A stretch of DNA of 39,211 nucleotides from Bacillus sp. J37 (GTDB taxonomy: Bacteria; Bacillota; Bacilli; Bacillales; Bacillaceae). Under the pieces are notes generated by a model that saw only the letters and a program-made list of their open reading frames with translations, was not told where the DNA came from and ran no database searches. The stretch is from NCBI RefSeq assembly GCF_000518865.1, contig NZ_JAEK01000047.1, forward strand, positions 1 to 39,211. The letters are read 5' to 3'. Below are positions 1 through 39,211 of the stretch, one piece after another. The translations under genes and the position numbers were made by a program. Every line of letters starts with the position of its first letter. Within the stretch, counting starts at the first letter, position 1.

Positions 1-225
1 GTCATCATATGGAAGCAATGGAAGGTATCGAAGAAACGAATCAAATCGCTTATCCAATTAGGAATCCCTGAGGGAGAGGCGAAGGGATTAACCTTCTGTC
101 GAAGAGGTTATCGATACATCGGTTTATCGAAAGTTGTTCAAAGAGCAATCTCAAACAAAAGACTAAAGCAGAGGGGTCTTCCCTCTGCTTTAGATCATTA
201 TCTAAAAGTACACACTGTAATATAA
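1..225 (+). CDS. ltrA: Group II intron reverse transcriptase/maturase, C-terminal end (partial)
   Basis: The first reading frame is open from base 1 to a TAA at 223-225, giving the last 74 residues of a protein that starts outside the window. The pattern IWKQWK, then a KxLIQLGI segment, an RRGYRYIGLSK segment, and finally LKQRGLPSALDHYLKVH is the C-terminal signature of group II intron maturases (the region after the reverse-transcriptase and X domains). No HNH endonuclease domain follows, so the protein seems to lack one. Domains V and VI of the intron RNA follow directly, which confirms the call. The protein would splice its own intron RNA and copy it into DNA targets. Class cannot be assigned from this fragment. 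Confidence 0.88.
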   Translation, partial: VIIWKQWKVSKKRIKSLIQLGIPEGEAKGLTFCRRGYRYIGLSKVVQRAISNKRLKQRGLPSALDHYLKVHTVI

Positions 226-306
226 ATTGAACCGCCGTATACGGAACCGTACGTACGGTGGTGTGAGAGGGGCGAAAATAATTAGATTATTTTCCCTCTA
301 CTCGAT
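1..306 (+). mobile_element. Group II intron, 3' end (partial)
   Basis: After the maturase stop codon, 231-262 folds as domain V: ACCGCCG pairs with CGGTGGT, there is a CG bulge, and the tip TACG-GAAC-CGTA closes the hairpin. Domain VI is 266-299, with AAAATAAT (275-282) pairing ATTATTTT (286-293) and AGAGGG (266-271) pairing CCCTCT (294-299). An unpaired A at 300 is the likely branch point, seven bases from the proposed intron end at CGAT (303-306). The 3' exon is non-coding and leads into a family A repeat. The 5' part lies outside the window. Confidence 0.85.
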
Positions 307-329
307 CAGGTAAGAAAGTATAAAGTTTT

Positions 330-450
330 GAACTTAGTGTTGGTGTCTAGCCCCTCTAAGGTCTAGCCACTCAGGAATTGAAGACAAAGAACGTCTTCTA
401 TTTCTAAGCGCCTTATTCCTGTCGGGGCTGTTCAAGGCGCTTTCGCTTTT
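330..450 (+). repeat. Family A dispersed repeat, copy 1 (short form)
   Basis: Starts with ACTTAGTGTTGGTGTCTAG and ends with CAAGGCGCTTTCGCTTTT. The inner hairpin GAAGAC-aaagaac-GTCTTC (377-395 region) is present, but the outer part of the stem (GGAAT against ATTTC) is decayed. It lacks the GCAGTC hairpin module seen in copies 2 and 3. It lies between the intron end and the yurR-like gene; nothing else coding is visible in 307-524. Confidence 0.8.
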
Positions 451-524
451 GTTCACAAAATTGTTTCCTGCTCCAATGTAAAGTAAAATAAAAGACAAAT
501 TCCACGAAGAAAAGGTGTTTTATT

Positions 525-1643
525 TTGAAGAAAATTATTGTCATTGGAGCGGGAATTCTTGGGGCGTCAACTGCTTATCACTTAGCAAAAGCTGGTGCTT
601 ATGTTACGGTCATTGACAGGAAGGATCGGGGACAAGCAACAGATGCAGCAGCTGGAATTGTTTGTCCATGGCTATCTCAACGACGTAACAAAGCATGGTA
701 TCAGCTCGTGAAAAATGGTGCTCGTTACTATCCTGAATTAATAAAGAAACTTGAAGAAGATGGAGAAAAAGAAACAGGATATAGTCGAGTAGGAGCGATT
801 AACTTACATCAAGATCCTGAGAAATTAGAAAAAATGGCTGAACGTGCTCGGAAACGCAGAGAAGATGCACCGGAAATTGGTGAAATTACGATTTTAACTC
901 CTAACGAAACAAAAGCATTATTTCCGCCACTATCAAAAGAGTATGGTGCTGTGTATGTGAGTGGTGGAGCGAGAGTTAACGGTAGAGCTTTGCGTAATGC
1001 TTTAGTACAAGGAGCGAAAAAGAATGGCGCCACTTTCATTGAAGGAAATGCCATTTCACTTATTCGGGAAGGTCATACCATAAAGGGCGTAGAAATAGAA
1101 CATGATCGATTACCGGCTGAGCAGGTTCTTATTACTGGCGGGGCTTGGTCAAACGAATTAATCCAGCCATTAGGAAAGAAATTTCAAGTTTCGCCTCAAA
1201 AGGCTCAAATTGTTCATCTTGAAATGTCAAATGAAGATACAAGTAAATGGCCGGTTGTCATGCCTCCAAATAATCAATATATTTTAGCTTTTGATCAAGG
1301 AAGAATTGTTGTCGGGGCAACACATGAAGATGAGGCAGGCTTTGATGAGCGTGCAACTGCAGGAGGACTTCATGAAATTTTGACAAAGGCACTGGAGATT
1401 GCCCCAGGCTTACATGACAGCACACATCTTGAAACAAGAGTTGGATTTCGTCCATTTACACCAGGTTTTTTACCTGTCATCGGTCCACTGCCTGAATTTG
1501 AAGGACTCCTTCTGGCAAACGGATTAGGTGCCTCAGGTTTAACAAGTGGTCCATATCTAGGAATGGAGCTCGCAAACCTTGCATTAGGGCAAGAACTAAA
1601 TCTTGATTTAAGTCTATATCCAATTGAAAATGCTGTTGAATAA
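525..1643 (+). CDS. yurR: FAD-dependent oxidoreductase, D-amino-acid dehydrogenase/glycine oxidase type (YurR-like)
   Basis: A DadA/DAAO-family flavoprotein of 372 residues, the length I know for B. subtilis YurR. The N-terminus carries the dinucleotide-binding motif VIGAGILGAS (residues 6-15) with an acidic residue at 31 ending the second strand. The C-terminal part has the family's RVGFRPFTPGFLPVIG and NGLGASGLTSGP segments, which close over the flavin. Expected activity is oxidation of an amino acid or imino acid in the cytosol; the substrate cannot be read from sequence. Translation starts at a TTG, with AAAGGTG at 511-517 as ribosome binding site. It is a single-gene unit followed at once by a strong terminator. 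The upstream neighbour is the group II intron, so transcription must start in 307-510. Confidence 0.88.
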   Translation: MKKIIVIGAGILGASTAYHLAKAGAYVTVIDRKDRGQATDAAAGIVCPWLSQRRNKAWYQLVKNGARYYPELIKKLEEDGEKETGYSRVGAINLHQDPEKLEKMAERARKRREDAPEIGEITILTPNETKALFPPLSKEYGAVYVSGGARVNGRALRNALVQGAKKNGATFIEGNAISLIREGHTIKGVEIEHDRLPAEQVLITGGAWSNELIQPLGKKFQVSPQKAQIVHLEMSNEDTSKWPVVMPPNNQYILAFDQGRIVVGATHEDEAGFDERATAGGLHEILTKALEIAPGLHDSTHLETRVGFRPFTPGFLPVIGPLPEFEGLLLANGLGASGLTSGPYLGMELANLALGQELNLDLSLYPIENAVE

Positions 1644-1676
1644 AGGATGAGCCGAGTTGCTCATCCTTTTCTTATC
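1642..1676 (+). terminator. Rho-independent terminator of the yurR-like gene
   Basis: AAAGGATGAGC (1642-1652) pairs with GCTCATCCTTTT (1659-1670) around a CGAGTT loop, and T-rich sequence follows. The stem overlaps the stop codon. Confidence 0.85.
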
Positions 1677-1708
1677 AATTTTATGAAATAGTGTGGAAAA
1701 TGATGTCC

Positions 1709-1828
1709 GCAAAAATAACGGAAAAACTGCAAGATTAATCTGTAAGTTGCAAAAATATGCGGAGGATTGCAAAAATAAAGTCAAAGTTGCAAGAAAATCT
1801 ATAACTTTGCAAAATTGTCTATCTCAAA
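1709..1828. repeat. Array of six degenerate units with an exact 20-bp period (GCAARAAT head)
   Basis: The word GCAA recurs at 1709, 1729, 1749, 1769, 1789 and 1809, exactly 20 bp apart with no indel. Each unit begins GCAAAAAT or GCAAGAWT, has a variable middle, and usually ends in TT or CT. The first eight bases are conserved and the other twelve drift. The array lies just past the yurR terminator and before a small minus-strand ORF. No function is known to me. Confidence 0.75.
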
Positions 1829-1876
1829 ACGAATTTCCTTGTAAAACAACAACGTAATAAGTAAATATCTCTATCC

Positions 1877-1999
1877 CTACATAGCATAAACCATCACTTT
1901 TACAGTAAAAACACTTAATTGATAGAGAAAATACACACTAAAAGCTACAAATGTAAAGAAAACTAAAAAGATAGCAGGAACAATACGTTTTACCATCAT
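1877..1999 (-). CDS. Small single-pass membrane protein, 40 aa, unrecognised
   Basis: A 40-residue frame beginning MMVKRIVPAIF: two positive residues near the N-terminus, then a long hydrophobic stretch (about residues 6-28), then a short polar tail ending VMVYAM. The double ATG (1999 and 1996) is preceded on the minus strand by GCGAGG, five to eight bases upstream, which is a fair ribosome binding site. A TTGACC with a weak TAGATT 18 bp downstream could be its promoter (about 2010-2035). The hydrophobic composition and start signals make it plausible, but AT-rich DNA gives such frames by chance and I do not recognise a family. Confidence 0.4.
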   Translation of the reverse strand: MMVKRIVPAIFLVFFTFVAFSVYFLYQLSVFTVKVMVYAM

Positions 2000-2187
2000 A
2001 TAAACCTCGCAATCTAGTAAGATAATACCAGTATGGTCAAAAAGCATTTTTTTATACGCTCAGTGAAAAAAGTTTATCCAATAAATAAATAAAAACTAGT
2101 AAAATTAATAATGTAAACGTATAATATTTAGTAAATATATTAGAGATAATGGTGAGTACTTACTACTTAAATTATGGCGAACAGTAG

Positions 2188-3243
<1,056 letters not shown>

Positions 3244-3251
3244 GCTGTAAG

Positions 3252-3300
3252 AAGGAACCTCAAATGTAATATAAATAGAGGTTCTTTCATATATTTTTTG
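3252..3300 (+). terminator. Rho-independent terminator after the first LacI gene
   Basis: AAGGAACCTC (3252-3261) pairs with GAGGTTCTTT (3278-3287) around a 16-base loop, followed by CATATATTTTTTG. The loop is long, so strength is uncertain. Confidence 0.65.
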
Positions 3301-3350
3301 AGGGGAAGAGGATAATAGATTTATTTTTTATAAGAAAATAAGGATTGTTC

Positions 3351-3407
3351 TTGATCTTCTGCTACCATTCATTATATAATGACATCAAAGTTAGTTAACC
3401 GTTTAAC
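3351..3407 (+). promoter_or_regulatory. Promoter and operator of the second LacI gene
   Basis: TTGATC (3351-3356), an 18-bp spacer and TATAAT (3375-3380) form a sigma-A promoter with an expected start near 3387. Just downstream, GTTAACC (3394-3400) and GTTTAAC (3401-3407) form an imperfect LacI-type palindrome, well placed to block its own transcription. A second copy of the same half-site lies before the thuA-like gene (4492-4505). Confidence 0.65.
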
Positions 3408-3417
3408 CGGAGGCAAA

Positions 3418-4443
3418 ATGAAGCAGAAAATAACGATAAGAGATGTAGCAAAACATGCCGGGGTTTCACCAGCAACTGTTTCCTATGTGCTTAATGGTAT
3501 AAACAAGGTATCACAAGAAACAAAGGAAAGAGTTATGCTATCTATTCGTGAGCTTAACTATCAGCCTGATTTTACGGCAATTAGTTTATCAAAAAGAAAA
3601 TCAAATATGATCGGTGTCATTATGCCGCTCGTAGGTGATACGCTTGCGCCCATTCTTAAGGACAATCCTTATTTTAGTGAGCTTCTAAGCGGAGTCGAAT
3701 ATTACTGTCGTAAAAGTGGTTATGATTTTATCATATCAGGCATTTCCAAGGCGGAAGAATGTAAAAACTGGATTATGAAGAGAAATTTAGATGGACTAAT
3801 TGTTTTAGGGAAATTTCCTTTATCTTTATTAGAAGAAATGAAAACGCTATCTATACCACTGGTTTTTATTGACTCCTTCGAAGATTATACAAATCATTAT
3901 CATAATATACGGATAGATGATGAACTAGGTGGTTATCTTGGCACAAAGCATTTAATAGATTTAGGTCACCGTAATATATGCTTCATCCCCAATGGGAAAG
4001 TTGATTATGCGGTAGATGGCCAGAGGTTTTTAGGGTTCAAACGGGCATTAGCTGAAGGGAATATACCCCTTAAAGGCGAAATGGTGTTGGAAGGAAGATA
4101 CAATTCCTTTGAAAACGGCTATTTAATTGGAAAAGATCTCGTGAAAAATAAAAACATAACAGCAATCTTCACTTCATCAGATATTACGGCATTAGGGATT
4201 ATGAAGGCTGCGAATGATTCTGGTCTAAGAATTCCTGATGATTTATCAATTGTCGGTTTTGATGATTTGATGATCAGTCGCTACTCTTCACCAAGCTTAA
4301 CAACGATTCGCCAAGATGTTTTTCGTAAAGGGGCGGTTGCAGCTGAAACAGCCATCCATGCAATCGAAAATGAAGATGTTAAGACAGAAGAGATTATGCT
4401 TTCTGTTGAATTAGTAGTCAGAGGATCGACTAAGGAAAAATAG
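3418..4443 (+). CDS. LacI-family regulator, probable repressor of the adjacent ThuA/Gfo operon
   Basis: A 341-residue LacI/GalR protein: helix-turn-helix ITIRDVAKHAGVSPATVS followed by the hinge RVMLSIRELNYQPD, then the effector domain (IGVIMPLVGD near residue 64; DLSIVGFDDLMISRYSSPSLTT near the end). An in-frame ATG exists 39 bases upstream, but the ATG at 3418 is preceded by CCGGAGGC at correct spacing and aligns with the family start, so I chose it. A palindrome built on GTTAACC lies over its transcription start and another lies ahead of the next gene. This supports autoregulation plus control of the downstream operon. The inducer is unknown. Confidence 0.9.
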   Translation: MKQKITIRDVAKHAGVSPATVSYVLNGINKVSQETKERVMLSIRELNYQPDFTAISLSKRKSNMIGVIMPLVGDTLAPILKDNPYFSELLSGVEYYCRKSGYDFIISGISKAEECKNWIMKRNLDGLIVLGKFPLSLLEEMKTLSIPLVFIDSFEDYTNHYHNIRIDDELGGYLGTKHLIDLGHRNICFIPNGKVDYAVDGQRFLGFKRALAEGNIPLKGEMVLEGRYNSFENGYLIGKDLVKNKNITAIFTSSDITALGIMKAANDSGLRIPDDLSIVGFDDLMISRYSSPSLTTIRQDVFRKGAVAAETAIHAIENEDVKTEEIMLSVELVVRGSTKEK

Positions 4444-4491
4444 CACTTTAAGGAGGTGAACTCATCTAATCTCATTGTGTAATGATGAATT

Positions 4492-4505
4492 GTTAACCGG
4501 TTCAC
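4492..4505 (+). promoter_or_regulatory. LacI-type operator upstream of the thuA-like gene
   Basis: GTTAACC (4492-4498) and GGTTCAC (4499-4505) are inverted repeats matching at 6 of 7 positions around a central CG, the usual LacI/GalR operator layout. The left half is identical to that of the palindrome before the neighbouring LacI gene. A clear -35/-10 pair is not visible; TGTGTAATGAT at 4478-4488 may be an extended -10 region. Confidence 0.6.
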
Positions 4506-4544
4506 TAAATGTATGAAAAATAAATTTTGATTAGGGTGATATAA

Positions 4545-5267
4545 ATGACAAACGTAACAGTATGGAATGAAAATAGACATGAACAGAAAAATCCGGTCGT
4601 AAGTGAAATATATCCTAAAGGAATTCACGGTGCGATTGCCGAATTTTTACAAGAAGACAATTATGAGGTTAGAACAGCTACATTAGATGAGCCTGAGCAT
4701 GGGTTAACCGATGAAGTTCTGGAAAATACAGATGTACTAGTATGGTGGGGACATCTTGCCCATCATGAAGTGGATGATTCGATCGTAGAAAAAGTTCAAC
4801 AAAGAGTACTTGATGGAATGGGACTTGTTGTCTTGCATTCAGGTCATTTTTCTAAAATTTTCAAAAAGTTAATGGGGACTAGCTGTGATTTAAAATGGCG
4901 TGAAGCGGATGATAAAGAACGTCTATGGGTTGTAGATCCTAGCCATCCAATTGCTGACGGTGTTGGAGAATACATTGAACTTGAAAAAGAAGAGATGTAT
5001 GGTGAGCACTTTGATATTCCGGCTCCGGACGAATTAATTTTCACAAGCTGGTTTGAAGGTGGAGAAATCTTCAGAAGCGGCTGTGTGTTCAAACGCGGTA
5101 ACGGAAAAGTATTCTATTTCCGACCGGGACATGAAACATATCCTACGTACCACAATGAACAAGTTCAACTTGTCATTAAAAACGGCGTAAAGTATGTAAG
5201 CCCTGTCAACCGCAAGCGTCCAGTGTATGGAAATGCAAAACCGCTTGAGACTATTTCAGCAAAATAA
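4545..5267 (+). CDS. ThuA-like domain protein
   Basis: A 240-residue protein of the ThuA (trehalose-utilisation) family, a class I glutamine-amidotransferase-like fold. Visible family landmarks are the N-terminal [10 protein letters not shown], the [13 protein letters not shown] strand-turn near residue 65, [19 protein letters not shown] near 95, [19 protein letters not shown], and [16 protein letters not shown] near the end. ThuA proteins accompany sugar oxidoreductases in operons for 3-keto-disaccharide metabolism, but their own reaction is not settled. Start is an ATG after AGGGTGAT. It leads a probable operon with two Gfo/Idh/MocA oxidoreductases and is preceded by a LacI-type operator. 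Confidence 0.88.
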
Positions 5268-5298
5268 TCTTAGATATACACTTTGAAATCATAAAAAA

Positions 5299-5318
5299 GA
5301 AGGGGGAAGTTCCCCTTC
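5299..5318 (+). promoter_or_regulatory. Intercistronic hairpin between thuA-like gene and first oxidoreductase
   Basis: GAAGGGG (5299-5305) pairs with CCCCTTC (5312-5318). No T-run follows (ATAAAAATGG instead), so it is more likely an mRNA-stabilising or processing hairpin than a full terminator. It could give thuA a different mRNA level from the genes behind it. Confidence 0.55.
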
Positions 5319-5340
5319 TATAAAAATGGAGGAATGTAAA

Positions 5341-6372
5341 ATGGGTAAATTACGAGTTGGAGTTATTGGATGTGGAAGTATTGCACAATATCGTCACCTT
5401 CCTGAATATGCAGCAAACCAGAATGTTGAACTAGTAGCAGTATGTGACATCGTGGAAGACCGTGTAAAAGAAGTTGCAAATAAATACGGTGCAAAAGCAT
5501 TTACTGACTATAAAGAACTTATTGCAAGTGGTGAAGTAGACGTAATTAGCGTGTGTACGCCAAACTATCTTCATGCACCTGTCTCAATAGAAGCGTTAAA
5601 CAATGGTCTTCACGTATTATGTGAAAAACCGATGGCAACATCTCAAGAAGAAGCAGATGCAATGATTGAAGCAGCGAAAAAGAATGATAAAAAACTTATG
5701 ATTGCTCATAACCAACGTTTTGTACGTTCTCATGAGCTTGCGCGCCAGCTAATTGAAAGCGGTACACTTGGAAAAATCTACAGCTTCCGTACAGCATTCG
5801 GTCATCCGGGACCAGAAGGCTGGAGTATCGATGGAAGAGAAAGCTGGTTCTTTGAAAAAGAAAAAGCATATATCGGTGCAATGGGTGATTTAGGAGTTCA
5901 CAAAACAGATTTAATGCGCTATTTACTTGGAGAAGAAATTGTTGAAGTTGGTGCATTTATTGAAACAACAGCAAAAGAAGGTGCTGATGTGGATGATACA
6001 GCTGTTTGTGCCCTTAAAACAGAAAGCGGAATCATTGGAACTCTTGCAGCAAGCTGGTCTTATACAGCAAAAGAAGATAATTCAACGATCATCTATGGTG
6101 AAAAAGCGATCCTGCGCTTGGAAGAAAATCCAACATATTCATTAGTTGTTCAATATACAAATGGTGAAGTTGTGAACTATGAATTAGGTAAAATTCAATC
6201 AAATGATGAGGGTGGCCAAAACACAACTCATGTGATTGATAACTTTGTCACATCAATTGTAGAAAACACAGAGCCGCCAATTAATGGTGAAGAAGGTATG
6301 AAGTCATTAGCTGTTATCCTAGCCGCCATTAAATCAAATGAAACAAAAACAATTGCTAAAGTATTTGAGTGA
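5341..6372 (+). CDS. Gfo/Idh/MocA-family NAD(P)-dependent oxidoreductase, paralog 1
   Basis: A 343-residue sugar or inositol dehydrogenase. The N-terminal Rossmann motif is VGVIGCGSIAQYRHLPEY, followed by the CTPNYLHAP and HVLCEKPMATS segments; the Lys of EKP is the conserved catalytic lysine of the family. The C-terminal alpha/beta domain has MGDLGVHKTDLMRYLLG, with a conserved Asp and His near the active site. It would oxidise a hydroxyl of a free or glycosidic sugar with NAD(P). The ATG at 5341 is preferred over one at 5326 because GGAGG sits at 5328-5332. The next gene is a second, clearly different family member only a few bases away, so the two are co-translated and may act in sequence. 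Confidence 0.92.
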   Translation: MGKLRVGVIGCGSIAQYRHLPEYAANQNVELVAVCDIVEDRVKEVANKYGAKAFTDYKELIASGEVDVISVCTPNYLHAPVSIEALNNGLHVLCEKPMATSQEEADAMIEAAKKNDKKLMIAHNQRFVRSHELARQLIESGTLGKIYSFRTAFGHPGPEGWSIDGRESWFFEKEKAYIGAMGDLGVHKTDLMRYLLGEEIVEVGAFIETTAKEGADVDDTAVCALKTESGIIGTLAASWSYTAKEDNSTIIYGEKAILRLEENPTYSLVVQYTNGEVVNYELGKIQSNDEGGQNTTHVIDNFVTSIVENTEPPINGEEGMKSLAVILAAIKSNETKTIAKVFE

Positions 6373-6377
6373 TAAAA

Positions 6378-7400
6378 ATGAGTAAACTACGTATCGGAAT
6401 CATTGGTGTTGGCGGAATTGCTCAAGGCCGTCATATACCAGCGTTTCATAGTTTTGCTGATGACTGTGTAATTACAGCAGTCAGTGATGTAAATATAGAG
6501 AGAGCACAGGAAGTTGCAACAACACATAAAATTGAACATGTAGTAGAAGATTATCGTGAACTTTTTCAGCATGTTGATGCAGTATGTATTTGTACACCGA
6601 ATAAGTTTCACGCTGAAATTACAATCGCCGCTTTAGAAGCGGGAGTAAATGTTCTTTGCGAAAAGCCAATGGCCCTTTCTGCAGAAGAATGTGAAAGAAT
6701 GCTGGAAGCTTCAAAGCGTACAGGCAAAGTATTAGCGATTGCCTATCACTATCGTTTTATGAAAAACTCTCAAGCTGCTAAACAATTAATGGAAGAAGTG
6801 GGAACTCCGCTTGTCACAAGGGTTCAAGCTTTGAGAAGAAGAAAAGTTCCTGGCTGGGGTGTGTTCACAAACAAATCCCTTCAAGGTGGAGGTAGTTTAA
6901 TAGATTATGGCTGCCATCTATTGGATCTTGCCATTTGGTTAATGGGAAGTCCGAAACATGTTGAAGTAAACGGAAGCACATATAATGTGTTAAGCAAAAC
7001 GCCAAATGGTGTCAACCAATGGGGTACCTTTGATCATGAAACCTTTGATGTAGATGATCATGTGACAGCATACATTAAATTTGAAAATGGTGCTTCACTC
7101 TTATTGGAAACATCATGGGCAGCAAATATACTAGACGATCAGGAACATCTAAGTATCTCAGGAGTAGATGGCGGTATAAGTGTATTTCCTCTTGAGCTCT
7201 ACACAGCCAAAAACGGCATGTTAATGAATAGCCAAGCTGCTTGGGTACAAGGTGAAGATAACCCCGGAATCGCTCAAGTGAAAAACTTCATTGATGCTTG
7301 TCGTGGAGAAGCTGAGTTAGTCGTAAAACCTGAAGAAGCATTACAAGTTTCACAGATTATCGATGCAATTTATCAATCTGCTGAAAGAACTAAGGGATAA
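6378..7400 (+). CDS. Gfo/Idh/MocA-family NAD(P)-dependent oxidoreductase, paralog 2
   Basis: A 340-residue paralog of the preceding gene. It shows IGIIGVGGIAQGRHIPAF for nucleotide binding, VCICTPNKFHAE, and NVLCEKPMALSAEE with the catalytic EKP lysine. The domain after residue 150 has the GGGSLIDYGCHLLDLAIWL segment with conserved Asp and His. A GTG at 6369 would overlap the previous stop codon by four bases, but the ATG at 6378 has GAGTGAT in front and gives the usual N-terminus. Tight spacing says operon. The second enzyme may reduce or re-oxidise the keto sugar made by the first; that is inference. Confidence 0.92.
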   Translation: MSKLRIGIIGVGGIAQGRHIPAFHSFADDCVITAVSDVNIERAQEVATTHKIEHVVEDYRELFQHVDAVCICTPNKFHAEITIAALEAGVNVLCEKPMALSAEECERMLEASKRTGKVLAIAYHYRFMKNSQAAKQLMEEVGTPLVTRVQALRRRKVPGWGVFTNKSLQGGGSLIDYGCHLLDLAIWLMGSPKHVEVNGSTYNVLSKTPNGVNQWGTFDHETFDVDDHVTAYIKFENGASLLLETSWAANILDDQEHLSISGVDGGISVFPLELYTAKNGMLMNSQAAWVQGEDNPGIAQVKNFIDACRGEAELVVKPEEALQVSQIIDAIYQSAERTKG

Positions 7401-7471
7401 ATAAGTAAAGCTTAATTCTTATAGGTTGTTGCTTTAGAATACTATTTTTATAAACTTAGTGGAGCGTAATG

Positions 7472-7485
7472 GAACAAACTTGTTC
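7472..7485. promoter_or_regulatory. Small perfect palindrome ahead of the isomerase gene
   Basis: GAACAA and TTGTTC are perfect inverted repeats separated by AC. It lies in the 151-bp gap before the isomerase gene, the longest gap in this operon, so it may be an operator or a short mRNA hairpin. The palindrome differs from the GTTAACC operator of the neighbouring LacI gene. Weak evidence. Confidence 0.3.
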
Positions 7486-7551
7486 ATAGAGATTAACTAT
7501 ATTATTCGTTAAAAGTGTTCAACCATAATCCAAATTACAGGAGGAATTCCA

Positions 7552-8520
7552 ATGAAATTAGGCGTATTTACAGTACTTTTTAATGACAAATCCTTTGAAG
7601 AAATGTTAGATCGTGTGAAAGCATCAGGCCTTCACGCAGTAGAAATCGGTACAGGCGGATATCCTGGAAATACTCATTGCGAATTAGATGCTCTACTGGA
7701 AAGCGAAGAAAAGCGTAACGAATATCTTGCAAAAATCCAAGAGCGCGACCTCATCATCAGTGCATTCAGCTGTCACGGTAATCCGATTTCACCAGACAAA
7801 GAATTGGCAAAAGACCATCATGAGACAATCATGAAAACAATTAAACTAGCTTCACTAATGAATGTACCTGTTGTTAATACATTCTCAGGTACACCAGGTG
7901 ACAGTGAAGATGCAAAATATCCTAACTGGCCTGTCACACCATGGCCGAATGAATATGGTGATGTGTTAAAATGGCAATGGGAAGAGAAACTAATTCCGTA
8001 CTGGAAAGAAGTCGGAGCATATGCACAAGAGCATAATGTGAAAATTGGCTTGGAATTACACGGCGGATTCTTAGTTCACACTCCATATACATTATTAAAA
8101 CTACGCGAAGAAACATGTGATGCAATTGGTGCTAACTTAGATCCAAGTCATCTTTGGTGGCAAGGTATTGATCCGGTAGCAGCGATCAAAATTTTAGGAA
8201 AAGCAAATGCTATTCACCATTTCCATGCAAAAGATACATACATTGACCAAGACAATGTAAATATGTATGGATTAACGGACATGCAGCCATACGGCGAAGT
8301 TCAAACAAGAGCATGGACTTTCAGATCTGTTGGTTGTGGACACAGCCTAACAGAATGGAATGATATCATGAGTGCCCTTCGCACATACAACTACGATTAT
8401 GTTGTAAGCATCGAGCATGAAGACCCAATTATGTCAATTGACGAGGGCTTCGAGCGAGCTGTTACAAACCTGAAAACAGTATTAATCAATGATCAGCCAT
8501 CTCAAATGTGGTGGGTATAA
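7552..8520 (+). CDS. Sugar phosphate isomerase/epimerase-like TIM-barrel protein
   Basis: A 322-residue member of the AP-endonuclease-2/xylose-isomerase-like TIM-barrel superfamily. Metal-ligand strands are visible: HAVEIGTGGYPG near residue 29, a Glu/His strand at KIGLELHGGF, NLDPSHLWWQG, the HFHAKDTYID strand, and VSIEHEDPIMS near residue 284. These Glu, Asp and His residues bind a divalent metal. Relatives act as epimerases (IolE, hydroxypyruvate isomerase) or as the metal-dependent subunit of enzymes acting on 3-keto-glycosides. The position after two Gfo/Idh/MocA enzymes and a ThuA protein suggests the second possibility. ATG start behind AGGAGGAA; terminated right after the stop codon. 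Confidence 0.88.
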   Translation: MKLGVFTVLFNDKSFEEMLDRVKASGLHAVEIGTGGYPGNTHCELDALLESEEKRNEYLAKIQERDLIISAFSCHGNPISPDKELAKDHHETIMKTIKLASLMNVPVVNTFSGTPGDSEDAKYPNWPVTPWPNEYGDVLKWQWEEKLIPYWKEVGAYAQEHNVKIGLELHGGFLVHTPYTLLKLREETCDAIGANLDPSHLWWQGIDPVAAIKILGKANAIHHFHAKDTYIDQDNVNMYGLTDMQPYGEVQTRAWTFRSVGCGHSLTEWNDIMSALRTYNYDYVVSIEHEDPIMSIDEGFERAVTNLKTVLINDQPSQMWWV

Positions 8521-8532
8521 GATAAAGGTACG

Positions 8533-8564
8533 CCCCTCTAGTACAAGAGGGGTTTTCTTTTTTT
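8533..8564 (+). terminator. Terminator of the ThuA/Gfo/isomerase operon
   Basis: CCCCTCT (8533-8539) pairs with AGAGGGG (8546-8552), followed by TTTTCTTTTTTT. Confidence 0.9.
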
Positions 8565-8629
8565 GTGAAAAATCTGTATCATGGAGAATAGATTCGTTTG
8601 ACGGAAATAAATGAAGCATAGGTGAAAAG

Positions 8630-9826
8630 ATGGCAAATCCAATTCAAGTACAGATAAAACCAAACTATGTAAAGCAATTTAGATCAGGTTATCCTCTCAT
8701 CAACAAAGAGGCAATCAAAAATACTGAAGTTCTAAAACAAGAGGGTTCGATTATTGATCTTGTTGATGAAAGAAATCAATTTATAGCTAAGGGATACTAT
8801 GGAATACAAAATAAAGGAAGAGGTTGGATCTTAACTTATAACCAAAGGGAAGTCATTGATCAATCCTTTTTTGAGAAAAAAATAAAAGCTGCGGTTGAAG
8901 ATCGCCGGTCTTTTTATCATGATCCTGATACAACTGCTTTTCGCGTTTTTAATGGTGAAGGAGACGGTATCGGCGGATTGACGATTGATTGCTTTGAAGA
9001 AGGATACTATGTGGTCACTTGGTATAGTGAAGGAATCTATTCTTTTAAAGAAGAAATTATAAAGTCTTTAAGCAATACTGTTGATTTTAAAGGAATCTAT
9101 GAAAAGAAACGATTTGATGTTAAGGGTACTTATATGGAAGATGATGATTTTGTTACAGGTGAGCGTGCCAGCTTTCCGCTAATTGTGAAGGAGAATGGAA
9201 TCCGTTTTGCAGTTTACCTAAATGACGGGGCAATGGTAGGGGTTTTCCTTGACCAGAAAGATGTTCGCAAAGCAATCCGTGATAAATATGCAAAAGGAAA
9301 AAATGTATTAAATACATTTTCCTATACAGGAGCTTTTTCTGTTGCAGCAGCACTTGGAGGAGCAGCAAAAACGACAAGTGTAGATCTAGCAAATCGCAGT
9401 AAAGCAAAAACAATTGAACAGTTCAGTGTGAACTCACTTGATTATGAAGCACATAGTATTATCGTTGAAGATGTCTTTAACTATTTTAAATATGCTGTTC
9501 GGAAAAAACTGTCATTTGATATGGTCATCCTGGATCCACCAAGCTTTGCAAGATCAAAGAAGCATACCTTTAGCGCAGGAAAGGACTATCCGGATCTATT
9601 GAAACAGGCGATCCAAATAACAGAGAAACAGGGAATCATTGTTGCTTCCTCTAATTGCAGTACTTTTGGAATGCAGAAGTTTAAAGGATTTATTGAAAAG
9701 GCATTTCAGGAAATGGGAGAAACGTACAAAATTCTTGAAGAATTTAGTTTGCCGAAAGATTTTAAAACAATAAAGGAATTTAAAGAAGGAAACTATTTAA
9801 AAGTTGTTATCATAAAAAAATTGTAA
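8630..9826 (+). CDS. ywbD: Class I SAM-dependent 23S rRNA methyltransferase (RlmI/YwbD type)
   Basis: A 398-residue protein with the RlmI (E. coli YccW) plan: an N-terminal PUA RNA-binding domain (about 1-75, with IDLVDERNQFIAKGYYG), a middle domain carrying RVFNGEGDGIGGLTID, and a C-terminal Rossmann methyltransferase. The SAM site is VLNTFSYTGAFSVAAALGG near residue 225 and SVDLANRS near 250. MVILDPPSFARSK near 302 is the DPP motif that holds the target base. RlmI makes m5C in 23S rRNA; the specificity of the Bacillus YwbD group is less certain, so the symbol is tentative. ATG with AGGTGAAAAG upstream; own terminator downstream. Confidence 0.88.
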   Translation: MANPIQVQIKPNYVKQFRSGYPLINKEAIKNTEVLKQEGSIIDLVDERNQFIAKGYYGIQNKGRGWILTYNQREVIDQSFFEKKIKAAVEDRRSFYHDPDTTAFRVFNGEGDGIGGLTIDCFEEGYYVVTWYSEGIYSFKEEIIKSLSNTVDFKGIYEKKRFDVKGTYMEDDDFVTGERASFPLIVKENGIRFAVYLNDGAMVGVFLDQKDVRKAIRDKYAKGKNVLNTFSYTGAFSVAAALGGAAKTTSVDLANRSKAKTIEQFSVNSLDYEAHSIIVEDVFNYFKYAVRKKLSFDMVILDPPSFARSKKHTFSAGKDYPDLLKQAIQITEKQGIIVASSNCSTFGMQKFKGFIEKAFQEMGETYKILEEFSLPKDFKTIKEFKEGNYLKVVIIKKL

Positions 9827-9832
9827 GCTAAA

Positions 9833-9864
9833 AAACTGACATTCCCCGGAATGTCAGTTTCTTT
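9833..9864 (+). terminator. Terminator of the rRNA methyltransferase gene
   Basis: ACTGACATTC pairs with GAATGTCAGT around CCCG, preceded by an A-run and followed by TTCTTT. It may work in both directions, since the next gene is convergent. Confidence 0.85.
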
Positions 9865-9867
9865 AAG

Positions 9868-10065
9868 CTAATGAATAATTAAGTAGGATTTATATTCTTT
9901 AATAATGTCCCCACGTTTTCCTAGAAGTGTTTTATATTCTCTTAATAAATCTGTATTACTTCTATCTTTTACCCACTCAGAAAATGCACGCTCACATTCT
10001 CTCGAAATGGCTGACAACTCATTGTTAATTTCATTCAATTTCTTAATATGAACATGAGTAACCAT
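9868..10065 (-). CDS. Small helical protein, 65 aa, unrecognised
   Basis: A 65-residue, charged, probably all-helical protein (MVTHVHIKKLNEINNELSAI at the start, a long amphipathic stretch, YKSYLIIH at the end). The start codon is preceded on the minus strand by AAAGGTGG at good spacing, and the gene shares a terminator region with the convergent methyltransferase gene, so I believe it is expressed. I considered the small Spo0E phosphatase family because of size and helix pattern, but the SQELD signature is absent. No function is proposed. Confidence 0.65.
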   Translation of the reverse strand: MVTHVHIKKLNEINNELSAISRECERAFSEWVKDRSNTDLLREYKTLLGKRGDIIKEYKSYLIIH

Positions 10066-10212
10066 GGGGTACCACCTTTCATCAATTGTCTCTCTATTTT
10101 GATATGGAAAGCTGACTTTCTGTTACTTTTTCATATGATAATTAGGTGATACCCTAAATTTCTATTACGTAAACATAAAAATAAAAAATATTTAACTAAG
10201 GGGTAGGGAATT

Positions 10213-10725
10213 TTGAAGAAAATTATGGTTATAGGGGTATCAGCAGGTGCGGGAAAATCGACATTCGCCAGAAAGCTGTCAGACATTCTTCAAATAAACG
10301 TGCACCATCTTGATACGATGTACTGGGAGCCGGGATGGGTTGAAGCAGCATTTGAAGATTTTAAATCCAGGCAACAGAAAGTTATCAATCAACAGGCATG
10401 GATTATTGAAGGAAATTATCGTAACACCTTTGAGATGAGAGTAGAAAAGGCAGACACCATTATTTATATCGAAAAGCCATTGACAGTCTGTTTATATCGG
10501 GTCTTGAAAAGATGGCTAACGAACATAGGGAAAGATCGACCTGACCGTGCCATCGGTTGTAACGAAAAGATAGACATGGCCTTTATCAAATTTATATGTA
10601 GCACATATTTTCAACGTAAGAAAAAAATGAGACAACAACTTCAAAACCTAAAATCTAGTAAACAAGTCTTCATTCTTACATCAAATACAGAAATTGACTC
10701 ATTTTTACGAAGTCTGGCGAATTAG
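10213..10725 (+). CDS. P-loop nucleotide-binding protein, FlaR/topology-modulation type
   Basis: A 170-residue adenylate-kinase-like P-loop protein. The Walker A motif is GVSAGAGKST (residues 8-17). A segment LDTMYWEPGWVEAAFEDF follows, then WIIEGNYRNTFEMR near residue 70 and YIEKPLTVCLYRVLKRW near 93. This set of motifs is typical of proteins annotated as FlaR or DNA-topology-modulation protein, which look like small nucleoside/nucleotide kinases whose real substrate is unproven. It starts with TTG, with GGGGTAGGG just upstream. It appears to be a single-gene unit and has no clear terminator before the family B repeat that follows. Confidence 0.75.
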   Translation: MKKIMVIGVSAGAGKSTFARKLSDILQINVHHLDTMYWEPGWVEAAFEDFKSRQQKVINQQAWIIEGNYRNTFEMRVEKADTIIYIEKPLTVCLYRVLKRWLTNIGKDRPDRAIGCNEKIDMAFIKFICSTYFQRKKKMRQQLQNLKSSKQVFILTSNTEIDSFLRSLAN

Positions 10726-10882
10726 AATTATTTCTGGGGAAATATGACGAATTATGGATTCATATATTACACTTGGTGGAAATTAGCTATACTATAGATA
10801 GTGGTGAGAAAGGTTAGTTGCTATGGTGCTGTTCTCGTTTAGATAATTTTCTTTAGAATCTTAATTATACAAAACGATAGTG

Positions 10883-11010
10883 TGGAATGGAGCGGACGAC
10901 ACTTGACTCCTGCGGGAAGTAGAGGAAAGACTGAGACCCCGCTGGCGAAGCCGAGGCTCAGCTTCCTTCCCGCGGAAAGCAAGTGTTTGGCGCGCAATGG
11001 AATGAACCCC
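10883..11010 (+). repeat. Family B dispersed repeat, copy 1
   Basis: The sequence runs from TGGAATGGAGCGGA through GACTCCTGCGGGAAGTAG, GAGACCCCGCTGGCGAAG, GAGGCTCAGCTTCC and CCCGCGGAAAGCAAGTGTTTG to GGAATGAACC. CTGCGGG, CCCCGC and CCCGCGG parts can form GC-rich hairpins that stand out from the AT-rich surroundings. A second copy in the same orientation lies at 19721-19842. Elements of this wording are common between genes of Bacillaceae genomes. It fills most of the gap 10726-11104, where I see no gene. Confidence 0.8.
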
Positions 11011-11104
11011 GTGCTTTCTATAAATAAACAGCATTAAGTATATTGAAAATAATGAACCCTTTAACATGAATACATACAGAAGTTAGTGAAGGAGATAAAC
11101 AAAT

Positions 11105-12238
11105 ATGTCAGAACAAAACTTTTTACAAGACGCAGAACCATTTTTACAAAATAATTGGGAAAAAGCAAAATTCCCAGAACCTACAGCAATCCAACTAAAA
11201 GCAATCCCTCCAATCCTGGAAGGAAAAGACGTTATCGCTGAATCCCCTACAGGAACAGGAAAAACCCTTGCATATGTGCTTCCGCTTTTAAACAAGGTAG
11301 AAGTTAATAGGAAATCAGCACAAATCGTAATATTAGCACCATCAAGAGAGCTTGTTATGCAAATATTTGAAGAAGTAAAGAAATGGTCAGAAGGAAGTAC
11401 CATCACAAGTGCCTCTTTTATCGGTGGAGCAAATATTAAAAGACAGGTTGAAAAACTAAAGAAAAGCCCTCAAGTAATCCTTGGAACACCTGGAAGAATC
11501 CAAGAATTAATAAAAATGAAAAAGTTGAAAATGCATGCAGTAAAAACAGTTGTACTAGATGAAGGTGATCAACTTTTAACTCCTGAACATAAAAAGACAA
11601 TTCAGGAAATTATCAAATCAACATTAAACGAACGTCAAGTTGTCTTGTTCTCAGCTACCACAAATGAAAGCACCGAATCCAGAGCAAGAGACCTTATGAA
11701 AAAGGATCCTGAAATCATTAAGGTGAGCAGAGATGAAATTCCGGTTGGACAAGTTGATCATGTGTATCTTGTTTGTGAACAAAGAGAAAAAGCACACATC
11801 CTTGAAAGATTGGCCAAAAATATACCGATGAAAGCTTTAGGGTTTGTAAAGGATATCGGCAACTTAGATGTATTAGGAGAAAAGCTTGAATATAACGGAG
11901 TAGATGTTCATCTTTTACATAGTGATACAAAGAAAGAAGAACGTGAGGCTGCACTAAAAAGCCTTCGATCAGACAAACAGGGACTTTTACTTGCTACTGA
12001 TGTGGCAGCGAGAGGCTTGGACATTGCTGAGCTATCACATGTTATCCACTATGACCTGCCGGCAAATGCTTCCCAATATGTTCACCGCTCAGGCAGAACA
12101 GGACGTCAAGGGGCATCAGGTACGGTTATTTCAATTGTAACAGAGAGGGAAGAAAGAGAACTAAAGAAACTGGCTAAAGAGCTGGACATTACTCTTGTAA
12201 AGAATGAATTGTACAGAGGAGAATTAGTTGAAAAATAA
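11105..12238 (+). CDS. yfmL: DEAD-box ATP-dependent RNA helicase YfmL
   Basis: A 377-residue DEAD-box helicase core without C-terminal extension, matching the compact size of B. subtilis YfmL. Motifs in order: Q motif (FPEPTAIQLKAIP), motif I ESPTGTGKT (46-54), Ia APSRELV, Ib TPGR, motif II DEGD (152-155) in place of DEAD, motif III SAT (183-185), and VI HRSGRTGR near residue 327. The DEGD variant keeps the Asp-Glu pair needed for Mg-ATP. In B. subtilis YfmL aids ribosome assembly, most clearly in the cold. ATG start with AAGGAGAT upstream. Flanked by repeats on both sides, so transcribed alone. Confidence 0.9.
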   Translation: MSEQNFLQDAEPFLQNNWEKAKFPEPTAIQLKAIPPILEGKDVIAESPTGTGKTLAYVLPLLNKVEVNRKSAQIVILAPSRELVMQIFEEVKKWSEGSTITSASFIGGANIKRQVEKLKKSPQVILGTPGRIQELIKMKKLKMHAVKTVVLDEGDQLLTPEHKKTIQEIIKSTLNERQVVLFSATTNESTESRARDLMKKDPEIIKVSRDEIPVGQVDHVYLVCEQREKAHILERLAKNIPMKALGFVKDIGNLDVLGEKLEYNGVDVHLLHSDTKKEEREAALKSLRSDKQGLLLATDVAARGLDIAELSHVIHYDLPANASQYVHRSGRTGRQGASGTVISIVTEREERELKKLAKELDITLVKNELYRGELVEK

Positions 12239-12250
12239 AAAAGAAATTTT

Positions 12251-12439
12251 GTACTTAGTGTAGGTGTCTAGCTCCAGCGCCTAGTCCCGAAGCATAGGAC
12301 GTGCAAGTGCAGTCTTTGCGACAGGACGTCGCGTTCTTAGACTGCCTAGGTCTAGCCAATTTGGAATTGAAGGCAAAGAACGCCTTCTATTCCAAATCGC
12401 CTTTTGCAGGTCGGGGCTGGTCAAGGCGCTTGCGCTTTT
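12251..12439 (+). repeat. Family A dispersed repeat, copy 2 (long form)
   Basis: Opens with TAGGTGTCTAGCTCCAGCGCC and ends with CAAGGCGCTTGCGCTTTT; the ends can pair (AGCGCC with GGCGCT). It contains a GCAGTCT/AGACTGC hairpin with an inner GCGAC/GTCGC stem, and the core hairpin TTTGGAAT-T-GAAGGC / GCCTTC-T-ATTCCAAA. It occupies most of the gap behind yfmL. Confidence 0.85.
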
Positions 12440-12446
12440 CTTAACA

Positions 12447-12485
12447 AGAAAGCACGCCACTCTATATGAGCAGCGTGCTTTTTCG
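12447..12485 (+). terminator. Terminator downstream of yfmL and the repeat
   Basis: AAGCACGC pairs with GCGTGCTT around a loop of about 14 bases and is followed by TTTCGCTT. It lies after the family A copy, so transcripts of yfmL that end here would carry the repeat as RNA. Confidence 0.7.
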
Positions 12486-12592
12486 CTTCATGATGTGAGT
12501 ACTGTGATGTACTAATACTTTATGTTGCAGAAGGAATTGTTATACATCTTTTTTACATGAAGTTTTTACAGATTTTTAGGGTGAGACTTGTG

Positions 12593-13678
12593 CTAGTCAT
12601 CTAATTCCATTCTGATATACTTTCTTGTATTTGGTCCGTAGATTCCATCATCTTTAAGTGCTGCATACATGGATTGAAACCTTCTTACTGCATCTTCTGT
12701 TCGGGGACCATAAATCCCATCTACCGTACCCGGATTATAGTTTATTTGCTTTAGGGCTCTTTGCAATTGTCTAACAGATTCTCCTTGATCTCCACGTCTC
12801 AAAATACCGCTTGGTAGAGGGAAATCAGGTGCAGATACTCTTTGTTGATTCACCTGCTGCAATTTGGATAACGTGACTTGCCCAACTAAACCATCTACAG
12901 CTAAATGATGATCTCTTTGAAACCTCATAACCGCATTTTCAGTCTCTTCTCCAAACACACTATCTGCACCATAGCGGGGTAATCTGTATCCTGCTTTAAT
13001 GAGCTGTTGCTGAATATCTCGAACGAATGCACCTGAAGCACCTTCCCCAATCGGTAATTTCACAGTGGAGCCTTTTGTTACCCGATTTGGGGCCGGAGCT
13101 GTTTGCTGTGGAGGTTTGCTTGGCTGACTAGGCTGACTTGGTGTTTTGGCACCATTAAAGTTTCGAAGAGCTTCAGCGACATCATCAATAAACATCGACC
13201 AAGATATGCCGTGTGTTCTCAGGATTCCAACTGGATCTGTTCTTCTTGAAGGATCCAGAGTGGCGTGAGCAACAATATCGGATTTAGGATTCAGATTAAA
13301 TCTGTCACATAAATACGCATGATACCAAACATATCGATCATATGCAGCATCAAAATTTATTTTACCGCCGTGGCATAATTCTACCCCGATCGCTGCGCTA
13401 TTGGCATTGGCACCGTATAGTCTGTTATCTGCTGTAACATTTGAACGGACATGATAGGCGATCTCGGTTAAAGGTATTATTTCTAAAATATATTTATCAT
13501 CAATAAAGGTATGAGCAGAAGCGGATGGTTGTTGTCTATCAAAATAATTGCGATTTCCATATGCTGTAGAGCCTGGGTTTCCAGTGTCATGACTTACAAT
13601 GAAGCGTACGGTGTTTATTCGTTGCCCTGAACGGGAATTTCCGGTACGAATATAATCTTGTGTTATTTCATAAGCCAA
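12593..13678 (-). CDS. N-acetylmuramoyl-L-alanine amidase with two peptidoglycan-binding domains
   Basis: A 361-residue cell-wall hydrolase. Residues 1-170 are an Amidase_2 (T7-lysozyme/AmpD-like) domain; zinc ligands are apparent as His30 (VSHDTG), His138 (VAHATLDP) and Asp148. A Pro/Gln/Ser-rich linker (about 175-200) leads to two PG_binding_1 repeats (about 205-265 and 288-358), each with the GAxGxxVRxLQxxL-like start and a DGxxGxxT turn. It cuts the bond between muramic acid and the stem peptide. There is no signal peptide. It starts with TTG behind AGGGGTG. No phage genes are near, and a sigma-K-like promoter lies upstream, so a role in mother-cell lysis like CwlC/CwlH is possible. Confidence 0.88.
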   Translation of the reverse strand: MAYEITQDYIRTGNSRSGQRINTVRFIVSHDTGNPGSTAYGNRNYFDRQQPSASAHTFIDDKYILEIIPLTEIAYHVRSNVTADNRLYGANANSAAIGVELCHGGKINFDAAYDRYVWYHAYLCDRFNLNPKSDIVAHATLDPSRRTDPVGILRTHGISWSMFIDDVAEALRNFNGAKTPSQPSQPSKPPQQTAPAPNRVTKGSTVKLPIGEGASGAFVRDIQQQLIKAGYRLPRYGADSVFGEETENAVMRFQRDHHLAVDGLVGQVTLSKLQQVNQQRVSAPDFPLPSGILRRGDQGESVRQLQRALKQINYNPGTVDGIYGPRTEDAVRRFQSMYAALKDDGIYGPNTRKYIRMELDD

Positions 13679-13721
13679 CTATTAACACCCCTGTCTAAAT
13701 TTAATACAAAGTAATACACTG

Positions 13722-13748
13722 TATTATATGTTTTTTGTATGGGAATGT
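13722..13748 (-). promoter_or_regulatory. Possible sigma-K/sigma-E promoter of the amidase gene
   Basis: On the minus strand CATATAATA (13730-13722) fits the sigma-K -10 pattern CATANNNTA, with AC sixteen bases upstream (13748-13747) as minimal -35. The expected transcript starts about 37 bases before the TTG codon. The same -10 also resembles sigma-A (TATAAT), so the assignment is open. Confidence 0.4.
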
Positions 13749-13818
13749 TCACTTTGAAAAGTTATTAACAGTTCCCACAATATACACAGGAGAGAAGTTT
13801 TGGAGAAATTATGTAACC

Positions 13819-13939
13819 TGTGGATAATTTATGCCTTATTTTAGAGATATTAACATATATATCCACATTATCCACAACTTTAGTATTGGTTTATCCACAT
13901 CTTTTTCCACAAATAGAAAAGGAAGTGGAGTTATCCACT
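13819..13939. promoter_or_regulatory. DnaA-box cluster
   Basis: Three perfect DnaA boxes (TTATCCACA or complement) lie at 13819-13827 (minus), 13868-13876 and 13891-13899 (plus). Three one-mismatch boxes lie at 13859-13867, 13903-13911 and 13931-13939. Six boxes in 121 bp is far above chance even in AT-rich DNA. The last box overlaps the yfhD terminator. In B. subtilis, similar clusters away from oriC bind DnaA and help restrain initiation. Confidence 0.75.
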
Positions 13940-13942
13940 TCC
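13913..13942 (-). terminator. Terminator of yfhD
   Basis: GGAAGTGGA (13921-13929) and TCCACTTCC (13934-13942) form a perfect stem with a four-base loop; reading along the minus strand it is followed by TTTTCTATTTG. It lies directly behind the yfhD stop codon. Confidence 0.8.
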
Positions 13943-13949
13943 TTTCTTA

Positions 13950-14144
13950 TTAAGAATTGCGGTTTGTACTTTGTCGTTGATTGGCAGCGTTTGCTCTTGC
14001 CTGAGCCTCTAGATCAGCCTGATCTGCTAATTCTCTTGAAAATTCTTCATCCACACCGTCTCTTTTTAAGTTTTTAGGTGTTTGTGGAAGAGTTGTTGAG
14101 TTCTTATCACGTGCTTTATGGTTATGTTGATGACCTCTGCCCAT
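13950..14144 (-). CDS. yfhD: YfhD family protein
   Basis: A 64-residue hydrophilic protein starting MGRGHQHNHKARDKN and continuing with LPQTPKNLKRDGVDEEFSRE and LADQADLEAQARA; these segments match the YfhD family of Bacillus. Basic N-terminus, acidic middle and no membrane segment. Function is unknown; it is found in spore formers. The ATG is preceded by AAGGGGG on the minus strand. It follows yfhE on the same strand with a 78-bp gap, as in B. subtilis, and ends in a strong terminator. Confidence 0.88.
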   Translation of the reverse strand: MGRGHQHNHKARDKNSTTLPQTPKNLKRDGVDEEFSRELADQADLEAQARANAANQRQSTNRNS

Positions 14145-14222
14145 GAAAAAAAGCCCCCTTAATCAAATTGAACTTTTGGTTCAAGTTTAGGATGGCTTAA
14201 TTTCGTGATTTCATGTTGGAAG

Positions 14223-14354
14223 TTAGTGACTATTTTTGCTTATGTATCCACCAGCACGATCAGCATTTTTGAATTCTCTAGAGTATGTCACTTCCTGCAT
14301 ACTGGAAAGTGTACTTTTTGATTTATCTCGTCTTTTCTTTTCTGATGCCATCAT
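14223..14354 (-). CDS. yfhE: YfhE family protein, 43 aa
   Basis: A 43-residue frame: MMASEKKRRDKSK, STLSSMQEVTYSREFKNADR, then AGGYISKNSH. The run SSMQEVTYSREFKNADRAGG matches the small YfhE family as I remember it from B. subtilis, where yfhE also neighbours yfhD. AAGG lies six bases upstream of the first of two adjacent ATG codons (14354, 14351) on the minus strand; a third in-frame ATG at 14360 is too close. The protein is basic and soluble; function unknown. Gene order yfhE-yfhD on the minus strand supports the call. Confidence 0.82.
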   Translation of the reverse strand: MMASEKKRRDKSKSTLSSMQEVTYSREFKNADRAGGYISKNSH

Positions 14355-14479
14355 AATCATCCTTCCAAAATATAGTATTCAAGATTTAGTTTTGACAAGG
14401 GGGGAGGGATTCATACAAATTGTCTTTAAGTTTAGATGGAGTGGAAGAAGAAAAGTTGGTCAATTTTTGGCGAAAAATG

Positions 14480-14579
14480 TCTAATAGTAAATATATTCCC
14501 AGAATCGTTAATAAATCTCCAGAATCGAAAATATAACTTCAAAACCGGAAATAAATCCACAGAATCGAAAATATGTACT
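14480..14579. repeat. Array of five units with an exact 20-bp period (CAGAATCG head)
   Basis: CAGAATCG occurs at 14500, 14520 and 14560, with the related CAAAACCG at 14540 and a weaker unit at 14480, all exactly 20 bp apart. The head is conserved, followed by a loosely kept AAATA and a variable tail. It lies just beyond the GNAT-gene terminator. The unit sequence is unrelated to the array at 1709-1828, but period and design are the same. Together with the terminator it explains most of the gap 14355-14631. Confidence 0.72.
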
Positions 14580-14602
14580 GTACACAAGGTTCCTCTCCGA
14601 AT

Positions 14603-14632
14603 AAAAAAGGCGGGATTCAATAGAATCCCACC
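14603..14632 (-). terminator. Terminator of the GNAT gene
   Basis: On the minus strand GGTGGGATTC pairs with GAATCCCGCC around TATT and is followed by TTTTTT. The stem begins at the stop codon. Confidence 0.85.
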
Positions 14633-15189
14633 TAAGCCTCTTTCAGCTGCTGATCATCAACTTCAGATGCATTATGGTATTTATAAATTGTATATTGATC
14701 TCTAGTAATTTCAAACAAATGAAAAATGTCTTCTCCATTGTTAATTTGTTCTAGTAAATGTGCTCTTGTTTCATTGGCATTCACAACATAAGGTAGTTTT
14801 TCTGCGGCTCTAGTTGAGCGGATGTTTTGTTTGCGAATTCGCAAGAAGATTGTTTCGATATCTAATTCGTAGAATAGCTCGTTAAAGAAAGCGTCTTTTG
14901 CCAGCTGATTATAGCCTTTGCCGTGATACGGTTTACCGATCCAGGTGCCTAAAAAACCTGCTTTGTCTTGGATATCAAACAAACTGATTGTGCCGATTGG
15001 AGAGCCCCATTCATCTAAAATGGTACGTGAAATCAATTCACCTCGTTCTTCAGCTTCAATCGTTTGTTTTGTTAGAAATAGATATTCTTCAAAAGAATTT
15101 GCTTTATGACGCACAAATGGGAAGACATCAGGGTGAACCATGTGTTCATAAAGTGTATGACTATCATAAATATCACGTTTTTTTAGCAT
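14632..15189 (-). CDS. GNAT-family N-acetyltransferase (RimJ/RimL-like)
   Basis: A 185-residue Acetyltransf_3-type GNAT. The acetyl-CoA loop appears as GTWIGKPYHGKGYNQLAKDAF (around residues 93-113), followed by the typical LDIETIFLRIRKQNIRSTRA helix-strand. It transfers an acetyl group to an amine; the target (ribosomal protein, tRNA-bound amino acid or small molecule) cannot be read off. A longer frame begins 51 bases upstream, but the ATG at 15189 has GGAGGGA at ideal spacing and matches the family start. That ribosome binding site lies inside a CCCTC/GAGGG hairpin, and the mRNA leader carries a tRNA-like fold (15277-15343), so translation is probably regulated by leader structure. Confidence 0.85.
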   Translation of the reverse strand: MLKKRDIYDSHTLYEHMVHPDVFPFVRHKANSFEEYLFLTKQTIEAEERGELISRTILDEWGSPIGTISLFDIQDKAGFLGTWIGKPYHGKGYNQLAKDAFFNELFYELDIETIFLRIRKQNIRSTRAAEKLPYVVNANETRAHLLEQINNGEDIFHLFEITRDQYTIYKYHNASEVDDQQLKEA

Positions 15190-15195
15190 CTGGAT

Positions 15196-15254
15196 CCCTC
15201 CAACCTGAGGGCAGACTCCACGTGATATGGTCGTCCTCACCCTCGAAATTTTTT
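15196..15254 (-). promoter_or_regulatory. RBS-sequestering hairpin and its competitor in the GNAT leader
   Basis: On the minus strand CCCTC (15211-15207) can pair with GAGGG (15200-15196), which is the ribosome binding site of the GNAT gene. The same CCCTC can instead pair with an upstream GAGGG (15244-15240). That upstream GAGGG is also the 3' foot of a 14-bp stem with CCCCGAAATTTTTT (15284-15271), one mismatch. The three pairings exclude one another, as in a translational switch. The structure is read by eye; energies were not calculated. Confidence 0.55.
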
Positions 15255-15276
15255 ATGTTGATTTACCTTCAAAAAA

Positions 15277-15343
15277 TTTCGGGGTGGGAATCGAACCCAC
15301 TAGAACCAGTAAAGCTGGTGGCGCACCATTTGCCTTCCCAATA
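15277..15343 (-). ncRNA. 67-nt tRNA-like structure in the GNAT leader
   Basis: Reading the minus strand from 15343: TATTGGG, AA, a D-arm-like GGC-AAATGGTGC-GCC, an anticodon-arm-like ACCAG-CTTTA-CTGGT, a four-base variable loop TCTA, a perfect T-arm GTGGG-TTCGATT-CCCAC, then CCCGAAA. The last seven bases pair with the first seven (six of seven, one wobble). Arm order and lengths are those of a tRNA. It departs by a three-pair D-stem, a five-base loop in place of the seven-base anticodon loop, and no CCA end (a T-run follows). It is therefore not a normal tRNA gene; it is a tRNA relic or a tRNA mimic within the leader. Confidence 0.6.
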
Positions 15344-15610
15344 CTAGATTTAATTGTGTTTTCATATAAAAGCATTGCTTCCATGAAGTATCATACGGCA
15401 TTTTAAATGAAAAAGATACTCCTTTTTTGTCGAATAAAAAAATATTTTTTTTATCGTACAATAGTTGTTGATTTGGCCAACATTCTGATATCCTGGTAAA
15501 TTATTCTGCTTGGAAAACATACTAATATCATAAGTTTTAGCGCGTTAAATTAAAAGAGCTACAAAGAAGGCTGACGAAAAACAAAACAATAGTGAGATAA
15601 TATTATTTTG
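15344..15610. other. Intergenic region, leader promoter zone
   Basis: No coding frame is visible. It must hold the promoter of the GNAT leader on the minus strand; candidate -10 words there are TATGAT (in CCGTATGATAC near 15391-15396) and TATATGA near 15365, neither with a good -35. An A/T palindrome-like stretch lies at 15434-15456. No terminator for the amidohydrolase gene, which ends at 15611, is recognised. Confidence 0.4.
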
Positions 15611-16735
15611 TCACTTTTTATACACGACGTCACCGTTAATCATCGTTAGTTCCGGCTTTGCAAGATAGTGGAAGGGGTGGTAATTCCAAATAACTAGGTC
15701 TGCGTCTTTACCCACTTCTATACTACCGACTCTTTCATCTACTCTTAAATTGCGTGCTGCTGTTATTGTTATCCCTTCCAGTGCTTTTTGTTCATCAAAC
15801 CCTTCTCTCACTGCAAGAGAGGCACATAGATTTAAATATTGAATCGGGGTATAAGGGTGATCGGTTGTGATAGAGACTTCGACACCTTTTTCAGATAGTG
15901 CTTGATAGGTTTCCCATGTTTTGTTTTTTAATTCTATTTTTGATCTACGGGTTAAAGTGGGTCCCACACATACTTTCATTTTTTTCCCTACCAATTCATC
16001 TGCAATGAGATGTCCTTCTGTGCAATGCTCAATTCGATAGTCTAAACTGAATTCCTCTGCAAATCGTATAGCGCTCATTATGTCATCTGCTCTATGAGCA
16101 TGGATGCGTACCGGGATGTCCCTCCGTAATGCTTTTTTAATAGGAATGGAACGAAAATCTTCCTTTTCATCACAATATTTTGCCTGGTAGAAAGCCTCAC
16201 GAAGCATACCCATTATTCCCATTCTTGTAATAGATTCTTTATTACCATGGCTATGCATTCGTTTCGGATTCTCACCAAGTGCAATCTTAAGTCCGGCTGT
16301 TTCCTGCAGGATCATTTTTGAAACATTAATACCATATGTCTTAATGACAGAAGTGGTTCCTCCTATTACATTTGCGCTTCCCGGCATCACATGTGCGGTT
16401 GTGATACCGTATTTAATGGCATCCTTAAAAGCAGGATCCAGTGGATGAACACCATCTAATGCACGGATATGCGGGGTAATGGGCTCGATCGTTTCATTGG
16501 CGTCATTGCCTGCCCATCCAGTTCCTTCGTCATAAAGACCTAAGTGTGTATGAACATCAATAAATCCTGGGAATAAATATTTATCCTTACATATAATTGT
16601 ATCCGTCGATTCAGACGGGTCTAAATTTTTTCCGATAGCTTTAATCTTACCGTTTTCTACAAGAATGTCTGTCTCATAAACAGGAGGGGAGGTTATCGGA
16701 TAAACGGTTGCTTGTTTAAAAAGTGTTGATTTCAT
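15611..16735 (-). CDS. Metal-dependent amidohydrolase
   Basis: A 374-residue amidohydrolase-superfamily enzyme. The first metal motif is FPGFIDVHTHLG (HxH); further ligands are the His of VRIHAHRAD, of YRIEHCTEGH, and the Asp of SITTDHPYTP. The C-terminal GSIEVGKDADLVIW is the usual beta-sandwich closing strand. Closest group is imidazolonepropionase/AtzF-like hydrolases; the substrate is unknown. The frame is open to 16762, but AAGGAG precedes the ATG at 16735. It follows yfhF on the same strand with a gap of about 30 bases and is probably co-transcribed. I do not recall it from the B. subtilis region, so it may be an insertion into an otherwise conserved block. Confidence 0.88.
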   Translation of the reverse strand: MKSTLFKQATVYPITSPPVYETDILVENGKIKAIGKNLDPSESTDTIICKDKYLFPGFIDVHTHLGLYDEGTGWAGNDANETIEPITPHIRALDGVHPLDPAFKDAIKYGITTAHVMPGSANVIGGTTSVIKTYGINVSKMILQETAGLKIALGENPKRMHSHGNKESITRMGIMGMLREAFYQAKYCDEKEDFRSIPIKKALRRDIPVRIHAHRADDIMSAIRFAEEFSLDYRIEHCTEGHLIADELVGKKMKVCVGPTLTRRSKIELKNKTWETYQALSEKGVEVSITTDHPYTPIQYLNLCASLAVREGFDEQKALEGITITAARNLRVDERVGSIEVGKDADLVIWNYHPFHYLAKPELTMINGDVVYKK

Positions 16736-16764
16736 CTTTCGATACTCCTTGTTTTCCACCATCT

Positions 16765-17664
16765 TTAAGATGATGTTAAAATATCTTGTAACGCTTTATC
16801 AACATGTGGATAAGTAAATGTGAAACCATCTTCTAACGCCTTTTCTGGTAATACTTTTTGACCTTCCAAAATAAGTAGGCTCATTTCACCTAACACCATT
16901 TTTAGAGCAAAAGCGGGAGCAGGAAGCCAATGAGGACGGTTAAGGACGTTTCCAATTGTTTTTCCGAACTCATTCATTGTCACAGGACTTGGAGATACAG
17001 CATTGACCGGTCCTGAAATCGTTGACAAGATGATATGTTCGATTAGACGGACAAGATCCATCACATGAATCCATGACACCCATTGTTGTCCGGAACCAAG
17101 GCTGCCACCTGCAAACAATTTATACGGCAACACCATCTTCGATAACGCTCCTTCATCACCTAACACAATTCCAAATCGAGTGAAAACAGTGCGAACATTG
17201 AGCTCTTGGACCTTGCTTGCTTCCTTTTCCCAGATTTCAACTGTTTTTGCAAGGAAATCTAAGCCAGTTTCATTTGACTGTTCGGTAAACGTTTTTGTTA
17301 AAGAGGTACCGTAAAGGCCGATTGCACTTGCATTAATGAATACTTTAGGTTTTTCATTTAAAGAGGAAATGATCGAGTAAATCGCTTTTGTTGATTCAAC
17401 TCTGCTAGCAATTATTTGTTTTTTTGCCTCTTCGGTCCAACGGTCATTAATGGACTTTCCAGCTAAGTTGATTATGACATCAACTCCTTCAAGAGACCGA
17501 ACGGGATTTGCGGTTTCTGTCATCCATTGAACAAAATGTAAGTTCTTTTCAGCAGAAGTTTTTTGGCTTCGTGTTAAAATATACATATCATGACCTTTAT
17601 TTAAAAAATACTGTGTTAAATGCTTTCCAATAAAACCAGTACCACCTGAGATGGCAATTTTCAC
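16765..17664 (-). CDS. yfhF: TIGR01777-type NAD(P)-binding epimerase YfhF
   Basis: A 299-residue extended short-chain dehydrogenase/reductase of the SulA/YfcH (TIGR01777) family. KIAISGGTGFIGKHLTQYF is the nucleotide-binding motif; VIINLAGKSINDRW and VFINASAIGLYG follow (the Tyr of IGLYG is the catalytic position in the family); the C-terminal domain has HWLPAPAFALKMVLGEMS. The substrate is unknown. I chose the GTG at 17664 because AGGAAG lies eight bases upstream and the product then starts MKIAISGG like its relatives; a GTG nine bases earlier is also open. It is divergent from recX, as in B. subtilis. Confidence 0.9.
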   Translation of the reverse strand: MKIAISGGTGFIGKHLTQYFLNKGHDMYILTRSQKTSAEKNLHFVQWMTETANPVRSLEGVDVIINLAGKSINDRWTEEAKKQIIASRVESTKAIYSIISSLNEKPKVFINASAIGLYGTSLTKTFTEQSNETGLDFLAKTVEIWEKEASKVQELNVRTVFTRFGIVLGDEGALSKMVLPYKLFAGGSLGSGQQWVSWIHVMDLVRLIEHIILSTISGPVNAVSPSPVTMNEFGKTIGNVLNRPHWLPAPAFALKMVLGEMSLLILEGQKVLPEKALEDGFTFTYPHVDKALQDILTSS

Positions 17665-17778
17665 TAACACCACTTCCTGTTCGTGTGTATTATTCTATAG
17701 TTCATTAATACCATTTATTTTGAAAATATCCTCTTTTGAATGTGTTATGTTATTAAAAAATAGTAGGTGAGAACAAGA

Positions 17779-18582
17779 ATGGCTTTGATTACAAAAATTA
17801 CAACCCAAAAGCAATCAACAGAACGTTTCAATATATTTTTGGACGACGGTCAAGGAGAAAAGTATGCATTTAGTGTTGATCAAGATGTTCTCATTAAATA
17901 CAATCTCCAAAAAGGCCAAGAAATTGATGAGCTTGAAATCCATGAGATCCAATATGGAGATCTTAGTAAAAAGGCTTATAATAAAGCTTTAGAGTTCTTA
18001 AGTTATCGTATGCGATCGATAAAAGAAGTGGCCGAAAATTTAGCAAAAAAAGAATTTAATGATGCAATTATTCAAGACGTCATCTACAAATTAAAAGAAT
18101 ACAACTATGTTGATGATTTGGAATTTGCGATTGCCTATGTTCGGACTCAAAAACAAACAAATGGAAAAGGACCAAGTGTTTTAAAAAGAGAGCTAATCGG
18201 AAAAGGCATTAATCAGAACTTTATCGAACAAGCGCTTCAAGAGTACAACGATGATGATCAGCTTCAAGAGGCAATAGATCATGCAGAAAAACTGTTAAAA
18301 AAGAATAACAAGATATCCACAGTCCAGATTAAGCAAAAAATTGAACAGCACCTAATGAGGAAAGGTTTTAGATACGATATTATTTCTAAGGTATTAGATG
18401 AAGTCCAATATGAACAAGATGAATCAGAAGAATGGACAGCTCTAATGAAGCATGCTGAAAAAGCACAAAGAAAATATCAAAATCAAGATCCTTATCAGTA
18501 TCGAATGAAGATGAAACAATTTTTATATAGAAAAGGGTTTTCCATTGAGTTGATTGAAAAGTTTCTTGAAGATGAAGAATGA
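17779..18582 (+). CDS. recX: Recombination regulator RecX
   Basis: A 267-residue RecX of the long Bacillus form: an N-terminal beta domain (about 1-65) followed by repeated three-helix units, recognisable by KALEFLSYRMRSIKEVAENL, YNYVDDLEFAIAYVRTQ, KGINQNFIEQALQEYND and GFRYDIISKVLDE. It binds RecA filaments and modulates strand exchange. The ATG at 17779 follows TAGGTGAG; a GTG twelve bases earlier is less well placed. yfhH begins 12 bases after the stop, so both are likely on one mRNA. Confidence 0.93.
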   Translation: MALITKITTQKQSTERFNIFLDDGQGEKYAFSVDQDVLIKYNLQKGQEIDELEIHEIQYGDLSKKAYNKALEFLSYRMRSIKEVAENLAKKEFNDAIIQDVIYKLKEYNYVDDLEFAIAYVRTQKQTNGKGPSVLKRELIGKGINQNFIEQALQEYNDDDQLQEAIDHAEKLLKKNNKISTVQIKQKIEQHLMRKGFRYDIISKVLDEVQYEQDESEEWTALMKHAEKAQRKYQNQDPYQYRMKMKQFLYRKGFSIELIEKFLEDEE

Positions 18583-18594
18583 GGGGGATAAAAA

Positions 18595-18921
18595 GTGTTA
18601 ACAAAGCGTTATAGTGAAATGACGGAGTATGAATTGAAAAATGAAATAGCGGGACTTAAGGAAAAAGCAAGAAAAGCAGAGCAGCTGGGAATTATCAATG
18701 AGTTTGCAGTTTTAGAAAGAAAAATTACGATGGCAAAATCCTATTTGTTAGATCCTAACGATTATAAGCCTGAAGAAGTTTATGAAATTGAAGGAGCACC
18801 TGGTGAGGCATTTAAAATTAACTATATGAATGGCATCTTTGCATGGGGATCTCGGTTATCAACACCGGATCATGAGGAAGCTTTGCCAATTTCCATGTTA
18901 ATGAAAAAGGTGACTCAATAA
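18595..18921 (+). CDS. yfhH: YfhH family protein
   Basis: A 108-residue protein matching B. subtilis YfhH: KRYSEMTEYELKNEIAGL, KARKAEQLGIINEFAVLERK, MAKSYLLDPNDYKPEEVY, then YMNGIFAWGSRL and HEEALPISML. Helical N-terminal half, beta-rich C-terminal half, no membrane segment. Function unknown. GTG start with GAGGGGGAT upstream, in the recX operon. Its stop codon lies within an inverted repeat. Confidence 0.92.
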   Translation: MLTKRYSEMTEYELKNEIAGLKEKARKAEQLGIINEFAVLERKITMAKSYLLDPNDYKPEEVYEIEGAPGEAFKINYMNGIFAWGSRLSTPDHEEALPISMLMKKVTQ

Positions 18922-18935
18922 TAGTATGAGTCACC
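18909..18935. terminator. Inverted repeat at the convergent yfhH/ypzG-like ends
   Basis: GGTGACTCA (18909-18917) and TGAGTCACC (18927-18935) form a perfect nine-base stem around ATAATAGTA. No T-run follows in either direction, so termination would be weak; it overlaps the end of yfhH. Confidence 0.5.
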
Positions 18936-18944
18936 CAAATCCTG

Positions 18945-19106
18945 CTACGATTGCTTTCTAACTTGTCTTTTTAAAATGATGAGGTCTTGGGTTTGTTGTG
19001 TTTGCCCATTTACTTGAGCATGTGCATGTTTTGGATTAGCCCAAGGCTGATTGAATGGATTTGCATACATATTGTCGTAAAATTTTTTATGACTGTGTGA
19101 ACCCAT
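18945..19106 (-). CDS. YpzG-like small protein, 53 aa
   Basis: A 53-residue frame: MGSHSHKKFYDNMYANPFNQ, PWANPKHAHAQVNGQTQQTQ, DLIILKRQVRKQS. The NPKHAHAQVNGQTQQTQ core is what I associate with the YpzG family of small Bacillus proteins. GGAGGTG lies eight bases upstream of the ATG on the minus strand, a near-ideal ribosome binding site. It lies downstream of sspK on the same strand, which suggests a sporulation setting. Function unknown; too short for most gene callers. Confidence 0.82.
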   Translation of the reverse strand: MGSHSHKKFYDNMYANPFNQPWANPKHAHAQVNGQTQQTQDLIILKRQVRKQS

Positions 19107-19139
19107 TATTAAGCACCTCCACAAGTTTGGTTTAGCGTT

Positions 19140-19307
19140 TTAAGAGTAAGGATTTTCACGTTGACCTGATGCTCTCATCCGTTCTTGCGGGTGAGAGTTA
19201 ATTGTCCCGTTTGCTCTTTTTGAAGCAAATTCATCTTTCGCTCTTGGTTCGCCTTCAAACTTGTTGTTGCCCATGTTTGGAAATCCTGATGCTTTGTTTC
19301 GCAACAC
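19140..19307 (-). CDS. sspK: Small acid-soluble spore protein K
   Basis: A 55-residue protein. [20 protein letters not shown], then [20 protein letters not shown] match SspK closely. The frame is open upstream, but GGAGGGG sits just before the GTG at 19307, giving MLRNKASGF in register with the B. subtilis start; a TTG at 19304 is the alternative. It is made in the forespore and packs in the spore core. A sigma-G -10 element lies upstream. The C-terminus (GQRENPYS) is a few residues longer than the B. subtilis protein. Confidence 0.93.
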
Positions 19308-19357
19308 AATCCCCTCCAAATCATCATTTATTAGCTTCACTAAATGAAGCGTATTAA

Positions 19358-19387
19358 TAGTATGGTTGCTAAATGGTGAAATATAAG
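19358..19387 (-). promoter_or_regulatory. sspK: Sigma-G promoter of sspK
   Basis: On the minus strand CATACTA (19364-19358) is a perfect sigma-G -10 element; CTTATA seventeen bases upstream is a weak -35. The expected start is about 45 bases before the sspK start codon. The promoter lies back to back with the yfhJ start region. Confidence 0.6.
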
Positions 19388-19415
19388 TAGAGAATCCTGC
19401 CTAGAGGTGAGAATA

Positions 19416-19685
19416 ATGGAAGATTATTTTGAACGATTAACAAATGAGCTACTAAGCAAAAATAACAGTTTATCCTATGCCCAAGCACGAACATGGGTAG
19501 AACTGCTTTGGGAAGACTTCGAATCAACCCAAGCCAAAACAGGAAATACTTATCAAGGAAAACAAGTAACAGAAACAGTCGTGAGACAATTAATTACACA
19601 TTATGGAGATAAGTTGCATGATTTTATTGCAACTAATCCAAAGTATCGTGACTTACTGAATAAGGATGATTATTTAAAACATTAA
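19416..19685 (+). CDS. yfhJ: YfhJ family (WVELL) protein
   Basis: An 89-residue helical protein with the family word TWVELLWEDFE at about residues 26-36, preceded by MEDYFERLTNELL and followed by VRQLITHYGDKLHDF. Function unknown. The ATG at 19416 follows GAGGTGA; an earlier in-frame ATG nine bases upstream would put that site inside the gene. Divergent from sspK, as in B. subtilis. Confidence 0.9.
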   Translation: MEDYFERLTNELLSKNNSLSYAQARTWVELLWEDFESTQAKTGNTYQGKQVTETVVRQLITHYGDKLHDFIATNPKYRDLLNKDDYLKH

Positions 19686-19720
19686 ATACTAAGGGTTTTT
19701 ACTATATCAACTAAATAGTG

Positions 19721-19842
19721 ATGGAGCGGAAGACACTTACTCCTGTGGGAAGTAGTGGAAGGATGAGATCCCGCAGGCGAAGCTGAGGAGGCTTAGCTTC
19801 CCCCCGGCGCATGGAGTGTCTGGAGCGAAAGGGAAGGAACTT
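19721..19842 (+). repeat. Family B dispersed repeat, copy 2
   Basis: Runs from TGGAGCGGAAGACACTTACT through CTGTGGGAAGTAGTGGAAGG, GAGATCCCGCAGGCGAAG and GAGGCTTAGCTTCC to GGAGTGTCTGGAGCGAAAG. Same order of words and same orientation as the copy at 10883-11010, with enough differences to show they are old copies. Confidence 0.8.
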
Positions 19843-19867
19843 AATTTACACCTTTTCTAAGTAATAC

Positions 19868-19910
19868 AAAATAGTGAGAGGATGACTAAACGTCATCCTC
19901 TCACTATTTT
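19868..19910. terminator. Bidirectional terminator between yfhJ and yfhP
   Basis: A perfect 19-bp stem (19868-19886 with 19892-19910), loop TAAAC, with AAAA and TTTT at its ends, so it can stop transcription from both convergent genes. Confidence 0.92.
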
Positions 19911-20889
19911 ATTCGGGAATAAGCTCAAGTTTCTTACGCAGCTTTTCTTCACTAAAAATCCAGCCTGTATAAGAGCTGACAATATTTAAGTCTGTGTCTA
20001 ATTGGACAATGGCGACAAAAGGATAATATCCCTTACTGCGATAACGAAGATCGATAAATCGAACCTCGAAATGATCACTGAATTCATCAACCTCCCAGCG
20101 ATAAACCGGTGAAAATGATAAAAAAGCTGAAATATTATCATCCTCCTCTGCCGCCTTAATGACTTCTGTTTGTGGAACAGGCACACGCTCAAACTCATCC
20201 AACAGAATAATCTCTTCATTAACAGAACGAGCAACATGAAAAGTTTTATCAGTCATGATTGCAATATGCCATTGACGAAACCTCATTGTCGGTGAAATGA
20301 TGATCTGCTCAATATCTGGGATGATTTTGTGTAAACGACGGACAATATTTCTCTTCATAGCAAAACGAATCAGGTAATAGCCAATCAAAATGATATAAAT
20401 GCTCAAAAATGTGTAACCTGGATGAGCACCGAAAATCCAAATCACAATTCCGATAATATGCATGAAAAAAATAAAAGGATCAAATGTATTAATCGTTCCT
20501 AAGGCGATCCATTTTTTTGTGAAAGGCCTCAATGCTTGAGTTCCATAAGCGTTAAAAATATCAACAAAAACATGAAGAACGATCGCGAACAATGTCCAAA
20601 GATAAAGATGAAGCAGATTGCTCTCAGGAATAAAAATCGTCAGCATACCTGTAATCAAAAAAGACCATATAAAGATAGCCGGGATTGAATGTGTAATCCC
20701 TCTATGATTTCGAATATATTTAGCATTATTTCTTAGTTTTAAAATGGTATCCAGGTCAGGAGCTTGTGACCCAATAATTGTGCCGAACATTACAGCTGTA
20801 GCAGTGGGATTATCAATGCCAACGACCGGATCAAGAGTCGCTAACCCGCCAAGTGCAATGCCCATGACCACATGTGTTCCAGTATCCAA
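19909..20889 (-). CDS. yfhP: Membrane-bound metal-dependent hydrolase YfhP (DUF457)
   Basis: A 326-residue YbcI/DUF457-type protein. The N-terminal half is membrane-embedded with metal-binding motifs: THVVMGIALGG, SQAPDLDTI, RNHRGITHSIPA and HVFVDIFNAYG supply the His and Asp residues. Several hydrophobic helices lie between residues 70 and 185. The C-terminal half (about 190-326) is soluble. B. subtilis YfhP is known mainly as a regulator-like neighbour of the yfhQ/mutY region; the biochemical role is unclear. ATG preceded by AAGGAGGT on the minus strand, with a terminator immediately after. Confidence 0.88.
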   Translation of the reverse strand: MDTGTHVVMGIALGGLATLDPVVGIDNPTATAVMFGTIIGSQAPDLDTILKLRNNAKYIRNHRGITHSIPAIFIWSFLITGMLTIFIPESNLLHLYLWTLFAIVLHVFVDIFNAYGTQALRPFTKKWIALGTINTFDPFIFFMHIIGIVIWIFGAHPGYTFLSIYIILIGYYLIRFAMKRNIVRRLHKIIPDIEQIIISPTMRFRQWHIAIMTDKTFHVARSVNEEIILLDEFERVPVPQTEVIKAAEEDDNISAFLSFSPVYRWEVDEFSDHFEVRFIDLRYRSKGYYPFVAIVQLDTDLNIVSSYTGWIFSEEKLRKKLELIPE

Positions 20890-21097
20890 TGAATGTACCT
20901 CCTTGTTTTAACACCCGAGGATATAACCCAAGTTTTCTAAGTGATTGTCCATAAAAGCTCTATTTCATAAGTTCTTTTGAAAATATATATGATGCAATAA
21001 TGTCCAATGTGAACATTTCTGTTTATTTTTAAACATCAAGACTTTATCTATAAATGAACTTGTACTATTCTAACAGGTAGAAAGTGTGTTAAATTTA

Positions 21098-21289
21098 GAA
21101 CTTAGTTTTGGTGTTTAGCTCCAGCGCCTAGCCTCAGATCGTACAGGACGTACAAGTGCAGTCGTATGATTGAGGTCGCGATTTTAGACTGCCTCGAGGT
21201 CATAAGATGCAAATGAATTGAAGACAAAAAACGTCTTCTATTCATTTGCATCTTATTTACCCTAGGCTGATTAAGGCGCTTGCGCTTTT
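21098..21289 (+). repeat. Family A dispersed repeat, copy 3 (long form)
   Basis: TTTAGCTCCAGCGCC at the left and AAGGCGCTTGCGCTTTT at the right. The core hairpin is the longest in the window: GATGCAAATGAAT-T-GAAGAC pairs with GTCTTC-T-ATTCATTTGCATC. The outer arm sequence differs entirely from copies 2 and 5 yet remains complementary. It also holds the GCAGTC/GACTGC module. The rest of the gap 20890-21346 (the yfhP and mutY upstream regions) shows nothing else I can name. Confidence 0.85.
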
Positions 21290-21346
21290 CTTATTACCAT
21301 ATATTTTCCCGATTATGAAGTAAATTAACATCCGGAGGAAAAATAA

Positions 21347-22447
21347 ATGATAAATGAAGTGAAAGATAAGTTGGAAAGCTTTCAAATACATGATTTTCAG
21401 CATGATTTAATATCATGGTATAAGCATGAAAAAAGAGATTTACCTTGGCGTAGAGACCAGGATCCCTATAAAATTTGGGTATCTGAAATCATGCTTCAGC
21501 AAACAAGAGTAGATACCGTTATTCCTTATTTTAATGCATTTATAGGGAAATTTCCTACTATTGAAGCACTTGCCACTGCAGATGAAGAGGAAGTTTTAAA
21601 AGCATGGGAAGGACTTGGGTATTACTCACGTGTTAGAAATCTCCATTCAGCTGTTAAAGAGGTTGCGAATTCTTATAATGGTGTTGTCCCGAATACTCCA
21701 GAAGAAATTACAAAATTAAAAGGTGTGGGACCATATACAAAAGGAGCAATATTAAGTATCGCATATAATATTCCGGAGCCGGCCGTTGATGGGAATGTAA
21801 TGAGGGTATTTTCAAGAATATTATCGATCTGGGATGATATTGCAAAACCGAAGACAAGGAAAACCTTTGAAGAGGCCACATATAAATTGATTTCCAAAGA
21901 AGATCCATCTTCTTTTAACCAGGCGGTAATGGAACTTGGTGCGTTAATTTGTACCCCAACATCTCCATCTTGTTTATTATGTCCGGTCCGTGAGTATTGT
22001 TCAGCTTTTGCGGAGGGAGTACAGGCTGAGCTTCCGGTAAAAAGCAAGAAAAAGAAGCCAAGACCATTACAAATGGCTGCAGTTGTTCTTTATGATGATC
22101 ATGGCAGACTATATATTCATAAACGTCCTGGTACAGGGTTATTAGCTAATCTTTGGGAATTCCCGAATATGGAGATCAAAGCAGAAACAAAAGAATCATA
22201 TCGGGAGCAAGTTAAGCAGTTTTTAAAAGAAGAATACCAAGCGGAGGCTGAAATATCCGAATTAACGGGAACTGTTGAACATGTGTTTTCCCATTTGATT
22301 TGGAATATCTCTGTTTTTATTGGAAAATTAATTAATATCCCTTCAGAGGATCTATTACCGGTGACAGAAGAAGAAATGAAAAAATATGCTTTTCCTGTAT
22401 CACATCAAAAAATTTATAAAATTTTCCAGGAAGAGTCTGTGAGTTAA
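21347..22447 (+). CDS. mutY: A/G-specific adenine DNA glycosylase MutY
   Basis: A 366-residue glycosylase that removes A paired with 8-oxoG. The N-terminal helix-hairpin-helix domain has [19 protein letters not shown] (catalytic Glu in SEIMLQQ), [12 protein letters not shown] (hairpin) and AVDGNVMRV (catalytic Asp). The iron-sulfur cluster cysteines follow the C-X6-C-X2-C-X5-C pattern near residue 205. A C-terminal NUDIX-like domain (about 240-360) for 8-oxoG recognition is complete. ATG with CCGGAGG upstream. Downstream lies the duplicated hairpin unit that probably ends the transcript. Confidence 0.95.
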
Positions 22448-22468
22448 TTTCCGAGTTCTTCACACCAT

Positions 22469-22562
22469 TGATGAGGGACATATTTGAAGGTTTTGAGTTA
22501 TGTCCTTCAGACTAGTGATGAAGGACATATTCGAAGTTTTTGCTACAAGTTATGTCCTTCAT
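22469..22562. repeat. Tandem duplicate of a 47-bp hairpin unit
   Basis: Two units beginning TGATGAGGGACATATTTGAAG and TGATGAAGGACATATTCGAA, 47 bp apart, each with its own inverted repeat (RAGGACATA with TATGTCCTTC). In each the stem is about 9-10 bp with a variable loop. They sit between the convergent mutY and yfhS genes and may act as a double bidirectional terminator, although long T-runs are missing. Confidence 0.7.
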
Positions 22563-22575
22563 ATCACCTTTTTAA

Positions 22576-22800
22576 TTATTCATAAGAAACTCTAGTGCCA
22601 TGTGTATAATCTGCTTCATTACGTTTAAGCCCGCCGCGTGACGTAATTTCTTGAACGATCTCACGGTGAATGGTTTGTCCCTCTACATTAAGGTACGGAA
22701 CCATTTGTTGAAGAGAGTGATGGAAATAGGCAAGCTCTTCTTTTTTCCATTCGTTTTTGGGCATCATTGATAACTCAGTCATATCACGACCAACGTACAT
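22576..22800 (-). CDS. yfhS: YfhS family protein
   Basis: A 74-residue soluble protein: MYVGRDMTELSMMPKNEW, then ELAYFHHSLQQMVPYLN and HREIVQEITSRGGL. It has the size and position (between mutY and fabL) of B. subtilis yfhS, and the wording of the N-terminus agrees with what I remember of that family. Function is not defined. GAGGAGG stands before the ATG on the minus strand. Confidence 0.82.
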   Translation of the reverse strand: MYVGRDMTELSMMPKNEWKKEELAYFHHSLQQMVPYLNVEGQTIHREIVQEITSRGGLKRNEADYTHGTRVSYE

Positions 22801-22931
22801 ATATATCCTCCTCTACTGGAAAAGAGTCTTTAGGTTGTACATGAAATTGATTTAGGGAACACCAACAAACATAGAAGTTTCACTATATTATTTGATACAA
22901 TGATGACATCTATGCGATTAGATACATATAA

Positions 22932-23699
<768 letters not shown>

Positions 23700-23725
23700 A
23701 TAAATAAATTTTTTCTTAAATTTTG

Positions 23726-23756
23726 TGGATATAAAAATCACCTCTGGGACAATCTA
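23726..23756 (+). promoter_or_regulatory. sspE: Sigma-G promoter of sspE
   Basis: TGGATA (23726-23731), an 18-bp spacer and CAATCTA (23750-23756) resemble the sigma-G consensus TGMATA and CATACTA. It lies directly in front of the sspE ribosome binding site region, as expected for a forespore gene. Confidence 0.55.
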
Positions 23757-23778
23757 TATTTCGTGGAGGTGATATCGA

Positions 23779-24048
23779 ATGGCACAAAACAACAAAACAC
23801 AATCAGGTACTAATATCCAACACGTAAAACAACAAAACGCTCAAGCTGGCCAATCTGGTCAATTTGGCACTGAATTTGCGAGCGAAACAAACGCTCAAGA
23901 AGTAAGACAACAAAATGCTCAAAGTGCTCGTGGCAGCCAAGCTGGCCAATCTGGTCAATTTGGTACTGAATTCGCGAGCGAAACAAACGTACAACAAGTA
24001 CGTCAACAAAACCAACAAGCTGAGTCTAACAAAGGTCAAAACTCTTAA
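23779..24048 (+). CDS. sspE: Gamma-type small acid-soluble spore protein SspE
   Basis: An 89-residue Gln/Ala/Ser/Gly-rich protein. Two internal repeats carry the words QAGQSGQFGTEFASETN (about 31-47 and 64-80), each containing the GPR protease cut signal (TEFASET). It serves as an amino-acid store that is degraded at germination and does not bind DNA. ATG behind GTGGAGGTGAT; a strong terminator follows. The repeats are nearly identical at DNA level as well. Confidence 0.96.
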   Translation: MAQNNKTQSGTNIQHVKQQNAQAGQSGQFGTEFASETNAQEVRQQNAQSARGSQAGQSGQFGTEFASETNVQQVRQQNQQAESNKGQNS

Positions 24049-24060
24049 TTAGCTTAGCTT

Positions 24061-24104
24061 AAAGACACCTCTCTATTCACTAGAGAGGTGTCTTTTCTTT
24101 TTGC
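24061..24104 (+). terminator. sspE: Terminator of sspE
   Basis: AAAGACACCTCTCTA (24061-24075) pairs with TAGAGAGGTGTCTTT (24081-24095), followed by TCTTTTTG. Confidence 0.93.
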
Positions 24105-24292
24105 TCTTTTTTAGAAAAATGAATGTATTAAATACGTTTTATAAGCATAGAATATTCAGGTTGACTAATCTTACCATCATTCCAAACGACAAAACTTCTG
24201 ATTCATCTACATAAGTAGTCAAAGGATCGATTGAGCAAATGGCGAATTTAATAGTACAAACTTTGGTTTGAGAAATAAGGACTTATCATTTA

Positions 24293-24391
24293 GTACTTAA
24301 TTTAGGTGGCTAGCTCAAGGCGCTATCAGCTAGTCATATAGGAATCGAGAGCAAAAAGTGCCTTCTATCCTATTCGCCACCTTCCGCTTTT
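24293..24391 (+). repeat. Family A dispersed repeat, copy 4 (degenerate short form)
   Basis: Begins ACTTAATTTAGGTGGCTAGC and ends CCGCTTTTC. The core hairpin is weakened (ATAGGA with TCCTAT outside; GAGAGC against TGCCTTC inside). It lies just before ygaB, whose ribosome binding site starts 7 bases behind it. The rest of the gap 24105-24292 shows nothing I can name. Confidence 0.65.
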
Positions 24392-24410
24392 CTAAGAAAG
24401 GAGAGAAAAA

Positions 24411-24665
24411 ATGAATTTTGATCAATTGGTAGGAGAGCAATTAAAAACGATGGATAAATTATTATATTTACAATCGGAAATTGAAAGATGCCAGGATCTT
24501 AAGAATCAGTTGGATATCTTACAGGACGAAACGAAACTTCAATCCATTCAGGATGAAATAGAGAACATGAAAGAAGAATTAAATAAGATTCAACAAGTAT
24601 TCGAAAAACAAACACAAGAAGTTATCCAATCCTATGAAGACCAAAAGTTCGAAACGGTTTCATAA
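24411..24665 (+). CDS. ygaB: YgaB family coiled-coil protein
   Basis: An 84-residue protein that is almost entirely a coiled coil: FDQLVGEQLKTMDKLLYLQS, then EIERCQDLKNQ, QSIQDEIENMKEELNKIQ and VFEKQTQEVIQSYE. These segments agree with B. subtilis YgaB, and the position between sspE and ygaC is conserved. Function unknown. ATG with AAAGGAGAG upstream; a terminator follows. Confidence 0.9.
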   Translation: MNFDQLVGEQLKTMDKLLYLQSEIERCQDLKNQLDILQDETKLQSIQDEIENMKEELNKIQQVFEKQTQEVIQSYEDQKFETVS

Positions 24666-24679
24666 AAGACAAAATAAAG

Positions 24680-24712
24680 GAGTCATTTCTTCAGGAAATG
24701 ACTCTTTTATTT
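24680..24712 (+). terminator. ygaB: Terminator of ygaB
   Basis: AGTCATTTC (24681-24689) pairs with GAAATGACT (24695-24703), followed by CTTTTATTTT. Confidence 0.88.
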
Positions 24713-24722
24713 TCCTTTTCTA

Positions 24723-24773
24723 TTCACAAACGTTATAATAAGAACAACTATATTAGGTGAATACGTTTGTGAA
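24723..24773. promoter_or_regulatory. Inverted repeats flanking the ygaC promoter
   Basis: TTCACAAACGT (24723-24733) and ACGTTTGTGAA (24763-24773) are perfect 11-bp inverted repeats 29 bp apart. The left arm directly abuts TATAAT (24734-24739), a likely -10 box, so both arms frame the transcription start. They may be a pair of operator half-sites or the feet of a long leader hairpin. Confidence 0.5.
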
Positions 24774-24814
24774 AGAGGTTTCACGAAGCAACCGACTGAA
24801 AGAAGGGGAGAAAA

Positions 24815-25345
24815 GTGGGCTTTCCCAGGGAAGGAGACAAAATACAAATTCATAGTTATAAGCATAATGGCTACATCCATAGAGTCTGGGAAGAATCAAC
24901 TGTTTTAAAAGGGTCTCAGCATTGTATTATTGGTGGGAATGATCGAACAATTGTAACTGAATCGGACGGAAGAACATGGGTGACAAGAGAGCCGGCAATA
25001 TGCTATTTTCATGCCAGACACTGGTTTAATATAATTGGTATGCTAAGAGAAGATGGAGTTTATTACTACTGCAATATCAGTTCACCATTTGTTTGGGATG
25101 ACGAAGCTTTAAAATATATTGACTATGACCTTGATGTAAAAGTATACCCTGATATGACGTTTACCATATTAGATGAAGATGAATATGAACTTCATAGCAA
25201 GATGATGAACTATCCTGAAGTAATTGATCTTATTTTAAGAAAAAATTTGGACACGCTACTCCGATGGATTCGACAAAAGAAAGGACCGTTTGCACCTGAA
25301 TTTATCGATGAGTGGTATGAACGCTATTTAACATACGTAAAATAA
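24815..25345 (+). CDS. ygaC: DUF402 nucleoside tri-/diphosphatase YgaC (Ntdp)
   Basis: A 176-residue DUF402 protein: [29 protein letters not shown] strand with [20 protein letters not shown], then [20 protein letters not shown] and [11 protein letters not shown]. The acidic residues of the DYDLD segment bind the metal. The staphylococcal relative Ntdp hydrolyses nucleoside tri- and diphosphates. It starts with GTG after GAAGGGGAG. An inverted repeat pair frames its promoter, so it is probably regulated on its own. Confidence 0.93.
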
Positions 25346-25358
25346 ATATACAGTGGCA

Positions 25359-25413
25359 AGGGTGACTCTCGTGCTTACTCAAGGTTTGAGTAAATGATGA
25401 GTCAGCCTTTTTC
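25359..25413 (+). terminator. ygaC: Terminator of ygaC
   Basis: Two nested stems: TGACTC with GAGTCA outside and TTACTC with GAGTAA inside, followed by GCCTTTTTC. Confidence 0.75.
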
Positions 25414-25433
25414 ACATTATTAAAGGAAGAAAC

Positions 25434-25454
25434 CGACCAAGGCGCTTGCGCTTA
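25434..25454 (+). repeat. Solo right end of a family A repeat
   Basis: GACCAAGGCGCTTGCGCTT is the right-hand end of family A, but no body or left end precedes it. It lies 27 bp before a full copy, so it is a remnant or partial tandem copy. Confidence 0.6.
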
Positions 25455-25480
25455 TCGATAGAACAAAGAATACGAAGATT

Positions 25481-25614
25481 ATACTTAGTTTGGTGTCTAG
25501 CTCCAGCGCCTAGGCCCTCGGGGTCATAAGCCGCTAAGGAATTGAAGACAAAGAACATCTTCTATTCCTTAGCGTCTTATGCCTGTCGGGCCTGACCAGG
25601 GCGCTTACGCATTT
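25481..25614 (+). repeat. Family A dispersed repeat, copy 5 (short form)
   Basis: TTGGTGTCTAGCTCCAGCGCC at the left, GGGCGCTTACGCATTT at the right. The core hairpin is CGCTAAGGAAT-T-GAAGA with TCTTC-T-ATTCCTTAGCG: outer arm different from copies 2 and 3, pairing retained. It lies directly before the ygaD ribosome binding site. Confidence 0.82.
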
Positions 25615-25631
25615 CGAAAAGGGGGATCTAT

Positions 25632-27374
25632 TTGGGGGCTGTAAGACGATATATGGCTTTTGTAAAGCCTTATCGCCTACAAATTGTAGGAACAATTATT
25701 ATTGGTGTCATTAAGTTTTCGATTCCATTGCTAATGCCTTTGTTAATTAGGCATGTGGTGGATAATATTATCGGCGGCACTGGGACAGATGCTGAAAAGA
25801 CAAAAGAATTATTGACCATTATGGGGATCATGTTTGTATTATTTGTCGTGATTCGTCCACCTGTGGAATATTACCGGCAATATTTTGCACAATGGACTGC
25901 GAGTAAAATCTTATACGATATTCGAGATCAATTATTTACTCATTTACAGAAATTAAGCTTGCGTTATTATGCGAATACGCGGGCTGGAGAAATTATATCT
26001 CGTGTGATAAATGATGTTGAGCAAACAAAGAATTTTGTTATTACAGGTTTAATGAATGTTTGGTTAGATATTGTTACGATCATCATTGCTGTAGCAATCA
26101 TGATGACTATGGACGTAAAACTCACACTCGTATCGATAATCCTTTTTCCGTTCTATGGGTTGTCGGTGAAGTATTTTTACGGAAAATTAAGGCATTTAAC
26201 AAGAGTGCGTTCACAGGCTCTTGCTGAAGTACAAGGCCATTTACATGAAAGAGTGCAGGGAATGCCTGTTATTCGAAGTTTTGCGACTGAAGAGTTTGAA
26301 CAAGGACAATTTGCGAAGGAAAATTCTAATTTTCTTGGAAAAGCACTCGACCATACAAGCTGGAATGCAAAAACATTTGCGATTGTTAATACGTTAACAG
26401 ATATTGCTCCATTGATTGTCATTAGCTTTGCTGGTTATCAGGTCATTCATGGAGATTTGACGATCGGGACGATGGTTGCGTTTATTGCCTATATCGAGCA
26501 GCTGTACAATCCGCTTCGAAGACTCATTAATTCATCGACAACCTTAACACAGGCGTTTGCTTCTATGGACCGTGTGTTTGAATTTATCGATGTTCCTTAT
26601 GAAGTTGTTGATAAGCCAAATGCGAAAAAAGCTGATCAAGTAAAAGGTGAAGTTGAATTTAAACACATTTCTTTTCGCTATCATGAAAAAGAGCCACTTA
26701 TTATTGAAAATCTTTCTTTGCGTGTCAATAAGGGAGAAACAGTGGCACTTGTAGGGATGAGCGGTGGAGGAAAATCAACACTGGTAAGTTTATTACCCCG
26801 CTTTTATGATGTAACAGAAGGGCAAATTCTTTTAGATAATAGAGATATTCGCGATTATGAAGCACAGAGTTTACGGGAGCAAATTGGTATGGTTCTTCAG
26901 GATACATTTTTGTTCAGCAATACGGTAAGGGAAAATATTCTAATTGGAAAACCTGATGCAACAGAGGAAGAAGTGGTACAGGCAGCTAAAGTAGCAAATG
27001 CACATGAGTTTATTTTGAAATTACCAAACGGCTATGAAACAAAAGTGGGTGAAAGAGGTGTGAAGCTTTCCGGTGGACAAAAGCAAAGGGTATCGATTGC
27101 GAGGGTGTTTTTAAAAAATCCGCCGATCCTCATCCTTGATGAAGCAACATCAGCACTTGATTTAGAAAGTGAACATCTTATTCAAGAGGCACTTGAAAAG
27201 CTTGCGAAAGAACGCACAACCTTTATTGTGGCTCATCGTCTTTCAACCATTACACACGCAGACAAAATTGTCCTCATTGAAGATGGGAAAATAGTTGAGC
27301 AAGGTACACATCAGGACTTAATGCAAAAAGAAGGCCACTACTATAATTTATTTCAAATTCAACAGCTTGATTAA
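25632..27374 (+). CDS. ygaD: ABC transporter, fused permease/ATPase YgaD
   Basis: A 580-residue half-transporter of the lipid A exporter/multidrug (MsbA-like) type. Six membrane helices occupy about residues 15-310; the ATPase domain has Walker [11 protein letters not shown] (near 373), Q-loop [10 protein letters not shown], signature KLSGGQKQR (near 477), Walker [13 protein letters not shown] and H-loop AHRLST. It works as a homodimer; the substrate is unknown. A TTG start after AGGGGGAT gives an N-terminus ([14 protein letters not shown]) like that of B. subtilis YgaD; the ATG at residue 8 is the alternative. A terminator shared with the convergent ygaE follows. Confidence 0.92.
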
Positions 27375-27376
27375 CC

Positions 27377-27420
27377 AAAAAGGCACATGTCTCAAAAATA
27401 GAGATATGTGCCTTTTCTTA
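27377..27420. terminator. Bidirectional terminator between ygaD and ygaE
   Basis: AAAAGGCACATGTCTC (27377-27392) pairs with GAGATATGTGCCTTTT (27401-27416) with one mismatch; A and T runs flank both sides. Confidence 0.9.
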
Positions 27421-28485
27421 TTCCTCAGAAAGCTTAATCTCATTATCATCTTTGTGATAATGATGAAAACTGTAAATTAACGTATCTAAATGTTCTAATT
27501 GCTCACTATAATCGATGATTGAAGAAATGAGCGGCAATAGTGAATAGAAACAATCTGTATCATGTTGTTCATGATACCTCATGAACATAGAAGTAAGTTG
27601 TTCCTTAGTAAACTTGCCTTCCTCAGTTATTTCCGTAGAAGGTTGAGCCTTTGTTTTTCCGATAAATCTAAGCAAAGATTCTTCATGAAAATATAGAAGG
27701 TAATCTAATTCTGTTACAAGAATTTTTTGAAAATCCTCAGGCATTTGATTTAAGTCATTTTCTAAGCGATGCAATTTTTTTAATGTTTCCAACGCTTTGT
27801 TTGTTGTGACAATCATTTGCCGGAAAAGAACGAGCTTTCTTGATTTTGCATAGCTTTCACGCTTAAAGTAATTTCGTTCTTCTTTATAATGTAAATAAAG
27901 CTGATCCAACTTGATCATTTTTTCTTTTAATTTTTCAATATCGTCTTTTAAAACATTATGTTCTGAAGCATGGCGGATGTTAACTCTCATCCATTTGATA
28001 ATATCTTCTGTGTTTTCGGCAATTCGGTTGTAAAGCTTTGTTTCGTATTTCGGTGGAAGAAATACTAAGTTGACAATAAATGCTGCGAATACTCCGAGTA
28101 ATATTGTGGAAAAGCGAATCAAGGCTATTTGAACAAAATCGTCACCAGGGCTTTCTAATATGGCGATAACCGTCACGAGAGCAACAGGAATGGTGCTTTC
28201 GGCCTTCAATTTTATATTGATGGCAATGACAATAATGGCTGTGAGACCAATGATGATCGGATTTGAGCCAAAGATTATTCCAAAGGTGATGGCTAATGCG
28301 GCACCAATGACATTTGCTTGAACCTGTTCAATAATAGAAATATAAGAGCGATAAATAGTTGGTTGAATGGCAAAAATCGCTGAAATACCAGCAAAAGCAA
28401 CAGAAGGCAATTCCAATGCCAGTGCTAAAAATAAAGCTAGTGTAATGGCTATCCCTGTCTTAAGGATGCGTGCACCTAGTTTCAT
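27418..28485 (-). CDS. ygaE: FUSC/ArAE-family membrane protein YgaE
   Basis: A 355-residue protein matching YgaE, of the aromatic acid exporter/fusaric-acid-resistance-like group. The first 150 residues hold about five or six membrane helices (MKLGARILKTGIAITLALFL at the start, IVNLVFLPPKYETKLYNRI at the end). The remainder is a cytoplasmic helical domain with ENTEDIIKWMRVNI and FRQMIVTTNKALETLKKLHR. The transported compound is unknown. ATG start; only weak SD-like sequence on the minus strand (AAGGAATG). Convergent with ygaD. Confidence 0.9.
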   Translation of the reverse strand: MKLGARILKTGIAITLALFLALALELPSVAFAGISAIFAIQPTIYRSYISIIEQVQANVIGAALAITFGIIFGSNPIIIGLTAIIVIAINIKLKAESTIPVALVTVIAILESPGDDFVQIALIRFSTILLGVFAAFIVNLVFLPPKYETKLYNRIAENTEDIIKWMRVNIRHASEHNVLKDDIEKLKEKMIKLDQLYLHYKEERNYFKRESYAKSRKLVLFRQMIVTTNKALETLKKLHRLENDLNQMPEDFQKILVTELDYLLYFHEESLLRFIGKTKAQPSTEITEEGKFTKEQLTSMFMRYHEQHDTDCFYSLLPLISSIIDYSEQLEHLDTLIYSFHHYHKDDNEIKLSEE

Positions 28486-28545
28486 GTATGCTTAAAACAT
28501 TCCTTTCGTTTTTCAAATAACAACACTAAGTAAGTATTTTGTATA

Positions 28546-28765
28546 GTAATTAGTTTCAGTGTCTAGCTCCGAAGCACAGGATGTGCAAGTGTTGTCAATG
28601 CGACAGAACGTCGCGGGTTTTGACTCAGCGCCTATCGCCTATCAAACTTTTAGATCATCTCCCTACGATAAGTCAACGTCGGTTCGCTTCGCTTACCGTG
28701 TTTCCTAAATCATTAGTCGATGCTCCTCCAGTTTGTACGGCGATGACCAAGGCGCTTGCGCTTTT
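28546..28765 (+). repeat. Family A dispersed repeat, copy 6 (aberrant long form)
   Basis: TCAGTGTCTAGCTCCGAAGC on the left, CCAAGGCGCTTGCGCTTTT on the right and a GCGAC-AGAAC-GTCGC module in between. The usual core hairpin is replaced by about 120 bp of unrelated sequence, so this is a rearranged or hybrid copy. It fills most of the gap 28486-28941. Confidence 0.72.
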
Positions 28766-28883
28766 CTTATAAATCAATATCGTACTATACAGCCTTTTAT
28801 TCCCTATTACAAGAAGTATTTACCCTATTTTACAAAAATGTAAATCGTCCATATTTTCTGAAAATACTCTTTAATAGAAAAAG

Positions 28884-28935
28884 GAAGAGGTTGACTCTTG
28901 GGCTGTGCCCTTGGAAGGAGTCTTCCTCTTCTTTT
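28884..28935 (-). terminator. gsaB: Terminator of gsaB
   Basis: GAAGAGG-TT-GACTC (28884-28897) pairs with GAGTC-TT-CCTCTTC (28918-28931), and GGGC/GCCC closes the tip. On the minus strand it is followed by CTTTTTC. Confidence 0.88.
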
Positions 28936-28941
28936 TACATG

Positions 28942-30231
28942 TTATCTAAGTTCACTAAATGCTTGTTCAACAGCTTTTAATGTTACTTGAATATCTTCTT
29001 CAGTATGTGCGGTTGTTAAGAACCAGGCTTCGTATTTTGAAGGAGCAAGGTTAATTCCTTGGTTCAGCATGAGCTTAAAGAATCTCGCAAACATCTCACC
29101 GTCTGTGTTTTCAGCTTGTTCGTAGTTGGAGATTTTTTCGTTTGTGAAATAAATGGTTAATGCACCTTTTAGTCGGTTGATCGTTATCGGAATATTATAT
29201 GTACGAGCATGTTGTAATATTCCTTCTTCAAGGATTTCACCTAATTTATCAAGGTTTTCATAGACATCTTCTTGTTTCAATACTTCCAGACAAGCTATTC
29301 CGGAAAGAATGGAAGCAGGATTACCGGCCATTGTTCCGGCTTGATATGCAGGTCCTAATGGTGCAACTTGTTCCATAATTTCTTTTTTACCGCCGTAAGC
29401 CCCGATCGGAAGACCGCCTCCGATAATTTTCCCTAGTGCTGTTAGGTCAGGATACACACCTAGCAGATCTTGAGCTCCGCCATACATAAAACGGAACGCA
29501 GTGATGACTTCATCATAAATAACTAAAGCTCCAGCTTGGTGGATAAGATCATTTACTTCCTCTAAGAAACCGGGTTTCGGTTCAACGATTCCAAAGTTTC
29601 CTACGACTGGTTCAACAAGAATGGCAGCCACTTCATCTCCCCACTTATCTAAAGCTTCTTTTAATGGTTCGATTTCGTTAAATGGAACAGTAATAACTTC
29701 TTGGGCAATGCTTTTTGGAACACCCGCAGAATCTGGAGTTCCTAATGTTGAAGGGCCGGATCCTGCTGCGACTAAAACAAGATCTGAATGACCGTGGTAG
29801 CAGCCTGCAAATTTAATGATTTTTGTACGGCCTGTATAAGCGCGTGCTACCCGGATCGTTGTCATGACAGCCTCTGTACCAGAGTTCACAAAACGAACTT
29901 TGTCCATTGCAGGCATTGCTTCCTTCAGCATTTTCGCAAATGTAATTTCATGTGGAGTTGGGGTCCCGTAAAGAACACCGGTTTCAGCTGCTCTAGTAAT
30001 CGCCTCTGTAATATGCGGATGAGCATGTCCAGTAATAATCGGTCCGTATGCTGCCAAATAATCAATATATTGATTGCCGTCAACATCCCAGAAATAAGCA
30101 CCTTTTGCTCTTTCCATGACAACAGGTGATCCTCCGCCAACAGCTTTATAAGAACGGGAAGGGGAGTTAACTCCGCCTACAATATGTTGTAAAGCTTCTT
30201 CGTGTAATTGTTGTGATTTTGAAAAATTCAT
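28942..30231 (-). CDS. gsaB: Glutamate-1-semialdehyde 2,1-aminomutase GsaB
   Basis: A 429-residue PLP enzyme of aminotransferase class III. It converts glutamate-1-semialdehyde to 5-aminolevulinate in tetrapyrrole synthesis. [38 protein letters not shown], and Lys268 in [17 protein letters not shown] (the PLP lysine) are all present. In B. subtilis gsaB is the second paralog beside hemL, and its ygaE-side position is the same here, hence gsaB rather than hemL. ATG start with AGGAGGATAC upstream on the minus strand; strong terminator behind. Confidence 0.95.
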
Positions 30232-30382
30232 CAGTATCCTCCTACTATGTAAAACATGAAAAGACTATGGTTATTCTAACACGAATCAGTGAATCTAAAA
30301 AATTTGAAATTAGGTGCTTACCATTTGTTGAATGAACACATTTTAGATAAACTAAGTTGTGGTCAGATTTGGAGGGAGTAAA

Positions 30383-31399
30383 ATGACAAATATCATCGAA
30401 GTAAACCAATTACGCAAAGAATTTAAGTCATATTCGAGCAGACAAGGCTTAAAGGGTGCGTTTCGCGATTTATTAAATAGACAATACAAAACAATTCCTG
30501 CTGTGAATGATGTAACCTTTACTGTGAAGCAGGGGGAAATGGTTGGGTATATTGGTGAAAATGGAGCGGGGAAATCAACATCCATTAAAATGCTGACAGG
30601 AATTTTAACACCAACGTCAGGTAAAGTTTTAGTCAATGGGATGAATCCTCATAAAGAACGTGAACAGTTTGTACAATCAATTGGAGTCGTATTTGGCCAG
30701 CGTTCACAGCTATGGTGGGATATCGCTGTCCAAGAGTCATTTCGTTTATTGAAAAAAGTATATAAAGTGTCTGATCAAGATTATAACGAGCATATGGAGC
30801 ATGTGATTTCGACGCTTGATATCGGTCCCTTGCTAGATAAGCCTGTCAGAAAGTTGTCTTTAGGGCAAAGAATGAGGTGTGAGCTTGCCGCAGCACTTAT
30901 TCACAATCCGCCTCTATTGTTTTTGGATGAGCCGACAATCGGGCTTGATGTTCTTGTAAAGCTGAAAATCCGTCAATTCCTAAAAGAAATGAATGAAAAA
31001 TACAAAACAACGATTCTGTTAACAACCCATGACCTTTCAGATATTGAAGCACTTTGTGAGCGGGTCATTATGCTTGATGAAGGGAAAGTCATCTATGATG
31101 GTGCTTTAGCAAAGCTGCGCTCACATTGGGGAGAAGGAAAGCAAATTGAATTTCAATTTGAGCAGGAAGTACTTGAAGAACAGCTCAGCTTCTTAACTCA
31201 GGATCTTGATGTTGTGTGGCAAAAGGGAGATAAATTGCTTTCGTGGAATGCTCTCGTTAGTGATAAGGAAAAACAGATGTCTGAGTTAATTGGTCGGATA
31301 GTAGGGACACATCAAATTACAGATGTAAGTGTGAAAGAAATTTCCACTGAAGAGGTTATTCGTAATATCTATGAAAAAGGAGAGGCCCTTTCAAGCTGA
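30383..31399 (+). CDS. ABC transporter ATP-binding protein (ABC-2 export system)
   Basis: A 338-residue ATPase: Walker A GYIGENGAGKST, Q-loop VFGQRSQLWWD, signature KLSLGQRMRCELAA, Walker B LLFLDEPTIGLD, H-loop TTHDLSDIEAL. About 90 extra residues follow the ATPase domain. The QRSQLWWD wording and C-terminal extension are typical of the group paired with DUF990-type permeases. The ATG at 30383 has GGAGGGAG in front; a longer frame from 30359 is open but starts inside that region. First gene of a three-gene operon with two permeases; exported substrate unknown. Confidence 0.92.
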   Translation: MTNIIEVNQLRKEFKSYSSRQGLKGAFRDLLNRQYKTIPAVNDVTFTVKQGEMVGYIGENGAGKSTSIKMLTGILTPTSGKVLVNGMNPHKEREQFVQSIGVVFGQRSQLWWDIAVQESFRLLKKVYKVSDQDYNEHMEHVISTLDIGPLLDKPVRKLSLGQRMRCELAAALIHNPPLLFLDEPTIGLDVLVKLKIRQFLKEMNEKYKTTILLTTHDLSDIEALCERVIMLDEGKVIYDGALAKLRSHWGEGKQIEFQFEQEVLEEQLSFLTQDLDVVWQKGDKLLSWNALVSDKEKQMSELIGRIVGTHQITDVSVKEISTEEVIRNIYEKGEALSS

Positions 31400-31408
31400 G
31401 GTGAAAAC

Positions 31409-32200
31409 ATGGATAAATATATTGAAATGATAAGAATCCGCTTTTTAATGATGCTCGCGTATCGAACCAATTATTATAGCGGAATTTTGATTTATAGCAT
31501 AAATATAGGTGCCTATTATTTTTTATGGACCGCAATATATGGCGGGAAAGAATCAATTGAAGGATTATCAGCCGTTCAAATGACAACATATATAGCTGTC
31601 TCATGGATGGCGAGGGCGTTTTATTTTAACAATATTGATCGTGAAATTGCCCTTGAAATTAAAGAAGGAAAAGTTGCAGTGGAACTTATAAGACCTTATA
31701 ACTACCTTGGCATGAAAACGATGCAGGCATTTGGTGAAGGGATTTTCCGGTTGGTATTCTTCTCGGTGCCGGGGATGGTCATTGTTGCCCTCGTTTTTCC
31801 GATGGAGTTTTCGACAAATGGATTAACTTGGCTTTTATTTGCAAGCTCACTTGTGTTTAGTTTTATTGTGAATACGCAGATCAACTTAATTACGGGGATG
31901 TTAACATTTTTCTTGTTTAATAATGACGGATTAATGAGAGCGAAACGGGTGATTATTGATCTGTTCTCAGGTCTGTTATTACCAATCAGTTTTTACCCGA
32001 TGTGGGCCCAGGACATTATGGTGTATTTCCCGTTTCAGGCGATCAGCTATATTCCGAGCATGATTTTTACTGAAGGAATAAAAGGAAATGAAGTTCTTCA
32101 AGCTATTTTGTTGCAAGGATTTTGGGCATTCGTCTTATTCCTCCCAATTCAGGTTCTTTGGGCTATCGCAAAAAAACGAATGATCATTCAGGGAGGATGA
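31409..32200 (+). CDS. ABC-2 family permease subunit 1 (DUF990 type)
   Basis: A 263-residue membrane protein with about six helices. It starts MDKYIEMIRIRFLMMLAYRT, and has VELIRPYNYLGMKTMQAFGEG in the cytoplasmic loop and SFIVNTQINLITGMLTFFLF later. The loop word LIRPYNY matches LTRPIHS in the next gene; both are the LxRP motif of this permease group that contacts the ATPase. GAGGTGA precedes the ATG, nine bases after the ATPase stop codon. Confidence 0.88.
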   Translation: MDKYIEMIRIRFLMMLAYRTNYYSGILIYSINIGAYYFLWTAIYGGKESIEGLSAVQMTTYIAVSWMARAFYFNNIDREIALEIKEGKVAVELIRPYNYLGMKTMQAFGEGIFRLVFFSVPGMVIVALVFPMEFSTNGLTWLLFASSLVFSFIVNTQINLITGMLTFFLFNNDGLMRAKRVIIDLFSGLLLPISFYPMWAQDIMVYFPFQAISYIPSMIFTEGIKGNEVLQAILLQGFWAFVLFLPIQVLWAIAKKRMIIQGG

Positions 32201-32204
32201 TGAG

Positions 32205-32990
32205 ATGTTTTATTTTTCAATGTTCACCCAATATGTAGGACAATATATGAAAACAAGAATGCAATACAGGGCTGATATGGTTGTGGAATTGCTGTCAGAT
32301 ATGTTGTTTCAAGTAACGAATTTGGTTTTTATTCTTGTAGTATTTGGTCATACGCAGTTTTTAAGCGGCTGGACTCGTGATGAAATCATCTTTATTTACG
32401 GGTTTTTCTTAGTTCCGTTTGCTGTGTTTGGTGCATTTTTTAATATTTGGGATTTTAATGAGCGGTATATCGTCAAAGGGGAAATGGACCGTATTTTAAC
32501 AAGACCGATTCACAGTCTGTTTCAAGTGATTTTGGAACGGATGGAGCTTGAGTCTTTGTTTGGAGCAATTACCGGTATTATTATTATGGGGTATGCGTCG
32601 ATTCAACTTGGTTTAAGTTTTCATTGGTATGATATCATCTTTTTTATTATCTTTGTGATAAGCGGGGCCCTTGTATATGCGGGGATTTTCGTTTCCTTAG
32701 CAAGTATCGGATTTTGGTCAGATGCCCGTACTTCACTTATGCCGATGATGTACAATATCGGAAACTATGGCCGTTATCCTGTTGATATTTATAATTCTGT
32801 TATTCGCTTTGTATTAACATGGATCCTGCCGTTTGCATTTGTCGGTGTGTATCCGGCAGCTTATTTTCTTGATAAAGAAGAATGGTATGTGTATTCCTTT
32901 TTGACCCCTGTGATGGGAATCGTGTTTTTTGTGGTTTCTGTATTTTTATGGAATCAAGGGGTGAAAAGGTATAGAGGTGCGGGAAATTAA
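32205..32990 (+). CDS. ABC-2 family permease subunit 2 (DUF990 type)
   Basis: A 261-residue membrane protein with about six helices, paralogous to the previous one. MQYRADMVVELLSDMLFQVT lies near the start, GEMDRILTRPIHSLFQVILE carries the LTRP loop motif, and SLASIGFWSDARTSLMPMMYNI is in the second half. It would form the membrane pore as a heterodimer with its neighbour. GGGAGGAT precedes the ATG, and the genes are nearly joined. A strong terminator follows. Confidence 0.88.
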   Translation: MFYFSMFTQYVGQYMKTRMQYRADMVVELLSDMLFQVTNLVFILVVFGHTQFLSGWTRDEIIFIYGFFLVPFAVFGAFFNIWDFNERYIVKGEMDRILTRPIHSLFQVILERMELESLFGAITGIIIMGYASIQLGLSFHWYDIIFFIIFVISGALVYAGIFVSLASIGFWSDARTSLMPMMYNIGNYGRYPVDIYNSVIRFVLTWILPFAFVGVYPAAYFLDKEEWYVYSFLTPVMGIVFFVVSVFLWNQGVKRYRGAGN

Positions 32991-33002
32991 ATTAGGCTAC
33001 AC

Positions 33003-33044
33003 AAAAGGACTTAGCTCTTTCATGCTAAGTCCTTTTTATTATTT
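33003..33044 (+). terminator. Terminator of the ABC-2 operon
   Basis: AAAAGGACTTAGC (33003-33015) pairs with GCTAAGTCCTTTT (33024-33036), followed by T-rich sequence. Confidence 0.92.
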
Positions 33045-33111
33045 TTTCATAACCGGACATAGGCCTGTATATATTGTATAAAGGACAACCTTAAATAGGG
33101 TGGGGGAAAAT

Positions 33112-33510
33112 GTGGGCCTTCTATTTGGTATATGTATTGCAATCTGTATCTTTATGAGTTTTAGATATGTAGTGATTGTTTGCTTTCAAAAGAATTTTTT
33201 ATCAGTCGAAACAATTATTATGATTATGTATCTATATATATCCCTTCTTTTGGGGTTCGGGATCATCTATTTAATTTGTATCCAAAGCAGTATTCCGGTC
33301 TTGCAAGAAGCTGGGAACGTCACAACTGGAGGCTATTTTGATAACCTATTTACCTCTCTATACTTTAGTGCAGTGACATTGTTTTCATTAGGTTATGGTG
33401 ACGTTGTTCCGGTCGGCATAGGTCGGTTTTTGGCAGTTATAGAATCTTTAATTGGCTATGTCCTTCCAGCTGTTTTCTTAGCACGTACCGTTATTGGCAT
33501 CGAAAAGTAG
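33112..33510 (+). CDS. Small potassium-channel-like membrane protein
   Basis: A 132-residue protein with three or four hydrophobic segments and a pore loop. The selectivity filter reads TLFSLGYGDVVP (near residues 95-106 of this start), close to the usual TVGYGD. The last helix contains FLAVIESLIGYVLPAVFLA. No cytoplasmic RCK domain is attached, so it is a minimal ion-channel-family (Ion_trans_2) protein. The GTG at 33112 is preceded by a GGGTGGGGG run at good spacing; the frame extends to another GTG at 33100, which has no site in front. A separate transcript is likely, given the terminator upstream. Confidence 0.8.
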   Translation: MGLLFGICIAICIFMSFRYVVIVCFQKNFLSVETIIMIMYLYISLLLGFGIIYLICIQSSIPVLQEAGNVTTGGYFDNLFTSLYFSAVTLFSLGYGDVVPVGIGRFLAVIESLIGYVLPAVFLARTVIGIEK

Positions 33511-33578
33511 TTCAGAGTTGTAGGATGACAAAAAGTTGGTTACGCTTATGAGAGAATGAAAAAGTTGGAGGGATTTTT

Positions 33579-34049
33579 ATGTCAATTGAAGTTGGTAGAC
33601 ATGTACCTAATATAGAATTAGTAGCAGACAGTGGAGAAAAGGTAAGTTTAACTGATTATAAGGGGAAATATGTTGTATTATATTTTTACCCGAAGGATAT
33701 GACGCCGGGTTGTACAACTGAGGCATGTGACTTCCGGGACCAGCATCAAAGCTTTTCAGACGTTAATGCAGTCATCGTTGGGGTAAGTCCTGATCCACAG
33801 GAAAAACATCAAAAGTTTAAAGAAAAACATGACTTGCCTTTTCAACTATTAGTTGATGATGAACACCAATTAGCAGAAGCTTTTGACGTGTGGAAGCTGA
33901 AGAAAAACTTTGGCAAGGAATATATGGGGATTGAGCGATCTACTTTTATTATTGATCCTGATGGGAAAATCATCAAAGAATGGAGAAAGGTAAAAGTAAA
34001 AGATCATGTTGAGGAAGCTTTGAATTACATAAAAGAAATTCAATCTTAA
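33579..34049 (+). CDS. bcp: Thioredoxin-dependent thiol peroxidase Bcp (YgaF)
   Basis: A 156-residue peroxiredoxin of the BCP/PrxQ class. It reduces hydrogen peroxide and organic peroxides. The active-site segment is YPKDMTPGCTTEACDFRD, with peroxidatic Cys45 and resolving Cys50; the Thr of TPGCT and the later RSTFIID are conserved. ATG with TTGGAGGG upstream. Located near perR as in B. subtilis (ygaF), so oxidative-stress genes cluster here; I see no Per box in front of it. Confidence 0.95.
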   Translation: MSIEVGRHVPNIELVADSGEKVSLTDYKGKYVVLYFYPKDMTPGCTTEACDFRDQHQSFSDVNAVIVGVSPDPQEKHQKFKEKHDLPFQLLVDDEHQLAEAFDVWKLKKNFGKEYMGIERSTFIIDPDGKIIKEWRKVKVKDHVEEALNYIKEIQS

Positions 34050-34064
34050 TAAATAGAAGGTGTC

Positions 34065-35177
34065 ATGATGAGAGATGAGAGAATAAAAAAACTGGCCGCG
34101 GTTCTGTTAAATCACTCGGTGAAAGTGAAAAAAGGGGAAAGAGTGTTGATTAGGGGTCACTTAAATACAAAACCTCTTATAACGGAAATCATTGATCAAG
34201 CATATTCATTAGGAGCATATCCTTATGTGGAAATACTTGATGATGAGATTACACTGCATCTAGCCAAGAACTATCAAAAAGCTCAATTGGAAACACAAGC
34301 AAAATGGCAAATGCAAACATATCAAGATGTAGATGCTGTGATTGTCATTATTGGGGAAGAAAATGATGCGGAAATGGCTGAGGTTCCTGCAGAAATGCAT
34401 AAACTCCGCGGAGAAATTATGAAGCCGGTATCTGAATTCTATGTAAATCATCGTAAGTGGGTGCTGTTGAATTATCCGACAAAGGGATTAGCTCAGAAAG
34501 CAGGAATGAGCACTAGTTCCTTTGAAGATTATTTATTTGATGTGTGCACAGTTGATTATGACAAAATGGCAAGCGCTGCCGAGCCCTTAAAAGAATTAAT
34601 GGAAGAAACAGACCGTGTAAGAATTACAGGACCTGGTACCGATTTGCGGTTCTCGATCAAAGGTATTCCAGTGATTCCATGTACGGGTGAGGCAAATGTA
34701 CCTGATGGCGAAATCTTTACGGCCCCGATCAAAGATTCGGTTAATGGAACAATTTCCTTTAACACACCTTGTCCTTATCACGGAATTACATTCCGCGATG
34801 TAAAACTTACGTTTGAAAATGGAAAAATTGTTGATGCGGTTTCAGATCAAACCGAAAAATTGAATGAAATACTGGATACTGATGAGGGTGCAAGATATAT
34901 TGGTGAATTTGCATTAGGGTTCCATCCTTATATTGAAGAGCCGATCGGTGATATCTTGTTTGATGAAAAGATTTGCGGAAGCTTTCATTTTACACCTGGT
35001 GAAGCATATGAAGAAGCTAATAATGGAAACAAATCGGCAATCCATTGGGATATGGTGTTAATTCAAAGACCTGAGTATGGCGGGGGAGAAATTTATTTTG
35101 ATGATGTGCTTGTTCGAAAAGACGGCCAATTTGTTCTTCCAGAGCTAAAGGGCTTAAACCAGGAAAATCTTAAGTAA
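34065..35177 (+). CDS. M29-family aminopeptidase (AmpS-like)
   Basis: A 370-residue thermophilic-aminopeptidase-family (M29) protein. Metal-ligand segments visible are TGEANVPDGEIFTAP (Glu and Asp), ALGFHPYIEEPIGDILFDEK, and GSFHFTPG with a later SAIHWDMVL (His residues). The family removes N-terminal residues from peptides in the cytosol, using two cobalt or zinc ions. ATG with AGAAGGTGTC upstream; it starts 15 bases after bcp, so the two are probably one transcript. A terminator lies about 110 bases downstream. Confidence 0.87.
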   Translation: MMRDERIKKLAAVLLNHSVKVKKGERVLIRGHLNTKPLITEIIDQAYSLGAYPYVEILDDEITLHLAKNYQKAQLETQAKWQMQTYQDVDAVIVIIGEENDAEMAEVPAEMHKLRGEIMKPVSEFYVNHRKWVLLNYPTKGLAQKAGMSTSSFEDYLFDVCTVDYDKMASAAEPLKELMEETDRVRITGPGTDLRFSIKGIPVIPCTGEANVPDGEIFTAPIKDSVNGTISFNTPCPYHGITFRDVKLTFENGKIVDAVSDQTEKLNEILDTDEGARYIGEFALGFHPYIEEPIGDILFDEKICGSFHFTPGEAYEEANNGNKSAIHWDMVLIQRPEYGGGEIYFDDVLVRKDGQFVLPELKGLNQENLK

Positions 35178-35287
35178 AATATTGAGCCTATTTTTAAAAC
35201 GTAAGGCAAACGTCCAGCCAAGTTTATAGATTGTGCGTAGATTATTAGGGAAGGCATTACCTCCTCAAATGTTAGCGCCGGATTGGA

Positions 35288-35318
35288 AGTGCGGACTAAG
35301 GTCCGCACTCTTTTTTAT
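35288..35318 (+). terminator. Terminator of bcp/aminopeptidase transcript
   Basis: AGTGCGGAC (35288-35296) pairs with GTCCGCACT (35301-35309), loop TAAG, then CTTTTTT. The 110 bases between the aminopeptidase stop codon and this stem hold nothing I recognise. Confidence 0.92.
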
Positions 35319-35469
35319 TTTAATACTTTGTATCTAGGCTTTCCTACCACAGGAGTCTCGCATATTCGTTCCAAGCAACCAAAGTAGTTTTGTGTACAGA
35401 ACATAAGGGAAACGTTTAACGAACCAATTTTTTTGAAACTTAGAATATACAAAAAAGGGGAAAATAATT

Positions 35470-36423
35470 ATGAAGGTATTATCTACAGTTAAACTACCAG
35501 AATATATGAAAGAGGATTTAAGTCGCTCTTATCCTGATGTTGTGTTTTATCATGATAAAAAAATAAATGAGGCACTTGATTTATTACCAGAGGCAGATAT
35601 TATTTTGACCTATGGAGAGGATATGACAGAGGAACATATTAACCTGGCGAAGAATCTGAAATGGATGATGGTTGCGTCTGCCGGGATTGATCAACTTCCT
35701 TTTAGTGTGCTTGAAGAGCGCGATATTTTGGTGACGAATTCAAAAGGTGTGCATGCTATTCCGATGGCTGAGTATTGTATCTCTATGATGCTCCAAGTTT
35801 CGAGACAAGCGGAAGTGTTAGCTGAAAATCAGCGATTACATAAATGGGATCGACGTGTAAGAATGGAAGAACTATACGGGAAGACAGTGCTTATTATAGG
35901 AACAGGAGCAATCGGAACTGCGACTGCAAAGCTAACTCAAGCATTCGGGATGAATGTATGGGGTGTAAATAGTGATGGAAGAGCTGTTGACCATTTTGAT
36001 AAAACATATAAAATGAGTGAAGTGAAAGACCCGTTGTCTCATGCTGATTTTGTCATTTCCGTTCTCCCAAGCACAGATCGAACAAAAGGACTACTTAATA
36101 AAGAATTCTTTCAAAATATGAAAGATCATGCTGTGTTTATCAACATTGGAAGAGGTGACGTGGTCGTCGAAAAGGAGTTAATGGATGTGCTTAAATCAAA
36201 CAATTCCATGCATGCTGTTTTAGATGTATTTGAGACAGAGCCACTACCAGCGGAGCATGAGCTTTGGGATATGAACAATGTTACGATTACACCTCATCTA
36301 TCGGGAATCACGAAAAGGTACCTACCCAGAGCGATGGAAATTTTCAAAAGCAATCTTGCTTATTATATAAGCAATGAACATAAACAGATGGAAAATAAGA
36401 TTTCATTAGGGAAAAGATATTAA
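35470..36423 (+). CDS. D-isomer-specific 2-hydroxyacid dehydrogenase
   Basis: A 317-residue NAD(P)-dependent dehydrogenase. The cofactor motif is GTGAIG (144-149); the catalytic triad is Arg228 (INIGRGDVV), Glu257 (DVFETEPLP) and His276 (TPHLSG). It has no regulatory extension, so it belongs to the phosphoglycerate-dehydrogenase-like/glyoxylate-reductase group rather than true SerA. The actual 2-keto acid is unknown. ATG preceded by AAAAAGGGGAA. A palindrome-like GGAAACGTTTAACG lies upstream at 35409-35422. Confidence 0.88.
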   Translation: MKVLSTVKLPEYMKEDLSRSYPDVVFYHDKKINEALDLLPEADIILTYGEDMTEEHINLAKNLKWMMVASAGIDQLPFSVLEERDILVTNSKGVHAIPMAEYCISMMLQVSRQAEVLAENQRLHKWDRRVRMEELYGKTVLIIGTGAIGTATAKLTQAFGMNVWGVNSDGRAVDHFDKTYKMSEVKDPLSHADFVISVLPSTDRTKGLLNKEFFQNMKDHAVFINIGRGDVVVEKELMDVLKSNNSMHAVLDVFETEPLPAEHELWDMNNVTITPHLSGITKRYLPRAMEIFKSNLAYYISNEHKQMENKISLGKRY

Positions 36424-36475
36424 ATAAGGGCATGAGTGAAAGATTGTGGTAAATAATACATTGTATAAGTAACGT

Positions 36476-36505
36476 TTGACAAAAGTCGTAGTAACAATGT
36501 ACACT
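36476..36505 (+). promoter_or_regulatory. perR: Sigma-A promoter of perR
   Basis: TTGACA (36476-36481), an 18-bp spacer and TACACT (36500-36505). The Per box starts three bases downstream, over the expected transcription start. Confidence 0.75.
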
Positions 36506-36507
36506 AA

Positions 36508-36522
36508 TTATAAACATTATAA
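36508..36522 (+). promoter_or_regulatory. perR: Per box (PerR operator) of perR
   Basis: TTATAAACATTATAA is a 7-1-7 inverted repeat differing from the PerR consensus TTATAATNATTATAA at one position. It overlaps the start site of the perR transcript, indicating autorepression that is lifted by peroxide, as in B. subtilis. Confidence 0.88.
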
Positions 36523-36557
36523 TGTAAGAATTTTTATAGAAGTGAGGTGCATGGCGG

Positions 36558-36995
36558 ATGTCTGAACATCAATTAAAGGATGCATTAGATACCCTGAAAC
36601 AAACTGGAGTGCGTATTACACCTCAACGTCATGCTATACTTGAATTCTTGGTCGATTCCATGATTCACCCTACAGCCGATGATATATATAAAGCATTAGA
36701 AGGAAAATTCCCTAATATGAGTGTTGCTACTGTTTATAACAACTTAAGGGTATTTCGTGAAGTTGGACTTGTTAAGGAATTAACGTATGGCGATGCATCT
36801 AGTCGTTTTGATTTTGTAACGTCGGATCACTATCACGTCATTTGTGAAGGTTGCGGAAAGATTGTTGATTTTTCTTATCCGGGACTTGATGAAGTTGAGG
36901 CTTTAGCTGCACATGTAACGGGTTTTAAAGTTAGTCACCACCGTATGGAAATTTACGGATTGTGCAACAGCTGTGAAAAGAAAGAAACACATTAA
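36558..36995 (+). CDS. perR: Peroxide-responsive repressor PerR
   Basis: A 145-residue Fur-family regulator, numbered like the B. subtilis protein. The regulatory metal site residues His37, Asp85, His91, His93 and Asp104 are all in place, as are the structural zinc cysteines Cys96, Cys99, Cys136 and Cys139. The winged helix has [19 protein letters not shown]. Iron-bound PerR loses DNA binding when His37 or His91 is oxidised by peroxide. ATG with GTGAGGTG upstream. Autoregulated through the Per box at 36508-36522. Followed by its own terminator. Confidence 0.97.
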
Positions 36996-37026
36996 AACAA
37001 GCTAGACTTTATAGCTTGTTTTTGCA
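36995..37026 (+). terminator. perR: Terminator of perR
   Basis: AAACAAGCTA (36995-37004) pairs with TAGCTTGTTT (37012-37021), followed by TTTGC. Confidence 0.9.
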
Positions 37027-37033
37027 TTGATTT

Positions 37034-37068
37034 TAAAAAAGAACGGCAGAATTTAGCCGTTCTTTTCT
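37034..37068 (-). terminator. ygzB: Terminator of ygzB
   Basis: AAAAGAACGGC pairs with GCCGTTCTTTT; T-runs on both sides allow bidirectional use. It lies just behind the ygzB stop codon. Confidence 0.9.
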
Positions 37069-37073
37069 GTGTG

Positions 37074-37427
37074 CTATTTAAGCTTCTTACGATTATAGCT
37101 TTCATCAAATTCTTTACCTTCAAGATCCTTGTCCAATGTGAGAGGTTCCTTACAGTACATACACATATCAACACGTCCTAAAATCTTTGTGTGTTTCCCG
37201 CAATTGGGACATGTTACTTGAACAGCTTTTGTAGAAAGCATACCGATCCAGAAATAAACAACCGTACTTGCGATAATCGACAGCATACCCAACATCATGA
37301 AAATCGTCATCACCCACATGTTCGTGCGGAAGAAAACACCGATATACATAATGATAAATCCAACAAAGATTAAGCTTAAAGCGAAGGTTCTTATTTTATT
37401 GATTTTACTTGTATATTTACGAGCCAT
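37074..37427 (-). CDS. ygzB: YgzB (UPF0295) membrane protein with zinc ribbon
   Basis: A 117-residue protein: a basic start ([15 protein letters not shown]), two membrane helices (about 15-37 and 42-65) and a C-terminal zinc ribbon with CPNCGK and CMYC (near residues 73 and 89). Matches the UPF0295/YgzB family, located between perR and ygxA as in B. subtilis. Function unknown. Convergent with perR. AGGAGGGC lies on the minus strand before the ATG. Confidence 0.93.
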
Positions 37428-37539
37428 ACTTTGCCCTCCTAATGACGATAAATCGAGTTTAGCGCTTTCTATCCTTATGCTTTTTAATCTTATCAGAAAT
37501 GATATTTTTTTGGTACTAGTTTTAGAATAGTAGGAATAG

Positions 37540-37720
37540 AAACTCGCTTTATCCCGTTCTTAACAGGCAGTAAGACTCCGACTCCAAGATTCGAGAGAAA
37601 CAAAGATGATAACTGCTTATAAAGATCCGATAAGTCTCGCTAACCATCAGTGGAGGATGAAGAAAACTCCGATCTGATGGAAGTCTCTCTTTAATAGAAG
37701 AGGATTTTGTAAGACTGATG
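37540..37720. other. Non-coding region with hairpins ahead of ygxA
   Basis: The gap 37428-37761 has no gene. Its middle is less AT-rich than its surroundings and holds CCATCAG-T-GGAG (37644-37655) pairing CTCC-GAT-CTGATGG (37667-37680), plus recurring AAGACTC/AAGTCTC words at about 37571, 37632 and 37681. This may be a structured leader or a dispersed repeat; I do not recognise a riboswitch class. Confidence 0.45.
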
Positions 37721-37761
37721 TAGAAACATTATGAAAGCCAATATAATGGAGGATGATGTTG

Positions 37762-38634
37762 ATGGAAGATATTCTCCGTCCAATTTATCAAGAACGTGCA
37801 AGCCAACCAAATACTTTAGCAATTGTGATGATTGAAAAACGAAACCAAACTTCACCATTAACAGATAATCTTGATGTAGCTTTATTAGTCATTGTGTCAG
37901 AACTGAATCACCCTTTGTATGTAAAACATTATGAATATGATGATAAAAAAGCTTCTTTGACTGTTATGTCAAAAGATGATGTGAACAAATCCATTCTACT
38001 TGGAACAAATCGCAGAATGGTTGATTGGATTTTGAATGGAAAGGTCCTATTTGACCGAAATGAATACATAGCTGAACTAGTTGAGCGTCTGAGAACATTT
38101 CCGTTTTCGGAGAGAAAGTTAAAAATGGGGATTGAATTCTCCAAGCTGATTCGACGTTATTTAGAAGGAAAAGTATTCTTTGAATCAAATCAATTATTAG
38201 ATACATACAACCATATTGTTCATGCGCTTCATCATTTAGCGAGATTAGAAGTCATTGATAGGGGCTTTTATCCTGAAGTAACGGTTTGGAATCAGGTTAA
38301 ACAAATCGAGCCGCAAATTTATAAACTATACAAAGAGCTTATTGAAGGAGAAGAATCTCTTGAAAAAAGACTGGAGCTTTTATTCTTGGCAAGCGATTTT
38401 CTGATCCATTCAAAAACAGAAGCCGGTGCAGGCCATATTCTATCCATTATGTCTGAAAGAGACTCGTGGTACTTCCATGAGTTATATCAACATCCTGAAT
38501 TACAACATTACTCCGTGGACTTAAGTGTTTTATTGGAGTTTTTAGTAGAAAAGAAATATGTATCTATAGAAAGACAACAAACAAAAGGTAAGGGAGTTTT
38601 TCATAGAGTATATTTTGTTAATAAAAAGTGTTGA
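37762..38634 (+). CDS. ygxA: YgxA nucleotidyltransferase-like protein
   Basis: A 290-residue protein: MEDILRPIYQERA, a LDVALLVIVSEL strand region near residue 36, then a mostly helical second half (LLDTYNHIVHALHHLARLEV; LLEFLVEKKYVSIER). It matches YgxA, the gene directly before rrnD in B. subtilis. Distant likeness to nucleotidyltransferases is a family annotation; a GS...DxD motif is not evident, so activity is doubtful. The frame is open from 37753, but GGAGG at 37748-37752 fits the ATG at 37762. The stop codon TGA lies inside the -35 box of the first rRNA promoter. Confidence 0.92.
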   Translation: MEDILRPIYQERASQPNTLAIVMIEKRNQTSPLTDNLDVALLVIVSELNHPLYVKHYEYDDKKASLTVMSKDDVNKSILLGTNRRMVDWILNGKVLFDRNEYIAELVERLRTFPFSERKLKMGIEFSKLIRRYLEGKVFFESNQLLDTYNHIVHALHHLARLEVIDRGFYPEVTVWNQVKQIEPQIYKLYKELIEGEESLEKRLELLFLASDFLIHSKTEAGAGHILSIMSERDSWYFHELYQHPELQHYSVDLSVLLEFLVEKKYVSIERQQTKGKGVFHRVYFVNKKC

Positions 38635-38659
38635 CTTAGATTTTTGTAGATGTTATATT
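38631..38659 (+). promoter_or_regulatory. rRNA promoter P1
   Basis: TTGACT (38631-38636), 17-bp spacer, TATATT (38654-38659). The -35 box overlaps the ygxA stop codon. Confidence 0.88.
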
Positions 38660-38742
38660 ATTATTCGTCGCTGTTACTTATAACGCAGCGGCGATCACAT
38701 TTTGTCTCTGACTTGATTGAAAAAAGTTTTTTAAAAAAGTTG

Positions 38743-38771
38743 TTGACGATACGAGTTGGAAATGTTATATT
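38743..38771 (+). promoter_or_regulatory. rRNA promoter P2
   Basis: TTGACG (38743-38748), 17-bp spacer, TATATT (38766-38771), 112 bp downstream of P1. Tandem promoters like these are standard for Bacillus rRNA operons. Confidence 0.9.
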
Positions 38772-38803
38772 AAGAAAGTCGCTTCTGATGAAACGACATC
38801 AAA

Positions 38804-38818
38804 TGATCTTTGAAAACT
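38804..38818 (+). promoter_or_regulatory. boxA-like antitermination site in the rRNA leader
   Basis: TGATCTTTGAAAACT matches the boxA consensus of Bacillus rRNA leaders, where NusB/NusE bind to prevent early termination. Confidence 0.7.
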
Positions 38819-38905
38819 AAACAAAACCAAGCGTGCCAACGTTAATTTCGATTAACAAAAACGTACTATATAGTACAACATTTTTTTAAGAGCTATATCA
38901 AACAC

Positions 38906-39211
<306 letters not shown>

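Follow-up and report, generated by a model that had tools for sequence, protein, structure and literature searches.

In the thrS operator of Escherichia coli, the gene's own synthetase binds the leader through anticodon mimicry and represses, and the T-box riboswitch binds a tRNA. The yjdF (azaaromatic) riboswitch places a tRNA-like four-way junction in the leader and activates translation; according to the sections of the report available (PMC9142559), in the OFF state its P4/T-loop segment is base-paired to the ribosome binding site, and acetyltransferases are mentioned among the genes under its control. The available part of a crystallographic account of yjdF (PMC10987639) describes pairing of the conserved GG of L2b with J4/1.

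We analysed a 39,211-nt stretch of DNA from Bacillus sp. J37 (contig NZ_JAEK01000047.1; 'the window') in which a gene for a 185-aa GNAT acetyltransferase (14632..15189, minus strand, ATG start) is preceded on the same strand by a leader combining a 67-nt tRNA-like domain (15343-15277) with mutually exclusive helices. Judged by sequence comparison, the tRNA-like element is a real, widespread cis-regulatory RNA, for which we found no description in the literature searched. Its parts, their conservation and covariation, the mutual exclusion of its helices and its tight link to one GNAT gene are computed results. We consider it likely that this leader acts in cis to switch translation ON, with a tRNA-like cloverleaf as its sensor, triggered most likely by a small molecule linked to GNAT.

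A sequence-only reading of the window had listed tRNA parts in order, and inspection of the window letters located every one of them on the minus strand. The sensor domain spans 15277..15343, where a covariance model of the element (R1, described below) scores the window copy at 97.4 bits. Acceptor-like pairs between 15343-15337 and 15283-15277 form at six of seven positions, with an A-A mismatch and one U-G, and include GGG (15337..15339), the 5' strand of a 3-bp closing stem, P1, whose partner is CCC at 15283-15281. A D-like arm follows, GGC-AAAUGGUGC-GCC (15320..15334; stem 15334-15332/15322-15320, 3/3 pairs), with GG in its loop, and then an anticodon-like arm, ACCAG-CUUUA-CUGGU (15305..15319; stem 15319-15315/15309-15305, 5/5 pairs), whose stem covaries and whose loop is free in length. 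A 4-nt variable loop (15304-15301) leads to the T-arm, GUGGG-UUCGAUU-CCCAC (15284..15300; stem 15300-15296/15288-15284, 5/5 pairs). The whole leader folded better than shuffled sequences (z = −3.30, with 1 of 200 shuffles as good). The 67-nt domain alone was unremarkable in energy (z = −1.16, 27 of 200 as good), so the case for it rests on comparison.

By DNA similarity the leader was present in 21 of 21 genus genomes and 43 of 80 family genomes. A GNAT profile built from 51 GNAT proteins (threshold E up to 1e-30) matched exactly the same 43, leader and gene being both present or both absent in all 80. Members found by plain DNA similarity yielded an alignment of 23 distinct domains (A1), from which R1 was built; 46 of its 70 columns are invariant among domains whose GNAT proteins are down to 54% identical. 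At E up to 1e-10, R1 matched 304 of 397 order genomes, representing 106 of 136 genera, with one copy per genome except in G151, which has three. Among the matches listed in a DNA pattern scan of named genomes were Oceanobacillus, Halobacillus, Neobacillus, Metabacillus, Anoxybacillus, Parageobacillus, Psychrobacillus, Domibacillus and other genera, as well as Priestia megaterium.

Relaxing the threshold to E up to 0.01 brought the order total to 344 of 397 genomes, the additional ones being weak matches. Nine weak matches from the order and class searches were fetched (24-31 bits; R1 rerun on five of them). Eight lay on tRNA-Gln, -His or -Gly genes, and at the ninth, L240, ARAGORN reported no tRNA. 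Strong matches outside the order were confined, in the class search, to seven genomes of one family (G462, G503, G554, G713, G745, G768 and G808). In the phylum search 7 of 398 genomes were matched at E up to 1e-7, six of them within the class; the seventh, G845, the sole match outside the class at that threshold, is a real tRNA-Asn and was rejected as an element. Elements scored 67.7-97.4 bits among the matches listed, and the real tRNAs encountered scored 40.4 bits at most.

Covariation was assessed on 222 element records, in which some element places had been fetched more than once, reduced to 146 distinct domains and aligned with MAFFT. Because the parse of these domains demanded GGG, GGC/GCC, UUCGAUU and CCC, the invariance of those letters was judged on A1 instead, and there the T-loop UUCRANN, the D-loop GG and the D-arm stem were each invariant in all 23 domains. 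The D-arm stem is nearly fixed overall, its variants among 20 low-scoring loci being GGC/GUC in L246 and L254 and a mismatch in L250. The junction linker reads AA in 144 and AAA in 2 of the 146 domains, under a parse that admitted two or three A only, and AA in 23 of 23 A1 domains.

Pairing was formed in 98.0% of 2,475 cells over the 146 distinct domains. Six pairs vary on both sides, giving 70 double-change cells; shuffles gave 14.6, and none of 500 was as high. Sliding the partners by 1-3 columns lowered pairing to 31-53%, with at most 36 double changes. The T-arm shows compensatory changes in three of five pairs with 100% of its cells paired, occurring as GUGGG/CCCAC, GUAGG/CCUAC, AUGGG/CCCAU and GCGGG/CCCGC, together with one GUGGG/CCCAU that retains a G-U pair. 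Double changes affect three of six pairs in the anticodon-like arm, which keeps ACC/GGU at its base and varies freely beyond it, its loop ranging from 3 to 14 nt in a simple ungapped parse. Two of the three closing-stem pairs and all D-arm pairs never vary in alignment A3 and are therefore uninformative on pairing.

The seven-pair acceptor of the sequence-only reading survives in its letters, six of seven pairs forming in the window, but found no support as a functional part. Each pair of the inner GGG/CCC is formed in 144 to 146 of the 146 distinct domains, with no covariation. The four outer pairs are formed in 47, 73, 44 and 79 of 149 distinct sequences, compared with 47.0, 73.6, 45.1 and 66.4 expected from independent columns, which is chance level.

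These patterns bear on whether a decayed tRNA gene has simply been caught in the leader, the main alternative raised by the sequence-only reading. The tRNA-like parts stand in order, and both ARAGORN, which found 0 tRNA genes in the window, and Rfam, whose best match at the domain is tRNA-Sec at 17 bits, below a cut-off of 47, reject a working tRNA, as decay would have it; near-invariance and compensatory changes across the order exclude such a relic, to which we assign a probability close to nil. The element has the UUCRANN T-loop and the D-loop GG of functional tRNAs but lacks their model score, 7-bp acceptor and 7-nt anticodon loop. Its likeness to tRNA (RF00005, RF01852) extends to R1 matches on a tRNA-Asn at 39.6 bits and on two viral-contig tRNA-Met(CAU) genes at 34.9 and 40.4 bits, and the D-arm of the first of these viral genes, GGCAAAUGGUGAGCC, is the D-arm of 4 of the 146 element domains. 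It differs from tRNA in its 3-bp closing stem, its loop of 3 to 14 nt, an A in place of U8 and the lack of CCA after the stem. By its T-arm, D-loop GG and the D-arm shared with a viral tRNA, descent of the element from a tRNA gene is plausible. The viral contig itself (L261), the sole one found to match R1, carries its tRNA-Met(CAU) genes at 1616-1690 and 1804-1887 and was rejected as an element because the match falls on these two real tRNA genes.

Upstream of the domain lie a T-tract, CTTTTT (15415-15410), and a conserved promoter-like (−10-like) motif, GTATGAT (15390..15396, minus strand). With related genomes counted at full weight, GTATNAT occurs in 127 of 203 upstream regions compared with 14.8 in shuffled ones, and the combination CTTTTT-N8-18-GTATNAT in 68 of 203 compared with 0.4. 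Scans for the sigma-A consensus upstream of the element gave no excess. The pair of motifs appears promoter-like, not a plain sigma-A consensus, and could also be a regulator site. Transcription likely starts upstream of the tRNA-like domain; the sequence-only reading had named a start downstream of 15277 as fatal to its proposal, and the conserved motif upstream of the element speaks against such a start, the start itself being predicted between about 15390 and 15345. The U6 run is missing from some lineages, and its interpretation as a terminator was therefore abandoned.

The 3' side of the cloverleaf is also one strand of a competing (OFF) stem. Its 5' strand (15271..15286, minus strand) overlaps the CCC and the T-arm 3' strand of the tRNA-like fold, and its 3' strand (15238..15254) ends in GAGGGUG, which doubles as an anti-sequestor. 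The sequence-only reading had put this stem at 14 bp; it is present, but at 16 bp (11, a bulged A15243, then 5). Farther downstream, UGCCCUC (15207..15213) can pair with GAGGGUG, leaving the ribosome binding site open, or, through its CCCUC, with GGAGGG (15196..15201), the ribosome binding site itself, 6 nt before the ATG at 15189-15187, hiding it. Both short pairings that had been proposed, GAGGG (15244-15240) with CCCUC (15211-15207) and CCCUC with GGAGGG (15201-15196), form at five of five positions.

At least 8 of 10 core competing-stem pairs were found in 186 of 187 distinct leaders, although two of these (L154 and L212, which have a different platform) are spurious; the sole leader missing its partner, L188, has a loop below the search minimum. 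As the partner tested was each leader's best complement, the percentage paired is inflated, and we preferred to count double changes and compare them with shuffled versions of the same segments. Once the 7 of 187 leaders with fewer than 9 of 10 pairs had been set aside, the other 180 contained 77 double-change cells, whereas 500 shuffles averaged 12.9 and reached 28 at most. Swapping partners between leaders proved a weak control, 145 of 935 swaps still reaching 10 of 10 through shared A/T runs. In some leaders the stem has been replaced with its pairing kept, as in GAAUAAUA (L152), GAAUUAAU (L215) and UAACGA/UCGUUA (L248).

L170 carries a coupled change, with a GCGGG/CCCGC T-arm and GGGCGGG in the competing stem, such that one strand covaries with two partners. 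This coupling is limited to one lineage: the outer extension beyond GG(G) is lost in seven GUAGG/CCUAC leaders and kept in one of three AUGGG/CCCAU leaders. Shortened platforms between the domain and the ribosome binding site (L154, L244, L251, L260 and L114) are misfits with the switch model in its details. With the competing stem included, compensatory changes, the check that the sequence-only reading had called for, appear in three elements of the leader: the T-arm, the anticodon-like arm and this stem.

We imposed either the cloverleaf or the competing stem on 184 leaders (L154, L188 and L212 left out) and computed the accessibility of the ribosome binding site. It was unpaired at a mean of 0.62 with the cloverleaf forced compared with 0.23 with the competing stem forced. 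The cloverleaf gave the higher value in 178 of the 184 leaders, and in 121 the difference exceeded 0.3. Opening was absent in the remaining six (L047, L050, L153, L160, L177 and L229). When the stretch between the domain and the ribosome binding site was scrambled, the means were 0.38 with the cloverleaf and 0.41 with the competing stem, with a higher value for the cloverleaf in 80 of 184 leaders and a difference above 0.3 in 11. For the window leader itself the values were 0.51 and 0.20. Forced-state folding was substituted for an earlier platform test that scored 5-mers with G-U allowed; that test reached sums of 10 in 149 of 184 leaders and also in 400 of 920 scrambles, and had no discriminating value, since T-rich stretches will pair with any sequence.

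Conservation, covariation and forced-state folding together support the three-way switch of the sequence-only reading and the direction given to it, in which the tRNA-like fold frees the ribosome binding site. The leader thus has what is looked for in a riboswitch: a conserved sensor domain, and a platform with mutually exclusive helices at the ribosome binding site. The competing state was favoured by 8.2 kcal/mol on average (2.3-19.2), a gap biased toward that state, since up to 14 pairs were imposed for the cloverleaf and up to 10 for the competing state, and tertiary contacts were ignored. The greater stability of the competing state means that the cloverleaf seems to need a stabiliser.

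That the leader switches between these states in the cell, the direction in which it does so in vivo and the nature of its trigger are inferred. The sensor would consist of the 3-bp closing stem, the D-like arm with its GG loop, the free-loop anticodon-like arm and a true T-arm. Once stabilised, the cloverleaf would occupy its 3' strand CCCACCC; GAGGGUG would then be available to UGCCCUC, and the ribosome binding site would stay exposed. Without such stabilisation, CCACCC together with GAAAUUUUUU, which comes next, would pair with AAAAAAUUUCGAGGGUG, dismantling the T-arm and the closing stem, and with the competing stem formed CCCUC would be left to cover the ribosome binding site. The trigger would be bound in the near-invariant four-way junction, comprising the AA linker, the AAAUGGUGC loop and UYUA.

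The cloverleaf might instead be a cis-tRNA that enhances translation by acting directly on the ribosome, or a substrate for tRNA processing by RNase P, with the competing stem merely tuning the outcome. A 3-bp closing stem would make a poor RNase P substrate. Action of this kind would leave the covarying competing stem and the anti-sequestor unexplained and seems exceedingly unlikely, even though in vitro translation is reported to have risen 2- to 6.3-fold when tRNAs were grafted ahead of a Shine-Dalgarno sequence (PMC9142559).

The link between element and gene is tight. Of 222 element records, 220 have a same-strand GNAT gene downstream; in the two remaining, L164 and L181, the element lies within 150 nt of the slice end. 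The gene also follows in 20 of 20 chosen low-scoring loci. In the loci examined the fold has thus been kept ahead of orthologous GNAT genes, a condition on which the sequence-only reading had made its proposal depend. An amidohydrolase gene upstream of the element is present in some loci and missing in others. On the 3' side of the window's GNAT gene, 14490-14567 (minus strand) holds three near-copies of CGATTCTGGRGATTTATT, with 0.14 expected by chance.

The lone exception among fetched, testable loci is L271, the third element copy of genome G151; the other two copies are each followed by a GNAT, at 64% and 59% identity to that of the window. The fetched 3-kb stretch at L271 contained no GNAT, and the next same-strand gene encodes a DUF5698/DUF2179 protein (746-1288, minus strand), 231 nt after the T-loop of an element near 1551. 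This copy might be a stray, or a second target that hints at the ligand; a single exception, confined to one genome, is compatible with either of the leading explanations, in which the trigger is a small molecule or a protein.

Protein-binding leaders, more typically than metabolite riboswitches, are tied to what is essentially a single orthologous gene, as this element is. The cloverleaf could then be read by a protein (the GNAT, a T-loop-modifying enzyme or another tRNA-elbow binder) in a protein-sensing switch resembling thrS. Strict co-occurrence with GNAT in the family points the same way, the T-loop and D-loop GG fit recognition of a tRNA elbow, and R1 matches real tRNAs at up to 40.4 bits. 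Nevertheless, a protein that stabilised the cloverleaf would turn translation on, opposite to the usual autorepression; the full acceptor, the 7-nt anticodon loop and the 3' CCA are missing; and nothing in the structural comparison of the GNAT hints at RNA binding. On balance we regard a protein reader as unlikely.

The specific suggestion that a tRNA-acting GNAT senses itself found no support. Nothing among the structural neighbours of the enzyme points towards tRNA, and by stabilising the tRNA-like fold the GNAT would boost its own synthesis, which would be unusual for autoregulation. Sugar, ribosomal-protein and polyamine acetyltransferases rank equally among those neighbours, which therefore allow no substrate call, families outside the listed rows being possible as well. 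Within the preferred reading, a switch triggered by a small molecule, our first guess at the trigger is a small molecule that the GNAT acetylates, or one that signals a need for the GNAT.

No Rfam 15 family, in scans of the window and 20 leader loci, and no description in the literature searched fits the element. At E up to 1, the only matches at the element in the 20 loci were 17-nt tmRNA T-arm fragments, at 15.5 bits and in three loci. Elsewhere in the window, the scan marked a Bacillaceae-1 RNA (RF01690) at 12291-12356 (minus strand; 37.7 bits compared with a cut-off of 35), a group II intron domain (RF00029) at 230-306 (plus strand; 46 bits) and the start of a 16S rRNA gene at 38907-39211 (plus strand), cut by the window end. 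Identity as a T-box was rejected, as the T-box core AGGGUGGNACC occurs in 1 of 187 distinct leaders and the Rfam scans of the window and 20 loci reported no T-box match. In that single leader, L077, the anti-sequestor reads AGGGUGGUACC, probably by chance.

Kinship with yjdF was weighed separately. The element might be a distant branch of that riboswitch with the same ligand class, given the shared mechanism (a tRNA-like four-way junction, ON logic and a P4/T-loop segment) and the acetyltransferases placed under yjdF control in the sections available (PMC9142559). However, neither covariance model matches the other's sequences: RF01764 was missing from the matches at E of 10 or below for window positions 15150-15420 and at E of 1 or below for 20 leader loci, and R1 found nothing up to E 10 at nine yjdF loci. 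The AA or AAA junction linker likewise argues against this kinship, which we judge highly unlikely. R1 also scores strongly in seven of the nine sampled order genomes that have yjdF, at a place away from the yjdF locus.

We hold it about evenly balanced whether the element is a previously undescribed riboswitch class, found in most sampled order genomes, whose tRNA-body sensor was recruited from a tRNA gene and senses a widespread GNAT-modified small molecule. Such a class would have kept the elbow and T-arm, lost the acceptor and anticodon, and be akin to yjdF only in mechanism. An RNA this conserved across an order, with no Rfam 15 match in the window and 20 loci scanned and tied to an enzyme of unassigned substrate, is a strong orphan riboswitch candidate, and its trigger, once found, would also suggest the role of the GNAT enzyme. 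Such a case would open the questions of how a tRNA gene turns into a switch and whether enzymes that modify tRNAs also work on mRNAs.

Set against the known systems, the element shares with the T-box a place in Bacillota leaders, AGGGUGG in an alternative hairpin and the tRNA theme, but the T-box binds a tRNA and this RNA resembles one. Like the E. coli thrS operator, it is a tRNA-like leader domain that would control translation of the adjacent gene; unlike thrS, it has no anticodon, and its folding should activate, not repress. With yjdF, as far as the available sections of the published accounts describe it, it has in common a leader position, a tRNA-like four-way junction and translational ON logic. 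It differs in having a T-arm and D-arm as in real tRNAs, a GNAT as its gene, and a linker of two or three A without an extended purine-rich J1/2. Its OFF pairing would moreover run through a relay, the anti-sequestor, whereas that of yjdF, in the same sections, goes straight to the ribosome binding site. The element would be a second case of a tRNA fold used as a regulated leader, and one nearer to real tRNAs in sequence.
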